From contig NZ_WTVH02000009.1 of NCBI RefSeq assembly GCF_012910785.2, forward strand, positions 248,001 through 312,000: a DNA stretch of 64,000 nt. The letters run 5' to 3'. How positions within the stretch are numbered: position 1 is the stretch's first letter; every line of letters begins with the position of its first letter. Under the pieces are notes generated by a model. It searched no databases. It was not told the DNA's origin and saw only the letters and a list, made by a program, of their open reading frames with translations. Shown piece after piece: positions 1-64,000 of this stretch. Origin of the DNA: Aromatoleum buckelii. GTDB taxonomy: Bacteria; Pseudomonadota; Gammaproteobacteria; Burkholderiales; Rhodocyclaceae. Position numbers and translations under genes: made by a program.

Positions 1-481
1 CGGGATGGGTCGCGCCCTGAACGGGGATGCGGGGGGCGCGTTTTTCACGCCGCTGGGGGGAGTGTCCGGGGCGGCAGGCGCGCTGCGGGTGGCGATCTCG
101 GACCCGCAGGCCATAGCCGCCGCCACGTCAGATGCAGGCCCTGTCCGCCCTTCTGATAACCGGAATGCGCTGGAACTGGCGAAGCTGCAGACCAACCGCT
201 CGGTCGTCACCCTTGGCACGGGGGGTACCGCAGCCATCGGATCGGCGTATTCCCAGTTGGTCAGCTCGGTCGGCAACAAGACGCGTGAAGTCCAGATCGG
301 GCTGAAGGCGCAGGAAGCGCAGCTCGACCAGGCGACTGCTGCGCAGCAAGCGCTTTCCGGCGTCAATCTCGACGAAGAGGCGGCCAACCTGATCCGTTAC
401 CAGCAGTCCTACCAAGCGGCGGCGCGCGTGATGTCGGTCGCGGGCACGCTGTTCGACGAAATCCTCTCGATCGCGCGCTGA
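1..481 (+). CDS. flgK: Flagellar hook-associated protein 1 FlgK, C-terminal part (5' end outside window)
   Basis: The reading frame is open from the window edge and ends in TGA at 479-481, so only the last roughly 159 residues are present. The final segment (EEAANLIRYQQSYQAAARVMSVAGTLFDEIL) follows the conserved FlgK C-terminal helix, in which N-L-x-x-Y-Q-x-x-Y-x-A-x-A is typical of axial flagellar proteins. FlgK joins the hook to the filament. It lies 13 bp before flgL, the usual flgKL pairing. The internal ATG at position 5 is not the start, because the gene clearly continues upstream. Confidence 0.93.
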   Translation, partial: GMGRALNGDAGGAFFTPLGGVSGAAGALRVAISDPQAIAAATSDAGPVRPSDNRNALELAKLQTNRSVVTLGTGGTAAIGSAYSQLVSSVGNKTREVQIGLKAQEAQLDQATAAQQALSGVNLDEEAANLIRYQQSYQAAARVMSVAGTLFDEILSIAR

Positions 482-494
482 ACCGGGTGACCTC

Positions 495-1394
495 ATGAGA
501 ATCTCCACGAGCATGATCTTCGACTCCGGCCGCGACGCGATGCTGCGACAAAGCGCCGATCTGCTCCATACCCAGCAGCAGCTCTCGACCGGCAAGCGCG
601 TGCTGACGCCGTCCGACGACCCGATCGCGGCGGCGCGCGCACTCGAGGTTTCGCAGACCAAAAGCATCAACGAGCAGTTCCAGACGAACCAGGGCCATGC
701 GAGCGACGCGCTCGCCTCGCTCGAAAGCAGCCTCGGCAGCATCGGCGACATCCTCACGTACATCCGCACGCGCGCGATCCAGGCCGGCAACGCGGCGCTG
801 TCGCCGACCGAGCACGAGGCGATCGCAGTCGATGTCGAGGCGCAGTTCAACGCGCTGGTCGGCCTCGCGAACAGCAAGGACGGAAGCGGCGAATACCGGT
901 TCGGCGGTTACCAGTCGGGCGGCAAGCCCTTCTCCGACCAGCTTGCTTACGTGGGCGACGCCGGCGTGCGCGAAATCCAGGTGGCGCCGTCGCGGAGGAT
1001 GGCGGTCGGAGTGCCGGGCAGCGAGGTGTTCATGGTCGACGGGGATCAATCCCGGATGTTCGCGGCGATTTCCGGGTTGATCGACGGCTTGCGCAGCCCG
1101 CCGGCAGGGGGCGTCGCCGCGGTGGTCGCGAACGCGATCGACGGCATGGATGCCGCGTTCGACAAGGTGAACACGCTCCGCGCGTCGGTCGGTTCGCGGA
1201 TGGTCGAACTCGACGCGCTCGCGGACGTCTCGGCGACGCAGGACGTGCAGTATGCCGAGACGCTGTCGCGGCTGCAGGATCTCGACTATGCGGAGGCGAT
1301 CTCGCGTTTCTCGAAGCAGCAGGCGATCCTCGAGGCCGCGCAGCAGTCGTATGTACGCACGACTGGCTTGTCGCTGTTCGACCTGCTGCGCTGA
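495..1394 (+). CDS. flgL: Flagellar hook-associated protein 3 FlgL (hook-filament junction)
   Basis: A 299-residue protein with the flagellin-like N-terminus MRISTSMIFDSG and the segment TGKRVLTPSDDPIAAARALE, characteristic of FlgL. The C-terminal helix has SRFSKQQAILEAAQQSYVRTTGLSLFDLL. Length matches the family (about 300). FlgL assembles distal to FlgK as the second junction protein and is exported by the flagellar type III apparatus. It follows flgK closely and is probably cotranscribed with it. Confidence 0.95.
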   Translation: MRISTSMIFDSGRDAMLRQSADLLHTQQQLSTGKRVLTPSDDPIAAARALEVSQTKSINEQFQTNQGHASDALASLESSLGSIGDILTYIRTRAIQAGNAALSPTEHEAIAVDVEAQFNALVGLANSKDGSGEYRFGGYQSGGKPFSDQLAYVGDAGVREIQVAPSRRMAVGVPGSEVFMVDGDQSRMFAAISGLIDGLRSPPAGGVAAVVANAIDGMDAAFDKVNTLRASVGSRMVELDALADVSATQDVQYAETLSRLQDLDYAEAISRFSKQQAILEAAQQSYVRTTGLSLFDLLR

Positions 1395-1400
1395 GCGACA

Positions 1401-1847
1401 GTGACGCTCCGCCGCATCGCGCTGTGCCTGATTTTCCCGCTCGCCGGCGGCTGCCTCGCGTTGCCGCTGCCGCGTCATGCCGGCGCGGATGCCGCGGGCG
1501 AAAGCGCCGCGGCGCCGCGGCTGAACGACGGCGATTATCCCGTGCCGGCTCCGGTCGCGTATCTGCCCCACGACCCGCAGTCGCTCGCCTGGGACTTGGG
1601 CATCGTGCGGCTCGACGCCGAGCGCGTGCGCTTCGACCTGCGGATGAAGTCCCTCGTCACCGGCGGCGAAGGCGAGGCGCGGCAGGTGTTCGCGCGCGCG
1701 GCGCAGCGCTTCGCGGACGCCGGAGGGTTTGCCGGGTTCGAGGTGGTGCGCTTCGAGGAGAGCGTCGAATCGAGCTGGCCGTTCGCCCACCGTGTCGCGG
1801 TCGGCGAAGTGCGTCTCGTGCGCTCGCGCATCTGGCCGGGAATGTAG
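1401..1847 (+). CDS. Small putative lipoprotein, unknown function, downstream of flgL
   Basis: This 148-residue product starts at GTG 1401, 6 bp after the flgL stop. Its N-terminus has a basic residue pair, a short hydrophobic stretch and an LAGGC lipobox with Cys near residue 18, indicating lipoprotein processing. The rest is soluble and matches no family I recognise. Tight linkage to flgKL suggests cotranscription and perhaps an envelope role tied to the flagellum, but that is inference. It converges on fliR, whose stop lies 14 bp away on the other strand. Confidence 0.6.
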   Translation: MTLRRIALCLIFPLAGGCLALPLPRHAGADAAGESAAAPRLNDGDYPVPAPVAYLPHDPQSLAWDLGIVRLDAERVRFDLRMKSLVTGGEGEARQVFARAAQRFADAGGFAGFEVVRFEESVESSWPFAHRVAVGEVRLVRSRIWPGM

Positions 1848-1860
1848 CGGCGCGGGCCGC

Positions 1861-2640
1861 TCAACCGAACGCGCGGAACAGCTCGTCGATCGCCCCGAAG
1901 CCGCGTTCGAAAAGACTCTGCAGCACCGGCGCGAGCGTGTCGAGGCTCAGCAGCAGCACGAGGAATCCGACCGACAGCGTCACCGGAAAGCCGACGGCGA
2001 ACAGGTTGAGCTGCGGCGCGGCGCGCGTCAGCACGCCGAGCGCGGTGTTCGTGATCAACAGCGCCGCGACCATCGGCAGCGCCATCATCAGGCCGGACGC
2101 GAACATCACCGCGGCGTAGCGCACGATCAGCAGCCAGCCGTCCGCTCCCGGCACCGCCCCCACCGGCAGCCACTCGAAACTCGCGACGAGCCCTTGCACG
2201 AGCATCAGGTGGCCGTCGAGCGCGACGAACACCAGCAGCGCGACCAGGCCGAGGAATTCCGCGATCACCGACGTCTGCCCGCCGGTCTGCGGGCTGAAAA
2301 ACACGGCGAACGACAGGCCCATCTGCAGGCCGATCATCTCGCCGGCGACGTCGACCGCCGCGAACACCAGCCGCATCACGAAACCCATCGCGATGCCGAT
2401 GAACGCCTGTTGCGCGAATATCGCCAGTTGCTCCATCGAGCCTCCCGGCACCGGGGGCATCGGCGGCAGCGCCGGCAGCACGGCCATCGCGATCGCCAGG
2501 CCGACGGCGAGGCGGACCCGCACCGGGACCATGCGATTGCCGAACAGCGGCGCCGCCGACACCAGTCCGAGCACGCGCGCGAGCGGGAACATCAGCGCCG
2601 CGATCCACGCATCGAGCTGGGCGGAAGTCAGGCTGATCAT
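1861..2640 (-). CDS. fliR: Flagellar type III export gate protein FliR
   Basis: A 259-residue polytopic membrane protein with about six hydrophobic segments. The opening SAQLDAWIAALMFPLARVLGLVSAAPLFG is the typical FliR N-terminus with conserved R-x-x-x-x-x-x-x-P-x-F. FliR forms the export gate with FliP and FliQ in the MS ring. It is the last gene of the minus-strand fliF-to-fliR operon, 16 bp after fliQ. Confidence 0.95.
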   Translation of the reverse strand: MISLTSAQLDAWIAALMFPLARVLGLVSAAPLFGNRMVPVRVRLAVGLAIAMAVLPALPPMPPVPGGSMEQLAIFAQQAFIGIAMGFVMRLVFAAVDVAGEMIGLQMGLSFAVFFSPQTGGQTSVIAEFLGLVALLVFVALDGHLMLVQGLVASFEWLPVGAVPGADGWLLIVRYAAVMFASGLMMALPMVAALLITNTALGVLTRAAPQLNLFAVGFPVTLSVGFLVLLLSLDTLAPVLQSLFERGFGAIDELFRAFG

Positions 2641-2656
2641 CGTCGCCGCGACGCGT

Positions 2657-2926
2657 TCAGCCGATCAGCGTCGGGATCGATTCGAACAGGCGGCGGGTGA
2701 AATCGGTAATCAGCGCGATCATCCAGTGCCCGGCGACGACCATCGTCGCAAACACGGCGACGAGCTTCGGCACGAAAGTCAGCGTCATTTCGTTGATCTG
2801 CGTCGCGGCCTGGAAGACGCTGACGATGAGGCCGGTGATCAGCGCGGCGAGAAACAGCGGCGCCGCCATCAGCAGCGTGATTTCGACGGCCTGGCGGCCG
2901 ATGTCGACGACGATGCCGGGAGTCAT
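2657..2926 (-). CDS. fliQ: Flagellar export gate protein FliQ
   Basis: 89 residues, the standard FliQ length, with two membrane-spanning segments. The sequence QAATQINEMTLTFVPKL is a FliQ signature. It packs around FliP/FliR in the export gate. It sits between fliP (16 bp upstream) and fliR. Confidence 0.95.
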   Translation of the reverse strand: MTPGIVVDIGRQAVEITLLMAAPLFLAALITGLIVSVFQAATQINEMTLTFVPKLVAVFATMVVAGHWMIALITDFTRRLFESIPTLIG

Positions 2927-2942
2927 GGCTTGCCTTTACGGG

Positions 2943-3707
2943 TTAGAGAGCGAAACTCTGGACGAGCGAGCCGATCAGCAGCGTCCAGCCGTCGACCAGC
3001 ACGAACAGCATGATCTTGAACGGCAGCGACACGATCACCGGCGACATCATCATCATGCCCATCGACATCAGCACCGAGGCGACGACCATGTCGATGATCA
3101 GGAACGGAATGAACACGACGAAGCCGATCTGGAACGCGGTCTTGAGTTCCGACGTGACGAATGCCGGCACGACGACGCGCATCGGCAGGTCCTCGGCCTT
3201 TTCGACCGGCGGAGTCTTCGACAACCGCGCGAACAGCGCGAGATCCGGCTCGCGCACCTGTTTCAGCATGAACGCCTTGACCGGCACCGTGCCACGCTCG
3301 AGCGCCTCGTCGAAGCCGATCGTGCCTTGCGACATCGGCAGGTAAGCGTCGGCATAGACGCGCTCGACGACCGGCGACATGACGAAGAAAGTCAGGAACA
3401 GCGCGAGGCCGAGCAGCACCTGGTTTGGCGGCGAAGTCTGCGTGCCCATCGCGGTGCGCAGCAGCGCGAACACGATGATGATGCGCGTGAAGCTGGTCAT
3501 CATCAGCACGACCGCCGGCAGGAAGCTCAGCGACGTCAGCAGCAGCAGCGTTTGCACGCTCAGGCTGTAGGTCGTGCCGCCTCCCGGGGCAGGTGTGCCG
3601 GTGATCGCGGGCAGGCCTTGCGCCGCGGCGGTCAGCGGCGCGAGCAGCAGCAGTGCGGTGAGGGCACGGGCGAGGGCGCGGGCGAACATCGGGCGCTCAG
3701 CGCGCAT
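2943..3707 (-). CDS. fliP: Flagellar export gate protein FliP
   Basis: A full FliP with a cleavable signal peptide ([18 protein letters not shown]), then conserved FliP blocks [20 protein letters not shown] and [16 protein letters not shown], and near the end [20 protein letters not shown]. Two starts are plausible. ATG 3707 gives 254 residues and overlaps the fliO stop by 11 bp. ATG 3689 gives 248 residues and places the signal peptide at the very N-terminus. An open frame continues further upstream but is out of keeping with the family length. FliP is the core of the flagellar export gate. Confidence 0.93.
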
Positions 3708-4119
3708 CGTTGCGGCGCTCCATCGCCCGCCTGAGCCACCCCGGAAAATCGCCGGAAGCATGCGCCGACGGCTCGGCAAGCGCTGCGTCGGCGAGCTCGG
3801 CGGCCGCGACGGTATGCAAGGTGCGAACGTTCGATGCGGTGACGCCGAGCACCAGCACCTGCCCGGCGATTTCGACGAGGACGACGCGTTCGCGCGCTCC
3901 GACCGCGACCGCGCCGAGCACTTTCAGGCCGGCTGCGGCCCCGCGCGGCGCCGACAGACGCTTGAGCAGCCACAGGCTCGCGAGCAGCAGCCCGATGACG
4001 ATCGCGAGCCCGAAGAGGGTCTGTCCGAGGCTGCCGGCAAAGTCGGGGCTCGCGTCGGCGGCCTGCAGCGAAGGGGCGGCGGTCGCCAGGAAAAAGGGGA
4101 GGATGCTGCGTGCGTTCAC
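3697..4119 (-). CDS. fliO: Flagellar biosynthesis protein FliO
   Basis: 140 residues: a signal-like N-terminus, one strong membrane segment ([19 protein letters not shown]), then a small cytoplasmic beta domain containing [21 protein letters not shown], the conserved FliO pattern. FliO helps FliP assemble. It overlaps the 5' end of fliP and follows fliN after a gap of about 177 bp. Confidence 0.9.
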
Positions 4120-4296
4120 GACCTGCTCGACGGCTTTGCGGATGGATGAACTTTAAGCGCCGCTGCATCGCCGCCAGCCTGCGATAAGACGGGCAAAAAG
4201 GTGATTGTTCGGCGCTTCGCCTGCCCCCGCGGCCGAGGCTTCGCCGGCCGAAACGGCCCGGCACAGGATCGTGATGCGAGAGTGTTTGCCTTGCGG

Positions 4297-4770
4297 TCAG
4301 CCGCGGATTTTCCGCATCCGTTCAGCCGGCGTGATGATGTCCGTCAGACGGATGCCGAACTTGTCGTTGACGACGACCACTTCGCCTTGCGCGATCAGCG
4401 TGCCGTTGACCAGCACGTCCATCGGTTCCCCGGCGAGGCCGTCGAGTTCGACCACCGACCCGTGCGCGAGCTGCAGCAGGTTGCGGATCGAGATCTTCGT
4501 GCGCCCGAGTTCGACGGTCAGCTGGACCGGAATGTCGAGGATCATGTCGAAATCGTTGAGTGCGCCGGAGCGCGGGCCGGGGGCGCCGAAGTCGGGGAAC
4601 AGGTGGCTCGCCGGCTTCGCCTGGTAAGGCGAGTCAGCCGCTGCGGCCGCGAGATCGGCGGCGACGCGGCGCGCTTCGGCGTCCGCGCCGTTTTCCGTTG
4701 CGGACTGTTCCATCATCGCCGCGGCCCAGTCGTCCTCGGTGATCTGGCCATCGTTGTCGTGCTCAGCCAT
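4297..4770 (-). CDS. fliN: Flagellar motor switch protein FliN
   Basis: 157 residues. The C-terminal SpoA domain is clear: DIPVQLTVELGRTKISIRNLL, then GSVVELDGLAGEPMDVLVNG and GEVVVVNDKFGIRLTDI. The N-terminal 75 residues are a variable acidic extension. FliN forms the lower C-ring with FliM and binds FliH. Its ATG overlaps the fliM 3' end by 8 bp, suggesting translational coupling. Confidence 0.95.
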   Translation of the reverse strand: MAEHDNDGQITEDDWAAAMMEQSATENGADAEARRVAADLAAAAADSPYQAKPASHLFPDFGAPGPRSGALNDFDMILDIPVQLTVELGRTKISIRNLLQLAHGSVVELDGLAGEPMDVLVNGTLIAQGEVVVVNDKFGIRLTDIITPAERMRKIRG

Positions 4771-5770
4771 GGTGGCCTCCGGGTGGTGAGTTGTCGGCGT
4801 TGTCGCTGGCGAGGAAGCGTTCGACTTTCACGGCATACTTGGCGCCCTGCCGGCCGTAGCCCAGTTCGAGGATCGGAGTGCCGTCGACTTCGCCGTGCAC
4901 GTGTTCCGGGACGTCGATCGGGATCACGTCGCCGACGCGCATGTTGACGATGTCGCGCAGCGAGATTCGCGCGCTGCCGAGGTTGCAGACGAGTTCGACG
5001 TCGGCCGCCTGCAGCTGCCGCGTCAGCAGCTTGATCCAGCGGTTGTCCTGTGTCAGGTGGTCGCTCTGCATCGTCGAGTACAAGAGGTCGCGGATCGGTT
5101 CGACCATCGAGTACGGGAAGCACACGTGCATGTCGGCCTGCGAGCCGCCGAATTCCAGCGAGAAGCTCGCCGAGATGACGATCTCGGACGGCGTCGCGAT
5201 GTTCGCGAACTGCGAGTTCATCTCCGAGCGGACGTATTCCATCTCGATCTTGAACACCGGCGCCCACGCGCGCGAATATTCGGCGAACACGACGCCGAGC
5301 ATGCCCTGGATGATGCGCTGCTCGGTCGGCGTGAAATCGCGCCCTTCGACGCGCGAATGGAAGCGCCCGTCGCCACCGAACATGTTGTCGACGACGAGGA
5401 ACACCAGGTTCGGGTCGAACACGACAAGGCCGGTGCCGCGCAGCGGTTTCGCCAGCACCAGGTTGAGGTTCGTCGGCACGACGAGGTTGCGGACGAATTC
5501 GCCGTATTTCTGCACCTTCACCGGCCCGACCGAGACTTCGGCGTTGCGGTGCATGTAGTTGAACAGGCCGATGCGCAGGTAGCGGGCGAAGCGCTCGTGG
5601 ATCAGCTCCATCGTCGGCATGCGCCCGCGGACGATGCGTTCCTGCGTCGCGAGGTTGTACGGCCGCACGCCTCCCGGCTCGACGGCATCCTCTTCGAGTT
5701 CCTCCGGTTCCCCGGCGACCCCTTTCAGCAGGGCGTCGACTTCCTCCTGTGACAGAAAATCGGAAGACAT
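4763..5770 (-). CDS. fliM: Flagellar motor switch protein FliM
   Basis: 335 residues from ATG 5770; an upstream in-frame extension is not FliM-like. The N-terminal MSSDFLSQEEVDALLKG is the conserved CheY-P binding segment. The middle domain includes HERFARYLRIGLFNYMHR and the C-terminus carries a SpoA domain ending near HVHGEVDGTPILELGYGRQG. FliM receives the chemotaxis signal in the C-ring. It lies between fliL (13 bp) and fliN (8-bp overlap). Confidence 0.96.
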   Translation of the reverse strand: MSSDFLSQEEVDALLKGVAGEPEELEEDAVEPGGVRPYNLATQERIVRGRMPTMELIHERFARYLRIGLFNYMHRNAEVSVGPVKVQKYGEFVRNLVVPTNLNLVLAKPLRGTGLVVFDPNLVFLVVDNMFGGDGRFHSRVEGRDFTPTEQRIIQGMLGVVFAEYSRAWAPVFKIEMEYVRSEMNSQFANIATPSEIVISASFSLEFGGSQADMHVCFPYSMVEPIRDLLYSTMQSDHLTQDNRWIKLLTRQLQAADVELVCNLGSARISLRDIVNMRVGDVIPIDVPEHVHGEVDGTPILELGYGRQGAKYAVKVERFLASDNADNSPPGGHHG

Positions 5771-5783
5771 GGCTGCCGTTTCC

Positions 5784-6344
5784 CTACTGGATGATGAACG
5801 AGTCGAAAAGCACTGCCTGAATCGGTCCGGCCGGTCTGTTCCCGCCACCGCTTTTGGACGGCGGAGCGCCGAGCATGCTGTTGGTGCGTTCGACGATCTC
5901 GTCGGCGAGCGCTGCGCGATCTTCGGGAGTCGATAGTTCGGACGGCAGTTTGCCGGCGAGCAGCAGGTTGATCTCGTGCCGGATCGAGGGCATGAAGCCT
6001 TTCAGGTTTTCACCGGTTTTCGCGTCCGCAGTGCGCAACGCCAGCACGACCTGCAAATAGCGCTCACCCTCCGCGGGGGAAAGGTTGACGGTGAACGGTT
6101 CGAGCGGGACGAAAGTCGGCGGCTTGCTCAGGTCGACGACGGGGGCGGCGACATGCTCCTCGGCATGTTCGTCGGCCCGGGCGTTGTTTTTCTTCAGCAT
6201 CAGCAGGCCGACGACTCCTGCAGCGAGCAGGAGCAGGATCACGGCCAGCGCAATGACAATGACCACGAGCTTCTTCGGCCGTCTGCGCATCCGTGCAGGT
6301 TCTGCTGCTGCATCTGCCGGGGCGGCAGGGGGAGCCTTGGCCAT
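5784..6344 (-). CDS. fliL: Flagellar basal body-associated protein FliL
   Basis: A 186-residue single-pass protein: a basic cytoplasmic tail (MRRRPKK), one membrane helix, an acidic linker, and a periplasmic domain with FVPLEPFTVNL and RYLQVVLALRTAD, diagnostic of FliL. ATG 6344 is preferred over the adjacent upstream TTG because a GGAGA ribosome site lies 8 nt upstream of it. FliL associates with the stator ring. It starts the distal fliLMNOPQR part of the operon. Confidence 0.92.
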   Translation of the reverse strand: MAKAPPAAPADAAAEPARMRRRPKKLVVIVIALAVILLLLAAGVVGLLMLKKNNARADEHAEEHVAAPVVDLSKPPTFVPLEPFTVNLSPAEGERYLQVVLALRTADAKTGENLKGFMPSIRHEINLLLAGKLPSELSTPEDRAALADEIVERTNSMLGAPPSKSGGGNRPAGPIQAVLFDSFIIQ

Positions 6345-6441
6345 CAATCATTTCTCCAATATCGACAATCGAGAGTATGTGCGCGGCAGACGTTGCGCGA
6401 AGGGCCGAAAAGTGGGGTACAGCGGCCGCAATTCAGGCGCT

Positions 6442-7767
6442 TCACGCAAAGGTATCGACCCTTCCCGTGCCGGCGCGCGACCAGTCGACGGACATCGGCA
6501 CGGGCGCACCGGTCTCTACGCCGGATGCGGCGCCGGATGCCGGGCCTCGCGCATGGCGTCCGGACGGGCTTTCCTGTCCGGCTTGCTGCCCGTCCGATGT
6601 GCCGACGCTGGTCTCGCCGAGGCTGATGCCGGCCTGCTGCATCATCTCGCGCAGGCGCGGCATCGCCTGTTCGAGCGCGTCGCGTGCCGCGGACGTCGCG
6701 GCGACGAAATGGGCGACGGTCTGGTCGCCACTGACGTGGATGGAGACTTCGAGTTTGCCCATCTGCGGCGGCGTGAGGACGAGCTCGGCCTTCGACTCGT
6801 TGCGCCCGACCAGCCACACCACGCGATTTCCGATCTCCTCGGCCCACGCGCGCTGCTGGCCGGCAGGTGTGTGCACGGGCAGCTGCGATACGGGTTCGCT
6901 GCGCACGGCTGCGTTGAAGCCGGCGCCGGGCACACTGGTGGCGGGGCCGCCAGTGGTGAAGGACGCATCGCCGGGCGGGCCGGGAATCGCTCCGGCAGAG
7001 TCGGGAAGCTGCGCTTCGACGGGCGCCGGCAGTAGAGCGGCCAAACCGCGATTCGCATCTCCTTGCGCGGATCGGCCGGCAACATTGAGGCGCTCGCCGC
7101 TGCCGCCGTGCGCCTCGCCTGGCGCGGCGGTCACTTCGGCAATCAGTTTTTCGAGCAGCGGCACTGCGGAGGCGCGTTCGGTGCCGTCCTGCAGCACGGG
7201 CGCTGAAACGGCCTGATCGCCGGCTACGGCGGTTTCAGCGGCGATCACGGCGGCAGGAGGGGGCACGAGGCCGGCAAAGCTTGCCGTGAACGCCGTATCG
7301 GGCGGCGGCGCTGCGCTTTCGCCTGTGACGATGCTTTCGGCCGCAGGCACGAGCGACGAAGTCGGCTGCTGCTGCACCTCCACAGCACTCGCGCGATCCT
7401 CGCTGCCTGTTTCGCCATCACTGGCGGATGTGGCATTCACGGCTTCGGCAGGGGTGTCCCGGTCGATGCGAGGCTGAACCTCCTGCGCCCGGTCAGCGGT
7501 CGCCGCGTCCTCCTTTCGGCGAAGTTCCCGGCCCCGATCCCGGTCGGAGACAGGCGGTGTTTCCCGGCGCTCCGGCCCACGTCCGGTGGCGACCGCTCGT
7601 GTGCGGGCAGGCTCGCGCTCGGCCGCACTCATCCGCCGTTCGAGCGCGTTTGAAAAGCTGTTGCCGCCCGCGCTCGCAGAGCCCGCAGCGGGCGACGGCC
7701 GACCGGAAGTTGCCGCGGGAGTCGATGCGGGGGCGAGGAGCAACTTGTTCAACAGGGGATCCGGCAT
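6442..7767 (-). CDS. fliK: Flagellar hook-length control protein FliK
   Basis: 441 residues from ATG 7767 (MPDPLLNKLLLAPAS). The first 300 or so residues are low-complexity and rich in Ala, Pro, Ser and Glu, as expected of the ruler part. The C-terminal domain contains KAELVLTPPQMGKLEVSIHV, the Flg_hook substrate-specificity-switch signature, followed by a predicted helix with LEQAMPRLREMMQQAGI. FliK sets hook length by acting on FlhB. It lies between fliJ and fliL. Confidence 0.92.
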   Translation of the reverse strand: MPDPLLNKLLLAPASTPAATSGRPSPAAGSASAGGNSFSNALERRMSAAEREPARTRAVATGRGPERRETPPVSDRDRGRELRRKEDAATADRAQEVQPRIDRDTPAEAVNATSASDGETGSEDRASAVEVQQQPTSSLVPAAESIVTGESAAPPPDTAFTASFAGLVPPPAAVIAAETAVAGDQAVSAPVLQDGTERASAVPLLEKLIAEVTAAPGEAHGGSGERLNVAGRSAQGDANRGLAALLPAPVEAQLPDSAGAIPGPPGDASFTTGGPATSVPGAGFNAAVRSEPVSQLPVHTPAGQQRAWAEEIGNRVVWLVGRNESKAELVLTPPQMGKLEVSIHVSGDQTVAHFVAATSAARDALEQAMPRLREMMQQAGISLGETSVGTSDGQQAGQESPSGRHARGPASGAASGVETGAPVPMSVDWSRAGTGRVDTFA

Positions 7768-7784
7768 GTCGGGTTCTCTTCCGC

Positions 7785-7818
7785 GGCGAATGGCGCGTGG
7801 CGAATGGCGCGTGGCGAA
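7785..7818. repeat. Short tandem repeat in the fliJ-fliK gap
   Basis: Two exact tandem copies of a 14-bp unit (GGCGAATGGCGCGT at 7785 and 7799) plus a partial third copy fill most of the gap between fliJ and fliK. No function is evident; similar short GC-rich spacer repeats are common in high-GC proteobacteria. Confidence 0.7.
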
Positions 7819-7873
7819 GGGGGCGAAGGGGGATGGATTGGTCGCGATCAGCAAGCCTTGTGCCAGTCGCGGC

Positions 7874-8335
7874 TCACATCCCGGCGGCCTCGTCCTGGCT
7901 GCGATCGCGAAAACGCTTCGCTGCGTGCTCGTCGGACTGGCGCTGATCCTGACGGGCGGCTTTGCGCGCTTGATCGGTTTCATGACGTTCCTGCAGCGTG
8001 CCGAAAGCCTTGACCTTGTTTCGCTGCGCCATCCACGCGTGCTGGCCGGCGGCGGTGTGGCGGCGCGCGTTGGCGACGTTAGCCGCCTGCAGCGCGATCG
8101 CCTCGTCGATGCGGCCGATGAACGCGCTGTAGTTGCGCCACGCGTCCGGGCTGATGCCGTTGCGCGCGGTTTCCTGGAAGCGCGCTTCATACTCGGCACG
8201 ATAATTCTGCAGCAGCTCGAGCTTGCGGCTGCCTTCCTGTTCGGCGGCGACCAGCTCGCCGAGCCGGCGCGCCGCGTCGTCCATGCGGTTGCGGGTCAGG
8301 TCCAGCAGAGGTTGCAGCGGAAAAGGTTGGCTCAA
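7874..8335 (-). CDS. fliJ: Flagellar export chaperone / stalk protein FliJ
   Basis: 153 residues, almost wholly predicted as a long two-helix coiled coil, rich in Arg, Glu, Gln and Ala (PFPLQPLLDLTRNRMDDAARRLGEL at the start). Length and position directly after fliI are as in other flagellar operons. FliJ is the central stalk of the FliI ring and recycles export chaperones. Sequence conservation in FliJ is low, so the call rests on length, coiled-coil character and order. Confidence 0.9.
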   Translation of the reverse strand: MSQPFPLQPLLDLTRNRMDDAARRLGELVAAEQEGSRKLELLQNYRAEYEARFQETARNGISPDAWRNYSAFIGRIDEAIALQAANVANARRHTAAGQHAWMAQRNKVKAFGTLQERHETDQARKAARQDQRQSDEHAAKRFRDRSQDEAAGM

Positions 8336-8465
8336 AGGTTGGCTCGTCGGATCAGATCGGTTTGCGACGCCCAGCGGGCGCGGAGAATGGTGTTTGCATG
8401 CCCGGCCGGGATCGAACAGGGGGCGTCATTTTATGGCCCGACGGCCTGCGCAACCGTGCCACTTG

Positions 8466-9863
8466 TCACCCCCCGGAGAACAAAATGCGCAAATTCGCGG
8501 TCGCCTGTGCATAGGTTTCCTGCTCGTCGATGCGCTGCTGCAGGAAGCTTTCGAGTTTCGGGTAGAGCGCCACCGCGCGGTCGAGCATCGGGTCGGAGCC
8601 GGCTTGGTAGGCGCCGACCGCGATCAGGTCGCGCGCACGCTGATAGCGCGAGAACATCTGCTTGAAGCGCCGCACGAGGTCGAAATGCTCGGCCGTGACG
8701 AGCCCGTGCATTGCGCGCGAGATCGACTGCTCGATGTCGATCGCCGGGTAGTGGCCCTGGTCGGCAAGCGTGCGCGACAGCACGAAGTGGCCGTCGAGGA
8801 TCGCGCGTGCGGAGTCGGCGATCGGGTCCTGCTGGTCGTCGCCTTCCGCGAGCACGGTGTAGAACGCGGTGATCGAGCCGCTGCCTTCGAGCCCGTTGCC
8901 GGCGCGCTCGACGAGCGCCGGCAGGCGCGCGAACACGCTCGGCGGGTAGCCGCGCGTCACCGGCGGCTCGCCGATCGCCAGCGCGATCTCGCGCTGCGCC
9001 ATCGCGTAGCGCGTCAGCGAATCCATGACCAGCAGCACCTGCTTGCCCTGGTCGCGGAAATATTCGGCGATCGTCGTCGCGTACGCGGCGCCCTGCAGCC
9101 GCATCAGCGGGCTGGTGTCCGCGGGCGCGGCGACGACGACCGAGCGTACGCGGCCTTCGGCGCCGAGATTCTGCTCGATGAATTCCTTGACTTCGCGTCC
9201 CCGCTCGCCGATCAGCCCGACAACGATAACGTCGGCCGACGTGAAGCGCGCCATCATGCCGATCAGCACCGACTTGCCGACGCCGGAACCGGCGAAAAGC
9301 CCGAGGCGCTGGCCGCGGCCGACCGTCAAGAGCGCATTGATCGCGCGGATGCCGACGTCGAGCGGGGTGTCGATCGGCGCGCGCGTCAGCGGGTTGAACG
9401 GGCGGCTCTGCAGCGACCGGACATCCGTCGTGCCGAGCGGGCCGAGGCCGTCGAGCGGGCGGCCGGCGCCGTCGAGCACGCGGCCGAGCAGTTTGTCGCC
9501 GACCGGCAGGTGCTTGGCGCGGTCGGACGTGCGCCGGCGCGGCGGCGACGTGGCGCCGAGCGTCGGGCGCGACGGGTGGACTTCGAGCGGCAGTACCGGC
9601 GCGCCGGGCGCGAGCCCGAACACGTCGTCGGTCGGCATCAGGTAGAGGCGGTCGCCGCTGAACCCGACCACTTCGGCTTCGACCGTGCCGCCGCCGCTCG
9701 CGACGATGCGGCAGTCGGCGCCGAGCGGCAGCTTCAGGCCGGACGCTTCCATGACGAGCCCGTTGATGCGCGTCAGGCGGCCGGACACTTCGAACGGCGC
9801 TGCCGACGCCGCGAGATCGCGGTGCTCGGCCAGGTAGGCGCGCCACGCATCGGCGTGGCGCAT
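8466..9863 (-). CDS. fliI: Flagellum-specific export ATPase FliI
   Basis: 465 residues. Walker A is [11 protein letters not shown], followed by [19 protein letters not shown], and Walker B is [24 protein letters not shown] is also typical of the F1-beta-like export ATPases. The start is ATG 9863, which overlaps the fliH stop as TAATG, favouring translational coupling; an upstream in-frame Met would run into fliH. FliI energises export with FliH and FliJ. Confidence 0.97.
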
Positions 9864-10570
9864 TACCCGGGCTCCTGCCACGCGGCATCTGCGCGGCCGA
9901 GGGTTTCGAGGATGCGCCGCCAGCGGGTTTCGAGCGTCGCGTCGAGCTGGCTGGCCGCAGTCTGGACGACGCAGCCGCCGCGGCTGATCGCGTCGTCGTC
10001 GATCAGCGTCGGGTGGCCGTGGCTGGACTGCTCGGCGAGGTGGGTGCGCACCAGCGCGACATCGTCGGGATGCAGGTGGATGCGGGCCTGCCCCTGCGGC
10101 AACTGGTTCAAGGCCATGCGCACCGTCTCGATGACTGTTTCCGGCTGCTCCGTGAGCGCGTTGCGCACCATGCGTCGCGCCACTTCGATCGCCAGCCCGA
10201 CGAGCTCTTCGGCGACGTCACGATCGAGGCGGGCGAGCGCCTCGTCGAGGGCGTCGGCGAGCGCGGCGATCCGCAGCGCTTCCTGTCGCGCCTGTTCGGC
10301 GCCTTCGCGGTAGCCGGCTTCGTGCCCGTCACGGCGCGCATCCTCGAACATCGACTCGATGTCGGCGGCGGTCGGCAGGCGGACTGGCGGTCCGGGGTCC
10401 GGCGGCAGATCGGGCGGCGGCGCGGGTTCGGGTTGCGGCGGCGCAGGCGGCGGGGCAGGCTCGGCGGCGTGGGGCGCGTCGGCTTCGGGGGCGGGCGCGG
10501 CCTCGCCGCCGAAAGCGGGCGGCTCCCAGCGACGGTATGCCCCGACCGCCTGATGGCGTGAAATGCTCAT
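9863..10570 (-). CDS. fliH: Flagellar assembly protein FliH (FliI regulator)
   Basis: 235 residues from ATG 10570 ([20 protein letters not shown]). The N-terminal third is Pro/Ala/Glu rich, the middle holds a FliH-like helical stretch ([26 protein letters not shown]), and the C-terminal domain ([16 protein letters not shown], then [16 protein letters not shown]) matches the FliH/YscL fold. The conserved W near the N-terminus fits the FlhA/FliN contact. It regulates FliI and docks it to the C-ring. Confidence 0.92.
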
Positions 10571-10627
10571 CGACGGCTCCGGCGGTGCGCGCGGCACCCG
10601 CTGTACGGCTTGCACGAACTACACGCG

Positions 10628-11629
10628 CTACACGAACGCATCGTCGCTCCCCTTGCCGCCGAGCACGATCTGGCCTTCCTCGGCGAGGCGACGGACGACC
10701 TTGAGGATCTCCTTCTGCTCGGCTTCGACTTCGGACAAGCGCACCGGACCTTTCGACTCGAGGTCCTCGCGCAGCATTTCGGCCGCACGCTGGGACATGT
10801 TCCTGAAGATTTTCTCGCGCAGCTCGGGCGCCGCGCCTTTCAACGCGATGATCAGCGAGTCCGACTGCACTTCGCGCAGCAGCGCCTGCACGCCGCGGTC
10901 GTCGATGTCCATGATGTTCTCGAAGACGAACATCTCGTCGAGGATCTTCTGCGCGAGGTCCGGATCGTATTCGCGCACGTTGTCGAGTACCGCGGTTTCC
11001 GCGCCGACGCCGACGAAGTTCAGGATCTCGGCCGCATGGCGCACACCGCCCATCGACGCCTTCTTGACTGCCGAAGCGCCCGACAGCATGCGCCCGAGCG
11101 CTTCGTTGAGTTCCTTCAGCGCCGTCGGCTGGACGCCGTCGAGCGTCGCGATGCGCAGGATCACGTCATTGCGCAGGCGGTCGGGAAACTGCTTCAGGAT
11201 TTCGCCCGCCTGGTCGAATTCGAGGTGCACGAGGATCGTCGCGATGATCTGCGGATGCTCGTTCTTGATCAGGTCGGCAGCGGTGGCCGGGTCCATCCAT
11301 TTGAGGCTCTCGATGCCGGCAGTGTCCGATCCCTGCAGCACGCGCGCGATGATGTGGCCGGCGCGCTCGTCGCCGAGCGCCTTGGTCAGCATCGCGCGGA
11401 TCTGCTCTTCGTCGGCTTCGATCGGCGCGCCCTTGAGGCGGTGTTCGTCGAGCTGATCGAGCACCGCTTCGACGCGCGTGCGCTGCTGCGATGGCAGGCT
11501 CGCCATCGCGGTGCCGAGCTTCTGCACTTCCTTCGGGCCGAGCAGCTTGAGCACTTCGGCGGCGTGATCCGCCCCCAGCGCGAGCAGCAGCGTCGCACTT
11601 TTTGCGAGTCCTTCGTCAGGAGTGTTCAT
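10628..11629 (-). CDS. fliG: Flagellar motor switch protein FliG
   Basis: 333 residues with all three FliG regions. The N-terminal part has KSATLLLALGADHAAEVLKLL, the middle has the HPQ-type EHPQIIATILVHL motif, and the C-terminal torque helix region contains FVFENIMDIDDRGVQALLREV. FliG links the MS ring to the C-ring and interacts with stators. It overlaps the fliF stop by 4 bp (ATGA). Confidence 0.97.
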   Translation of the reverse strand: MNTPDEGLAKSATLLLALGADHAAEVLKLLGPKEVQKLGTAMASLPSQQRTRVEAVLDQLDEHRLKGAPIEADEEQIRAMLTKALGDERAGHIIARVLQGSDTAGIESLKWMDPATAADLIKNEHPQIIATILVHLEFDQAGEILKQFPDRLRNDVILRIATLDGVQPTALKELNEALGRMLSGASAVKKASMGGVRHAAEILNFVGVGAETAVLDNVREYDPDLAQKILDEMFVFENIMDIDDRGVQALLREVQSDSLIIALKGAAPELREKIFRNMSQRAAEMLREDLESKGPVRLSEVEAEQKEILKVVRRLAEEGQIVLGGKGSDDAFV

Positions 11630-13284
11630 TTCTTGTTCTCATCGTTCGCACCCATCCATTCCTTGATCAGGTTCGCGACCACTTTCGGGTCGGACTGCGC
11701 GAGCTCCTTCGCGCGGACGAGTTTCTCGTCGAAGCTCGCGAGCCGCGGGGTTGCGGAAAGGCTCAGCAGCGCGTGTTCGTCGTTCCCTTGTTCGACGATC
11801 GCTTCGATCTCTTTCGGGGGAGGGGCGACGCTGCGCAGCAGTGGCCGGATCACGCCGAAGTACACGAATCCGACCGCGGCCAGGAGCGCCGCGTATTTCA
11901 GCAGCTCCTTGCCGAGGTCGATCATCGTCGGATCCTTCCACATCGGCAGCGCGGCTTCGGCTTCTTCCTGGGGCGCGGTGAACGGCGCGTTCGACACGTT
12001 CAGGCTGTCGCCGCGTGCCTGGCTGTAGCCCATCGCTTCGCGCACGAGGTTCGTCAGCCGCGCGATCTCCTCGTCCGTCAGTGCCACGGTGCGCGTTTGG
12101 CCGTTCGGCAGGGTCTCGCCGCGGTGGTTGACGACGACTGCGACCGACAGCCGCCTGACTTGGCCGAGCGCCTGGCGCGTGTGCTGGATCGTGCGGTCGA
12201 GCTCGTAGTTCAGCGTCGAGGAACGGTTGCTGTTGAGCGGCGCTCCGGGGGCGTTTGCGGCGCCGGGCAACGCGGGATTCGTGATCGGGGCGGTCGCCGG
12301 GGCAGGCGGCTGGTTCGTCAGCGCGCCCGGCACGCCCTGCGCGCCCGGTTGGCGCGTTTCCTGTTCGCTGCTCTGCTGGCTGCGGATCGCCTGGTCGGAC
12401 GACGGGTTCGGCTTGTACGTCTCGGCGGTCTGTTCGACCTGGTTGAAATCGACGTCGGCATTAACCTGCGCCTTGAAATTGGCGGCGCCGACGATCGGCG
12501 TCAGGATCGCCTCGATGCGGCGGATGTAGCTCGCCTCGACTTCGCGCACATAGCTCAACTGCGTCGCGTCGAGCCCCGCGTTGCGCAGCGGATCGGCACG
12601 CGTCGTCAGCAGCGCACCGCTCTGGTCGATGACGCTGACGCGCTCGTTCGCGAGCTGCGGCACGCTCGACGCGATCAGGTGGACGACGCCGGCGATCTGC
12701 GCCGCGTCCATCGTGCGCCCCGGATGCAGGTTCACCATCACCGAAGCGGTCGGTTTCTGCTCGTCGCGCAGGAAACCGGATTGTTTCGGGATCGCCAGAT
12801 GCACGCGCGCGGAGGCGACCGACGCGATCGACTGGATCGTGCGCGCCAGCTCGCCTTCGAGCGCGCGCTGGAAATTCACCTGTTCGTGGAACTGCGACAC
12901 GCCGAGCTTCTGGTTTTCCATCAGCTCGAAGCCCACCAGGCCGCCTTTGGGCAGCCCCTGCGCCGCGAGCCGCAGGCGCACGTCATGGACCATCTGCGAC
13001 GGGATCAGGATCGCGCCGCCGCCCGGGGAAAACCGGTACGGCACGTTCTGCTGCTGCAGCGCGGCGACGATCGCGCCGCCGTCGCGTTCCTCGAGGTTCG
13101 AGAACAGCACGGCGTACTCGGGAGCACGGCTCCAAAGCCACACGCCGACCACGAGCGCGATCGCAAGCGCGACGGCCGCGGCTGCCGCGAGCTTCTGGCG
13201 CTGACCGAGTTCGTTGAAGCGCTGCAACACCTGCTGCGGTGCCGGCAGCGTTTCCCGTGCGACGGCGGTGACGTCGGTAGACAT
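11626..13284 (-). CDS. fliF: Flagellar MS-ring protein FliF
   Basis: 552 residues from ATG 13284. It has two membrane segments (about residues 35-55 and 455-475), the periplasmic ring-building motifs (YAVLFSNLEERDGGAIVAAL, VSQFHEQVNFQRALEGELART, SVMVNLHPG), and a C-terminal tail that binds FliG. FliF forms the MS ring and nucleates assembly. It heads the minus-strand operon, diverging from fleS across about 160 bp. Confidence 0.96.
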   Translation of the reverse strand: MSTDVTAVARETLPAPQQVLQRFNELGQRQKLAAAAAVALAIALVVGVWLWSRAPEYAVLFSNLEERDGGAIVAALQQQNVPYRFSPGGGAILIPSQMVHDVRLRLAAQGLPKGGLVGFELMENQKLGVSQFHEQVNFQRALEGELARTIQSIASVASARVHLAIPKQSGFLRDEQKPTASVMVNLHPGRTMDAAQIAGVVHLIASSVPQLANERVSVIDQSGALLTTRADPLRNAGLDATQLSYVREVEASYIRRIEAILTPIVGAANFKAQVNADVDFNQVEQTAETYKPNPSSDQAIRSQQSSEQETRQPGAQGVPGALTNQPPAPATAPITNPALPGAANAPGAPLNSNRSSTLNYELDRTIQHTRQALGQVRRLSVAVVVNHRGETLPNGQTRTVALTDEEIARLTNLVREAMGYSQARGDSLNVSNAPFTAPQEEAEAALPMWKDPTMIDLGKELLKYAALLAAVGFVYFGVIRPLLRSVAPPPKEIEAIVEQGNDEHALLSLSATPRLASFDEKLVRAKELAQSDPKVVANLIKEWMGANDENKK

Positions 13285-13361
13285 AGTCGAGTCCTTCAAT
13301 CGTCCGACTTTTTCGGGTGACGCATTGTCCGCTCGCGGGCGCAACTTCCCCGGCGGGATAA

Positions 13362-13378
13362 GCGGCAGTTTTTGCCGC
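13362..13378. promoter_or_regulatory. Palindrome in the fliF/fleS divergent intergenic region
   Basis: A perfect 6-bp inverted repeat, GCGGCA-N5-TGCCGC, lies between the divergent fliF and fleS starts. The location suits a regulator site for either operon, but a short hairpin in the fleS leader is equally possible. I found no convincing sigma-54 promoter on the fliF side here. Confidence 0.3.
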
Positions 13379-13445
13379 CTATTTGCCGGTTGCGCGGTGC
13401 CGCCGCACCGTTAATCTGCCGTTCGTGAAAACCCATTCCGTCACG

Positions 13446-14606
13446 ATGCCCGCCGAATCCGGCGTGCCCGAGCCGCCGAGCGCCGGCCAGCGCCTTGACG
13501 CGGCGCAGCTCGCCGAAGCGTTCGCGCTGTTTTCACGCGCTTCGGAAGAGCTGTCGACGGCCTACAACGCGCTGCAGGGGCAGGTGTCGCAGCTCACCGA
13601 GCGGCTCGACGTGCTGCTCGGCGCGCTCCCGGCGGGCGTCGTGATGCTCGACCGGACAGGACGCATCGTGCAGTTCAACCGCGCCGCCGAAAGCCTCCTC
13701 GGTGGCGGGCTCGCAGGCGAGCAGTGGGACGCGGTCGCACGCCGCTTCGGCGACACCGGGACACCGGGCGAACTGACCGTCGAAACCGACGTGGGCGCGC
13801 GCCGCGTGTCGCTGTCGGACACCGCGCTCGAATCCGGCGAAGGGCGCATCGTGCTGCTCCACGACGTCACCGACACCCACCACATGCGACTGCAGGCCGA
13901 GCGTAGCGAGCGGCTCGCGGCGATGGGCGAGATGGTCGCCGGGCTCGCGCACCAGCTGCGCACGCCGCTCGCCGCCGCTTTGCTGTACACCGGCAACTTG
14001 CGCCAGTCGGAGCTGGGGGCCGCCGATCGTGCGAAAGTCGCCGAGCGTGCGATCGAGCGCCTGCGCCACCTGGAGCGGCTCATCCGCGACATGCTGCTGT
14101 TCGCCCGCGGCGACAGCCTCGGGCGCGAGCGTTTCGGCATCTGCGAACTGGTCGGCGAAATCGTGCACACGCTGGAGCCGCTCGCGCGGGCGCGGCAGCT
14201 GTCGTTCGTATCGCGCTGCGACTGCGACGATCTGACGCTGCTCGGCGATCGCAAGGCCCTCGGCGGGGCGCTGACGAACCTCGTCGAGAATGCGCTCCAG
14301 GCGACCGGCGCCGCCGGCGAGGTGTCACTCAGTGTGGTGCGCGACGGCGAGTTCGTGAATTTGCGCGTCGCCGACAGCGGGCGCGGCATCGAACCCGCGC
14401 GCCAGGGGCGCGTGTTCGAGCCGTTCTTCACGACGCGCGCCGAAGGCACCGGGCTCGGGCTGGCGATCGCGCGCGGCGTCGCGCGAGGCCACGGCGGCGA
14501 CATCGCGTTCGAATCGACGCCCGGCAAGGGCTCGCTGTTCACGCTGACCCTGCCGCTGCCGCCCGCGGAAGACGGCGCCAAGCCGGCATCGAAGGAAGTT
14601 TCATGA
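13446..14606 (+). CDS. fleS: FleS-type flagellar sensor histidine kinase
   Basis: About 386 residues from ATG 13446; a GTG at 13425 is an alternative, and neither has a clear ribosome site. No membrane segment is present, so the kinase is cytosolic. Order: coiled N-terminus, PAS-like domain (residues 50-145, GVVMLDRTGRIVQFN), HisKA with phospho-acceptor His169 in LAHQLRTPLAA, then a HATPase with N, G1 and G2 boxes (LVENALQATG, DSGRGIEP, GTGLGLAIARGV). It overlaps fleR by 4 bp. FleS/FlrB kinases activate the class III flagellar regulator. Confidence 0.92.
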   Translation: MPAESGVPEPPSAGQRLDAAQLAEAFALFSRASEELSTAYNALQGQVSQLTERLDVLLGALPAGVVMLDRTGRIVQFNRAAESLLGGGLAGEQWDAVARRFGDTGTPGELTVETDVGARRVSLSDTALESGEGRIVLLHDVTDTHHMRLQAERSERLAAMGEMVAGLAHQLRTPLAAALLYTGNLRQSELGAADRAKVAERAIERLRHLERLIRDMLLFARGDSLGRERFGICELVGEIVHTLEPLARARQLSFVSRCDCDDLTLLGDRKALGGALTNLVENALQATGAAGEVSLSVVRDGEFVNLRVADSGRGIEPARQGRVFEPFFTTRAEGTGLGLAIARGVARGHGGDIAFESTPGKGSLFTLTLPLPPAEDGAKPASKEVS

Positions 14607-16024
14607 TCGAACAGCTCCACGTCCTCGTCGTCGAGGACGACGCCGCGCTGCGCGACGCCGTGTGTCTCACGCTCGAAATCGGTGGCCACCGCGTCACCGG
14701 CGTCGACGGCGGCGCCGGCGCGCTGCAGGAGATCGGCCGCCAGGCGTTCCACCTCGTCGTCAGCGACCTGCGCATGCAGCCGATGGACGGCTTGCAGCTG
14801 CTCGCCGAATTGCGCGCCCGCCTGCCGCAATTGCCGGTGCTGCTGATGACCGCATACGGCGACGTCGACAAGGCGGTTGCCGCGATGCGCGGCGGCGCGT
14901 GCGATTTCCTCATGAAGCCGTTCGAGCCGGACGTGCTGCTGGCGCACGTGCGCCGCTATGCCGCGACGCCGCCTTCGGCCGACGACACGATCGCCGAGGA
15001 CTGGCGCACGCGCAACCTGCTCGCGCTCGCCGCGCGCGTCGCCGACACCGACGCGACGGTATTGCTGACCGGTGAATCCGGCACCGGCAAGGAAGTGTTC
15101 GCGCGCTACATCCACGCCCGTTCCGCGCGCTGCGACGGCCCGTTCGTCGCGATCAACTGCGCCGCGATTCCCGAGAACCTGCTCGAAGCGACGCTGTTCG
15201 GCTACGAAAAAGGCGCATTCACCGGCGCGCAGACAGCGCAGCCGGGCAAGTTCGAGCAGGCGCAGGGCGGCACGATCCTGCTCGACGAGATCTCCGAGAT
15301 GCCGCTCGCGCTGCAGGCGAAGCTGCTGCGCGTGCTGCAGGAGCGCGAAGTCGAGCGCGTCGGCGGCCGCAAGCCGGTCGGGCTCGACATCCGCGTGCTG
15401 GCGACGAGCAACCGCGACATCGCGGCGGAAGTCGCGGCGGGGCGTTTCAGGGAAGACCTGTATTACCGCCTCAACGTGTTTCCGCTCGCGGTCCCCGGCC
15501 TGCGCGAACGGCCCGCCGACATCCTGCCGCTGGCCCGGCACTTCCTCGCGCGCCACGCCGGGCGGCTCAAGCGCAGCGCGCATCTGCTCGCCGACGCCGA
15601 ATCCCTGCTCGTGCGCCACGCGTGGCCGGGCAACGTGCGCGAACTGGAAAACACAATGCAGCGCGCGCTGATCCTTGCCAGCTGCGACACGATCGGCGCC
15701 AACATCGTGCATCTTTGCCTGCCGCACTGGAGCGCGGCGCGCGGCGCCGCGGAAAGCCGGTCGGACAGTGCGTCCTGCACGGCGCCCGCTTTCCTGCCGG
15801 CAGGGCTTTCCCCCGTCATCGGAAGCCTTGCCGGCACCGCTGCGCGAGTCCCGCTCGAACCGCCGCGTCCCGCAAACATGAAGGACCTCGAACGCGAGCA
15901 CATTCTCGCGACGCTGCGCGAGCACGGCGGCTCGCGCAAGCGGGCGGTCGAGAAGCTCGGGATCTCGGAGCGGACCTTGCGATACAAGCTGCAGCAGTAT
16001 CGTGACGGCGGGCACGAAGTGTGA
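14603..16024 (+). CDS. fleR: FleR/FlrC-type sigma-54-dependent flagellar response regulator
   Basis: 473 residues. The receiver domain has an acidic pocket at 11-13 and phospho-acceptor Asp55 (VVSDLRM). The AAA+ domain has Walker A GESGTGKE (157-164) and the sigma-54 contact loop GAFTGA (204-209). A C-terminal Fis-type helix-turn-helix (RAVEKLGISERTLRYKL) completes it. It is translationally coupled to fleS (ATGA). It likely activates sigma-54 promoters of basal-body and hook genes, including the -24/-12 site directly downstream at fliE. Confidence 0.95.
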   Translation: MIEQLHVLVVEDDAALRDAVCLTLEIGGHRVTGVDGGAGALQEIGRQAFHLVVSDLRMQPMDGLQLLAELRARLPQLPVLLMTAYGDVDKAVAAMRGGACDFLMKPFEPDVLLAHVRRYAATPPSADDTIAEDWRTRNLLALAARVADTDATVLLTGESGTGKEVFARYIHARSARCDGPFVAINCAAIPENLLEATLFGYEKGAFTGAQTAQPGKFEQAQGGTILLDEISEMPLALQAKLLRVLQEREVERVGGRKPVGLDIRVLATSNRDIAAEVAAGRFREDLYYRLNVFPLAVPGLRERPADILPLARHFLARHAGRLKRSAHLLADAESLLVRHAWPGNVRELENTMQRALILASCDTIGANIVHLCLPHWSAARGAAESRSDSASCTAPAFLPAGLSPVIGSLAGTAARVPLEPPRPANMKDLEREHILATLREHGGSRKRAVEKLGISERTLRYKLQQYRDGGHEV

Positions 16025-16046
16025 TGCAGAGCCGGACTCAGTCCTG

Positions 16047-16062
16047 TGGCATGACGATTGCT
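16047..16062 (+). promoter_or_regulatory. Sigma-54 promoter of fliE
   Basis: TGGCATGACGATTGCT matches the -24/-12 consensus TGGCAYR-N4-TTGCW with exact GG-N10-GC spacing. It ends 46 bp before the fliE ATG, directly after fleR, whose product is the expected activator. Confidence 0.85.
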
Positions 16063-16108
16063 CTGCTAGACTGCGAGCAACAATCACTCGCTCCCCGGGG
16101 TCGAGATC

Positions 16109-16432
16109 ATGGATACGCGCGGAATTGAACAGATGATCGGCGAGCTGCGCTCCGCGGCGCAGTCCGCAGCAGGCAAGCCAGCAGCCCAAGGCGCGCAGGC
16201 AGCCGGCGGCGTCGACTTCGCCGAAGTGCTGCAAGGCGCACTGAAGGACGTCAGCGCGGCGCAGCAGGAAGCGCGCGGCATGGCGCAGGAATTCTCCACC
16301 GGCGACCCGAACGTCAACCTGCAGGACGTCATGGTGAACCTGCAGAAAGCGAGCCTGTCGTTCCAGCAGATGGTGCAGGTGCGCAATCGGCTTGTCACCG
16401 CGTATCAGGACATCATGAACATGCCGGTCTGA
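16109..16432 (+). CDS. fliE: Flagellar hook-basal body complex protein FliE
   Basis: 107 residues with the conserved FliE end: VNLQDVMVNLQKASLSFQQM, QVRNRLVTAYQDIMNMPV. FliE joins the MS ring to the rod. The last codons form the attachment site of the genomic island that follows. The insertion leaves the coding sequence intact, and the right-end copy at 38712 encodes the same YQDIMNMPV-stop with one synonymous change. Confidence 0.95.
   Translation: MDTRGIEQMIGELRSAAQSAAGKPAAQGAQAAGGVDFAEVLQGALKDVSAAQQEARGMAQEFSTGDPNVNLQDVMVNLQKASLSFQQMVQVRNRLVTAYQDIMNMPV
16403..16428 (+). repeat. attL: fliE 3'-end copy of the island direct repeat
   Basis: This 26-bp segment at the 3' end of fliE recurs exactly at 38712-38737, and 23 bp of it recur with one mismatch at 39423-39445. 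Its position next to the integrase gene identifies it as the left attachment site. Confidence 0.9.
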
Positions 16433-16564
16433 TAGGCATGTCACGTAGTCTCACGAAGTCTCGCTTTTCAAGAAAAATCATATAAATACAGCAAGTTAGT
16501 TGAACGCGACGCGAAGGCCGATGTCTCGCGCGTTCTCAAGTTGCGTCGCTGCATCCCATTGCGC

Positions 16565-16584
16565 TGTGTGTAAACCTGTGTGTA
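16565..16584 (+). repeat. Left copy of inner-end motif TGTGTGTAAA-N2-TGTGTGTA (putative integrase arm site)
   Basis: A 20-bp sequence made of two TGTGTGTA half-sites, lying between attL and the integrase start, with an inverted TACACACA about 13 bp further on. A copy with 2 mismatches is at 38631-38650, just inside attR. Paired sites inside both ends suit integrase arm-type or excisionase binding; this is inference from position. Confidence 0.6.
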
Positions 16585-16615
16585 AGCTATCCGCCATACA
16601 CACAGTGAGGTCGCC

Positions 16616-17914
16616 ATGAGCACCGTTCTGCACAGGCTGCTGAAGATTGCTGAAGAGCAGCGTTTGACTTCGGATGACTTCGCCCGCACGCTGAGCTTCG
16701 TCAAGGTGCGCGCGCTCAAGGCAGCAGGACAGCACGCCGATGGCGGTGGACTGGTCCTGCATGTGTCGGCGTCGGGATCGAAGTCGTGGCGCCACAGGTT
16801 CCGGCTCGATGGCCGGCCGCAAACGCTCACGATCGGATCGTTCCCCGCAGTCGGGCTTGAAGAGGCGCGCAATGCACACCGGGCCGCTCGCTGGCTGGTG
16901 GCGCGTGGTTTACATCCGCTGAAGCATGTCGAAGGCGAGATCGAGCGCGAGCAGGCCGAGAAGCAAGCCCGTACGGAGAACACGTTTGGGGCGATCGCCG
17001 AAAACTGGATGACGGCTACAGCCTCGAACCTCTCGCCTCGCACAGTCAAGCACCGGGAGGCGATGTTGGCGAAGCACGTATTCCCGATATTGGGTGAGCG
17101 CCCGATCAAGGAAATCGTACGAAAGGACCTCCACACCCTCCTGACCAAGCTAGACCAAGTTTCGCCCGTCACTGCCAAGCACTGTCGCGGTTACATCGGG
17201 CAGATTTTCGAGTATGCCGAGGACGCCGAGCTTGTGGAGGCGAACCCGACACCGCGCGCCGGTGTGCTGGTGAAGGCTATGGGGCGGTCGGTTAAACCAC
17301 GTAAGGCGCTGCCGTTGAACCGGCTCGGCGAGTTTCTGCGCACCCTCGAAGATGCTCCCGAAACCGACCCGCTAACGAAGACCGCGCTGAAGTTGCTTGT
17401 GCTGACGTGGTCCCGCACCAGCGAAGTAACGGGGGCGCGCTGGGAGGAATTTGACCTGGATGCCGGTACATGGGTGATCCCCGCCGACCGCATGAAGGGC
17501 AAGGAACCGCACACTGTTCGCCTAAGTCAGCAAGCGGTGAGGCTGCTGCGTGAGCTGCGCGAGCGCTCGAAAGGCGAGGTGCTGTTCCCTAACCGACGCA
17601 AACCCGGCGAAACCATGTCGCGCACGACGCTCTATCAGTGGCGAACGCGGTGGGGATTCGCCGACATCATGGACGTGCATGGACTTCGGGCGGTCGCGTC
17701 GACCTGGGCGAACGAGGCGGGCAAGTACCGGCCGGACGTGATCGAGGTTGCGCTTGCTCACAAGGAGGGGGATCGCGTTCGCGCTGCCTACAACCGTGCC
17801 CAGTTCGTGGATGAGGTGCGCCGGCTGTGGCAAGACTGGGCCGACGTGTGCGACGAGAAGCTGAAGATCGCGCGAGCCCAGAACGTGGTGGAGCTGCCGA
17901 AAGCGGCAGCATGA
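16616..17914 (+). CDS. int: Tyrosine integrase of the genomic island (P4-type, DUF4102 N-terminus)
   Basis: 432 residues. The N-terminal arm-binding domain has GGGLVLHVSASGSKSWRHRF and LTIGSFPAVGLEEARNAHRAA, as in P4-like integrases. The core-binding domain spans about 120-225. The catalytic set is visible: Arg267 (TWSRTSE), Lys in RMKGK (about 294), His355/Arg358 (HGLR), His382 and nucleophile Tyr392 (AAYNR). It begins 184 bp after fliE and is oriented away from attL. It should catalyse recombination at the fliE 3' end. Confidence 0.95.
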   Translation: MSTVLHRLLKIAEEQRLTSDDFARTLSFVKVRALKAAGQHADGGGLVLHVSASGSKSWRHRFRLDGRPQTLTIGSFPAVGLEEARNAHRAARWLVARGLHPLKHVEGEIEREQAEKQARTENTFGAIAENWMTATASNLSPRTVKHREAMLAKHVFPILGERPIKEIVRKDLHTLLTKLDQVSPVTAKHCRGYIGQIFEYAEDAELVEANPTPRAGVLVKAMGRSVKPRKALPLNRLGEFLRTLEDAPETDPLTKTALKLLVLTWSRTSEVTGARWEEFDLDAGTWVIPADRMKGKEPHTVRLSQQAVRLLRELRERSKGEVLFPNRRKPGETMSRTTLYQWRTRWGFADIMDVHGLRAVASTWANEAGKYRPDVIEVALAHKEGDRVRAAYNRAQFVDEVRRLWQDWADVCDEKLKIARAQNVVELPKAAA

Positions 17915-18259
17915 GACGACGAGGGGCGAGCATCGCAACCCGCCCACTTTATTTTGCTCGGCCTCTTGTCGCGCCCGAACCGTCTCGGATAGAATCACGC
18001 CGCGCCGAAAAAGCGTGGGCTCTACAGGTGACTCGTGGCTAGGCTGCCTCGATCGCTCGCATCCCGGAAGGAATCGACCTTTCAACTTTCCCCTCGCAAT
18101 TGCCCCGTGAGCACACCGGGCGTGGGCAGCAGCATCCGGACTTAGCCCGACCGGGAGCGCCAAGAGTCGCCGCACCCACTCCCACAGCCAACCCCAAGGT
18201 TCCGCGTATACAGGCCGCGAACCCCTCGGGATCACTGGCTGCCTGTGGGAGTTCAATCG
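17915..18259 (+). ncRNA. Long structured leader upstream of the AlpA-like gene
   Basis: There is no convincing gene in these 345 bp. A sigma-70-like promoter (TTGTCG at 17966, 18-bp spacer, TAGAAT at 17990) predicts a transcript start near 18003 and a leader of about 255 nt. In it, ACTCCCACAG (18178-18187) is perfectly complementary to CTGTGGGAGT (18243-18252), which contains the ribosome site of the next gene. This could be a riboregulatory leader, loosely like phage C4-type antisense control. The RNA itself is inferred. Confidence 0.35.
17966..17995 (+). promoter_or_regulatory. Candidate sigma-70 promoter for the alpA-like operon
   Basis: TTGTCG and TAGAAT separated by 18 bp, about 50 bp after the integrase stop. 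It is the best promoter-like match before the AlpA-like gene and would produce a long leader. Confidence 0.5.
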
Positions 18260-18481
18260 ATGAACATATCTACTGCGGACGCACAGGCGTCCGCATCTTC
18301 CGCTGTCCCGCGCATGCTATCGCCGCGTCAAGTGTGCGACCTCCTCGGAATCAGCCGGGCGACGTACTACCGCGTCCGCGAATGCGGCGACTTTCCCGCC
18401 CCTGTCGCCGTGAGCAAGCGTCGCGTGGCGCATCCCGAAGCCGACATTCTCGCTTTCCTGAACCGCGCGGTGTTGCAATGA
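18260..18481 (+). CDS. AlpA-family helix-turn-helix regulator / excisionase-like protein
   Basis: 73 residues from ATG 18260; the ribosome site GGGAG is 8-9 nt upstream, inside an inverted-repeat arm. The core MLSPRQVCDLLGISRATYYRVRECGDFPAPV, then AHPEADILAFLN, matches the AlpA/MerR-like winged helix found beside P4-type integrases. Such proteins activate excision or serve as directionality factors. It overlaps the next gene as ATGA, so the two are probably cotranslated. Confidence 0.8.
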   Translation: MNISTADAQASASSAVPRMLSPRQVCDLLGISRATYYRVRECGDFPAPVAVSKRRVAHPEADILAFLNRAVLQ

Positions 18482-19245
18482 CGTCGCAAGCCGAGCGCGA
18501 ACCTCAACCCTCCATCCGCAGGGCGCCAGTAATCGAGTTTCTGCGCGCACCTGTCCTGGCGGTCGCCGAAGGAAAAAAGTTTCCCGAACCGGTAGTGTCA
18601 ACGCCCGCAACGGCATACCCGCAAATCGCGCCCGCGTTTCGCTCTTATCCCCCATTGCCGGAGAAGAACAGCGGACGTGCCTACGCTCCAGCCGATGACG
18701 AGAACTTGATCCGGCAACAGATCGACGACCTCGAACACCTGCATGCCCGTGGTCATCGCGTCGAAATCGAGCACCCCGATGCCGACATTCGTGACCTCCT
18801 GCTCGGCGAGCACCTCGACATCTCCGCTGCGCGCAAGTTTGCGACGCTGCGCGTCTGGTATGGGAAAAGCCGTGGGCAGTTCATGAAGGTGGCAAACAAA
18901 GTCGCCTTGCTCAAGATTCCACAGCACCTGCAAGCAGAACTTTCCCGGCTGTATGACGACGAGCACAAAGCCGTCCGTGCCAAGATCAGGCGACGCGAGG
19001 CAACGGTGAGGAGGCGTCTGGAGAAGGCCACCGCTCCGCAGAATATGAAGTACATTCCGCTGTGGCTTGATATTTGGAAATGCGCGCAACTCCTAGGGGA
19101 CAAGAGTGAGACGAAGGTAGCTCATCTGTTCAAGGCGATGACGGGGCGCACGATGCACCGGAAGAACGTTTGGACGAAGCTTCGTGCGCTTGATCGCATT
19201 CTGGGCGAAGACTGGCTGGATGAAGTTACGGTGCCTCGTGTGTGA
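18478..19245 (+). CDS. Unrecognised 255-residue island protein
   Basis: It starts at ATG 18478, overlapping the AlpA-like stop by 4 bp; the frame is open further upstream, but the overlap decides the start. The protein is soluble and basic in its C-terminal half, with a charged helical stretch (DDEHKAVRAKIRRREATVRRRLEKA). It has no motif I recognise. Its place after the regulator and before a run of 12-bp repeats suggests a replication or maintenance role, but this is a guess from context. Confidence 0.65.
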   Translation: MTSQAEREPQPSIRRAPVIEFLRAPVLAVAEGKKFPEPVVSTPATAYPQIAPAFRSYPPLPEKNSGRAYAPADDENLIRQQIDDLEHLHARGHRVEIEHPDADIRDLLLGEHLDISAARKFATLRVWYGKSRGQFMKVANKVALLKIPQHLQAELSRLYDDEHKAVRAKIRRREATVRRRLEKATAPQNMKYIPLWLDIWKCAQLLGDKSETKVAHLFKAMTGRTMHRKNVWTKLRALDRILGEDWLDEVTVPRV

Positions 19246-19868
19246 TGCCTGCTGCCCCAAAGCAACGGGGCAGGCTCCAGGGTAGTGTCTGGGGTAGTCC
19301 GTGTGGTACGCCCTGTGGTAGGGTCTGTGGTAGGTCAAAGCAATGTAAAGCGTTGAAAGAAAAAACGAATACTTGTTTCGTTTGTCTCCCAGGGTTACAG
19401 GGTTCCAGAGTTTCAAAAACATGAAGCGCGCCTTCGGCGCTGCATCGCCTTCGGCTCGCCACCGGCTCGCGCTTCGCGCTCGCGCCGTCAAGCCTGCGGC
19501 GATGCACCGTGAGAATCATCCTCCGGAGGGGGGGGCTCTTCAGAAAACCCCTCGGGAGAGGGTTTCCCCCTCTCACAGAAAGCTGCGGCTCGCGCGTTGC
19601 GCGCGCCCACGGACATGAGTTTGCCGTCCCCCGCGCGCATCCGCGCGCTCCGCTCGCCCCGGTTCTTACCTTGTAGCTCTCGTGCCGCTGCCGCTCGTAT
19701 TGTCTTTTGCTCCTGGATTGCAATCGACGCGATAGCGCCCCAACGCGTTAAATCGCTCTATGAGACGATGTTGTCACCGTATCGTAGGAGGGCATGTATA
19801 GACGGATGGCGCCCCTCTGAGAGCGTTTAAACGCTTCGCTCCCGACTCGTTGTCATCCCGGACCCGTT
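19246..19868. other. Non-coding stretch with iterons and hairpin-rich sequence
   Basis: No gene is supported. After the 12-bp repeats, 19425-19505 is dense in GCC/CGG mini-hairpins (CGCCTTCGGCG-type). A stem AAACCCCTC/GAGGGTTT at about 19537-19561 looks terminator-like but lacks a T-tract. Small open frames exist in several registers without ribosome sites or consistent codon bias. Confidence 0.6.
19281..19334 (+). repeat. 12-bp iteron-like tandem repeats
   Basis: Units starting at 19281, 19293, 19305, 19317 and a partial one at 19329 all begin GGTA and mostly end TGT (for example GGTAGTCCGTGT and GGTAGGGTCTGT). The period is exactly 12 bp. They start 36 bp after the stop of the unrecognised 255-residue protein gene. 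Iterons beside a rep-like gene are one reading; a decayed coding repeat is another. Confidence 0.75.
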
Positions 19869-20108
19869 ATGGGAAAAGCTGACGAACGTCTTCCCCTTGC
19901 CGCGCCTTCTGTCCGAGTCGTCGATTGGTGTGAGCGTTGGCAAGACGGGCCATCAGCGGCCGGTGAGGAAGACGGTCGCGCCGTCGTAGTCGAAGGTTCG
20001 CTTTCGAGGGTCGCTGCATCCGCGTTTTGCGCACGGAGAACGGGCGAAACAGCCGTAGCTGCCGCCCACTGGTCCGTCCAGCGCGCCGCTATCGAATTGC
20101 ACATGTAG
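19869..20108 (+). CDS. Possible small protein, 79 residues, unknown
   Basis: An open frame from ATG 19869 to TAG 20108 with plausible codon choice (many GTC, GCC and GAC codons) but no ribosome site and no recognised family. It contains no membrane segment. It could be a real small island gene or chance. Confidence 0.25.
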   Translation: MGKADERLPLAAPSVRVVDWCERWQDGPSAAGEEDGRAVVVEGSLSRVAASAFCARRTGETAVAAAHWSVQRAAIELHM

Positions 20109-20267
20109 CCGATCTGCAATGTAGGTCGATGACTCCGTGTCGAAGTAGTGCTTGCGAGCGCAGTACCCGTCTAGATACTCGCTTGTCGTGCCGACGACAC
20201 GGCGGCGTCCGGAGCAAACGAAGCTTCGGGCAGAGTTGTTCCGGGAGCGTTGCTTCGATGGAGGCTA

Positions 20268-20732
20268 TCAAGTTTCGACGTCATCCGGTATCGAGTCGGA
20301 CTCCTTATCCTCATCGGGTTCGGGGGGCTTCCATTTATTCTTCCGTCGCCGTTCGGCCTCGTCGCGACGTGCTTCGGCGGTCCATTCTCCACGCAGCATC
20401 CGGTTGTATCCATACTTCGGCTCGTGTGCCCGGAGTAATTCAATGCAGTCATCCTCCGCCGATGCGTCGATCCGCCGCTCTCCAATCCGTAAAACGTAGG
20501 CAAACACAAACTGCTCCGCACCATAGCGATTCCAGTCATCTTGCATGCGTTGCGTAGGGTGCCTGCCCTGTCGCAGGGCGTAGTAGTGTTGCGAGGGCCG
20601 GTTGCCCTTCGGGCCCTCCTTGCCGACCCATGTTTTTCCATTCTTACGGCAGATGATTACGTATACACGACCAGCCTTCAGTTTCTCGAGATATGTGAGG
20701 CGGCGTTGACTGTTGCCAGAACTTCTTTTCAT
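20268..20732 (-). CDS. GIY-YIG nuclease-like protein
   Basis: 154 residues. The N-terminal half follows the GIY-YIG pattern with degenerate signature: VYVI (23-26) for GIY and WVG (35-37) for YIG. Then come R45-x3-H49, GRHPTQRMQDDWNRYGAEQF (as in intron-encoded GIY-YIG enzymes), an acidic CIELL segment (96-100) and GYN (108-110). The C-terminal 40 residues are highly charged. It may be a free-standing homing-type or repair nuclease, active or decayed. GC content is lower than the chromosome, consistent with transfer. Confidence 0.6.
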   Translation of the reverse strand: MKRSSGNSQRRLTYLEKLKAGRVYVIICRKNGKTWVGKEGPKGNRPSQHYYALRQGRHPTQRMQDDWNRYGAEQFVFAYVLRIGERRIDASAEDDCIELLRAHEPKYGYNRMLRGEWTAEARRDEAERRRKNKWKPPEPDEDKESDSIPDDVET

Positions 20733-21249
20733 GCTACTCGCTCAGTGAAAAACGAGTTTGCACATTAGCGTGGCTGAGCAATTACAAAAATCACTTTTAC
20801 AATCGGAAATCTATAAATCAGTACTGAATGAATAAAAAAGGTGCGGGATTAATTGACGCATAATATACCCGAAAAAATGCTTGCTGTGGTCGACAACGTG
20901 TTGTTTATATAAAACAATCAGGAATAAAAGAAGGGGCCGATCGCATCACAGCAAAGTTATCATAATGCAATTAATGTGTTATAAAAGAGGGGGGGAGAAG
21001 AGATTGCTTTTAGTGCAATCGGTACCGAATAAGATCGAACGAGTGGTTAAACTTACGAATAATGATGCATGTGAATGAGGCGAGCGGTCGCCATAATGTC
21101 ATGCCAACGGAGGTTGTATAGTCCTAGAAAACCAACAATTGTGGCGGGTGACAGGGATCATAAGAACGTAGCGAAAACCGTAACCTTATAGAAAGCTTCG
21201 CTTTGACCGGCTGCCATCCTTGATTCGTTTTGTCGCCGATACGTTATGA
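20733..21249. other. AT-rich non-coding stretch
   Basis: Markedly AT-rich compared with the rest of the window, especially 20760-21080, with A/T runs and no credible gene; a 65-codon open frame at 20881-21078 lacks a ribosome site. Such patches are typical of recently acquired or silenced DNA. It separates the GIY-YIG-like gene from the STAND gene's downstream region. Confidence 0.55.
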
Positions 21250-21630
21250 CCTCCCCTACAACCCCTTAATCACAGCGTCGAACATTCCCGCCGCACAGCA
21301 ACGAAGCCGCTCAGTCACCGACATCATCCTTTGCTCTGCTGGGGACTGAACAACTACGGTCGATCTCCTTCTCGTCTACCGGATGCCCTTACATGCGGAA
21401 CCCACTGCTTCCCTTCCGCCGCGGGCTGCTGTTCGTCGGTCCCGTGAACAACATCCGGACGACTGCTTGCCTCTGAAACCTGCCCGACCGTAGGCTTCTG
21501 CTACTCGGCTTAGCTGCCGTTGGATTACGTCGCTGCGAGAGACTGTACCGTCACGGTTAGCGGACGGAGTGCCCCCGGCTCCGGATACGTCTGCTTTAAC
21601 GACGACGCTATAGCCGGACTCGTAAAGCGG
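21250..21630 (-). pseudogene. Possible decayed coding region downstream of the STAND gene
   Basis: Read on the minus strand, a coding-like frame follows the STAND stop directly (LYESGYSVVVKADVSGAGG, then RSDVIQRQLSRVAEAYGR). It seems to shift frame near 21490 into VGQVSEASSRPDVVHG. A further frame ends in FDAVIKGL-stop near 21264. There is no start codon and no recognised family. It may be a degenerate gene; the evidence is only codon texture. Confidence 0.2.
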
Positions 21631-21631
21631 T

Positions 21632-24600
21632 CTATCGAAGCTTCTTAATGCGCTCTTGAAGAGCTAGGGCGGTTGGGACGTTCATAGGTGCAAGTGCAGC
21701 AGCTATCTCGACAAGCGCCTCCCGCGCCTGAGCGTGTTGCGACAGGGCCTGCCCGTCGGAACTCAACGCCGTCGCAACGAGTTCCACCAGCGCGTCGCCC
21801 GTGCCCTCGCGGTACCAGCGACCGGAAAGCTCGCCTTCCTTCAGCACGGCAGCGACCCAGCGAAGTCCGTCAAGGCGAAGCGGGGCTCCGAAGTTCGTCG
21901 TCAGAAAGTGGCAGAAGCGCGTGACGCATTCTTCGTCACGAGCCAAGTGTGCAGCGGCCCAGCGTCTGTAGAGTTCCTTCATCCGCAGAGCCGCGTCCGG
22001 ATGCAGCCTGGACAGGGCGTCCTCGTTCCCGAAGCCGAGCAGGTCACAAATCAAGCGCTCGCCGTAGAACCAGAGGCCCGGTTGTGACCAATCGGCTGCG
22101 AGGCCGTACTCTGCGGTGGCACGCCAGACGCGCTCGAACGCTACTGGGTCGTCACCTTTCCCGAGACGCAGGAACAAGCCGCGAATGAAGTGTTGCAGCG
22201 CGTAGTGTGCGGCTGGACCGTGGGAGAGAACGGGTTCCCAAACTGCGCGCTCATTCCCTGCGGGCGCCGCGATCGACAGCGCTCCAAGCTTCAGAAGGAT
22301 GTCGTAGCCGAGGTTCTGGCTCGGCAAGTCGTACTCGCCATACTTCTTCTCGCGCGACTTGGCGCGCGTGGCGTCGTAATCCCAGATGCGCAGCGCCAAG
22401 CGCGTGTCCAGGTTGCGGTCGCCAGTGCCATCGCCTTCGATGAGCCAGTTGAACAGGACTTCGAGGAAGTGACCGTCTAGCGAGCCGCCCCGTTCACGCT
22501 CCGGCACCCCCCGCCAAGTCTGGTGGCCCGCACGGTAGAGCGGCATCCGGCGCTGGAAATCCAAACGTTCTAGGCCCGCGACCACACGCTCGAAGTCGAG
22601 GTCGTCCGGCGTCGCGTTCGATCCACGGAGCGGAAAGCGCCGCAGCCGCGCGAGCCACACCTTCCAGGCGCGCTCCGCGCCGCCGCCATAGCCGTGGTGC
22701 GGAGCGAGCAGGTTAAGGCCCGACCAGAACAGCCCCGCGCAGAGCAGCCGCCACCACGCGGTGCCAAGGTGCTCTCTATTGGTGTAGGCGACGTCAACCA
22801 CAACGGCGGCCGCTCGCATGTCGCCGCTCGTCAGAAGGGGCAGGACGGCAGTCTCCCATTCCTGAACGCCGTCTCCATCGGCGAGCCACAGATGCATGAC
22901 CGCGTGGGCGACGAACTTCAACTCGTCGCGGCAGCTCCCCATGCGCAGCCCACGGATATCCTCTCCTGTCGACGCAAACGCCCCCACACCGGCGCGCACG
23001 ACTTCGAGGGTGTCCTTTTGCGCTTCAGGGTTCTGGGACAGCCAAGCGCCGCCCAATGCGATAAGCGTGCCCGCTGCAGCGAAACGGCATCTCGATCTCG
23101 CGTCTTCATCTTCGCCCTCCGCTCCGGCGTTACACTCTTGGAGCAGCCTGTAGAGGTACGCGGCCTCTTCGTCGCTGAGCGATTGACCGCCCCGAAGCCG
23201 CTGCTCGCACTGGTGCGGCACGAAAAGATGCGCGAGGGTTGGTGCGCTGTCGGTTTCCCACGACTCCACTTCGAGGCGCAGTTTCTCGGGGTACACAAGG
23301 CCCTGGGTTTCCGCGCCCGTCGCTGGGTCAGTCAGGGTCTGATAGTTGGCCCGGTCGAGCGCGGCGAAGAGCAGCTTGAACTCCAACGCCTCCTTCTCGT
23401 CTTCAGGCAGCGCCCAAGTCGGCAGCAGCGCTTGAAGACGCCGCGCAACGTCGTCGTCGGCCAACAGGAGTTTGACAACGACATCGAGGAACTTCTGCTT
23501 GCGATGGGGCGCCAGGGTCCAGTCACGGGCGAAGTTGAACATCGTCTCGCCGCCACGGAGCCAGCTCCAAGCGATGAAGTTGTTGCCAACCTGCTTCACG
23601 CGCGCGCTGTCCCAATAGAACAGGTTCGGGAACGTAATCAGGGCCGCAAGTGGCCCCGTCAGCAGCGACGGCTGATACTTGGCGACGTTGAGAAGCACGC
23701 TGACGAGCGCCGCAGAGTTTCCCTCTCGGAGTATCGTCTCGGTATAAGGAGTAATGTCCTCACCCGCGTCGAGCCGCATTGTAAGCCAGCGCTCCAACGC
23801 ATCGAGAGAGCAGAAAAGGTTTCCGTTGCGTATCGAGTCATTGGACTGCGGCCAGTCGAATACCGGCCACCAGCCAGGGAAGGTCTTCTCCGACCCGTCC
23901 GCAAATTGCAGTGTTACCCCGGGAGCCGCCCCGGTTCGATCCTTCAGTACCTTGGCGACCCAGCGCTCCGTGCAAAAGTTCACCAGCGCAATGAGCGAGG
24001 TGAGCGCCGCTTCCGGGGCCAGTTGCAAGAAGGGGAAGAACGGGCTCTTCCAGAAGGCTGTCGGGTACGCGTCCTCGGGGTATGCGAGGCCAAGTTCCAT
24101 GTCGAACCGCTCGGACCCGTACTCCCGTTCCGGCTGGTCTTCGATGATGAGTGCGAGCAGGACTTCGGCCGCCAGCTCAGGCTTCGCACGCATCAGAGAC
24201 CGGATGCCGTTCTCCTTGATGCAGGCGGTCCGGAAACCCATGTCGACCTTGTCGCTGGCCCCTAGCGGCCAAGGCGGCAGGCGCTCCCGGATCGACCCGA
24301 TGGAGCACGGCATCCGCTTTCGTTCCTCGTGCCGCGCCTTGTATTCGGCATCGGTCTTCAGACGCTCAGCGTGCGCCCTTGCCTTCTGTAGCTGAACCTC
24401 GGCGATGCGCCGTTTGACGTCAGCGTCGATCTCTCGGCGTCCCGCGAGTTCGAGCGCCCAGTTCCCGACCTCGGCCGGCAGGTCGGCCGCGCCAGCCAAT
24501 GGTGCCGTGTACAGGAACGGCTCACGCGCCAGGTACATCACCCCGTGGCCCTTCTCGACCTGCACGGTCCGAGCCATGGCGAGCGCCATCTCCGCCAGCT

Positions 24601-26896
24601 CCAGGCGGAAAGGCATCAGATCACCGCTGCTCAGCGTGTGCGGTGTCTTCTTCAGCCAGGTCTCGATGACCTTCGCGAGAGCAGATGAAACCAGCCCAGC
24701 TAGTCGCGCCCGCTGCGCGATGAGGAAGCGGAGAACGGGCGGCCAACGGCCGAGAATAATCGAGCGGTACTGCGCTTCCATGTACAAGCCGACCGCCGCG
24801 CTCAGTCCCATTCCGCCGCCGCTCGGCACTGTCGCGATGTGGTGGAAGCGCAGAAGCAGCCGCGTGAAGTGTTTCGCGCCGTTGTCGAGCAGGAGGTCGA
24901 CGCGTTCGGTCAGGAAGCGTTCGGCGTCGGGGTCCAAGCAGAGTGCATCAAGGAGGATATCGCTCGCCAGCTCGTTCCTCGCAGCCTCCGACGCCTCGAA
25001 GGCGACGTCCCAGGCTGTGGCCGTCTTGGCCGGCTCTCGCAGCAGGAACTGGCCCAGCATCCGGAGGGCGTTCGTCCAGAGCGGATTGCTGGCCAGAGCG
25101 GCCCATTGGGGCGTGTCAGTCCAAATCTGCTTTAGGAACTGGAAGCGCGCCCAATCCGCCGCGAGATCGTGCTCGAACTCGATGCGGTTGGTCCGCTCGT
25201 TCAAACGCAGCGGAAGCTCGTTGGGTCGCTTCGTGAACGTCGCCGTGTCCGCCGGCTCCAAGTCGGTTAGCGCAAAGCTGCGCTCGAACAATGCTTCTCG
25301 CTGGGCGAGGCGCATCATCAACGCCTTCACGTCGGCCAAGTCCTTCGTCCAGTGCTTCCAGAGGTGATCGGCGATGGCGGTGTGAGACGCCAATCCACCG
25401 GCGTTCGACCCAAGCGCCGCACCTGCCTTGACGACCCACGCCAATGTCCGCAGGTTCGTCAGCGCCGCAATCGTGTCGTCATGCGCGGCCAACCAGCCTA
25501 AGGTGGGCGACGGCAGAAGCGCCCGCTTCACAGCATCGCTCTTGAGCGCTTCGACCTCGACGAGATGCGCTTTCCGCCCGCCGAGTATCGTCTCTGCGCC
25601 TTCGCCCCAACTCGGAGTCTGCGTCACGATGAGGATCCGCCACGCACCCTCGGTCTTTTCGCCTTCATTCGGCAGGATGGCTTGAAGCAGCTGGCGGATG
25701 ACGACGAACTCGCCGGCTTCGATGTGTTCCGCAGAGTCGATGACCAGCACGTTCTGCGGCTTCACCGTGGCGTTCAGCACCAACGAAAGCTCGTGCGCCA
25801 GTGGGAGGGCGCTGCGGCGCGCTGCGCTGAGCGCCATTTTCAAGTGTTCCGGACCGAACCATACCTGGTCCCAAGACGGGTATACGCCGTCCAACACGGA
25901 CTTGACCAGCGCCGACTTGCCCGAGCCCGACTCCCCGAAGACCACCGTGACCGCGTTGTCGGCGACCGCTGCCTGGAGCGACGCTTTCTCCGCCGTACGG
26001 GGGACGGCATAGCCCGAGGGCAGCTCCATCTCTATCCGCGCCTTGTGGTCCGCTGTGATGTTGGAGAGCGTTTCCCAATCACGCTCAAAATCAGGGTGAT
26101 GGCGGAGGCCGTACTGTCCCCGGAGCGAGGACAACAGGTCGGGGATGGTAATGGTCCCGCTGCGAAGGCGCACCTCTTTGGCGACATTAATGAGCCCCTT
26201 CCAGAGAGCCTGCGCTTCGTCGTCACGGCCAGACGCGAGCAAGCGACGGCATTGCGCGATAGCCTGCGTCTCGTTCTCGGAGTGCGCGAACTGCAAGTCG
26301 GTCGGCAGCACGTGCAAACGGCGAATAAGCTGGATGGTCTCTTCATCGGACGCGCCGCCGGGCTTCTGGATGCTGTCGAAGACGTGTGACTGCCTCGTAT
26401 TGCTGCGGATGCGGCTCATCGTGAGCGCCGTATCCGTGCCGCTGCACGCGTTCTTCACTTCTCGCCACGCCGGGTCGAACGCCTGATGGGTGCCGAGCGT
26501 CACCAAGGCCAGCCCGTCGGTCGCGCGATTGAACGGTCCCTGCGGGTCACGCCATTGTTCCCAGGCGCGCGTCACGAAGTCAGCTGGGAGGCCGGCCCCA
26601 GTCACCTGCAAATTGCCCTTCGCCGAGATCGCAAGTCGCCGCGTGGTCGTGGGCTGGGCCGTCAGCAGCAGGTCGTCAATGCGCCAGCCCAAGGTCGAGA
26701 CTTGGGCTTGGACCTGCGTGACGCCGCCGATGCCTGGTGCCTGCTCACCCGATAGGGCTTTCACCAACTGCCAGGCGCTAATCAGGTCCTCGAATTCAAA
26801 CCCGGCACCGCTCGTCGACCGCAGCGTCGCGGGCGCGCGCCTCGCGCTGGCGCCGTGAGAGGCCTTCAGCTTCGATGTGTTCTTTGACTGGGCCAT
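21632..26896 (-). CDS. Giant STAND-type NTPase with nuclease-like N-terminus, candidate anti-phage protein
   Basis: 1754 residues. N-terminal region: GFEFED (32-37), IDDLLL (73-78) and AISAKGN (89-95) resemble the Cap4/DUF4297-like PD-(D/E)xK nuclease core, though the usual E/Q before x-K is Ser91. A P-loop NTPase follows: Walker A GESGSGKS (321-328), Walker B VLVIDSAEH (383-391) and an arginine-containing ILIVTQTPSW strand. The remaining 1200 or so residues are helical, rich in Trp, Leu and Ala, like the repeat sensor of STAND/Avs proteins. No membrane segments. It stands alone between unrelated genes on the island. Role as a phage sensor-effector is inferred. Confidence 0.75.
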   Translation of the reverse strand: MAQSKNTSKLKASHGASARRAPATLRSTSGAGFEFEDLISAWQLVKALSGEQAPGIGGVTQVQAQVSTLGWRIDDLLLTAQPTTTRRLAISAKGNLQVTGAGLPADFVTRAWEQWRDPQGPFNRATDGLALVTLGTHQAFDPAWREVKNACSGTDTALTMSRIRSNTRQSHVFDSIQKPGGASDEETIQLIRRLHVLPTDLQFAHSENETQAIAQCRRLLASGRDDEAQALWKGLINVAKEVRLRSGTITIPDLLSSLRGQYGLRHHPDFERDWETLSNITADHKARIEMELPSGYAVPRTAEKASLQAAVADNAVTVVFGESGSGKSALVKSVLDGVYPSWDQVWFGPEHLKMALSAARRSALPLAHELSLVLNATVKPQNVLVIDSAEHIEAGEFVVIRQLLQAILPNEGEKTEGAWRILIVTQTPSWGEGAETILGGRKAHLVEVEALKSDAVKRALLPSPTLGWLAAHDDTIAALTNLRTLAWVVKAGAALGSNAGGLASHTAIADHLWKHWTKDLADVKALMMRLAQREALFERSFALTDLEPADTATFTKRPNELPLRLNERTNRIEFEHDLAADWARFQFLKQIWTDTPQWAALASNPLWTNALRMLGQFLLREPAKTATAWDVAFEASEAARNELASDILLDALCLDPDAERFLTERVDLLLDNGAKHFTRLLLRFHHIATVPSGGGMGLSAAVGLYMEAQYRSIILGRWPPVLRFLIAQRARLAGLVSSALAKVIETWLKKTPHTLSSGDLMPFRLELAEMALAMARTVQVEKGHGVMYLAREPFLYTAPLAGAADLPAEVGNWALELAGRREIDADVKRRIAEVQLQKARAHAERLKTDAEYKARHEERKRMPCSIGSIRERLPPWPLGASDKVDMGFRTACIKENGIRSLMRAKPELAAEVLLALIIEDQPEREYGSERFDMELGLAYPEDAYPTAFWKSPFFPFLQLAPEAALTSLIALVNFCTERWVAKVLKDRTGAAPGVTLQFADGSEKTFPGWWPVFDWPQSNDSIRNGNLFCSLDALERWLTMRLDAGEDITPYTETILREGNSAALVSVLLNVAKYQPSLLTGPLAALITFPNLFYWDSARVKQVGNNFIAWSWLRGGETMFNFARDWTLAPHRKQKFLDVVVKLLLADDDVARRLQALLPTWALPEDEKEALEFKLLFAALDRANYQTLTDPATGAETQGLVYPEKLRLEVESWETDSAPTLAHLFVPHQCEQRLRGGQSLSDEEAAYLYRLLQECNAGAEGEDEDARSRCRFAAAGTLIALGGAWLSQNPEAQKDTLEVVRAGVGAFASTGEDIRGLRMGSCRDELKFVAHAVMHLWLADGDGVQEWETAVLPLLTSGDMRAAAVVVDVAYTNREHLGTAWWRLLCAGLFWSGLNLLAPHHGYGGGAERAWKVWLARLRRFPLRGSNATPDDLDFERVVAGLERLDFQRRMPLYRAGHQTWRGVPERERGGSLDGHFLEVLFNWLIEGDGTGDRNLDTRLALRIWDYDATRAKSREKKYGEYDLPSQNLGYDILLKLGALSIAAPAGNERAVWEPVLSHGPAAHYALQHFIRGLFLRLGKGDDPVAFERVWRATAEYGLAADWSQPGLWFYGERLICDLLGFGNEDALSRLHPDAALRMKELYRRWAAAHLARDEECVTRFCHFLTTNFGAPLRLDGLRWVAAVLKEGELSGRWYREGTGDALVELVATALSSDGQALSQHAQAREALVEIAAALAPMNVPTALALQERIKKLR

Positions 26897-27408
26897 TCAC
26901 TTCCGAATGCGTGTAGCTCTGAATTATTGCCAGATCTGTCGGAGAGAAGCAGGGGGCAGGCTCGTAGCAGCCTTATGGTGGGCTAGAAACCCTCCCCGAT
27001 TGCTAGTTCAGCGCTACCAAGTAGCACCGATAAACTGTACCGCTAAGCCGGCTCCGATGCCACCGCCCCTGCAGTAAAGACCTGGGGTGCTCATCTGGAC
27101 AGGCCTCCGGAACGTCTCCAAAGGATCGAGAGCGAGAACTCGTCGCGTCAGGAAGCTGACGGCCGACAACTTGAAGGCCCGAGCGTCTGCTGACCGATAC
27201 ACTCGTGCCGTTCAATCAGCATGCTTCAAACGTCCCTTCCGACCGAGGAGGCGTCACCGGCCAATCGTCTAGAACGGCCGCTGTACTTCGTCACCGGCAC
27301 TTCGGTCGGACGCGGCACGAAGGTCTGCATCGGGTCGGAAGCACCCAGTCACCGTCACTCGACAGCCGCCATTCCTGATCCCAGCTTCCCGCCGCACGAC
27401 CACCGGGT
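26897..27408. other. Non-coding region between the STAND and endonuclease genes
   Basis: About 510 bp upstream of the STAND gene, which reads leftward, and downstream of the endonuclease. It must contain the STAND promoter, but no strong -35/-10 pair stands out. No credible gene or repeat is seen. Confidence 0.5.
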
Positions 27409-28143
27409 TTAGGGGGAAGGGCGCTTCCCCGGCAACAGTTCAAACCCCAGGTGCTGCGTCAACGCCTCGTACGAGATGGGCCTGCCCAGGCGAGCTTCAT
27501 CAGTGTTGGGCAGCCAGTGCGCCCACGCGCGGTTCTTGGTAGCGTCATACACGAGCTTGTAGACATGGGTTGGTACCGCGACGGGACTGGAGCCAATGGT
27601 GGCTTGGTGCCCTTGCCATGCCGGGCCTGTAAACACGTGAACGGTCGAGCCGCTGCGCTTCACGTAGGCCCGGGTATCCCGCTCGACTTTGGCCCAAACC
27701 CGCCTGTTGTTGTTCGGCGCTTGGGGAACCACGTTCGCCAACGAAAAACTCTGCGCCATCGCCCGAGCGGTTGGCATGTCAGCTGCCGGCGCCATGTGAC
27801 CACGGTCGAAGCCCGACTGGTGGTAATCCTCGAGGTGCGCGCGCTCTAATCTGGGCAGGCGGGCGTCGGCGAAGAACCGATTGGTCCGTTCCTCGTCGTC
27901 CGCGTCGGTCAAGCTTGCGCGGGTGAGCTTCTCAACCACGAACAGCGGCGTGCGGGTTTTGCCCGAATGCAGAAGTGCGAACGCGTCGTAGCACAGTTCG
28001 CGCAGCTTCCAATCCGCGGACCGCTTGATGACCGGAGGGGGGCCCGGGAAAGCGTCCGGGCAACTGCGAAAGCCGTTGCCTGCGGCATAGTTAGTGGTTG
28101 TCAGCAGCAGGGCGGCTAGGGCAACGACGGAACGCGTTCGCAT
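27409..28143 (-). CDS. Secreted DNA/RNA non-specific endonuclease (DRGH/NUC1 family)
   Basis: 244 residues from ATG 28143. A signal peptide (RSVVALAALLLTTTNYAAG) is followed by the beta-beta-alpha-metal nuclease domain: SGFDRGHMAPAADM carries the catalytic DRGH motif, then SFSLANVVPQAPNNNRRVWAKVE with the metal-binding Asn, and VFTGPAW. These enzymes cut DNA and RNA without sequence preference. Export to the periplasm implies action on incoming or extracellular nucleic acid. It is transcribed divergently from hsdM. The open frame continues 115 codons upstream, but the signal peptide fixes the start. Confidence 0.88.
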   Translation of the reverse strand: MRTRSVVALAALLLTTTNYAAGNGFRSCPDAFPGPPPVIKRSADWKLRELCYDAFALLHSGKTRTPLFVVEKLTRASLTDADDEERTNRFFADARLPRLERAHLEDYHQSGFDRGHMAPAADMPTARAMAQSFSLANVVPQAPNNNRRVWAKVERDTRAYVKRSGSTVHVFTGPAWQGHQATIGSSPVAVPTHVYKLVYDATKNRAWAHWLPNTDEARLGRPISYEALTQHLGFELLPGKRPSP

Positions 28144-28662
28144 ACGTTTTCGTGGGTCAGTCTTGGGCGGGGGGCGCCACCATAACCCACTGGCCGCTGT
28201 TGGCGTCAAGCTCCGTGGTCGCTTTGGCGCGACGAGGTCGTTCGTGGCAGGACCCGGGCCGTCGGCGTGCCGCGCATCGGTTGGACGACCGCTGCGCGCA
28301 GGCACGTGAGCGAGGTGATGGCAAGGATCGTTGGAACAGGGGGCGCAGGGCCGGGCGCAGTCGGCCGAAGCGCCCGCGCGCCGACCCAAGGCAGTAACGA
28401 GCCGTAGAGAAAGCAACCGGACCGGGGTGACCTGTCGGTCCCTCCGGCCTTCTGCCTGTTTTTCCGGCAGCTTGTCACTGTGCGGCACCTCTTCTGCTGG
28501 GGAATGCCGCCTTCGCTCGCACGGTGCGCACCGGATGAGTCGTGTCAGTGTACCCTTATGTCTTCAAGCAGAGGACAACGACATCGCATAATGGCGCTTC
28601 CGAATGCGGATTCAGCCTAACCAAATCGTGCAACACATCCCCACGGAGCCCGTTCTTTCGGC
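28144..28662. other. Divergent intergenic region between the endonuclease and hsdM
   Basis: About 520 bp holding the 5' regions of two divergent genes. Short open frames run through it on both strands without ribosome sites. No palindrome or promoter match good enough to name. Confidence 0.45.
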
Positions 28663-30199
<1,537 letters not shown>

Positions 30200-30210
<11 letters not shown>

Positions 30211-31534
30211 TTGGCCTTGGACTAGGCTCGGCGATCTGCTGGAGATCAAGCACGGGTGGCCATTCAAGAGCGAGTACTTTACCGTCAGCGCAGATGACCT
30301 CGCCTTGCCGATCGTCGTTGCGATTGGAAATTTTGAGTACACCGGCGGATTCCGCTTTGACCAAACTCAAGTAAAGCGATACTCGCACACGTTTCCCGCT
30401 GATTATGCGCTACAGCCCGGCGATATCTTGTTGGTCATGACATGCCAAACGGCAGGAGGCGAAATTCTTGGGATTCCTGCCTGCGTGCCTAACGATGGGC
30501 GAATCTATCTGCATAACCAGCGACTCGGCAAAGTCGCGCTCAAGACAGAGCTGGTTTCTCGCGATTTTTTGTACTGGCTCTTCTTGTACACGGAGTTCAA
30601 TCGGCACCTGGTTAACTCTGCCTCTGGTACGAAGATTCTTCACACCGCACCAAGTCGCATCGAATCTTTTCGATTCAGATTGCCCTCGTTGCCGGAGCAA
30701 CGTGGCATCGCACAATTTCTAGACGCCATTGCCAATCGCATCGCTCTTCTGCGCGAAACCAACGCCACGCTCGAAGCCATCGCGCAGGCGCTGTTCAAGT
30801 CGTGGTTCGTCGACTTCGATCCGGTCCGCGCCAAGCAGCAAGGCCTTGCGCCCGAAAGGATGGACGAGGCGACGGCTGCACTGTTTCCGGATGCCTTTGA
30901 AGAGACGGAGTTGGGGGCGGGGCCGAGTGGGTGGCGGATTGGGACGCTTGGGGAGGTTGTCGAAACTGCCGGCGGAGGTACACCCGACACGAAGGATCCC
31001 AGCTATTGGGAACCGCCTGAATATTGCTGGACCACCCCGAAGGATTTGTCTGGCAACTCTGCTCCGGTATTGCTTGGTACCGAAAGAAAGCTCTCCCGCC
31101 AAGGGTTGAGCAAGGTCAGTTCCGGCCTGCTACCAGTTGGCACTCTGCTGATGTCTTCGCGTGCTCCGATTGGCTATCTGGCGATTGCACAGGTTCCGCT
31201 TGCCATCAATCAGGGCTACATCGCCATGTTGCCGCAAAGTACCTTGCCGCCGCTGTTCCTGCTTTTTTGGTGCAGGCAAAACATGGAGAACATCAAGGGC
31301 AGGGCTAACGGATCGACCTTCATGGAAATTAGCAAAAAGGCTTTTCGCCCCATATCTGTGCTGGTGCCATCGCCACAAGTGATTGCGGCATTCATCAATA
31401 TCACTGCCACCCTGTTCGACCGTCTGACCCAAAACGAACGCCAGGCCCAAACCCTGGCCACCCTCCGCGACACTCTGCTCCCGCGTCTGATCTCCGGCCG
31501 GCTTCGCTTACCCGAGGTGGCGGATGAAAATTGA
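30200..31534 (+). CDS. hsdS: Type I restriction-modification specificity subunit HsdS
   Basis: 444 residues with the usual duplicated layout: target-recognition domain 1 (about 1-155), a conserved helical spacer ([30 protein letters not shown]), target-recognition domain 2 (about 235-385) and a second helical repeat ([23 protein letters not shown]). Both recognition domains have visibly lower GC than hsdM and hsdR, as expected of exchanged specificity modules. The start overlaps hsdM and the end overlaps the HEPN-like gene by 11 bp, so all three should be cotranslated. Confidence 0.96.
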
Positions 31535-32273
31535 CCCGTCCGTTTTAAATGCCTTGCCGCATGAGCAACGAGACCGCTTTGTTCTCAACGCGAATGAAAT
31601 TATCATCGAGTCGTTCATCTTCACTGGTGACAGGGATTACCTGACTGCAAGATTTGCCTTTTTTCAGAGGCAGTCACATTTGTTTCTTTGGTCTGCGGCA
31701 CAGGCGCTTGAGAAGTACCTCAAAGCCAACATCCTGCTGCTTGGTAGCGGTTCAGTCCGAAGAATTCATCAGCACACCAAGCTGGCAAAGAACCTGAAAG
31801 AAACGAACCCCGAACGTCTCGAAATTGATACGACCATTCCAGGTGGCTGGGCAGAACAGGGTGTGGCGGACTGGCCCCGTATCGACGTTGATGGCTACTT
31901 ACAGCGCATCGAAACTCTTGGCTCACCCGATGTGAGGTACGACCAGGTACAGCTTGAGTTGCATTTGCGGGACCTCTTGCTGCTTGACCGACTGGCTTTC
32001 CGTTTGCGTCAACGGCTCATTGCTGAGCCTGTGGAGAGCTGTGGGCTGGTAGGAGAACAGTTGAAGCAGTGCTTCTATGACCTGAACTACGCTTTTGCTC
32101 CTGCAGATTTTGATCATCCCCCATTGGTGGGTCTGACACTGCAGCATTCTTCCGTCAGCACCCTTGAGGCGGCCTTGAAGGGGTGTTTTGGGGATGCCAG
32201 CGTGTATCAACTTTGGGCCTGCAAGAGCATGAGCTTAAGCAAAGGGTGCGTGGAGAGGTTTGCAAAACAGTAA
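31524..32273 (+). CDS. HEPN-like protein embedded in the type I R-M operon
   Basis: 249 residues. Residues 37-100 (YLTARFAFFQRQSHLFLWSAAQALEKYLKANILLL, then RRIHQHTKLAKNL) look like the two-helix HEPN core. R79-x4-H84 fits the Rx4-6H motif of HEPN RNases, though its register is uncertain. The C-terminal 150 residues are unassigned. The gene overlaps hsdS by 11 bp and precedes hsdR by 156 bp. It may be an RNase effector guarding the restriction system, as PrrC/RloC nucleases do, or a non-catalytic accessory. GC is lower than the flanking hsd genes. Confidence 0.6.
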   Translation: MKIDPSVLNALPHEQRDRFVLNANEIIIESFIFTGDRDYLTARFAFFQRQSHLFLWSAAQALEKYLKANILLLGSGSVRRIHQHTKLAKNLKETNPERLEIDTTIPGGWAEQGVADWPRIDVDGYLQRIETLGSPDVRYDQVQLELHLRDLLLLDRLAFRLRQRLIAEPVESCGLVGEQLKQCFYDLNYAFAPADFDHPPLVGLTLQHSSVSTLEAALKGCFGDASVYQLWACKSMSLSKGCVERFAKQ

Positions 32274-32429
32274 CTGTATGGGAATGCAGGGAAAATGATC
32301 GAACATTCTAAAAATCATAGTGTGGTCTAGTCGATGGCGTCGACAAATCGACCAGATATGTCGATCACTCGAAACAATGAACATGTTTTTTAATCGTGTC
32401 GATGGAGCGAACATGAGGGAGGTCGCTGC

Positions 32430-35400
32430 ATGACCGAAGACCAACTTGAACAGGAAGCATTGAGCTGGTTGTCCGATATCGGCTATACGCCGATCCATGG
32501 ACCTGAGCTGGCTCCAGATGGAAGCACTCCGGAGCGTCAGAGCTACCAGCAGGTACTCCTGATCGAGCGTCTTCGAGGAGCAATCGCCCGCCTGAACCCG
32601 CACCTCACCCACGCTGCGCGTGAGGATGCACTGCAGCAGGTGCTGGAACTAGGCATTCCTTCGCTTCTGTCGGCAAACCGCCGCTTTCATCAGTTGCTGG
32701 TGACCGGCGTGAGAGTTGATGTTCAGCGCAACGGTGAGACCGTGGGCGACTTTGCCCGGCTGCTCGACTGGACGGATCCGTCGCGTAACGAGTGGCTGGC
32801 CATCAACCAGTTCACCGTGAAGGGATCACATCACACTCGTCGTCCGGACATCGTGCTCTTCGTGAATGGCTTGCCCTTGGTGGTCATTGAGCTGAAGAAC
32901 CCGGCTGATGCCAACGCCGATATCTGGAAAGCATTTGAACAGCTCCAAACCTACAAGGTACAGACGCCAGACCTGTTCCAGTACAATGAGGTGCTGGTCA
33001 TCTCCGATGGCTCGGATGCCCGCATGGGTTCCTTGTCGGCAGACATCGAGCGATTCATGCAATGGCGCACGATCGATGGCGTGAACCTGGATCCCTTGGG
33101 GGAGTTCAATGAACTCGAGACCCTGATCCGTGGCGCGCTCGCCCCGGCCACCCTGATCGACTACCTGCGTTTCTTCGTGCTGTTCGAGGACGACGGCGGA
33201 CTGGTCAAGAAGATCGCCGGCTACCACCAGTTCCACGCAGTACGTGCGGCGATCGCGCAGGTCGTCGCGGCCTCGCGCCCCGACGCCGGTTCGACGCAGA
33301 AGGGCAAAGGCGGCGTCGTCTGGCACACGCAGGGCAGCGGCAAGAGCATCACGATGACATGCTTCGCCGCACGCGTCATGCAGGAAATCGCGCTCGAGAA
33401 TCCGACGCTCGTCGTCATCACCGACCGAAACGACCTTGATGGCCAGCTGTTCGGCGTCTTCTCGTTGGCGCAGGATCTGCTGCGCGAGCAGCCGGTCCAG
33501 GCGATGACCCGTCAGGGCTTGCGTGCCAAGCTCGCCAACCGCCCGTCCGGCGGCATCGTCTTCGCGACGATCCAGAAGTTCATGCCAGGCGAGGACGAGG
33601 ACGTGTACCCGCTACTCTCCGACCGTCACAACATCGTCGTCATCGCCGACGAGGCGCACCGGACGCAGTACGGCTTCGAGGCCAAGCTCAAGACGATCAA
33701 GGCGTCGAAGACGCGCACTGTTGCCAACGCGAACGCCGCCAACGATGCCGTCGCGACGCTCGCCGCCGAGCCGATTGCCCGCTACCAGGTTGGCTACGCG
33801 CACCATCTGCGCGATGCGCTGCCGAACGCCACCTTCGTGGCTTTTACCGGCACGCCCGTGTCGAGCGAAGACCGCGACACCCGCGCCGTCTTTGGCGACT
33901 ACATCCATATCTACGACATGCAGCAGGCGAAGGAGGATGGCGCGACGGTCGCGATCTACTTCGAGTCGCGCCTCGCCAAGCTCGGGCTCAAGGAGGACGA
34001 GCTGCCGAACGTCGACGCCGAGGTCGATGAACTCGCCGAGGACGAGGAGGAAAGCCAGCAGGCGAAGCTCAAGAGCCGCTGGGCGGCCTTGGAGCGCGTC
34101 GTCGGTGCCGAGCCGCGCATCGCCCGCGTCGCCGCCGATCTGGTCGCGCACTTCGAGGAGCGCAACAAGGCGCAGACCGGCAAGGGGATGGTCGTAGCCA
34201 TGAGCCGCGACATCTGCGTGCACCTCTACAACGAGATCGGGAAGCTGCGCCCTGACTGGCACGACGTCGACCCCGAGAAGGGCGCGATCAAGATCGTCAT
34301 GACCGGCTCGGCCAGCGACAAGCCGCTGCTGCGGCCTCACATTTACCGCGGGCAGGTCAAACGCCGGCTGGAGAAGCGCTTCAAGGACCCAGCCGATCCG
34401 CTGCGCATCGTCATCGTCCGCGACATGTGGCTGACCGGCTTCGATGCACCGTGCGTGCACACCCTCTACGTCGACAAGCCGATGAAAGGGCACAACCTGA
34501 TGCAGGCGATCGCCCGGGTGAATCGCGTCTTCAAGGACAAGCCGGGCGGGCTCGTCGTCGACTACATCGGCATCGCTAACGAGCTGAAGAGCGCGCTCAA
34601 GGACTACACCGCCAGCCAAGGTCGCGGTCGACCGACCGTGGACGCCAACGAAGCTTACGCCCTGCTCGAAGAGAAGCTCGACATTCTGCGCGGCATGCTG
34701 TACGGCTACGATTACAGCGACTTCCTGACCGCCGGGCACAAGCGGCTGGCCGGCGCCGCGAACCACGTGCTCGGCCAGAAGGACGGCAAGAAGCGCTTCG
34801 CCGATCAGGGGCTCGCGATGAGCAAGGCCTTCACGCTCTGCTGCACGCTCGACGAGGCGAAGGCAATCCGCGAGGAAGTCGCCTTCTTCCAGGCGGTGAA
34901 AGTCATCCTGATCAAGCGCGACATCACGCAGCAGAAGACGACCGACGAGGCCCGAGAACTGGCGATCCGCCAGATCATCAGCTCAGCCGTCGTGTCTGAC
35001 GAGGTCGTGGACGTTTTCAACGCGGTCGGCCTCGACAAGCCGAACATCGGGATTCTCGATGAGGCGTTCCTCGCCGAGGTGCGCAACCTGCCGGAGCGCA
35101 ACCTCGCGGTCGAACTCCTGGAGCGGCTGCTTGAAGGCGAGATCAAGTCACACTTCGCCGGCAACATCGTCCAGGAGAAGAAATTCTCCGAGCTGCTCGG
35201 CAACGTCATCAAGCGCTACCAGAACCGCGCGATCGAGACGGCGCAGGTCATCGAAGAGCTGATCGAGATGGCGAAGAAGTTCCACGCCGCCGCGCACCGG
35301 GGTGAGGAACTGGGCCTGACCGAAGACGAGATCCGTTTCTACGATGCGCTCGCCAACAACGAGTCGGCCGTCCGCGAGCTGACCGACGAGACGCTGAAGA

Positions 35401-35603
35401 AGATCGCCCACGAGTTGACCGAGAACCTGCGCCAGAACCTGACCGTGGACTGGGCCGAGCGCGAGAGCGTTCGGGCAAAGCTACGGATCATGGTCAAGCG
35501 CATTCTTCGCAAGTACAAGTATCCGCCGGACCAGCAGGAGGCAGCCATTGACCTCGTGCTGCAGCAGGCACGTGCGTTCGGTGAGGGGTGGATGCCGATG
35601 TGA
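32430..35603 (+). CDS. hsdR: Type I restriction endonuclease/translocase subunit HsdR
   Basis: 1057 residues. The N-terminal nuclease has Asp140 (RRPDIVLF) and E154-x-K156 ([10 protein letters not shown]), the PD-ExK triad. The SF2 motor has Walker A TQGSGKS (about 300-306), DEAH 407-410, FTGTPV and the helicase C-terminal segment [21 protein letters not shown]. The C-terminal domain includes the HsdR helical region. It has its own leader of 156 bp with a GAGGGAGG-like ribosome site. It cleaves unmethylated DNA after translocation. Confidence 0.97.
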
Positions 35604-35658
35604 ACGCTCGTGCTCGTCGCGAAACGAGAGCCCCAATTGGGCGGTGTGGCTGACGCGG

Positions 35659-36504
35659 CTATAGTAGGCGTGTTTGCTGGGCTGCTTCTCGGTGCTCAAT
35701 AACCTTTAGTACGGAGCGATCAAGGCTGATCTTGCTGGCGCTTCGTGTCTGCACGATGAGCATCTCGACTTCAAGTGCATCACCCTTTCCGAATCGCTCG
35801 CCGCCGTTCACTCGCTCGAGGAATGCTTCATCGAGGATCGCGGCCGAGAATGTCGTCGCACCGTCGCTGAAGCGCCACTTGTTGCCGTCCTGAAACACAG
35901 GCGCAACCAGGATCAGCGTCATTCGGACGACGTTTTCAGACACTAGAGCTTCCTTGACGACCGGCACAAACGAGGCTGCCTCGGCCTGTGTAACCCACGC
36001 GATCGGGTCCTTTGCTGCTGCAATCTCGACCGCATCAACTCCCTGCTGGTTAACTGCTTCGCGTACGAAGCGGCCAACTGCATCGGTCGCTTTTTCGTTG
36101 AAGACAAGGTTCAGCGTATCCGTTTGCACCTGGATGACCTGACCGGAGTTGTTCGTCACGAAAACATGCTGACCGGCCTGAGTCACCGCTGCCGGTGGGC
36201 TACCCTTCAGGTGCTTCCAGAGGCCAAAGGCCTCTTTGACGACTGTGATGAGATGGTCAGGCGTCAATGCGGAGAACAGCGATGCAGCCGGCCCGCCGAC
36301 CGTGAAGACTAGGTCCGTGACGAACGAACCTTGGGCAAATCCGGCTACTTCGGCCCGCGCTTCCGTCGAATTGCCGTAGGACGTCTTGACTGCAGCGACC
36401 ATAAACTCCGAAAACGCGATCATGTTGGCTGACGCTTCATAGACGTCCATGGCGCCAGCATCAACGGCGGGACCGGTGTATCGAAGAGAGAGGCGAGTTT
36501 CCAT
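35659..36504 (-). CDS. Unknown 281-residue protein, convergent with hsdR
   Basis: It begins METRLSLRYTGPAVDAGAMDVYEASANMIAFSEFMVAAVK, a start reminiscent of uncharacterised mobile-element proteins with a Y-x-G-x-x-x-x-x-x-M-D-V pattern. A central hydrophobic stretch (FVTDLVFTVGGPAASLFSAL) could dip into a membrane but is marginal. The rest is an alpha/beta domain with no recognised catalytic motif. Its stop is 55 bp from the hsdR stop on the other strand. Defence-island context is the only functional hint. Confidence 0.7.
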   Translation of the reverse strand: METRLSLRYTGPAVDAGAMDVYEASANMIAFSEFMVAAVKTSYGNSTEARAEVAGFAQGSFVTDLVFTVGGPAASLFSALTPDHLITVVKEAFGLWKHLKGSPPAAVTQAGQHVFVTNNSGQVIQVQTDTLNLVFNEKATDAVGRFVREAVNQQGVDAVEIAAAKDPIAWVTQAEAASFVPVVKEALVSENVVRMTLILVAPVFQDGNKWRFSDGATTFSAAILDEAFLERVNGGERFGKGDALEVEMLIVQTRSASKISLDRSVLKVIEHREAAQQTRLL

Positions 36505-37282
36505 GCGCCGGATTATGACGCAAGTGAGTATCTATACGGAGTTGGCCGGAGCGATCAGTTCAGGGTTGTGGATGTCCCACTGACCAACCCCTGCCCCAGG
36601 CGAAGCCGACGCCCCTACTGAGGCTGAAATATCGAGACTTGATCGCCGACGCCATTTCCGAATTGGGACGTCCGGACGAGATCGGGCGCGTTTTCGCGGG
36701 GTTCCAGAAGTATTTGTATGAGCGCGACGTTACCCTTTGACGGGTGGACGCTTCAATGCGGAAGCAGCATCCGGCCAGGGGAGGCGAACTTGCCTGTCAG
36801 ATCGAGGGCGCCGTGATTGATGTGATCGTCAAGCAGAAGCGACCCGGCGGACTCCTTTACAAGTAAGGGAAGATCCTGACGACACTTGCATGGGTGGCGA
36901 GCTACGGAAGCTGCGAGAAACCAAGCGACCGTTCATCCATCAAAATTAGGCGAGGGTTACGAGCAGGGGGTCGCGCTCGGCCTCAACACCCTGCTCCAGA
37001 CGTGCCAGCTCGAATTCACGAACAAGCCGCTACTGATCGCCGATGCGATCGAAGCGTCTTGTGCGATCACAACGCGGTTCAGTCCTTCTGGACGCGGTCG
37101 CACGACGCGCCGGGGCGATGGGTGTGCCGCGAATGGTCCGTGCAGCCAACCAGCCCGCGGCACCGGGCACTCATGTGTACGTTTGAGGAAGTGTTCAAGG
37201 TGGCCTTCGGTTAACTGTAGTCGCAGCAGATCGACGGGGGCGCAGACCACCATGTGTCATGTATATTCGCGTCAAATACTGT
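36505..37282. other. Degraded intergenic stretch holding gene remnants
   Basis: No intact gene. It contains the hsdR remnant at 36571-36740, then an open tail ending QIEGAVIDVIVKQKRPGG and a stop near 36866. A further coding-like run near 36950-37080 (YEQGVALGLNTLLQTCQLEF) has no start. The texture suggests repeated insertion and deletion. Confidence 0.45.
36571..36740 (+). pseudogene. 3' remnant of a second type I restriction subunit (hsdR-like)
   Basis: One open frame ends at TGA 36738-36740 and encodes TPLLRLKYRDLIADAISELG, then DEIGRVFAGFQKYLYERDV. It resembles the C-terminal end of HsdR/DEAD-box restriction subunits of the family with FxGFQKYLY. It differs from the C-terminus of the intact HsdR at 32430-35603, so it comes from another R-M system. 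Everything upstream is gone. Confidence 0.5.
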
Positions 37283-37699
37283 ATGGGTGCAGACATGGGT
37301 TTCCAGTTCGGCAGGGCTTTAGGGACGTTACTTTGTCTTGTGTGCCTGTTCGGCTGCCAAGGGGTGCCGCTCCATGATCTCCGCGCAGCGGCTCCGAATT
37401 TTGAGGTGGACACAGCACGGCCTATCGATGCGGTGCTTGGCTGCCTTACCGAGCATCAGGACGTCAACAACCTCCGAGGCGCTGGAAGTCTGCATGTCAC
37501 AACCCAACCCAGCGGTCAGCAAGCTGAAATCACGATCGGTGCATACCAGATGAGCGACTTCAAGCATTTTTACCTTGTCCAGCTCAAGAGCATTCAGCAG
37601 GGCACTCACCTGCGTATGACGCGCGCCCCGGTAAACTTCGGTCCGCTTCCTGAAGATGAACTTCGGGGACTTTTGAGTCGCTGCGCCGCGATCGAGTAG
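37283..37699 (+). CDS. Small putative lipoprotein, unknown
   Basis: 138 residues from ATG 37283; ATG 37295 is also possible. The N-terminus has an Arg, a hydrophobic stretch and LVCLFGC, a lipobox with the Cys about 24 residues in. The mature part is a small soluble domain (VDTARPIDAVLGCLTEHQD, later ITIGAYQMSDFKHFYLVQLK). Homologues are often annotated only as hypothetical. No link to defence is visible. Confidence 0.6.
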   Translation: MGADMGFQFGRALGTLLCLVCLFGCQGVPLHDLRAAAPNFEVDTARPIDAVLGCLTEHQDVNNLRGAGSLHVTTQPSGQQAEITIGAYQMSDFKHFYLVQLKSIQQGTHLRMTRAPVNFGPLPEDELRGLLSRCAAIE

Positions 37700-37839
37700 C
37701 ACTGCAGTCCAGCAGAAGCGTTCGAGGCTTCACCACTCAGGGAGCGCCAGCGCAAGCGACCAGTGTACGGGCTGCCACCCATTTGTCAGCGGGCGAATGA
37801 CAGGCGGCATAATCCGGCTGTCGCCAAACAGGAGCAGCC

Positions 37840-38616
37840 ATGAACACAGCCGGACGTCTTCTTTCGATCTATACCCGGCTCATCGGCACCGCACGAGCTA
37901 ACGATCTGCCAATGATTAAGGTATGGGCTGAAGTCTTTGAGCTTCCGACTGATAGTCCGTCCCTGGACGATGAAGTCGTAACTTGCCTGCAGGCAATGAG
38001 AGCGGAAATGGAACTTCTGCAGACAAGCTTGCTCGCGATGGGGGCGCCGGAGGAACTTTTTGAAGTGGCGATGAGGCGTTTTCGTAACACCGCCTCACCC
38101 GTGTACTTGAACCAGTCATGGGGCGGTCTCAAGGATGAGGTTTCGAGGTCGGAAAACGCTTTGACCTTTAACTGGGCGAACTGGGCACTTCGTGACGAAG
38201 ACGAAAACGACCTGGCCGCGGACGAACTGGCGGCTCTGCGAAGCGAACTCGACTCACTGGAGAAGAGTTTGCAGGAAACGGAGATGGCCCCCTACCTGCG
38301 CGCCTTCGTGCAACGGCAGGTAGATGCGATACGTGCAGCGCTCCGAGTCTACCGCGTTCGGGGAGTGAAGCCGATCGAACAGGCGTTGCGGACAGTTGCA
38401 GGCGCATACGGCCTAGAAAGGTCGCGCCTTGAAGCTGAGCTTGCAAGAGCAGCCGAGCCAGCAAGAACCTTACTCGATCGTACGACCGCCTTGGTCAAAA
38501 ACGTTGCTGAAGCGGCGGATGCGATCGACAAGATCAGGAATGGCGGCGAGACTGTTTACGCCCTCGCAACAAACGTCGCTCCGTTCCTTCTCACGGCGGC
38601 CGCCGCGATGCCATAG
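37840..38616 (+). CDS. Unknown 258-residue helical protein at the right end of the island
   Basis: Starts at ATG 37840 with AGGAG 6 bp upstream. The product is predicted almost entirely helical, with coiled-coil-like segments (ELAALRSELDSLEKSLQETE; LEAELARAAEPARTLLDRTT) and a hydrophobic C-terminal tail (ALATNVAPFLLTAAAAMP) that could insert into a membrane. No family recognised. A membrane-active helical protein in an island could be an abortive-infection effector, but nothing in the sequence proves this. Confidence 0.65.
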   Translation: MNTAGRLLSIYTRLIGTARANDLPMIKVWAEVFELPTDSPSLDDEVVTCLQAMRAEMELLQTSLLAMGAPEELFEVAMRRFRNTASPVYLNQSWGGLKDEVSRSENALTFNWANWALRDEDENDLAADELAALRSELDSLEKSLQETEMAPYLRAFVQRQVDAIRAALRVYRVRGVKPIEQALRTVAGAYGLERSRLEAELARAAEPARTLLDRTTALVKNVAEAADAIDKIRNGGETVYALATNVAPFLLTAAAAMP

Positions 38617-38630
38617 CGTCCGTCCTTACC

Positions 38631-38650
38631 TGTGTGTAAAAATGTGTGTA
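38631..38650 (+). repeat. Right copy of inner-end motif TGTGTGTAAA-N2-TGTGTGTA
   Basis: It matches the 20-bp motif at 16565-16584 with two differences, both at the central dinucleotide. It lies 61 bp inside attR. See the left copy for interpretation. Confidence 0.6.
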
Positions 38651-38711
38651 GCGGACGTGCAGCGTGCGCAAAAAAAACAGTATAATCAGAAAGATAGACG
38701 AAGTTATAGCC

Positions 38712-38737
38712 TATCAGGACATCATGAACATGCCGGT
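38712..38737 (+). repeat. attR: right-end copy of the fliE 3' sequence
   Basis: 26 bp identical to 16403-16428, followed by T instead of C and then TGA, so it also encodes YQDIMNMPV-stop. It marks the right boundary of the roughly 22.3-kb island. Confidence 0.9.
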
Positions 38738-38869
38738 TTGAGGAAGTTCGGCGAAGTCCATGGACATCCAAGGCCGGCCTATGTGCGGAATGCACGCCGA
38801 AAACAGCCGGGCACGACGCGAAGATCGTGCCGCGGCCTCGCGGACGTAACAGTCGTCACAGGCTCGTCC

Positions 38870-39196
38870 TTACTTTTGCGTGGTTCCTTTAAGTTGGGTC
38901 TGGACGATTTGGTCCAGTGCGGACGAAGTGCTCTTGGCCGTACAGGTCGCATTCCCACCTGTCGCCTGCTGCGTGAGCACCGCGGCTTCGATCCCGCACA
39001 CGGTCGCGGCAACGCTCACGGGCGCCTGGACGGTCACGGGAATCTGGCTCACGTCGACGTTGATATTCTTGGCGATGTTGTTCGCCACATTTCGCAACTC
39101 GACATTGACCACGCCCGACTGCTGTGCAGAAACGACAGGCGTGAGGCTCAACAGCGCGGCAGAACCGAGCGCGACAAACAGTGCTCTTGCTTTCAT
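38870..39196 (-). CDS. Small secreted protein, unknown
   Basis: 108 residues from ATG 39196, with GAGGAG 7 nt upstream. A clear signal peptide (ALFVALGSAALLSLTPVVSA) precedes a mature domain with NVELRNVANNIAKNINVDVSQIPVTVQAP and two cysteines (VCGIEAAV and ATCTAK) that could form a disulphide. I do not know the family's function. It lies between attR and the third att-like copy, so it may belong to a small separate insertion. Confidence 0.65.
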   Translation of the reverse strand: MKARALFVALGSAALLSLTPVVSAQQSGVVNVELRNVANNIAKNINVDVSQIPVTVQAPVSVAATVCGIEAAVLTQQATGGNATCTAKSTSSALDQIVQTQLKGTTQK

Positions 39197-39422
39197 TTCG
39201 AACTCCTCGTGGTACCGGAAAATCGCCGACATCACGCGCTCCGTAAGCCCGCAAGGCCTGGGAGCGGCTTTATCGACAGCCGCTGAGGAGTCTTCAGCGA
39301 TGAAACATTTGCATGCAGCGCCGGAGATCCCCTCAGCTCAGGTTCCCAGCCAGCAATTATTTCGCCCGGCCTTAATGCGCAACGGACCGCCGGTTGCCGG
39401 TCCGAGCCGATTCAGGCCGAAC

Positions 39423-39445
39423 AGAACATCATGAACATGCCGGTT
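39423..39445 (+). repeat. Third, partial copy of the fliE-end repeat
   Basis: 23 bp matching the att core with one mismatch; the last 19 bp are exact. It lacks the stop codon context of fliE. It probably marks the end of an older or nested insertion of about 0.7 kb following attR. Confidence 0.7.
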
Positions 39446-39476
39446 CAAGTCTTTTCACGGCTGTTCAAAAACATCC

Positions 39477-39914
39477 CTAAGCGCCTTTGAGCACAGTGAC
39501 CAGGCTCGGCTTGAGAAGCTTGCGAAAGCCTTTGTCGAATGTCGCCACATGCAGGTGGTGGTAATGCGCGGCTGCGGCAATCCAGGCGTCGGGTATCGCG
39601 TTACCCGTCAGGGCATGCCGTGTGCACAAGGCAGTGAAGTGCCTCCATTCGCCTCCCAGCGACACCATGCTGACACCGGGAGCAGCAAGCACGGCATCGA
39701 GAAAGGCTTGGGCATCCTGCAGCGGAGTCGGCATCACGAACACCCGTGGGTGGGTCACCAAGCGCAAAAAGCCGGCTGCCACCATCGGGAGGAGGGCGAG
39801 CGCGGTGCCGGTTTCGCTGTCGGCGATGGCCTGCTCCAGCCAGGCGAGGGCCGGCGCGTGATGGGGATGGTCTTGTCGTGATGCGGCGACGAGGATGTTT
39901 ACGTCGGGTGTCAC
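39477..39914 (-). CDS. vapC: VapC-type PIN-domain toxin
   Basis: 145 residues with the PIN acidic residues in order: D4 (MTPDVNILV), E-rich middle region, D109 (IPDAWIAAAA) and D126 (VATFDKGFRKL). PIN toxins are Mg-dependent RNases. It overlaps the upstream antitoxin gene by 4 bp. The site lies just outside the island's third att copy. Confidence 0.9.
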   Translation of the reverse strand: MTPDVNILVAASRQDHPHHAPALAWLEQAIADSETGTALALLPMVAAGFLRLVTHPRVFVMPTPLQDAQAFLDAVLAAPGVSMVSLGGEWRHFTALCTRHALTGNAIPDAWIAAAAHYHHLHVATFDKGFRKLLKPSLVTVLKGA

Positions 39915-40171
39915 TGCAGCCCATCCTCGTCGTCGAGGGCATCGAGGATGGCCTGGTGACTGCGGGCGTCCTTGATGTTCGGCTGGAGTCCGCCTTGGCC
40001 GGCAAACACCGGCAAGCGGACGCGGCTCGGCCCGGTGGGCGGGCGGTCTGCAACGCGTAAGCGGGCGGCCAAGCCTTCCTCGATCAATCGGGTCAGACTG
40101 GTGTGCTCGCGCGCCGCCAGTTGCTTGGCCTGCTTGAGGAGGTTGTCGTCAATGTCGAGTGTAGTTCTCAT
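39911..40171 (-). CDS. vapB: VapB-type antitoxin (ribbon-helix-helix)
   Basis: 86 residues. The N-terminus MRTTLDIDDNLLKQAKQLAAREHTSLTRLIEEGL is a ribbon-helix-helix DNA-binding fold. The C-terminal tail should wrap the PIN toxin. It precedes vapC with an ATGA overlap and is probably autoregulated through the palindrome just upstream. Confidence 0.9.
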   Translation of the reverse strand: MRTTLDIDDNLLKQAKQLAAREHTSLTRLIEEGLAARLRVADRPPTGPSRVRLPVFAGQGGLQPNIKDARSHQAILDALDDEDGLQ

Positions 40172-40185
40172 GGCTAAATCTCTAG

Positions 40186-40199
40186 TGCAGATTTCTGCA
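40186..40199. promoter_or_regulatory. Palindrome upstream of vapBC, probable operator
   Basis: TGCAGA-TT-TCTGCA, a perfect 6-bp inverted repeat 15 bp before the vapB ATG, where an autoregulated toxin-antitoxin operator is expected. Confidence 0.55.
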
Positions 40200-40273
40200 T
40201 AGAGTATCAGTATTCAGTGGCCCAGTTCTATGTCCAGTTCGACGCCGCGTAGTTCAGCTTGCCGCCCACCGGG

Positions 40274-41050
40274 TCAGCACCCTCCATCCTGCGCGTGCCG
40301 CTCGCGTTCCAGCTTGAAGAGGTAGCGCTGCAGGCGCGCCATGACGCTGTTCGACAGGCCGACGAACTGGCAGCCGGCGCGGCGCGCCCGGGCGCCGTTC
40401 GGCTGCTTGATGTCGAACAGGTTGCGCACCGTCAGCCGGACCGGCAGGGATTCGCCTTCCGGCAGGACCAAGGCGCAGTGGTTGAAGTCCATTCCGGGTT
40501 CGAAGTGCAGCTCTTGCGGGGGCACGAGGATCGCGAGCCCGCCGCCGCTGATGTCGAGTACCCGCACCGAAACCACCTTCTTGCGTCCGTCCGGCTGGTT
40601 TTGCGTGATCGTGCAGACCGGTGGCGCCGATCGCGGCGCGGCGAGCCGAAAAAACTCGCGGCGCTGCAGGCGAAGGACGGTCGTCGGCAGGTTCGCACGC
40701 AGCGCAGCCTGGCCGTCGTGGCGGACCGCTTCGACCGCGGAGAGCGAAAACTGCACGCGGACGTTGTCGAGCCGGGTCATGCAGATCAGCTCCGGGGCGG
40801 CCGCGACGCGCTGGTTGATGCCGGCCTCGGGCGCTGCATCGAGGACGACCGCCGTGCCGTTCCCGTCCAGGGCGAGCATGACTGTGATGAACGACGTGCG
40901 CTCGTCGAGATGGCCGGTGATCAGCGCGCGCTTTTCGGTCAGCGCATGGAGCAGCTGGACAATTTCGCGCGGATCGCGCACCGCGAAGCGCGAGAAGGCC
41001 TCGGGGTTCAACGGGCGGGGGCGGGTCGCGCTTTCGTTCGGGTCGCTCAT
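40274..41050 (-). CDS. ycgR: YcgR-like flagellar brake protein with PilZ domain
   Basis: 258 residues. The N-terminal YcgR domain (about 20-125) precedes a PilZ domain. The c-di-GMP motifs are RREFFR (R-x3-R) and later DISGGGLAI, matching (D/N)-x-S-x-x-G. YcgR binds c-di-GMP and slows the flagellar motor. It lies at the end of the fliC-to-flhB' block, separated from the small FlhB-like gene by 28 bp. Confidence 0.9.
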   Translation of the reverse strand: MSDPNESATRPRPLNPEAFSRFAVRDPREIVQLLHALTEKRALITGHLDERTSFITVMLALDGNGTAVVLDAAPEAGINQRVAAAPELICMTRLDNVRVQFSLSAVEAVRHDGQAALRANLPTTVLRLQRREFFRLAAPRSAPPVCTITQNQPDGRKKVVSVRVLDISGGGLAILVPPQELHFEPGMDFNHCALVLPEGESLPVRLTVRNLFDIKQPNGARARRAGCQFVGLSNSVMARLQRYLFKLERERHAQDGGC

Positions 41051-41078
41051 GCAGAATGTGTCGAATCGAAAGCGGCTC

Positions 41079-41429
41079 TTATAGCACGGACGGGAGCCGG
41101 CCGGTTTCCCCCGGACGTGCCGCGGTGGTCGCGCGCTGCTCGATACCGTACAGCCACGCCAGCAGCTCGGCGATCGCGACGTAGAGTTCGGGCGGGATGC
41201 GCGCGTCGAGGTCGACCTGCATCAGCAGGCCGACGAGCTCGGGCGATTCATGCACGAACACGCCCGCTTCGCGCGCATGTTCGATGATCTCGCGCGCGAT
41301 CAGGCCGCGCCCCTTGGCGACGACGCGCGGCGCGGCGTCATGGGCGCCATAGGTCAGCGCGACCGCTTCCTGGTGTGACAGGTGCGTTGGCAGCTGCGGC
41401 GGCGCGTCCGGCACGTCATCCTTCGCCAT
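41079..41429 (-). CDS. FlhB C-terminal-domain-like protein
   Basis: 116 residues from ATG 41429. It corresponds to the cytoplasmic part of FlhB/EscU without the membrane domain: LSHQEAVALTYGAHDAAPRVVAKGRGLIAREIIEHAREAGVFVHESPELVGLL. The autocleavage motif NPTH is replaced by GAHD, so it should not self-cleave. Such stand-alone FlhB-like proteins occur next to FliK-like genes and may act in substrate switching. It overlaps the upstream FliK-like gene by 14 bp. Confidence 0.85.
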   Translation of the reverse strand: MAKDDVPDAPPQLPTHLSHQEAVALTYGAHDAAPRVVAKGRGLIAREIIEHAREAGVFVHESPELVGLLMQVDLDARIPPELYVAIAELLAWLYGIEQRATTAARPGETGRLPSVL

Positions 41430-42483
41430 CGCGACGCTCCGCGACAAAGCCGGTGAGCGGCAGGTTCGCCGCGGTCAGCGCATTGTCGAGCCGGGCGCGC
41501 GCAGCGTCGAGCGCCGCCACCGTGCCGGGATCGTCGGCAAGCAAGCGCAACGCGACCCCGGCCGGCGACACGGTGAGCCGCGCCTCCATGCCGCCGAGCC
41601 GCGGCAGCGTCAGGCGCAGCGTGGTGTTCCAGTTTTCCGCGACCCCGTCGCCCTCGCCCTCGCCGTCGCCGCGCGGGTCCTCGATTTCCCATTCGACGTT
41701 CTGGCCCGGCCACACCTGGCCATGCCAGACGTAGTTCTGCGTCGCCATCGCGTCGAGCTGCTGGTGCACGACCGGCATCAGCCGCTCGGGTATCGCGGCA
41801 GGGCGGGCCGGGTTCGGTAACACGGCGGCGGCTTCCGGGAGGTCCGGCGGTTCTGCACTCCCGGTGGCGGCAGCGGCGGCAATCTCCGGCACATGTCGGC
41901 CCTGTGGCTCCTGCCGCAGCGCCGCGGTGTCGATCTTGCCGCCGAGCCACTGCAGCTGGTGCGATTCGTAGAACAGGCCGCTTTGCGCCAAGGCCTGCCG
42001 CAACGCCGGGGCGAGCGTCGCGGCGCCGTTCGTCGGCGGCGCGTCGAGCAGCGGCTTGCCGCCAGCGAGCGCGGCTGGCGTGGATTCAGGCTGACCGGTC
42101 AGCAGGAAGCCGATCAGCCGCCCGGTCGCGCTGAGCGTCGGGCGGGCGGCGGCGTCGGCGCCAGACTGGGCGGGCGCCGCGTGCGCCAGCTGCGCAAACA
42201 CCGTTTTCGACGTGTTCTGCGTCGCAACCAGTTCAAGCGTGTCGCCGGATTTCGCCGCATGGTTCAGCGCCAGCGTGTAGTGCTTGCCGGCGACGATCGC
42301 CTGGAATGTCCCGTCCGGCAGCGCGCGTTCCAGCGTCGCGGTGAATCGCTGGCCCGGCACGATCTCCGGTAGCCGCGCCTGGATTTCGCGCACTCGCGCC
42401 GGCCCGCTGACCGGCGGCTCGCTGTCGAAAAAACTCGCTTCGGTGAGCATGCGCAGCCGGACGGCGAGATCGGACGGAATCAT
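41416..42483 (-). CDS. Second FliK-like (flagellar hook-length control family) protein
   Basis: 355 residues. The N-terminal part opens MIPSDLAVRLRMLTEASFFD and has a TLERALPDGTFQAIVAGKHYTLAL segment. The C-terminal region (NTTLRLTLPRLGGMEARLTVSPAGVALRLLADDPGTVAAL) has the Flg_hook pattern seen in FliK, but divergent. It pairs with the small FlhB-like gene just as FliK acts on FlhB, which suggests a parallel switch. Not to be confused with fliK at 6442-7767. Confidence 0.75.
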   Translation of the reverse strand: MIPSDLAVRLRMLTEASFFDSEPPVSGPARVREIQARLPEIVPGQRFTATLERALPDGTFQAIVAGKHYTLALNHAAKSGDTLELVATQNTSKTVFAQLAHAAPAQSGADAAARPTLSATGRLIGFLLTGQPESTPAALAGGKPLLDAPPTNGAATLAPALRQALAQSGLFYESHQLQWLGGKIDTAALRQEPQGRHVPEIAAAAATGSAEPPDLPEAAAVLPNPARPAAIPERLMPVVHQQLDAMATQNYVWHGQVWPGQNVEWEIEDPRGDGEGEGDGVAENWNTTLRLTLPRLGGMEARLTVSPAGVALRLLADDPGTVAALDAARARLDNALTAANLPLTGFVAERRDGEG

Positions 42484-42531
42484 CGGGGTCGCTCCTGGGG
42501 CGTGAAACCGTCCGCGGAAAGCGCCGCGGCC

Positions 42532-42867
42532 TTACGGGCCGAAGGCGCCGTAGGCGCTGCGCACCGCGCGGTCGCGCTGCGCACCGCCGAGCAGCTTGCG
42601 TGTGCTGGCGAGCCACGGCTCGACGTGGTGGCGGATCTCCTCGTCGTTGCGCAGCATCGCGGTGATCAGCGCCGCCTTGCGCGCCGCGTCCGCTTCGCTC
42701 TGGTCGGCAGCCTGGCGACCGTCCGGTTCGATGCGCATCAGTTCGGCCCGGATGTCCGCCATCTCGTGCTCCAGCGCAACGAGTTGGTCCCAGTCGTTGG
42801 CCTGCGCGGCCTCGACCATGCCGGCCGACAGAATGCTCATCGATTCGAACAGCGCAAGCGTGCTCAC
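42532..42867 (-). CDS. fliT: Flagellar chaperone FliT
   Basis: About 111 residues from GTG 42867 (MSTLALFESMSILSAGMVEAAQANDWDQL), 8 bp after the fliS stop; an internal ATG is an alternative. It is short and helical, with the FliT-like WDQLVALEHEMADIRAEL and an I-x-x-ML-x-NDEEIR segment. FliT is the export chaperone of the cap protein FliD. The position after fliS supports the call. Confidence 0.8.
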   Translation of the reverse strand: MSTLALFESMSILSAGMVEAAQANDWDQLVALEHEMADIRAELMRIEPDGRQAADQSEADAARKAALITAMLRNDEEIRHHVEPWLASTRKLLGGAQRDRAVRSAYGAFGP

Positions 42868-42875
42868 GATACCGC

Positions 42876-43310
42876 TCAGGCCGCGACCGTTTCCGGCGCC
42901 CGCGCGCCCGCTTCCGCCCCCGGAGCGATGCCTTCCCACGCTTCGCGCAAGGTGTGCAACAGGCCGCTGACTTCGTCGAGCGCGGCGCGGCTGTTGTTCA
43001 GGTTCGCGTGGAGCAGGCGCTCGCCCATGTAGTCGTACAGCGCCGCGAGGCGGTCGGCGAGTTCGCCGCCGGCTTTCGCGTCGAGGCTCGCTTTCAGGCC
43101 GTTGAGGATGATGTCGATCGCTTTCGACACGGCCTGCCCTTTGGCAGGGATGTCCTTGCCGTCCATCGCCGCGGCGGCAGCGGCGATCGACAGGATCGCG
43201 CCGTCGAACAGCATCATGATCAGCTTGTGCGGATCGGCCGTCAGTACGCCGGTTTCGACCCCGACTCTTGCATAGGTGTTGGCGCCGCTTCTGGGTGATG
43301 CAAACATCAT
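42876..43310 (-). CDS. fliS: Flagellin export chaperone FliS
   Basis: 144 residues from ATG 43310 (or the adjacent ATG 43307, better spaced from AGGGGAGA). Conserved FliS blocks: NTYARVGVETGVLTADPHKLIMMLFDGAI, GQAVSKAIDIILNGLKASLD and LYDYMGERLLHANLNNS. It binds the flagellin C-terminus and prevents premature polymerisation. It follows fliD by 8 bp. Confidence 0.95.
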   Translation of the reverse strand: MMFASPRSGANTYARVGVETGVLTADPHKLIMMLFDGAILSIAAAAAAMDGKDIPAKGQAVSKAIDIILNGLKASLDAKAGGELADRLAALYDYMGERLLHANLNNSRAALDEVSGLLHTLREAWEGIAPGAEAGARAPETVAA

Positions 43311-43318
43311 GTTCTCCC

Positions 43319-44794
43319 CTATGTGTTCTTTGGCAGGTTGGCGAGTTGTTGCGCAAGGAAATTGCTGGTGGTCGTCATGCTCGCGACCAGGGTATCCAGC
43401 GCCGCGAACTGATCGCGATAGCGCTGTTCGACGCTGACCAGGCGCGTATTCATGGCATCGCGGCGGGTGCCGATGTCCTTGATGGTCTGGTTGAAGCTGT
43501 TGGTGCGGTCGGCAAGCTGGCCAACCGGGCTGAGTATCTTGCCGGCCAGCACGTCCACCTGCCACGCATACCCCTTGATGCTGCCCGTGCTCGTAAAGAG
43601 CTTGCCCAGATCCTTCGCCGGGTCGGCCAGCGCCTTGCCGAACTTGGTTTCGTCGATCGCGAGCGAGCCATCCTTCTGGAAACTGATGCCCACATCCGAC
43701 AGCATCGTCATGCCTGCCGGCGCGCCCGAGAGCGGGGTGGAAAACAGGCCGCGCAACTGGCTTTGGATCGAGCGCACGGTACTGTCGCCGGCCAGCACCG
43801 CGGCTTTTCCCGTGCTCGCGTCGTAGGCGGTGGCGTCCCGGATGGCCTTGTTGGTGTCGTTGTAGGCTTTGACGAAACCCTCGACGGCGGCTTTCACGTT
43901 GCTGGTGTCGCGCGTCAGGGTGATTTTCGTCGTCGTGTCGGCCGGCATCGTCTTCGACAGGTTCAGCGTCACGCCCTGGATCGCGTCGGTGATCGTGTTG
44001 CTTTGTTTGGTGATCGTGACGTTATCCACCTTGATGACGGCATCCTTGGCCGTGACGTTCTCGTTGAGCTTCGTCGCGCCGGGGGCCGCCGATGAGGGGT
44101 CGTAGTTCAGTTGCGCGAGGTCGCCGGTCGCGTCCGCGACGCTGATCTGCATCGCGTTGCGCGCGCCGGAGTCGGTGGAAGTCAGCGACAGGCGAAAACC
44201 GTTGGTCGAGCCATCGTTGATGATTGACGCCGAAACGCCGGCATTCGCGGCGTTGATCGCATCGCGTATGCCCGCCAGCGTGTTGTTGCCGGAACCAATG
44301 ACGATGGTTTTGGCGTCGGGCTTGTCCGGGTTGGCCGTGAAACCGGGCGTCGTCGCCGGAGCCTCGGGCGGGGTGTAGGTGCCGAAGTTGATCGTGATCG
44401 TGCCGGTGCCCACGACCGTGTTCGTGCCGGCGTAGCCTTCGGTGCCGCTTCCCGCCGACGCGGACATCATCAGCTTCTGCGACTGGGCAAGGCTTTTGAC
44501 TTCGACCTCGTAACTTCCGGCAACCGCCGTCGACCCGGCGCTGGCCGACAGCGTCGTCGCGTCGGCAACACTGGCCTTCATCGGCGAAAACTTGTCCGGC
44601 GTGCTGAGCGCCTTGGCGGCGGTCTGCAGCGACGCGAGCGAGCTTTTGAGGCTGCCGAACGAAGACAGTTTTGCCTGGTAGCTGGCTTCCTTCTTGTCGA
44701 GCAGGGTGATCGGCGCGCGCTCGAACGCCATCAACTGACTCACCAGCGTCTTGACATCCAGACCCGAGCCCACGCCGGGAGATGAGATTGACAT
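43319..44794 (-). CDS. fliD: Flagellar filament cap protein FliD
   Basis: 491 residues. N-terminus MSISSPGVGSGLDVKTLVSQLMAFERAPI and C-terminus LVSVEQRYRDQFAALDTLVASMTTTSNFLAQQLANL are both diagnostic of FliD, with the variable adhesin-like domain between. The cap promotes flagellin insertion at the tip. It lies between flaG and fliS. Confidence 0.96.
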   Translation of the reverse strand: MSISSPGVGSGLDVKTLVSQLMAFERAPITLLDKKEASYQAKLSSFGSLKSSLASLQTAAKALSTPDKFSPMKASVADATTLSASAGSTAVAGSYEVEVKSLAQSQKLMMSASAGSGTEGYAGTNTVVGTGTITINFGTYTPPEAPATTPGFTANPDKPDAKTIVIGSGNNTLAGIRDAINAANAGVSASIINDGSTNGFRLSLTSTDSGARNAMQISVADATGDLAQLNYDPSSAAPGATKLNENVTAKDAVIKVDNVTITKQSNTITDAIQGVTLNLSKTMPADTTTKITLTRDTSNVKAAVEGFVKAYNDTNKAIRDATAYDASTGKAAVLAGDSTVRSIQSQLRGLFSTPLSGAPAGMTMLSDVGISFQKDGSLAIDETKFGKALADPAKDLGKLFTSTGSIKGYAWQVDVLAGKILSPVGQLADRTNSFNQTIKDIGTRRDAMNTRLVSVEQRYRDQFAALDTLVASMTTTSNFLAQQLANLPKNT

Positions 44795-44865
44795 GCGCTA
44801 ACTCCTGGTTGGGTTCGGCAGGACGGTGAAGCCCAGCCTGCTGCGAGCCGGCTCGGCCGCCGACA

Positions 44866-45240
44866 TCAGACCTTGTTCCTGACCAGCAGACCCTGCAGCT
44901 TGTCCAGCGCTTTCGATATCTCCATCACTTCCTCGGTCGGAATCTGGCGCAGCACGGTCTGGGTTTCGGTATCGATGAGCTTCACCACGGTGATGCCGGT
45001 CTCGTCATCGATCGAAAAACGCAGATCCTGGGCCGCCGGCGAGACGACGTGTTCGATTTTCCTGACCGCCTCGCGCACTTCGTCGAGGGCGGGGAGGGCA
45101 TCGCTCGGCTGGACCGCTTTGATGCCGGTGAGGAGCGGGGCCTGGGATTCCGCGACGGGCGCGACCGGGCGCGCATTGACCGGTGCCACGGGCGCCGCGG
45201 CGGCTGCATTCGCCGCGGCGCCAATCTGCTCTACTGCCAT
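44866..45240 (-). CDS. flaG: FlaG family protein
   Basis: 124 residues from ATG 45240. The conserved domain is C-terminal: LRFSIDDETGITVVKLIDTETQTVLRQIPTEEVMEISKALD. The N-terminal half is Ala/Pro rich. FlaG affects filament length in several bacteria. It sits between the fliC terminator and fliD. Confidence 0.93.
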   Translation of the reverse strand: MAVEQIGAAANAAAAAPVAPVNARPVAPVAESQAPLLTGIKAVQPSDALPALDEVREAVRKIEHVVSPAAQDLRFSIDDETGITVVKLIDTETQTVLRQIPTEEVMEISKALDKLQGLLVRNKV

Positions 45241-45256
45241 GATCGACTCCGTCTGT

Positions 45257-45291
45257 GAAAAGGCGCGCGCGGTGCAGGGTCGCACCGCGCC
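45257..45291 (-). terminator. Rho-independent terminator after fliC
   Basis: On the minus strand a 9-bp GC stem (GCGCGGTGC / GCACCGCGC, 6-nt loop) lies 26 bp after the fliC stop and is followed within a few bases by TTTT. It separates fliC from flaG transcription. Confidence 0.75.
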
Positions 45292-45319
45292 GGAACTTCA
45301 GATTATTTCACCAGCGGAA

Positions 45320-47413
45320 TTAACCACGCAGCAGCGACAGCACGCCGTTCGGCAGTCCGTTGGCCTGCGCCAGCATCGCGGTGCCGGCCTGTTGCAGGAT
45401 CTGCCCACGGGTCAGGTTGGCGGTTTCCGTCGCAAAGTCCGCGTCGCGGATCCGGCTGCGCGATGCGGTCATGTTTTCCGACGTCGTCTGCAGATTGGAG
45501 ACGACGGCGGAGAAGCGGTTTTGCACCGCACCCATGCTCGACCGCGCCGAGTTCACCGATTTCAGCGCGTTGTCGATCGAAGTCAGCGCCTTGTTCGCGC
45601 CTTCGACGGTCGAGATGTCCAGATTGTCGAGCGAATCGCCGCTGCGGCCGGCGCCGTAGGTGCCGACCTTCAGGTTGAGCGCAGTTGTACCCGCCGAGTT
45701 CGTCCCTCCTTCGATGGTGAAGGCCTTGGTCGACGACAGGGTAAGAGTACTGGTAGCGATCTTCTCCGAACCTGTAGCTAGTAAAACGTCAGCGTGGAGA
45801 CCCGTGCTGCCAGTAGTCAGAGTTCCAGTCTGTGACATGATGATGTTTCGCCCATCTGCTGCTGCTAGGGTGACGCCTTTGGTGTCGTCGTTGGTATCGG
45901 TGGCGATCACACCCGTTTGTCCACTTTTCGCATTGATTGCATCGACAACAGCTTTCCGGCTTGCTGCGGCATCCGTAGTGGTCGCGATAGTGTCTGTGGT
46001 GACCCCATTAATAGTCAATGTGCCGCTAAAAGCAGCAGCAGTCATAGAGGCACCTTCCACCACTGTCGCATTGACGGTGGCTGTCACGCCCGTTTGACTG
46101 GAAAGCGCATTGATGGCGGCTGCTTTGGCAATGCCGCTGCTAGCTTTGTTGGCAGAAGATGCAGTATCGGATGCGGCGACTGACGAACCAATCAGCGCGC
46201 CGTTAATCGTGAAATCGCCAGCGGCGAAAGTTGTTAATGAGGCGGCTACAGCGGGGGCTGCCGAGGTTGTGGAGGCATAAGCGGTCTGTGCGCTGTAAGT
46301 GCCGACTTGCAGACCTGCGTCCTTGATGCCGCCCGTGCCGGCCGCGCCGGTCATGTTCGAGGTGATCGCGATCGCCTTGTCGGAGTTGAGGGTGATCGAG
46401 CCGGAATAAGTGGCTTCGCCGGCGAGGCCGGTCGTCGCGGTATCCAGGGTTGCGTCAAAATCAATATCAATGTTGCGGCCATCTGCCGCAATCAGCTTGA
46501 CGCCACCGTTAGCCGACCCGCTATCCACCGCGGTGACACCGGTTTGTTGCGATGACGCATTGATCGCGGCAACCACCGAGGCCCGGCTGGTGGCGGCATC
46601 GCCTGTCGTGGAGATTGAGATGGCGACGCCGTTAATCGTCACGGCGCCACTTTCTGCCGATGCCGTCATTGCAGAGCCGCCGACTTCCGTCGCATTGACG
46701 GTGGCGGTGACCCCCGTTTCGGCTGACTTGGCATTGACCGCGGCCGCCTTGGCGATCGAGCTGCGTTCGGCCTCAGCCGTGGATGCCGTGTCGGCCGAAG
46801 CGAGCGATGGGCCGATCATGACGCCGTTGAGGGAGAAAGCGCCTTCCTTGAGCGCGGTGGTGCCGGCATTCTGTGCGGTGGTGATCGCGGCGGCGTCGCT
46901 GCTGCCGAGCTTGCTGGTGCGGGCGCTGGCGACCGAGAAGGAAATGGTCTCGCCGGCGTTGGCGCCGACCTGAAACTGCTGGTTGTCCAGCGAACCATCG
47001 AGCAAAGCACGGCCGTTGAACTTGGTCTGGGTCGCGACGCGGTCGATTTCGGCGAGCAGTTGCTCGGTTTCTTCCTGCATCGAGGCGCGGTCGGCGTCGG
47101 TGTTGCTGCCGTTGGCGGACTGGACCGCCAGTTCGCGAATGCGCTGCAGGCTGTCGGAGATCGAGCTCAACGCGCCTTCGACCGTCTGCGACATCGAAAT
47201 CCCGTCGTTGGAGTTGCGCGTCGCCTGGTTCAGGCCGCTGATCTGCGAGCTCATCCGCTCGGAAATCGCCAGGCCTGCCGCGTCGTCCTTCGCGCTGTTG
47301 ATGCGCAAGCCGGAAGACAGGCGCTGCAGTGACGTGGTGAGTGATGCCTGCGACTTGGTAAGGTTGTTCTGCGAATTCAGCGACGCGATGTTGGTGTTGA
47401 TCATCTGGGCCAT
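45320..47413 (-). CDS. fliC: Flagellin FliC with internally duplicated variable domain
   Basis: 697 residues, longer than most flagellins. The conserved D0/D1 ends are clear: MAQMINTNIASLNSQNNL at the N-terminus and DADFATETANLTRGQILQQAG near the C-terminus. Between them, residues 191-373 and 398-587 are two copies of one domain; each holds SxTGVTATVNAT, TINGV and AADGRNI. These resemble the flagellin IN-motif fold. The ribosome site is TTAGGAG, 9 nt upstream. Base composition dips in the second copy. It is preceded by a sigma-28-like promoter. Confidence 0.95.
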   Translation of the reverse strand: MAQMINTNIASLNSQNNLTKSQASLTTSLQRLSSGLRINSAKDDAAGLAISERMSSQISGLNQATRNSNDGISMSQTVEGALSSISDSLQRIRELAVQSANGSNTDADRASMQEETEQLLAEIDRVATQTKFNGRALLDGSLDNQQFQVGANAGETISFSVASARTSKLGSSDAAAITTAQNAGTTALKEGAFSLNGVMIGPSLASADTASTAEAERSSIAKAAAVNAKSAETGVTATVNATEVGGSAMTASAESGAVTINGVAISISTTGDAATSRASVVAAINASSQQTGVTAVDSGSANGGVKLIAADGRNIDIDFDATLDTATTGLAGEATYSGSITLNSDKAIAITSNMTGAAGTGGIKDAGLQVGTYSAQTAYASTTSAAPAVAASLTTFAAGDFTINGALIGSSVAASDTASSANKASSGIAKAAAINALSSQTGVTATVNATVVEGASMTAAAFSGTLTINGVTTDTIATTTDAAASRKAVVDAINAKSGQTGVIATDTNDDTKGVTLAAADGRNIIMSQTGTLTTGSTGLHADVLLATGSEKIATSTLTLSSTKAFTIEGGTNSAGTTALNLKVGTYGAGRSGDSLDNLDISTVEGANKALTSIDNALKSVNSARSSMGAVQNRFSAVVSNLQTTSENMTASRSRIRDADFATETANLTRGQILQQAGTAMLAQANGLPNGVLSLLRG

Positions 47414-47502
47414 GATGAGACTCCTAAGAATGGACTTCGGTTATCCCGGCGTCGTGCCCTGATTGCATCAATGTCGGGGCGGTTCGTGTGCCGTTGAAGC
47501 CA

Positions 47503-47529
47503 TTAACGGAGGGCCGCTGTGAAACTTTA
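47503..47529 (-). promoter_or_regulatory. Sigma-28 (FliA) promoter of fliC
   Basis: On the minus strand TAAAGTTT-N11-TCCGTTAA matches the FliA consensus TAAAGTTT-N11-GCCGATAA at all 8 positions of the -35 and 6 of 8 in the -10. It would give a leader of about 80 nt before the fliC ATG. Confidence 0.75.
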
Positions 47530-47690
47530 GGAGATTTGGAGGCGGTTGCGCCTTCCCGGTCGGGGGCGTCCGGGGAGCGTGGATGGGGGTGAAGTGAGGT
47601 GTCCTGTCTACCGTGGACGCTCCCGATTCCAGCGGGGGCGGCCTGTCTGCTGAATTGTTCAGCAAACACGGCCGGCGCCAGATAGGGCGG

Positions 47691-48092
47691 TCATGCATTC
47701 AACAGAGTGGTCGACTGACCCTGCGCTGTAAGCAAGGCAACCGCCTTCTTGTCGAAGGAAACAAATATTTCCCCGCCCAGCCAGTTCCCTTCATGGGCAA
47801 TTACACCGTCGGCGAAGTCGCCGCCGGCCTCGAGGGTTGATAGTCCCGCCTCGGCGGCGGGGCGATTGACCACGAGATTCCTGATGTCGAGCAGCACCCG
47901 CACGGCAGTGGCTATGTCGGCCGACGCAAGGTCATAGACCTTGCGAAGCACCCATACGAACTCGCACAGCACAGGTAGCGCCACCGCGATGACATCCGCC
48001 TCTTTCAGGACCTTTTCCGCTGCCCGCGCCTGCTTCTCGTCATCTCGAACAACGCTGCGTATCAGCACGTTCGTGTCGACGGTGATCTTCAT
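47691..48092 (-). CDS. PIN-domain toxin (VapC-like)
   Basis: 133 residues from ATG 48092. MKITVDTNVLIRSVVRDDEKQ is a PIN start with D6; the middle has LPVLCEFVWVLRKVY with conserved Glu; FADGVIAHEGNWLGGEIFVSFDKKA supplies the last acidic residues. It overlaps the AbrB-type antitoxin gene by 4 bp. Probable RNase toxin. Confidence 0.88.
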   Translation of the reverse strand: MKITVDTNVLIRSVVRDDEKQARAAEKVLKEADVIAVALPVLCEFVWVLRKVYDLASADIATAVRVLLDIRNLVVNRPAAEAGLSTLEAGGDFADGVIAHEGNWLGGEIFVSFDKKAVALLTAQGQSTTLLNA

Positions 48093-48340
48093 TCCCGTCC
48101 AGCCCAACCGCTCGCCGCCGCCTCGTTCATTTCTTCGATGGTGGCCACTTTCCTGGTCTTGCCCGCGAGCAGCCCGATAAAGCTGTCGATGGTTCCCCCT
48201 GGCCGGGCTGCTTTGACCTCGATCCGACCGCCTGGCAGTTCGCTGACCTCGATCTTCTGGCCCGGCTCGACCCCAAGATGTTTCAACAGGTCTTTCCGCA
48301 AGGTGACTTGCCCTTTCGCGGTTACGGTCAATGTCGTCAT
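48089..48340 (-). CDS. AbrB/SpoVT-type antitoxin
   Basis: 83 residues from ATG 48340. MTTLTVTAKGQVTLRKDLLKHLGVEPGQKIEV is a swapped-hairpin AbrB DNA-binding domain. The C-terminal tail (TIEEMNEAAASGWAG) likely binds the toxin. Upstream lies a strong palindrome, the probable operator. Start chosen by the family N-terminus; upstream codons are not AbrB-like. Confidence 0.88.
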   Translation of the reverse strand: MTTLTVTAKGQVTLRKDLLKHLGVEPGQKIEVSELPGGRIEVKAARPGGTIDSFIGLLAGKTRKVATIEEMNEAAASGWAGRE

Positions 48341-48367
48341 GGCGAATCCTCTTGTTTGTGCGCACTT

Positions 48368-48393
48368 AATGTAAGGCAAAAAAGCCTTACATT
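48368..48393. promoter_or_regulatory. Perfect inverted repeat upstream of the AbrB/PIN pair
   Basis: AATGTAAGGC-A6-GCCTTACATT, a perfect 10-bp inverted repeat 27 bp before the antitoxin ATG. It could be the antitoxin operator; a hairpin terminator for the remnant gene to its right is an alternative. Confidence 0.6.
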
Positions 48394-48440
48394 CAAGCAG
48401 TCTCGCCTGACTGCTTCTGGCAAGCGCTGCTGACGGCAGC

Positions 48441-48575
48441 TCAGATGGGTTTCGGCAGCAGCCCAAAACGGGGAACGGGAAGTCGGCGCAGCAACGCGCG
48501 CTCGCCCTTGATCAGCCCTTCCGCCAAGCCTTCCAGACGCCCGCGGCGGTCAACGCTGGTGACGTATCCCCATGT
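48441..48575 (-). pseudogene. 3' fragment of an Rpn-family gene
   Basis: The minus-strand frame encodes YVTSVDRRGRLEGLAEGLIKGERALLRRL, then FGLLPKPI and a stop. It parallels the segment YVTSVERLALERGK to FGPLPKP of the intact Rpn-type gene just upstream. The 5' portion is missing, so this is a truncated paralogue or duplication remnant. Confidence 0.6.
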
Positions 48576-48591
48576 TGCGTCCTGAGGCGGA

Positions 48592-49569
48592 TCAGTTCTC
48601 GACGAAGACATCGTCGAGCGTGCGCGCATCGAGCACGCGCTCGGCCCACACTTCGAGCTGATCGGTCGTCGCACGGGCAAGGCGCTCGGTGACAGGTTTC
48701 GGCAGCGGCCCGAAGCGGCGTGCGAGCAGGCGGCCGAGCAGCGCGCTTCCGCCCTCGGCGCGGCCTTTCTCACGACCTTCCTCACGACCTTCCTCCAGCC
48801 CTTCCCGCTTGCCGCGTTCGAGGGCGAGGCGTTCGACGCTGGTGACGTATTTCACTTTGCGTTCTCCTTCAATGGTTTCGATATCGTGCCACAGTTTGGT
48901 TTCGAGCTCTTTGGGCAGGCGCATCATCCAGTCGAGCACGGCGAAGAGTTCGAGGATGCGCCGCTTGTTCCAGTCGCGCTCGTAGAGCAGCCGGACGAGG
49001 CGGCGCTTGGCCTCGAAGCGGTTTTGCGGGTCGTGGCGCGTGCGGGCGGTGTAGAGGTGGGCGGCGGTGACGAGGGCGAAAGGGTTGGGGTCGGCGAGCA
49101 GCGCGTCGGCGCGAGAATCGAAATCGGTGAGCTTGGCGACGGGGAAGTCGAGCGCGTGGCGGCAGCCGAAGAGCTCGAAGCCGTAGTGCGCCGGGCGCCA
49201 GTGCGGATCGTCGTCGGCAAGGACCGCGAGGCTCGCGACGGGGCGGTCGTAGCGGTCGAAGATGCGGTAATTGTAGACGAACATGCGCTTTTCGAAACCG
49301 CTGTCGCGGCGGCCCTGGATCTCGATGTGGATATAGACCCAATCCTCGCGGCCGTCCTGGCTGTGCACGCGCACCAGCTTGTCGACATGGCGGCGGCCGA
49401 GTTCGGCGTCGCGTACGACCTGGCGTAGTTCCTGGTCGAGAAAGTGGTGGCCGCGCGACCAGTCGATGCGGCGGTAGGCGTCGGGGAAGTAGAACGCGAT
49501 GAATTCTGGAAAGGCGTGTTCGAGGGCGCTTTTCCACGGATTGTCGTAGTCGTCGGCGGGGGCGGCCAT
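48592..49569 (-). CDS. Rpn/YhgA-type nuclease family protein (PD-(D/E)xK)
   Basis: 325 residues. The nuclease-like N-terminus has VDKLVRVHSQDG and VYIHIEIQGRRDSGFEKRMFVYNYRI: Asp in VDKL and E-x-Q in IEIQ form the usual Rpn core. A helical middle (LPKELETKLWHDIETIEGE) and a C-terminal Gly/Glu/Arg repeat tail (EGLEEGREEGREKGRAEGG) follow. Rpn proteins are DNA endonucleases linked to recombination and, recently, to defence. A remnant of a paralogue lies just downstream. Confidence 0.85.
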   Translation of the reverse strand: MAAPADDYDNPWKSALEHAFPEFIAFYFPDAYRRIDWSRGHHFLDQELRQVVRDAELGRRHVDKLVRVHSQDGREDWVYIHIEIQGRRDSGFEKRMFVYNYRIFDRYDRPVASLAVLADDDPHWRPAHYGFELFGCRHALDFPVAKLTDFDSRADALLADPNPFALVTAAHLYTARTRHDPQNRFEAKRRLVRLLYERDWNKRRILELFAVLDWMMRLPKELETKLWHDIETIEGERKVKYVTSVERLALERGKREGLEEGREEGREKGRAEGGSALLGRLLARRFGPLPKPVTERLARATTDQLEVWAERVLDARTLDDVFVEN

Positions 49570-49870
49570 CGCAGGGCTCGGGGGAGGGAGCCGGATATGT
49601 TAATGGCAAAATCTACGAGCTTGCGGATATCACTGTTTCACGTGACGGCGACCCGTGCCGTGACGAGACCGTTTGTGTCCTGCCACGGCGAGCCCAGCGA
49701 GTATTCGATTTGAAGGGGCGACCAATCACGGCTGGCGAGCCCATATCGACGTCCTCAGGGCCGAGGACGGGCACCATGGTCACCGAGTGGTGCTGCCGCG
49801 TTGGCAGGTGAGCCGTGACACCAGTCTATAGGCGTACTCGGAAAGTAGCTTTTAAGCTACAATAATATTT
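49570..49870. other. Intergenic region upstream of the RelE/HigB-like toxin
   Basis: About 300 bp between divergent genes. It contains the palindrome and -10 of the toxin-antitoxin promoter at its right end; otherwise nothing identifiable. Confidence 0.5.
49845..49863 (+). promoter_or_regulatory. Palindromic operator overlapping the -10 of the higBA-like pair
   Basis: GTAGCTT-TT-AAGCTAC is a perfect 7-bp inverted repeat at 49845-49860, and TACAAT (49858-49863) overlaps its right arm as a -10 box. The toxin ATG follows at 49871, so the transcript is nearly leaderless. The arrangement suits autorepression. Confidence 0.6.
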
Positions 49871-50194
49871 ATGATCGAAATTCTCCGGTATCAGCGCGCA
49901 GACAGCCGCGAGCCGTTCTCCGAGTGGCTCAGTGCCTTGCGCGACAAGGTAGCCCAAGCCCGTATTCGCGTTCGTTTGCGCCAGGTGCAGGCGGGCAACT
50001 TTGGCGACTGCGAACCGGTCGGGGAAGGTGTGATCGAGTTGCGCGTGCATGTCGGCGCCGGGTATCGAGTGTACTGCGGCCGGCACGGCAAAGCAGTCGT
50101 GCTTCTGCTGTGTGGCGGCGACAAGAGTAGCCAGGCGGCAGACATCAAGCGCGCAAAGGAGCTGTGGTCGGAATGGAAACGGAGGCAAGCATGA
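49871..50194 (+). CDS. RelE/HigB-type toxin (HI1419-like killer protein)
   Basis: 107 residues. Core features: FSEWLSALRDKVAQARIRVRLRQVQAGNFGDCEPVGEGVIELRVHVGAGYRVYCGRHG and LLLCGGDKSSQAADIKRAKELWSEW, a pattern of the phage-derived Gp49/HI1419 branch of RelE/ParE. These toxins inhibit translation or gyrase. The gene comes before its antitoxin and overlaps it by 4 bp. Confidence 0.9.
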   Translation: MIEILRYQRADSREPFSEWLSALRDKVAQARIRVRLRQVQAGNFGDCEPVGEGVIELRVHVGAGYRVYCGRHGKAVVLLLCGGDKSSQAADIKRAKELWSEWKRRQA

Positions 50195-50520
50195 GCAAAC
50201 TCAAAGGCACGGTGTCGCACCACGAGGCGGAAGTCGCAGAACTGCGCGCTGACCGGGAACTGGCAGTGGAATATCTGAAAGCGGCGATGGAATCGCTCGA
50301 CGATCCCGACGACCGCTCCGCGGGACTGCTTGCGCTGCGGACCGTCGCTGAATCCTATGGCGGTCTGGGCGCGGTGGCAGCGGAAGCCGGCATTAGTCGC
50401 GAATCGCTGTATCGCGCGCTCTCACCCAAGGGCAACCCAACGCTCAAGACGCTGGTGGCTGTCCTCAAGACAGTTGGCCTGCGTCTTTCCGTAGAACCGG
50501 AAAACCGTGTGCGTGTCTGA
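50191..50520 (+). CDS. HigA-like antitoxin with helix-turn-helix
   Basis: 109 residues from ATG 50191, with GGAGG upstream. The C-terminal helix-turn-helix is GGLGAVAAEAGISRESLYRALSPKGNPTLKTLVAVLKTVGLRL, typical of antitoxins partnering HI1419-type toxins. It probably represses its own promoter at the palindrome before the toxin. Confidence 0.9.
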   Translation: MSKLKGTVSHHEAEVAELRADRELAVEYLKAAMESLDDPDDRSAGLLALRTVAESYGGLGAVAAEAGISRESLYRALSPKGNPTLKTLVAVLKTVGLRLSVEPENRVRV

Positions 50521-50587
50521 CGCTGGTCCGCGCCTCGAGCACGCGTTCGGCGTCGCCCACGACCCTGGCGCAGATTCTTACTCTCCC

Positions 50588-51514
50588 TCACCCCAGCGAC
50601 GTATCCAGCACCATCATCAGCACAAAACCCAGCATGAGTCCCGTAGTGGCGAAAGCCTCGTGGCCCTGGCGATGCGATTCCGGGATGATCTCGTGGCTGA
50701 TCACGAACAGCATCGCGCCGGCGGCGGCGGCGAGGCCCCACGGGAGCAGGTCCGCCGACACTCCGATGACCGCTGCGCCGAGCACCGCGAAAAGCGGCTC
50801 GACGAGGCCCGAGGCGATGCCGAGCATCGCGGAGAATGCGCGCGTGCAGCCTACCCGGCGCAGCGCAAGCGCGACGACGAGGCCTTCGGGCACGTCCTGG
50901 ATCGAAATGCCGGTCGCGAGGGCTTGGGCAGCCAGCGCATCCGGCCCGGCAAAAGCGACGCCGATTGCCAGGCCTTCCGGGAGGTTGTGCAGTGAAATGG
51001 CCAGCACGAACAACCACGCACGCCGGATGGCATGGACGCGAGGCCCCTCGACGCCTTTGAGGAAATGTTCGTGAGGCGTCAGGCGGTCGATCACGAGCAG
51101 GACCAGGCCGCCCAGCAGGACGGCCGAGCCCACCATCAGCCCGGCATCCCAGGCGCTGGCGCCTAGCGCGCGCGCCGCGTGCAGCGCCGGGATCACGAGC
51201 GAAAACGCGCACGCGGCGAGCATGACGCCTGCACCGAACCCGAGCATCGCGTCATTGGCGCGCTGGGAAAACTGCTGCGACAGCATGACCGGCAGCGTGC
51301 CGAGCGCCGTCGCGCCGGCTGCCATCAGTCCCCCCATTAGGGCGGCGGCAATGGGCGGGTCGTAGGCAGCGAGCTGGGCATGCATGTCGACGATGAGCAG
51401 GTACGCGCCGCCCAGAACGATCAGCAGCCCGATGCCGTGACGCAGCGTCATCCGGAGCGGCACTCCGCTTTTCGCAACGTCCAGCACTGCGGGCTGCGGA
51501 CCGGGGGTGTTCAC
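50588..51514 (-). CDS. ZIP-family divalent metal transporter
   Basis: 308 residues with about eight membrane segments. The ZIP signature in TM4, LAISLHNLPEGLAIGVAF, contains the H-N-x-P-E-G metal site; TM5 has IQDVPEGLVVAL, and ISHEIIPESHR follows. ZIP proteins import Zn, Fe or Mn. The start overlaps the Mn-catalase stop by 4 bp, suggesting that manganese supply to the catalase may be its role. Confidence 0.9.
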   Translation of the reverse strand: MNTPGPQPAVLDVAKSGVPLRMTLRHGIGLLIVLGGAYLLIVDMHAQLAAYDPPIAAALMGGLMAAGATALGTLPVMLSQQFSQRANDAMLGFGAGVMLAACAFSLVIPALHAARALGASAWDAGLMVGSAVLLGGLVLLVIDRLTPHEHFLKGVEGPRVHAIRRAWLFVLAISLHNLPEGLAIGVAFAGPDALAAQALATGISIQDVPEGLVVALALRRVGCTRAFSAMLGIASGLVEPLFAVLGAAVIGVSADLLPWGLAAAAGAMLFVISHEIIPESHRQGHEAFATTGLMLGFVLMMVLDTSLG

Positions 51515-52470
51515 GGCTTGGACTTCGATCCGCGCCCGGATGACCCGGTTGAGCCCGGCTTGGGAGCAGGGGACGAAGTTTTGGCCGCATCGCCGCCTGG
51601 GCCTGACGCCGGGTCCATGCCCAGTTCGGCACCGGTGCAGGGGTCGCTCTGCGGGTCGGAACGCGTCCGGATCGCCAGCTGATCGATCGCGGCTTTTTCA
51701 GTTTTCATCAACCCGACTTCGGCCATCCCGGAGCCGCCGTCCACCGCCGGTTGTGCTTCGCGGTAGTCGAAGCCGGGCTCGCTGTTCCACGGGCCTCGCT
51801 CGCCGGCTTCGCCATCGGACATGTTGTAGTAAACGCTGGCGAATTCCTTCATGCCGGGTAGCTTGCCGGGCGGGAAGCTCGGCTGCATCGAGTACAGCGC
51901 TTTCTCGAACGAGCGCTGGTGCGAGATTTCCCGCGTCATCAGGAAGCCCAGCGCCTCTTTTACGCCCGGGTCGTCGGTGCAGTTGATCAGCCTTTCGTAG
52001 ATGATCTTTGCGCGCGCTTCGGCGGCGATGTTCGAGCGCAGGTCCGCGGCCGGATCCCCGATCGTGTCGATATAGGCGGCGCTCCACGGCACGCCGCCGG
52101 AATTGGTCAAGGGCGGGCCGCCGCCGTAAAGCAGCTGGGTCACATGCGAGTCGTTACCGGCGCCGCTGATGTTCTTGTACAGCTCCGCCTCGGCTTCCAT
52201 TGCTTCGGAGAGGCGTCCCTTCGCACCTTTGTTCAGCATCGCCACGATCGTTCCGATGACTTCGAGGTGGCTCAGCTCCTCGGTCGCGATGTCGATCAGC
52301 ATGTCCTTGCGGCCGGGGTCGTCTTCGGCCAGGTACTGCGTGAAATAGCGACACGCTGCGGCAAGTTCGCCTTGCGGGCCGCCGAACTGTTCGAGCATGA
52401 GGTTCGCGAGCCCGGAATTGGTTTCCGATACCCGCACCGTGTATTGCAGTCGCTTGTTATGAGTAAACAT
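51511..52470 (-). CDS. Manganese catalase
   Basis: 319 residues from ATG 52470, with AAAGGAA upstream. Ferritin-like four-helix fold with metal ligands in AAACRYFTQYLAE, IATEELSHLEVIG (E-x-x-H) and LMTREISHQRSFEKAL (E-x-x-H). It disproportionates hydrogen peroxide with a dinuclear Mn centre and no haem. The C-terminal 60 residues are a hydrophilic tail. It is translationally coupled to the ZIP transporter gene downstream. Confidence 0.93.
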   Translation of the reverse strand: MFTHNKRLQYTVRVSETNSGLANLMLEQFGGPQGELAAACRYFTQYLAEDDPGRKDMLIDIATEELSHLEVIGTIVAMLNKGAKGRLSEAMEAEAELYKNISGAGNDSHVTQLLYGGGPPLTNSGGVPWSAAYIDTIGDPAADLRSNIAAEARAKIIYERLINCTDDPGVKEALGFLMTREISHQRSFEKALYSMQPSFPPGKLPGMKEFASVYYNMSDGEAGERGPWNSEPGFDYREAQPAVDGGSGMAEVGLMKTEKAAIDQLAIRTRSDPQSDPCTGAELGMDPASGPGGDAAKTSSPAPKPGSTGSSGRGSKSKP

Positions 52471-53013
52471 GCCTGTTCCTTTGAAAATTGGGGGCCGAGG
52501 TCCGGCGCCCAAGCTCAGGCAAGGTGCATTCCCTGGCTGCGGCGACCGCGCGAAGCGCGCTACACGGGAGTCGCTCCAGGGATGCAGTTGCGTATCGGAA
52601 CGCGAACGTCACCGCCTTCACGGCGGAAAATACAGCGGCAAATTCGTCGCTGTGGCGTGCGAGGGGGCCTGCAGACAAACACTGCGTGGGCTGCACGCGC
52701 AGAGGTCCAGCAAAGGGCGAGGCGAGGTTCGCCACGCCGTGACGTCCCTGAATTTCCTCATTGCAAACGAAAGACTTACCGCCGCACCGAAAGATTTACA
52801 TGGGCCGGCAGTTGGGGCGGGAGTGGTCACCCGGTTCCAGCTTCGGAATTGCAGGATCGGCGCGGCAAGATGGTTTCGCTTTGAGATGGGACGGGGGTTT
52901 TGATACAAATCAATTGAGAACGATTGGCGTTTCGGTAGAGTGACTGCAACGCTTTGCAACATACGGTCAGCCAGCAGGACGCGAGCCAGCACCGTTTCCA
53001 ACCGGGTTCCTCC
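52471..53013. other. Divergent intergenic region: Mn catalase / TonB receptor
   Basis: About 540 bp. The right end carries a Fur-like site and a promoter for the receptor operon. The left part has no gene; some short frames are present without ribosome sites. Confidence 0.5.
52901..52941 (+). promoter_or_regulatory. Fur-like box and sigma-70 promoter of the TonB receptor operon
   Basis: TTGAGA (52914) and TAGAGT (52936) with a 16-bp spacer make a fair promoter. The -35 lies within TGATACAAATCAATTGAGAA followed by CGATT, which resembles a Fur/Zur-type AT-rich operator (TGAGAAxGATT-like half-site). Metal-dependent repression is thus plausible but unproven. Confidence 0.4.
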
Positions 53014-55077
53014 ATGCCGACTTTCCGTCCGGGCGTCCTGTACGCCGCGCTCGCCTGCGCTTTTTCTTCCGTTTCTTCCCACGCCGATGAAGCGGCGCAC
53101 CTCTCCGCAGTGACCGTGACGGCCAAAGGCTACGCTTCGGCGAACGCCGAAACACCGGCGTCGGTGACGGCGCTCGAGCGCGAGCAGTGGCTCGACCGCG
53201 GCGCGGACAATGTCGGCGAAGCGTTGCGCGGCCAACCTGGCCTGGCGGTCGCGAGCGACGGCGCGCAGGGGCAGAATCCCGTGATCCGCGGGCTGAAGAA
53301 GGAAAGCGTCGTCCTTCTCGTCGACGGGATGCGGCTCAATTCCGCGCAGCCCGCCGGCGCAATCGCATCCTTCATGTCGCTGGGGCTCGCCGAGCGCATC
53401 GAAGTCGTGCGCGGATCGGCTTCGGTGCTGTACGGGACCGGCGCGCTCGGCGGTGCGATCAACGTCCTCCTCCCGCAGGCGCGCTTCGAAGCCGGAGTGC
53501 AGATGCGCGCGGGCGCCGAGTTCGAAACCGCGAACGAGGGCGTGCGCGGCACCGCAGTGATGAATGCGTCGGAGGGCGATCACGCGCTGATGCTCGGCGC
53601 GTCGCTCGCGCGCATCGGCGACTACCGTGCCCCTGACGGCGAAGTCGACCACACCGATTACGACTCGGACAGTTTCATCGCGCAGTACCGCTTTCGCCTC
53701 GATGATTCCCAGCAGTTGCGGCTGTCGCTGCAGCAGCACGAGGACCGCGACGTGTCGTACCCGGGTTCGATCAAGCCGCATCCGCATCCGCAGATCCGCA
53801 GCTCGATCATCCACTCGCCGTCGCAGACGCGCGAGCTCGTCGAAGTCGGCTACAGCCGGCGCGGGTCGGGTGACGCGCCGGTGAATGTCGACGTTCGCGT
53901 GTATCGGCAGGAGATGGAGCGCGAGATCGCCGCGCGCGCGAAAGGGCCGCTCGGGCGCGACTTCTCCGATACCGAAGTCACGTTTGCGACCGACGGACTC
54001 GACGCCCGCGCCGACTGGTTGGCCCACCCGGACCATCTGCTGTCTTTCGGCGTCAATGCGTGGCAGATGGAAGCGTCGCCCGAACGTTTCCTCAGCAGCC
54101 CGCCGACGTTCGCGAGAGGCCGCAACGATCCTTTCGACGACGGGCGCATCGAGGCGATCGGCGTTTTCGTGCAGGACGACATGCGTTTCGGTCGCCTCAA
54201 CGTGCTCGCCGGGCTGCGCCGCGACTGGGTCGAAGGCGACGCGGATTCGGTGAACAACGGCGCGATCACGCGCGGCCTCGAGCGCAGCGACAGCGCGACT
54301 TCGGGCAGTCTCGGCGCGATCTATGAAGTGTCGAAGCTGCTGCGGCCGTATGCGAACGTTTCGCGCGCGTTTCGCGCCGGCGAGATGCGCGAACGCTTCG
54401 AGTCCTCGCCGCGCAGCGACGGCTATTACTACGTCGGCAATCCGCGCATCGAGCCGGAGATCGCCACGCAGTTCGAAATCGGCCTCAAAGGCGCCGACGC
54501 CGACCTGAGCTATGCGCTGTCCGCGTATCGCACGCGCATCACCGACTACATCACCGGGCGCAACGTCTCCGGTGCGCCCGGCACGAACCGCTGCCCGCCG
54601 GCCAACGCCAGCGCCTGCAAGGAAACGTTCAATCTCGGCCGCGCCACGCTGGTCGGCGTCGAAGCCGAGGCGCGCTGGCAGGCCGTGCGGGGGCAATGGC
54701 TGACGGCGGCATGCTCGCGCGTGCGCGGCGAGAACGAGGACCTCGACGAGCCGCTGTTCCAGATGCCGGCCGACGAAATGTCGCTCGGCTGGGAGGGCAG
54801 GGTGGCCGCGGCGTGGACCGCTGACGCGACGCTGCGCCTCGTGCGCAAGCAGGACCGCGTCGCGACCGTGTTCGCCGCCGGCACCGAGAACGAGACGTCC
54901 GGCTTTGCGACCGCGGACTTCGGCGCGACCTGGCACGGACAGCGCCAGCGCGTGCGCGTCGCGCTCAAGAACGCATTCGACAAGCCGTATCACGAGCACC
55001 TCACCGAAGGCGTGTCCGGGATGGAAATCGACGCGCCGGGCCGCAGCCTGATGGTGTCGTGGCAGGGGCAGTTCTGA
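53014..55077 (+). CDS. TonB-dependent outer-membrane receptor
   Basis: 687 residues from ATG 53014. Signal peptide (PGVLYAALACAFSSVSSHA), TonB-box/plug region (VTVTAKG, QNPVIRGLKKESVVLLVDGMR, ERIEVVRGSASVLYGTGALGGAINV), and a beta barrel whose end FRAGEMRERF, then GNPRIEPE and the terminal Phe are characteristic. The extracellular-loop pattern resembles haemoglobin/transferrin-type and copper receptors; the ligand cannot be told. It is translationally coupled to the ABC binding-protein gene by TGATG, an unusual link that makes the two likely partners. Confidence 0.93.
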   Translation: MPTFRPGVLYAALACAFSSVSSHADEAAHLSAVTVTAKGYASANAETPASVTALEREQWLDRGADNVGEALRGQPGLAVASDGAQGQNPVIRGLKKESVVLLVDGMRLNSAQPAGAIASFMSLGLAERIEVVRGSASVLYGTGALGGAINVLLPQARFEAGVQMRAGAEFETANEGVRGTAVMNASEGDHALMLGASLARIGDYRAPDGEVDHTDYDSDSFIAQYRFRLDDSQQLRLSLQQHEDRDVSYPGSIKPHPHPQIRSSIIHSPSQTRELVEVGYSRRGSGDAPVNVDVRVYRQEMEREIAARAKGPLGRDFSDTEVTFATDGLDARADWLAHPDHLLSFGVNAWQMEASPERFLSSPPTFARGRNDPFDDGRIEAIGVFVQDDMRFGRLNVLAGLRRDWVEGDADSVNNGAITRGLERSDSATSGSLGAIYEVSKLLRPYANVSRAFRAGEMRERFESSPRSDGYYYVGNPRIEPEIATQFEIGLKGADADLSYALSAYRTRITDYITGRNVSGAPGTNRCPPANASACKETFNLGRATLVGVEAEARWQAVRGQWLTAACSRVRGENEDLDEPLFQMPADEMSLGWEGRVAAAWTADATLRLVRKQDRVATVFAAGTENETSGFATADFGATWHGQRQRVRVALKNAFDKPYHEHLTEGVSGMEIDAPGRSLMVSWQGQF

Positions 55078-56090
55078 TGGCGATCCGACGCTTTGTCCGC
55101 GTCCTCGGCCTGCTCGCCGCGTTGCTGTCGCCGCTTGCCGCGCACGCCGACAAGCTGCCGCGCCTCGTCCTCGGCGGCCCGGGCGCAGTCGTGTCGGCCC
55201 CCTTGATCCACATGGTCGAGACCGGAGCGCTCGCGGATCTCGCCGAATCGGTGAGCTTCGTCCAGTGGCGCGATCCGGACCAGTTGCGCGCGATGGCGCT
55301 CGATGGCCAGGCGGACGTCCTGGCGATGCCGACCAACGTCGCCGCGAACCTGCACAACCGCGGCGCCCCCGTCACGCTTCTGAACGTGTCGACGTGGGGG
55401 GCGCTGTGGATGGTGTCGCGCTCGCCGGACAGGAAAACCCTCGCCGATTTTCGTGGCGAGGAGATCGCGATGCCGTTCCGCGGCGACATGCCGGACATCA
55501 TCTTCCAGCTCCTCGCCGCGCGTCAGGGCCTCGACGTGCGCAAGGATTTCCGCATCCGCTACGTCGCGACGCCGGTCGACGCGATGCAGCTGCTCGTGAT
55601 GCGGCGCGTGGATCATGCGCTGCTGGCCGAGCCGGCGGTGTCGATGGCCTTGCGCAAGACGAAGTCCTTCCCGCTCGGCCTCGTCGCGCCGGAACTGCAC
55701 CGCAGCGTCGATTTCCAGCAGGAATGGGGACGCCTGTACGCGCGCAGCACCCGCATCCCGCAGGCCGGCATTGCCGCGGTCGGTGCGGTGCGCGAGCAGC
55801 CCGACATCCTCGCGCGCATCGAGGCGGCCTATGCCGCGTCGCTCGCGTGGTGCCGGACGCATGCCCTCGAATGCGGCCGCATGGTCGCCAAGCACATCGA
55901 CATCCTCAGCGCCGAAGCGGTGTCCGACGCGATCGGCGTGAGCCAGCTCGACGCGGTGCCGGCAACGCAGGCGCGCGATGCGCTCGCGTTCTTCTTCGAA
56001 CAGCTCAAGGCGCGCAACCCCGCGCTGATCGGCGGCAAGCTGCCGGGCGACGCGTTCTACGGCGGTAAATGCGCGGATTGCAAGCCGTGA
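55077..56090 (+). CDS. NitT/TauT-type ABC transporter substrate-binding protein
   Basis: 337 residues from ATG 55077. A signal peptide (VRVLGLLAALLSPLAAHA) precedes a two-lobed NMT1/SsuA-like domain: RLVLGGPGAVVSAPLIHMVETG, ADVLAMPTNVAANLHNRG, LNVSTWGALWMVS and RVDHALLAEPAVSMAL. The tail ends GGKCADCKP, a CxxC pair that could bind metal. It sits between the TonB receptor (overlap) and the permease gene (10 bp). Confidence 0.88.
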   Translation: MAIRRFVRVLGLLAALLSPLAAHADKLPRLVLGGPGAVVSAPLIHMVETGALADLAESVSFVQWRDPDQLRAMALDGQADVLAMPTNVAANLHNRGAPVTLLNVSTWGALWMVSRSPDRKTLADFRGEEIAMPFRGDMPDIIFQLLAARQGLDVRKDFRIRYVATPVDAMQLLVMRRVDHALLAEPAVSMALRKTKSFPLGLVAPELHRSVDFQQEWGRLYARSTRIPQAGIAAVGAVREQPDILARIEAAYAASLAWCRTHALECGRMVAKHIDILSAEAVSDAIGVSQLDAVPATQARDALAFFFEQLKARNPALIGGKLPGDAFYGGKCADCKP

Positions 56091-56100
56091 GCGTGCAGTC

Positions 56101-56892
56101 ATGATGCTGCTGCGAGCGTGGCTCGGCGGCTTGCCGGCCTACCTGTGGAGCGGATGGGGCGCGATCGCGAGCCTGCTGCTGCTGCTCGCGGCATGGGAAG
56201 GCGGCAGCGCGATCTACGGTTCGCTGATCCTGCCCGATCCGCTGACGACGTTCGCCACGCTCGCCGACCTCGTCACGACTGGAGCCGCGTGGCCGGAGCT
56301 TGCCGTCACCGCGCGACGCGCGCTGATCGGGCTCGCGATTGCGGTCGCGATCGGCACTGCGCTGGGGCTCGCCGCCGGCGTGTCGGTGACCGCGTCGATG
56401 ATGTCGCGCCCGCTCGTCACGGTATTGCTCGGCACGCCGCCGATCGCGTGGCTCGTGCTCGCGATGCTGTGGTTCGGCGCTTCGGACGGCACGCCGGTGT
56501 TCACCGTCGTCGTCGCGTGCTTTCCGGTGATCTTCGTCGGCGCGTTGCAGGGCACGCGCACGCTCGACCACCACCTGAAGGACATGGCGCATGCGTTCCG
56601 ACTGCCGGCGCGGATGAAATTTTTCGACCTCTATCTGCCGCACGTCGTCTCGTATCTTTTCCCGGCGTGGATCACGGCGCTCGGCACCGCGTGGAAAGTC
56701 GTCGTGATGGCCGAGCTGCTGTCGTCGAGCGACGGTGTCGGCGCCGCGCTCGCCGTGACCCGTTCGCACCTCGACACCGCCGGCACGCTGGCGTGGATCT
56801 GCGCGGTCGTCGGCAGTCTGCTGGCGGTCGAATACCTCGTGCTCGAACCGATCAAGCGGGAAGTCGAGCGCTGGCGGGAGAATTTCGTATGA
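56101..56892 (+). CDS. ABC transporter permease (NitT/TauT, SsuC-like)
   Basis: 263 residues with about six membrane segments. The EAA-loop region is ALQGTRTLDHHLKDMAHAFRLPARMKFFDLYLPHVVSYLFPAWITALGTAWKVVVMAELL, typical of BPD_transp_1 permeases of sulfonate/nitrate/thiamine-precursor type. It overlaps the ATPase gene by 4 bp. Confidence 0.92.
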   Translation: MMLLRAWLGGLPAYLWSGWGAIASLLLLLAAWEGGSAIYGSLILPDPLTTFATLADLVTTGAAWPELAVTARRALIGLAIAVAIGTALGLAAGVSVTASMMSRPLVTVLLGTPPIAWLVLAMLWFGASDGTPVFTVVVACFPVIFVGALQGTRTLDHHLKDMAHAFRLPARMKFFDLYLPHVVSYLFPAWITALGTAWKVVVMAELLSSSDGVGAALAVTRSHLDTAGTLAWICAVVGSLLAVEYLVLEPIKREVERWRENFV

Positions 56893-57746
56893 ATCCGCGC
56901 CTTGCCGTCGCCGGGCTCGCTCACGCCTACGCGCTGAAAACGGTGCTCGACGACATCGACCTCACGCTCGAAGCGGGGCGGGTGATGGCGCTGGTCGGCC
57001 CTTCGGGCTGCGGCAAGACGACGCTGCTGCACCTGTGCGCCGGGCTCGTGCCGGTGCAGCGCGGCCTCCTCGAAAACAGCTTCGCGCGTCCGGCGGTGAT
57101 GTTCCAGCAACCTCGGCTGTTGCCGTGGAAGACGGCGCGGGACAACATCGCGCTCGGCCTGAAAGCCGCCGGCGTCCCGTCGGCGGAGCGAATCCGCCGC
57201 AGCGCGGCGATGGCCCGTGCAGTCGGTCTCGACGACCTCGCGCTGGACCAGTTTCCGCACGCGCTCTCGGGCGGCATGCAGAGCCGGGTTGCGCTGGCCC
57301 GCGCGCTGGTGCTCGCGCCCGACCTGCTGCTCATGGACGAGCCTTTCTCGGCGCTCGACATCGGCCTGAAAGGCCAGCTGCACCGCCTGCTTCTCGACCA
57401 CCAGCGCGAGCACGGGCTCGCGGTGCTGATGATCACTCACGACCTGATGGAAGCGGTCCGGCTCGCCGACACGATTCTCGTCATGGCGCCCGAGCCCGGC
57501 CGCATCGTGTACCGCGTCGATCTGCCGACGCCCGCGAGCGCACGTGACGAAGCGCAGACGTATCAGCGGACCGCCGAACTGCTGCAGGTGCCGGCGGTGC
57601 GGCAGAGTTTCGGTCTCGGGCCTGTGCCTTCGGCAGGTGGCACAGCGTTTCCCGTGCGCGCCACGGAGCCGGCGGTGCATGTCGCGGATCTGCCCGGCGA
57701 ACGGCGGGTGTCGACGGTAAAGGCGAAAAGGGCAAGCTCATGTTGA
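56889..57746 (+). CDS. ABC transporter ATP-binding protein (SsuB-like)
   Basis: 285 residues from ATG 56889. Walker A GPSGCGKTT, Q-loop FQQPRLLPWKTARDN, signature LSGGMQSRVALARAL, Walker B LLLMDEPFSALD and switch His in MITHDLMEAVRLAD. The last 60 residues are an extension of no known role. Overlaps the permease (ATGA) and nnrS (7 bp). Confidence 0.95.
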   Translation: MNPRLAVAGLAHAYALKTVLDDIDLTLEAGRVMALVGPSGCGKTTLLHLCAGLVPVQRGLLENSFARPAVMFQQPRLLPWKTARDNIALGLKAAGVPSAERIRRSAAMARAVGLDDLALDQFPHALSGGMQSRVALARALVLAPDLLLMDEPFSALDIGLKGQLHRLLLDHQREHGLAVLMITHDLMEAVRLADTILVMAPEPGRIVYRVDLPTPASARDEAQTYQRTAELLQVPAVRQSFGLGPVPSAGGTAFPVRATEPAVHVADLPGERRVSTVKAKRASSC

Positions 57747-58978
57747 CGCTGCGGCGCCTGTGGTCCCTCGATCACCCTGTCTGGCTGTGCGGTTTCCGCT
57801 CCTTCTTCCTGTTCGCCGTGCTGTCCGCGCCGCTGCTCGTTCTCGCGTGGGGCGCCTTCATCGCCTGGGGCGTGCCGCTGCCCGCGACTCCCGGCGGAGC
57901 CTTCGTCTGGCATGCGCACGAACTGCTGTTCGGCTTCGGACTCGCGGCCGTCGCGGGCTTCGCGCTCACCGCGGTGCCCGAATTCACCCGCAGCCCTGCG
58001 GTCGGCCCCCGCGCGGTGCGGCTGCTCGCGGTGTCGTGGCTGGCGGGGCGCGTCGCGTTCTGGTTCTCTGGGGCCGTCGGTGCTCCCGCGCTGCTCGTCT
58101 CGGCGCTCGCCCATCTCGGGCTGCTCGCCGGCCTGATTTTTCTGCTCGCTCCGCGCCTGTGGCGCCACCCCGAGCGACGCCACCTGTCTTTTCTCTGGGC
58201 GCTGATCGCGCTGACGGTGCTGGTCGCCGGCTTCTACGCCGACGCGCTGAGCGGCGCCTCGCCCGCGCGCTGGCTCCACGCGACGCTCGGCGTGCTGATG
58301 ATCCTGATCGTCGTCGCGCTGAGCCGCATCTCGATGCGCATCGTCAATGCGTCGATCGACACGTGGCGCGAAAAAGGCGGCACGCTGCGGGATGAATATC
58401 GTGCCCGCCCGCCGCGGCGCAATCTCGCGATCGTCTGCATCGGTCTCTACACCGCAGTCGAGTTCGTCGCGCCCGGCGCGCGGCTCGGCGGCTGGCTGGC
58501 GCTCGCGGCGTCGGCGGCGCTTTTCAATCTGCTCAACGACTGGCACGTCGGCCGCCCGCTTTTCCGGCGCTGGCCGTTGATGCTGTATCTGGTGTATGCC
58601 CTGATGGCGGCCGGCTTCGGCCTGATCGGGTTGGCGCTGGTCGGCGGGGACGGCGCCGTCAGCAGCGGGCGTCACCTATTGACCGTGGGGGCGCTCGGTC
58701 TGAGCGTATTCGTCGTCGTCTGCATCGCCGGGCGCACGCATGGCGGTTACCCGCTCGACGAGCGCCGCTGGATTCCGGCCAGCGCCGCGTTGCTCGTCGC
58801 CGCCGCCGTCATGCGCGCTGTCGCCGGGGGAGCGGGCAGCGATGGTGCTGCGTGGATGGGCGCCGCAAGCGTCGCGTGGGTATTGGCGTTCGCGCTGTGC
58901 TGCGCGTATCTCGCGCCGCTGTTCGTCCGGGCGCGCCCGAACGGCGGCGTCGGCTGCGAAGGGCCGCCGGGTGACTGA
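57740..58978 (+). CDS. nnrS: NnrS family haem-copper membrane protein
   Basis: 412 residues with about 12 membrane segments. WHAHELLFGFGLAAVAGFALTAVPEFT is the NnrS start pattern, and later HATLGVLMILIVVALSRISMRIVNAS and IAGRTHGGYPL provide further His-containing helices. NnrS proteins help bacteria withstand nitric oxide and are common in denitrifiers. Here it ends an operon with a TonB receptor and ABC importer, overlapping the ATPase gene by 7 bp. That makes a link between import of a metal or cofactor and NO metabolism likely. Confidence 0.92.
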   Translation: MLTLRRLWSLDHPVWLCGFRSFFLFAVLSAPLLVLAWGAFIAWGVPLPATPGGAFVWHAHELLFGFGLAAVAGFALTAVPEFTRSPAVGPRAVRLLAVSWLAGRVAFWFSGAVGAPALLVSALAHLGLLAGLIFLLAPRLWRHPERRHLSFLWALIALTVLVAGFYADALSGASPARWLHATLGVLMILIVVALSRISMRIVNASIDTWREKGGTLRDEYRARPPRRNLAIVCIGLYTAVEFVAPGARLGGWLALAASAALFNLLNDWHVGRPLFRRWPLMLYLVYALMAAGFGLIGLALVGGDGAVSSGRHLLTVGALGLSVFVVVCIAGRTHGGYPLDERRWIPASAALLVAAAVMRAVAGGAGSDGAAWMGAASVAWVLAFALCCAYLAPLFVRARPNGGVGCEGPPGD

Positions 58979-59003
58979 AGCCTCCGTTCGGGGACGATAG
59001 CAG

Positions 59004-59029
59004 GCCTCTCCGGCAGGGGCCGGGGAGGC
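59004..59029 (+). terminator. Hairpin after nnrS (no T-tract)
   Basis: An 11-bp stem with one G-T wobble (GCCTCTCCGGC / GCCGGGGAGGC) and a 4-nt loop, 25 bp after the nnrS stop. It lacks a run of T, so it may slow polymerase or protect the mRNA 3' end rather than terminate strictly. Confidence 0.4.
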
Positions 59030-59069
59030 GATTGGTGGCAAAGGCCGCGTGGGGTAAGACCGTGGGTAA

Positions 59070-59125
59070 ATAAGAAAAAGGCCATGTTCATCAAGTCGCT
59101 GTTTCGACTGGTGAATATGGCCTTT
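59070..59125 (-). terminator. Rho-independent terminator of tRNA-Ser (possibly bidirectional)
   Basis: On the minus strand a long hairpin with AAAGGCCAT / ATGGCCTTT base and a GTCG/CGAC upper stem is followed by TTTTTCTTATTT. It begins 9 bp after the tRNA 3' end. The A/T symmetry means it could also end transcripts from nnrS. Confidence 0.8.
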
Positions 59126-59133
59126 CAGGTGTC

Positions 59134-59224
59134 TGGCGGAGAGGGCGGGATTCGAACCCGCGTTGGGATATTATCCCAAACACGCTTTCCAGGCGTGCGA
59201 CTTAAACCACTCATCCACCTCTCC
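59134..59224 (-). tRNA. tRNA-Ser (anticodon GGA)
   Basis: 91 nt on the minus strand with GGAGAGG acceptor strand, D-arm, anticodon loop CTGGAAA in the stem GCACG/CGTGT, a long class II variable arm (TTGGGATAATATCCCAA), T-arm with GGTTCGAATCC, discriminator G and encoded CCA. The long variable arm and GGA anticodon identify serine. Confidence 0.97.
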
Positions 59225-59548
59225 GTGGAAGGCGCGCATTGTAGCAGAAAGCGATGCGCCCGAAAGCCCCGCTTTTTGCGATTCGCGCCGCTGTCCCGCA
59301 GGGGTTCCCCGTCGTTTCGGCGGTCCGCTTTGCGCGTCGCACAAGGCCTCGTTGGCGTCGGGCGACAGTGCTTTCTGCTGACCGGTCGGGGCTCGCATGC
59401 ATACTTGCTAACGGGTGCGTCGAGTACACCGGGATATCTCGTGCGGGAGCGTTGGTTTAGGATGGCAGCAGGAAATGTCACGTTCGTGCGCTTCCGTTGC
59501 CTTACGCGGCGAGAACTCGTCGATCCCGAACCAAGACTGGAGGTATTC
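59225..59548. other. Intergenic region upstream of the Glt-type ABC operon
   Basis: About 320 bp containing the tRNA-Ser promoter on one strand. On the + strand a weak TAGGAT near 59459 might serve the ABC operon. No gene is supported. Confidence 0.45.
59238..59243 (-). promoter_or_regulatory. -10 element of tRNA-Ser
   Basis: TACAAT on the minus strand, 14 bp before the tRNA 5' end, at the distance expected for a tRNA gene with a short leader. The -35 is not a good match to consensus. Confidence 0.45.
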
Positions 59549-60445
59549 ATGCACAAGTCCCTCACCGTCATTGCGCTATGTCTGTCCGCGGCCGGCATGG
59601 TCGCGCCCGCTCACGCTCAGTCGAGCGGCACGCTGCAGAAGATCAAGGATACGGGCACCATCACCGTGGGGCACCGCGAGTCGTCGGTGCCGTTTTCCTA
59701 CCTCGATGCCAACCAGAAGCCGGTCGGCTATGCGATGGACCTGTGTGCAAAGGTCGTCGATGCCGTCAAGACCGAACTGAAGATGCCGAACCTGCAGGTC
59801 AAATACCAGCCGGTGACGTCGCAGAACCGCATTCCGCTGATGCAGAACGGCACGATCGACCTGGAGTGCGGCTCGACGACGAACAGCGTCGCGCGCCAGC
59901 AGCAAGTGGGATTCAGCGTCGCGTACTTCATCACCAGCGTGCGCATGGGCGTGCGCAAGGATTCCGGCATCAACGACATCGGCGATCTCGACGGCAAGCC
60001 GGTCGTGACGACGACGGGCACGACGTCGGACCAGCTGATCAAGGAAAACGAGAAAGGCAGGACGATCAACGTGAAGAACATCTACGGCAAGGATCACGCC
60101 GACTCGTTCCTGATGGTCGAGAGCGGGCGCGCCGCGGCGTTCGTCATGGATGACATCCTGCTTGCCGGCCTTATCGCAAGTTCGAAGAATCCGTCCGCGT
60201 TCGAGATCGTCGGTCCGTCGCTGCGCGACGAGCCGTACGGCGTGATGGTGCGCAAGGACGATGCGCCGTTCAAGGCGATCGTCGACAAGACTCTCGTCGG
60301 GCTGATGAAGTCGAGCGAGGCGGAAAAGCTTTACGACAAGTGGTTCATGAAGCCGATTCCGCCGCGCAACGTGAACCTGAACTTCCCGATGAGCCCCGCA
60401 CTCAAGGCCGCGTTCGAGAACCCGACCGACAAGGGCGTCGAATAA
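59549..60445 (+). CDS. gltI: Glutamate/aspartate-type ABC transporter substrate-binding protein
   Basis: 298 residues from ATG 59549 with TGGAGG 8 nt upstream; the open frame continues far upstream but is not protein-like. Signal peptide (VIALCLSAAGMVAPAHA), then a SBP_bac_3 domain: TLQKIKDTGTITVGHRESSVPFSYLD, CGSTTNSVARQQQVGFSVAYF, VVTTTGTTSDQLIKE and AFVMDDILLAGL. This arrangement matches GltI/DEBP. First gene of gltIJKL. Confidence 0.93.
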   Translation: MHKSLTVIALCLSAAGMVAPAHAQSSGTLQKIKDTGTITVGHRESSVPFSYLDANQKPVGYAMDLCAKVVDAVKTELKMPNLQVKYQPVTSQNRIPLMQNGTIDLECGSTTNSVARQQQVGFSVAYFITSVRMGVRKDSGINDIGDLDGKPVVTTTGTTSDQLIKENEKGRTINVKNIYGKDHADSFLMVESGRAAAFVMDDILLAGLIASSKNPSAFEIVGPSLRDEPYGVMVRKDDAPFKAIVDKTLVGLMKSSEAEKLYDKWFMKPIPPRNVNLNFPMSPALKAAFENPTDKGVE

Positions 60446-60541
60446 GCCGCCGGACAGCCGGGCGGCGGCGCGCCCGGCTGTTTCCCTTTTCGTTTTCGCC
60501 GGGCCTGACCGCCTGCCGTCGCGGCAAATCGGGGAGTTGCG

Positions 60542-61285
60542 ATGGACTACCACTGGGACTGGCTGTTCTTCTTCCGCGAGACCGACGACGGTCTCAAATA
60601 CTACGACTGGATACTGTCGGGGCTCGGCTGGACGACGCTGGTGTCGCTGGCTTCGCTCGCGGTCGCGCTGGCGCTCGGCTCGGCCCTCGGGGTCATGCGC
60701 ACGACACCGAAGCGCTGGCTCGTCGCGATCGGCGACGCGTACGTCGACGTGTTCCGCAACATTCCGCTGATCGTCCAGCTTTTCATGTGGTTCTTCGTCG
60801 TCCCCGAGCTCGTGCCCGACAGCATCGGGATGTGGATGAAGCAGGACCTGCCGTATGTCGTGATCGCGGTCGTCGGCCTCGGTCTGTATACCGCCGCGCG
60901 CATCGCCGAGCAGGTCAAGGCGGGCATCAACTCGCTGTCGCGCGGGCAGCGCGACGCCGGGCTCGCGCTCGGCCTGACCGAATGGCAGACCTACCGCCAC
61001 GTGCGCCTGCCGATGGCCTACCGCATCGTGTTGCCGGCGATGACTTCGGAGGCGATGAACATCTTCAAGAATTCTGCCGTGACCTACGCCGTCGGCATCC
61101 TGGAGCTGTACTTCCAGTACAAGCAGATCATCGAGAAGACCTCGCAGGTGCTCGAGATCACGATCGTCGTGACGCTGGCGTATTTCGCGCTCGCGTTCCT
61201 GATGAACCGCCTCCTCGCGTTCGTCGAGCGGCGCACCCGCGTGCCCGGCCTGATCGTCGGCGGCAAGGGGGGGGGCGTGCCGTGA
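60542..61285 (+). CDS. gltJ: Glutamate/aspartate ABC transporter permease GltJ
   Basis: 247 residues starting MDYHWDWLFFFRETDDGLKYYDWILSGLGWTT, the GltJ N-terminus. The permease loop is QRDAGLALGLTEWQTYRHVRLPMAYRIVLPAM. Five or so membrane segments. Overlaps gltK by 4 bp. Confidence 0.93.
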   Translation: MDYHWDWLFFFRETDDGLKYYDWILSGLGWTTLVSLASLAVALALGSALGVMRTTPKRWLVAIGDAYVDVFRNIPLIVQLFMWFFVVPELVPDSIGMWMKQDLPYVVIAVVGLGLYTAARIAEQVKAGINSLSRGQRDAGLALGLTEWQTYRHVRLPMAYRIVLPAMTSEAMNIFKNSAVTYAVGILELYFQYKQIIEKTSQVLEITIVVTLAYFALAFLMNRLLAFVERRTRVPGLIVGGKGGGVP

Positions 61286-61962
61286 GCGATTTCGACTTTT
61301 CGGTCATCATCGAGAACTGGGGTTTTCTCGCCCAGGGACTGCGCTATACCGTGCAGGTGACCCTCACCGCGATGCTCGGCGGCATCCTGATCGGCACGGT
61401 GCTGGCGCTGATGCGCCTGTCGTCGATTCCGCCGTTGCAGTGGTTCGCCGCCGGCTACGTGAACATCTTCCGCAGCGTGCCGCTGGTGCAGGTGATCCTC
61501 GCGTTCTACCTGATCCTGCCGATGGTGCTGCAGATGATCACCGGGCAACAGATGCCAATCGGGGCGGCGAATTCGGCCTACTTCACCTTCACCGTGTTCG
61601 AGGCCGCGTATTATTCCGAGATCATGCGGTCGGGCATCCAGTCCGTGCCGCGCGGGCAGGTCGCGGCGGGCTATGCGATGGGCTTCACGTATGGCCAGAC
61701 GATGCGGCTGGTGGTGCTGCCGCAGGCTTTTCGCAACATGCTGCCGGTGCTGCTGACGCAGACGATCATCCTGTTCCAGGACGTATCGCTCGTGTATGCA
61801 ATCGGCGCGACCGATTTCTTCGGTGCGGCCGACAAGATCACGCAGCGCGACCTGCGCCCGGTGGAGATGTACACCACCGTCGCGGTGGTCTATTTCGTCA
61901 TCTGTTTCGCGCTTTCGCGGCTCGTCAAGCTGCTGCAGTCGCGCATCGCCATCATCCGTTGA
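61282..61962 (+). CDS. gltK: Glutamate/aspartate ABC transporter permease GltK
   Basis: 226 residues from GTG 61282, overlapping the gltJ stop as GTGA. It begins MSDFDFSVIIENWGFLAQGLRYTVQVTL. The loop motif GQVAAGYAMGFTYGQTMRLVVLPQAFRNMLP is typical of His/Glu/Gln-type permeases. The codons upstream of 61282 are not permease-like. Confidence 0.93.
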   Translation: MSDFDFSVIIENWGFLAQGLRYTVQVTLTAMLGGILIGTVLALMRLSSIPPLQWFAAGYVNIFRSVPLVQVILAFYLILPMVLQMITGQQMPIGAANSAYFTFTVFEAAYYSEIMRSGIQSVPRGQVAAGYAMGFTYGQTMRLVVLPQAFRNMLPVLLTQTIILFQDVSLVYAIGATDFFGAADKITQRDLRPVEMYTTVAVVYFVICFALSRLVKLLQSRIAIIR

Positions 61963-61980
61963 TCCTCCGGAGTTTCGAAC

Positions 61981-62709
61981 GTGATCGAGATCAGGAACGT
62001 CTCAAAGTGGTACGGCAGCTTCCAGGTGCTGACGGACTGCACGACGAACGTGAAGAAGAGCGAAGTGGTCGTCGTCTGCGGTCCGTCGGGCTCAGGCAAA
62101 TCGACGCTGATCAAGTGCGTGAATGCGCTCGAACCGTTCCAGAAAGGCAGCATCGTCGTCAACGGCGTCGCCGTCGAAAACCCGAAGACCAACCTGCCGA
62201 AGCTGCGCGCGCAGGTCGGCATGGTGTTCCAGAACTTCGAGCTGTTCCCGCACATGACGATCACCGAAAACCTGACGATCGCGCAGATCAAGGTGCTCGG
62301 CCGCAGTCGCGAACAGGCTGTCGACAAAGGGTTGAAGCTGCTCGACCGCGTCGGCCTGAAGGCGCAGGCGGCGAAGTATCCCGGCCAGCTCTCGGGCGGC
62401 CAGCAGCAGCGCGTCGCGATCGCGCGCGCGCTCGCAATGGATCCGATCTGCATGCTGTTCGACGAGCCGACGTCGGCGCTCGACCCGGAAATGATCAACG
62501 AGGTGCTCGACGTGATGGTCCAGCTCGCGCAGGAAGGCATGACGATGATGTGCGTCACGCACGAGATGGGCTTCGCACGCAAGGTCGCGCACCGCGTGAT
62601 CTTCATGGATCGCGGCGCGATCGTCGAGGACGCGCCCAAGGAGGAGTTCTTCGGCCAGCCGCGCTCCGAGCGCGCGCAGAACTTCCTCGCGAAGATCCTG
62701 CATCACTGA
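61981..62709 (+). CDS. gltL: Glutamate/aspartate ABC transporter ATP-binding protein GltL
   Basis: 242 residues from GTG 61981. Walker A GPSGSGKST, Q-loop MVFQNFELFPHMT, signature LSGGQQQRVAIARAL, Walker B CMLFDEPTSALDPE, switch His in CVTHEMGFARKVAHRVIFMD. Standard length for polar amino-acid transport ATPases. Last gene of gltIJKL. Confidence 0.96.
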   Translation: MIEIRNVSKWYGSFQVLTDCTTNVKKSEVVVVCGPSGSGKSTLIKCVNALEPFQKGSIVVNGVAVENPKTNLPKLRAQVGMVFQNFELFPHMTITENLTIAQIKVLGRSREQAVDKGLKLLDRVGLKAQAAKYPGQLSGGQQQRVAIARALAMDPICMLFDEPTSALDPEMINEVLDVMVQLAQEGMTMMCVTHEMGFARKVAHRVIFMDRGAIVEDAPKEEFFGQPRSERAQNFLAKILHH

Positions 62710-62733
62710 CCGGTCCGCGGCGTGCGGGGCCGT

Positions 62734-63876
62734 TCACGCGGCCATCGCCAGATCGGTCTTCTCGGGCTCGTCGAGGCGGGTCCGGATGAGGGCGGCGACG
62801 AGATCGGACTGCGTCAACATGCCGACCACGTTGCGGTGCTCATCGACCACCGGCACGTGATGCAGACCGCCGTCGGAAAAAAGCTTTGCCAGTTCGAGGA
62901 TCGGCTGGTCCGGGCGGGCCGTGACGACGTCGCGCGACATCACCTCGCCGATGAACATCGTGCCGACCAGGTCGCGGCGAATGAAGAAATCGTGCAGCGA
63001 GACGATGCCGACCAAGAGCCTCCGTTCGCCGGCGACGACCGGGATCGCCTTGATCTTGTGCCTCGCCAGCAGCGCCCAGGTCTCGCCGATCGATGCCTGC
63101 GTCCCGACGGTGACGACGTCCTCGGACATGATGTCGCCGCAGCGGACTTCGCCGAAGCGGCGGCGAAAAGCCCGTGCTTCGGCTGCAGCGAGGATTTCGC
63201 CGAGATCCTTGCTGCTGATATCGAGCAGTTCGCCGCGCGCGTCGAGCGCTTCGTTCAGGTCCGCGAGGGTGACGCCGACCCGGGCGCTCGGCAACGGGTC
63301 CGCCGTGAGATGAGGGTTTGCCTGCTCCTGTGAGCGATGCGGGTAGCGGCGTCCGAGGGCGATGTTGAACGCGAGGGCGAACAGCACGAGGCACAACGAA
63401 TCCACCGCGACCGGCCAGAACGCGAACTGGTAGCCCAGGTCCGCGACCGACGGGCCGCCGAGCACCGCAGTCAGCGCGACCGCGCCGCCGGGCGGGTGCA
63501 GGCACCGCAACTGGAGCATGACGACCAGCGCCAGTCCGACGGCGACCGCCGCGGCGAGTCCGGGAGTGCCGATCAATTTGGCGCAGGTGATGCCGACGAG
63601 TGCCGAGATCACGTTTCCGCCGATCACCGACCACGGCTGCGCGAGCGGACTCGACGGCATCGCGAACAGCAGCACTGCCGATGCGCCCATCGGGGCGATG
63701 AACCACGGGTTCGTCTCGCCGAGCACCTGTCGGCTGATCCACTCGGTGCATATCAGGCCGAGTAGGGCACCGATGCAGCCGAAGATCCTCTCGCGCCTGC
63801 TGACGTGATGCGCGTCGGGAATGAAGGCGTGCAGCCATGAGCGCAGCCGGCCCAGCTGCTTAAAACCGAAAGTCAA
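62734..63876 (-). CDS. HPP-family membrane protein with tandem CBS domains
   Basis: 380 residues from TTG 63876. The HPP transmembrane domain has NPWFIAPMGASAVLLFAMPSSPLAQPW and CLHPPGGAVALTAVLGG, which gives the family its name. Two CBS domains follow (MSEDVVTVGTQASIGETWALL and MSRDVVTARPDQPILELAKLF). An in-frame ATG exists at 63987, but a TATAAT box lies just upstream of it, so transcription probably starts near it; AAGGGGA precedes the TTG at good spacing. HPP proteins may carry nitrite or other ions; the CBS part probably senses adenine nucleotides. Confidence 0.88.
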   Translation of the reverse strand: MTFGFKQLGRLRSWLHAFIPDAHHVSRRERIFGCIGALLGLICTEWISRQVLGETNPWFIAPMGASAVLLFAMPSSPLAQPWSVIGGNVISALVGITCAKLIGTPGLAAAVAVGLALVVMLQLRCLHPPGGAVALTAVLGGPSVADLGYQFAFWPVAVDSLCLVLFALAFNIALGRRYPHRSQEQANPHLTADPLPSARVGVTLADLNEALDARGELLDISSKDLGEILAAAEARAFRRRFGEVRCGDIMSEDVVTVGTQASIGETWALLARHKIKAIPVVAGERRLLVGIVSLHDFFIRRDLVGTMFIGEVMSRDVVTARPDQPILELAKLFSDGGLHHVPVVDEHRNVVGMLTQSDLVAALIRTRLDEPEKTDLAMAA

Positions 63877-63989
63877 GATGTGTCCCCTTTTGTTCCCGCC
63901 CGTTCTGGGCTGTTTTTCGGCCGGCTGGCGCGGCTTCGTGCGACCTGCCCGGGAGCACCTGCCCGCCTTGAGTGACTGGTGCGGCATTC

Positions 63990-63995
63990 ATTATA
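63990..63995 (-). promoter_or_regulatory. -10 box upstream of the HPP-CBS gene
   Basis: Exact TATAAT on the minus strand near the window edge. Any -35 lies outside the window. It implies a leader of roughly 105 nt before TTG 63876. Confidence 0.45.
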
Positions 63996-64000
63996 GGGAA

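Follow-up and report, generated by a model that had tools for sequence, protein, structure and literature searches.

NnrS proteins have been described in the nitric oxide (NO) defence of V. cholerae and R. sphaeroides, and their biochemical role is unsettled. Earlier reports describe NnrS as a cuproprotein (PMC6769254), place it in the core of NO-responsive regulons (PMC1274295), and indicate that the V. cholerae protein protects the cellular iron pool from dinitrosyl-iron complexes (PMC9246220). The closest relatives of the importer described below are the SsuABC, TauABC and NrtABCD systems, with NMT1/THI5-like binding proteins, a type that includes PqqT; its receptor most resembles ShuA and PhuR, and some relatives carry genes reminiscent of hmuYRSTUV of Bacteroidota. 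A literature search that was thin on subscription journals found no published account of an operon that joins a TonB receptor, an ABC importer and NnrS. In the accessible portions of the literature on Nitrosomonas ureae and P. donghuensis, NnrS is mentioned separately from the operon, and those of the Paracoccus NtrYX work tie expression of nnrS and a TonB receptor to iron limitation, not to the operon.

The locus lies within a window of 64,000 nucleotides of Aromatoleum buckelii (contig NZ_WTVH02000009.1, positions 248,001 to 312,000), to which all coordinates refer:

52900..52913, + strand: FNR/DNR-type box TTGAT-N4-ATCAA, TTGATacaaATCAA, exact and a perfect palindrome
52916..52934, + strand: Fur-type box, degenerate in the window, 10/19 matches
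52936-52941: -10-like TAGAGT, its centre about 32 nt 3' of the centre of the FNR/DNR-type box
52969..52990, + strand: leader direct repeat AGCCAGC-N8-AGCCAGC, between promoter and start codon
53014..55077, + strand: TonB-dependent receptor, 687 aa (PF00593, PF07715)
55077..56090, + strand: periplasmic binding protein, 337 aa (model pLDDT 86.8)
56101..56892, + strand: ABC permease, 263 aa (PF00528, BPD_transp_1)
56889..57746, + strand: ABC ATPase, 285 aa (PF00005, ABC_tran)
57740..58978, + strand: NnrS, 412 aa (PF05940), of the ABC-linked group

The five genes stand at 53014-58978 in the order and with the coupling that the sequence-only reading had described, including stop-start overlaps of 1 nt (receptor/binding protein), 4 nt (permease/ATPase) and 7 nt (ATPase/nnrS); a gap of 10 nt separates the binding-protein and permease genes. 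With start codons placed by a rough rule, the permease/ATPase overlap is kept in 24/29 loci and the ATPase/nnrS overlap in 22/29. The collinear core of binding protein, permease, ATPase and NnrS is present in all 29 family genomes in which the binding protein occurs and in 70/70 loci of relatives with enough flanking sequence (80 loci kept of 382, with at least 8 repeating genomes of the family or phylum sets; L128, L138, L144 and L148, in which nnrS overlaps or abuts the ATPase gene, were counted as nnrS-present). A scan of 398 genomes of the phylum found the importer in 10, and NnrS adjoins it in eight of these, A. buckelii included, the two exceptions being G344 and G510. In G402, one of the two copies of the binding protein had no permease next to it, and nnrS reads as two pieces in the family genome G156. 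The linkage of importer and NnrS is kept down to about 31% binding-protein identity. The set is a conserved unit, and therefore the objection that the earlier reading had raised against itself, that these genes might not be conserved together, does not hold.

The NnrS of the operon matches PF05940 over profile positions 1-371 of 371 (268.9 bits; cut-off 28) and, like the NnrS proteins of NO defence, is a full-length member of this family; His58, His60, His269, His312 and His334, candidate haem or copper ligands, are conserved in at least 27/29 of the operon orthologues. In contrast to those proteins, it accompanies an ABC importer and, in trees of NnrS drawn from the same or related genomes, groups apart from stand-alone NnrS. 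The ABC-linked copies cluster together, away from the stand-alone ones, in both of our trees, and in 26/27 rows of the second; neither tree has an outgroup, and each was flagged for long branches. The first tree comprised 43 operon rows and omitted the fourth NnrS of the genome (L004) and the split nnrS of G156; the second added L004 and included 20 of the 43 operon rows, with seven distant rows, two of them partial (L247, L249b). Stand-alone NnrS for which no locus was retrieved, L004 excepted, are absent from both.

This grouping bears on whether NnrS is merely co-regulated, that is, a general NO-defence gene under the anaerobic promoter of an unrelated importer. Such an arrangement would be in keeping with the frequency of NnrS (210/398 phylum genomes) and its core place in NO-responsive regulons (PMC1274295). 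However, the linkage extends to distant binding proteins, the linked NnrS group together, and the linkage persists even though all of the operon-bearing genomes that were examined (16/16) carry one or more NnrS besides the operon copy, which makes co-regulation alone a very unlikely explanation. The A. buckelii genome itself has four NnrS genes, operon copy included. In the frames read at 50-62 kb, only some of which were tested by profile, we recognised no nor, hmp or nsrR gene.

The promoter region contains an exact FNR/DNR-type box, for which we took TTGAT-N4-ATCAA as the consensus; it adjoins the Fur-like box, was overlooked in the sequence-only reading and was equalled in 0/300 shuffles. 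Judged from the -10-like element, it probably sits near -41.5. Allowing at most one mismatch, the box recurs in 48 of the 67 upstream regions left after near-duplicates were dropped from 83 (shuffle mean 0.58), and in 44 of those 48 its position is -90 to -127 relative to the ATG; a conserved site at an activating distance, as expected of an FNR/DNR-regulated gene, predicts such regulation here. At this stringency 19/67 regions have no FNR-type box. L059, which has no same-strand receptor, has its best FNR-type site (one mismatch) 197 nt 5' of the binding-protein gene. The Fur-like box claimed earlier does not stand on its own in the window, as 211/300 shuffles match the Fur-type consensus equally well, and it gains support only from relatives, in which an AAYNRTT Fur-type core lies within 35 nt 3' of the FNR-type box in 42/48 regions (shuffle mean 6.6, maximum 13). 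Three distant loci have Fur-like sites with 13-14/19 matches, counted without shuffle control.

A strong nirS match was found in 26/29 operon-bearing genomes and 101/170 other family genomes, ignoring kinship and scoring 17/144 genomes with a weak PF02239 match (E about 1e-10 or worse) as lacking nirS. For nosZ the corresponding counts, again ignoring kinship, were 21/29 and 92/170, which is not significant (p 0.07); 8/29 operon-bearing genomes are without nosZ and 3/29 without both genes. The proposal of metal or cofactor uptake linked to nitrosative stress is thus upheld in part, with the iron link provided by the Fur-type core of relatives and the anoxic or nitrosative link by the FNR/DNR-type box and nirS.

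Building on the observed gene content, coupling and conservation, the separate NnrS group and the conserved promoter sites, we propose, with a probability of about 0.5, that the operon encodes a TonB/ABC importer of an iron compound or iron-linked cofactor for conditions of low O2, low iron and NO, with a dedicated NnrS. Receptor, periplasmic binding protein and ABC importer would provide a complete uptake route, with an iron compound or iron-linked cofactor as the probable cargo. If the promoter sites are active, expression would rise through FNR/DNR-type activation when O2 is absent or NO present, and through Fur derepression when iron is short. By analogy with V. cholerae NnrS, the dedicated NnrS probably keeps newly imported iron (or haem) un-nitrosylated. 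A more speculative idea, which we consider rather doubtful, is that NnrS is a working part of the importer, a haem- and copper-bearing protein of the membrane that removes NO from the delivered iron complex (perhaps nitrosyl-iron or nitrosyl-haem) or reduces it, and that such operons form a class of iron uptake for NO-rich habitats across Pseudomonadota. Co-inheritance of an NnrS group with a single importer connects the protein family with a definite process, the import of nutrients when iron is scarce and NO is present, and the shortness of the operon, found in environmental denitrifiers, puts NnrS function within reach of experiments. Because cytochrome cd1 and other enzymes of denitrification are affected by the supply of iron, an importer of this kind would be relevant to denitrification and to the release of N2O.

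The receptor is by sequence nearest haem-receptor families, with PhuR and ShuA as its best PDB profile matches, and ChuA and ShuA are among its best fold matches. Unlike ShuA and PhuR, it scores under the cut-off of TIGR01785 (TonB haem receptor; 266.5 bits against 316.85) and is without the ShuA haem ligands, the axial pair His86 and His420: the position of H86 is not occupied by His, and H420 lies in an inserted segment without counterpart in the receptor family. A ShuA-type haem receptor was rejected on these positions. Receptor fold was likewise discarded as a discriminator, as haem and cobalamin receptors scored alike (ChuA 38.9, BtuB 38.3, ShuA 38.2).

The likeness to haem receptors raises the question of whether a tetrapyrrole (haem or a cobamide-like ring) is imported whole, the haem form of which is a narrower version of the iron-importer reading and overlaps with it. 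In Comamonadaceae, genes for a CirA-like receptor, a CobN-family chelatase, ExbB-like and DUF2149 proteins lie between those for the binding protein and permease, and similar cassettes or parts of them occur elsewhere, differently arranged, no more than about 10 kb from the operon. This cassette resembles the hmu operon by annotation (PMC10434189, PMC12583661), and DUF2149 is found in 18/29 genomes with the operon and in 38/170 family genomes without it (kinship ignored). However, DUF2149 has no match in the A. buckelii genome, the ABC importer and NnrS are additional to hmuYRSTUV, and the similarly annotated PA1922-PA1925 of P. aeruginosa, likened by annotation alone, are zinc-regulated according to PMC4542158. 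The chelatase itself keeps an invariant His544 for the superfamily His538 but has Asp/Gln where His1209/Glu1212 are expected. Its identification as HmuS was rejected, as the HmuS-defining Met79 and His254 (PMC12583661) align to Tyr77 and Ile262 (L162 numbering), of which Ile262 is invariant and Tyr77 nearly invariant in A3. With the ShuA ligands also missing, import of a whole tetrapyrrole seems unlikely, if still worth weighing.

Copper could also link the receptor to NnrS, through an importer that supplies NnrS and the copper enzymes of denitrification. The description of NnrS as a cuproprotein (PMC6769254) would fit this, as would the distant locus L253, whose adjoining receptor is nearest the TonB-copper model TIGR01778 (179 bits, under the cut-off of 472). 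Against this, the window receptor reaches just 124.6 of 472.45 bits with the same OprC copper-receptor model, the conserved positions of its family alignment include no Cys and just three Met (M352, M458, M584), a Fur-type core lies beside the promoter, and the nosZ association is not significant, which together render a copper importer highly improbable.

The modelled binding protein is predicted to adopt the two-lobed SsuA/NrtA/PqqT fold, as its best 12 rows have Z 23.2-29.8 over 276-290 residues (3hn0 29.8, SsuA 25.5, PqqT 24.7-25.4). The usual ligands of this group are small anions, thiamine precursors or PQQ, whereas most known binding proteins for iron and haem belong to different types. 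The permease is nearest SaoP/SsuC/NtrB models and the ATPase nearest a taurine/sulfonate-type ATPase, all under cut-off. The importer therefore shares its binding-protein fold and its permease and ATPase type with SsuABC, TauABC and NrtABCD, whereas it remains under every curated named-substrate cut-off, is joined to a TonB receptor and NnrS, and in relatives is preceded by FNR/DNR- and Fur-type sites. The terminal CxxC that had been noted is present at the C-terminus of the binding protein, but it is confined to 3/29 orthologues, all Aromatoleum, and was consequently rejected as a metal motif; conservation is instead seen at two cysteines further inside the protein (C259 in 29/29, C266 in 27/29).

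This fold, with its matches to PqqT with PQQ and to SsuA, would suit a small organic cargo such as a PQQ-like quinone or a sulfonate/nitrate-type anion, and PqqU is the closest model for the receptors at L246 and at Comamonadaceae loci. Yet relatives' receptors score only 71-108 against the PqqU cut-off of 1200, and Tyr99 of the plug, a signature residue alongside R304 and R365 and the mark of PqqU in PMC12124388, is Pro in L162 (own alignment numbering) and had no counterpart read in the window receptor, so PqqU was rejected. PqqU is also absent among the matches listed for the window receptor (best 25 of 33 models), and PqqT is not among the profile matches of the binding protein down to E 10. 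The low PqqU scores, the missing Tyr99 and a Fur-type box, which would be unexpected for such a cargo, make a small organic cargo improbable. A sulfonate- or nitrate-like ligand is compatible with the fold; the score against the SsuA family TIGR01728 is 20.7 bits, far under the cut-off of 163.5.

Several observations sit uneasily with the iron importer that we favour: the fold group of the binding protein, the missing ShuA ligands, the weak Fur-type box of the window, the 19/67 regions without an FNR-type box, the genomes without nosZ or without both nirS and nosZ, the exceptions G344, G510 and G402, and the split nnrS of G156.

The leader repeat, in its strict AGCCAGC-N8-AGCCAGC pattern, is present in a single copy in the genome. 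No known riboswitch was found in the leader with Rfam; Rfam gave three matches, a single one of which, a tRNA at 59137-59224, attained its gathering score. Similar repeats occur in 35/67 leaders (shuffle mean 0.03 of 67); for the family alone the count is 17/26. Among the 31 leader-repeat loci (L065-L095), 26 were viewed, as L069, L079, L084, L085 and L094 fall outside the narrower pattern; L078 has no frame of more than 60 aa, and no gene start was recognised behind the repeat in L067, L068, L072, L076 and L080. In relatives, the repeat also lies 5' of genes for an FTR1 iron permease, a ferritin-domain protein and five TonB receptors, a shared leader element that speaks for an iron importer.

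The sequence-only reading had proposed a five-gene set running from a TonB receptor to NnrS, and our analysis bore this out, as the genes match in identity and position. The operon and its neighbors in the window are as follows:

51514-52512, minus strand: Mn-catalase family protein (PF05067), upstream of the operon and divergent
53014-55077, plus strand: TonB receptor
55077-56090, plus strand: periplasmic binding protein
56101-56892, plus strand: ABC permease
56889-57746, plus strand: ABC ATPase
57740-58978, plus strand: NnrS
59137-59224: tRNA gene, downstream of the operon

The Mn-catalase family protein also showed weak similarity to encapsulin-cargo ferritin-like models.

We found the binding protein in 29 of 199 Rhodocyclaceae genomes, including A. 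buckelii, which represent 16 of 68 genera; within Aromatoleum, three of six sampled genomes carry the operon. All 29 have the downstream genes in the order permease, ATPase, NnrS. In 26 of them, a same-strand gene for an orthologous receptor precedes the binding-protein gene by no more than 215 nt; of the other three, one has a divergent receptor, in one no receptor was found and in one the contig ends at this point. In one locus (L059, genome G156), the operon nnrS is split into two pieces as read, and the receptor copy, which is divergent, contains internal stops as extracted; this reflects either decay or sequence error. From 382 relatives we retained 80 named loci (Thauera, Azoarcus, Stutzerimonas, Acidovorax, Nitrosomonas, Thiobacillus and others), at least eight of which are the same contigs as genomes in the family or phylum sets. 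NnrS follows the ATPase in all 70 loci where the ATPase and sufficient downstream sequence are present; of the remaining ten, three are truncated and seven show no ATPase. A profile search of 398 Pseudomonadota genomes detected the binding protein in 10, with NnrS beside the ABC genes in eight, including A. buckelii, and at binding-protein identities as low as ~31%. Gene order differs in one locus (L248), and ~1.2 kb separates the ATPase gene from nnrS in another (L253). The two exceptions, G344 and G510, have no NnrS adjoining the importer, and G344 encodes a PqqU-like receptor in its place. Because NnrS itself occurs in 210 of the 398 genomes, the ABC-linked copies are a small subset. We conclude that the combination of importer and NnrS is real and conserved.

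The A. buckelii genome encodes four NnrS proteins, and an NnrS gene beyond the operon copy was present in all 16 operon-bearing genomes that were examined. When 63 NnrS sequences were placed in a tree, one branch (support 100/100) separated 43 operon copies from 20 stand-alone copies, at a split where the program warned of long branches meeting. A second tree, to which seven distant ABC-linked copies and the fourth A. buckelii NnrS were added, grouped 26 of 27 ABC-linked sequences (support 100/99). The sole exception comes from L249, where two NnrS genes lie in tandem behind the ABC genes (5306-7667): the ATPase-adjoining copy falls within the ABC-linked group and the second copy outside it. 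Co-inheritance of the importer and its NnrS would explain this pattern most simply.

A perfect FNR/DNR-type palindrome, TTGATacaaATCAA, lies 114 nt upstream of the receptor start; by sequence, the box would suit either FNR or DNR as binder. A -10-like TAGAGT is ~32 nt from the box center, which is near class II activator spacing. Across 67 upstream regions, after removal of near-duplicates, the exact palindrome occurs in 26 (shuffle mean 0.03) and a box with at most one mismatch in 48 (shuffle mean 0.58), 44 of which sit 90 to 127 nt ahead of the ATG. In 42 of the 48, the box has a Fur-type core no more than 35 nt downstream (shuffle mean 6.6, maximum 13); the two sites are adjacent or overlapping in Stutzerimonas, and the Fur-type site of the window is degenerate. 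None of 23 loci without an orthologous receptor upstream of the binding protein yielded an FNR-type box, with one mismatch allowed, which is weak evidence because in many of these loci the scan covered sequence internal to the operon, downstream of another receptor gene.

The leader, which runs from the promoter to the start codon, contains AGCCAGC-N-GCCAGC repeats in 35 of 67 regions (shuffle mean 0.03), including 17 of 26 within the family; none was seen in the Stutzerimonas leaders examined. Across ten other genomes searched, the repeat precedes five TonB-receptor genes, one FTR1 iron permease gene and one ferritin-domain gene (L070, L071, L081, L083, L086, L090 and L092, at about position 1500), which points to a putative iron-regulon leader. 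Further copies occur at sites without a recognizable gene start and in one microsatellite. The repeat may be a small-RNA target, and possibly a shared post-transcriptional iron element. In G110 (C31:470845-470895), perfect 4-base AGCC repeats run upstream of a reading frame, possibly as a phase-variable tract.

The control sites favor iron as a candidate substrate. The closest model to the window receptor was TIGR01785 (266.5 bits, under cut-off), and its nearest PDB entries were PhuR and ShuA, although it lacks the haem ligands of ShuA; by fold, ChuA/ShuA scored level with BtuB. Receptor type varies by lineage (haem-like, PqqU-like or copper-receptor-like, all under cut-off) around a constant core. 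The confident binding-protein model (pLDDT 86.8) best matched the uncharacterized structure 3hn0, followed by SsuA and PqqT at equal level.

We propose that the operon would be turned on under anoxia or NO plus iron shortage, that the receptor would carry a compound into the periplasm, where the binding protein would pass it to the ABC importer, and that inner-membrane NnrS would keep the iron free of NO. NnrS is reported to guard the iron pool against dinitrosyl-iron complexes (PMC9246220), and PMC10256816 makes a similar statement; for the ABC-linked group, we infer this role. The importer is of a known kind, and its nearly constant NnrS partner is the new part; our literature search found no description of the combination.

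With kinship ignored, operon-bearing family genomes more often had strong nirS matches (26/29 versus 101/170 of the others; Fisher p 0.0014) and DUF2149 (18/29 versus 38/170; p 6e-5); the difference for nosZ was not significant (21/29 versus 92/170; p 0.07). In Comamonadaceae, genes for a CirA-like receptor, a CobN-family chelatase, an ExbB-like protein and DUF2149 are inserted after the binding-protein gene and ahead of the permease gene. Similar cassettes, whole or partial, lie close to the operon in other arrangements. By annotation, the Comamonadaceae cassette resembles the haem operon hmu, but a similarly annotated P. aeruginosa gene set is described as zinc-responsive (PMC4542158). We rejected the identification of the Comamonadaceae chelatase as HmuS, as the HmuS-defining residues are absent. 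In Diaphorobacter (L162:10981-17905), where the inserted CobN-family chelatase is exported and accompanied by the CirA-like, ExbB-like and DUF2149 genes, the enzyme scored over the threshold of an NCBIfam CobN model and matched HmuS and CobN structures about equally.
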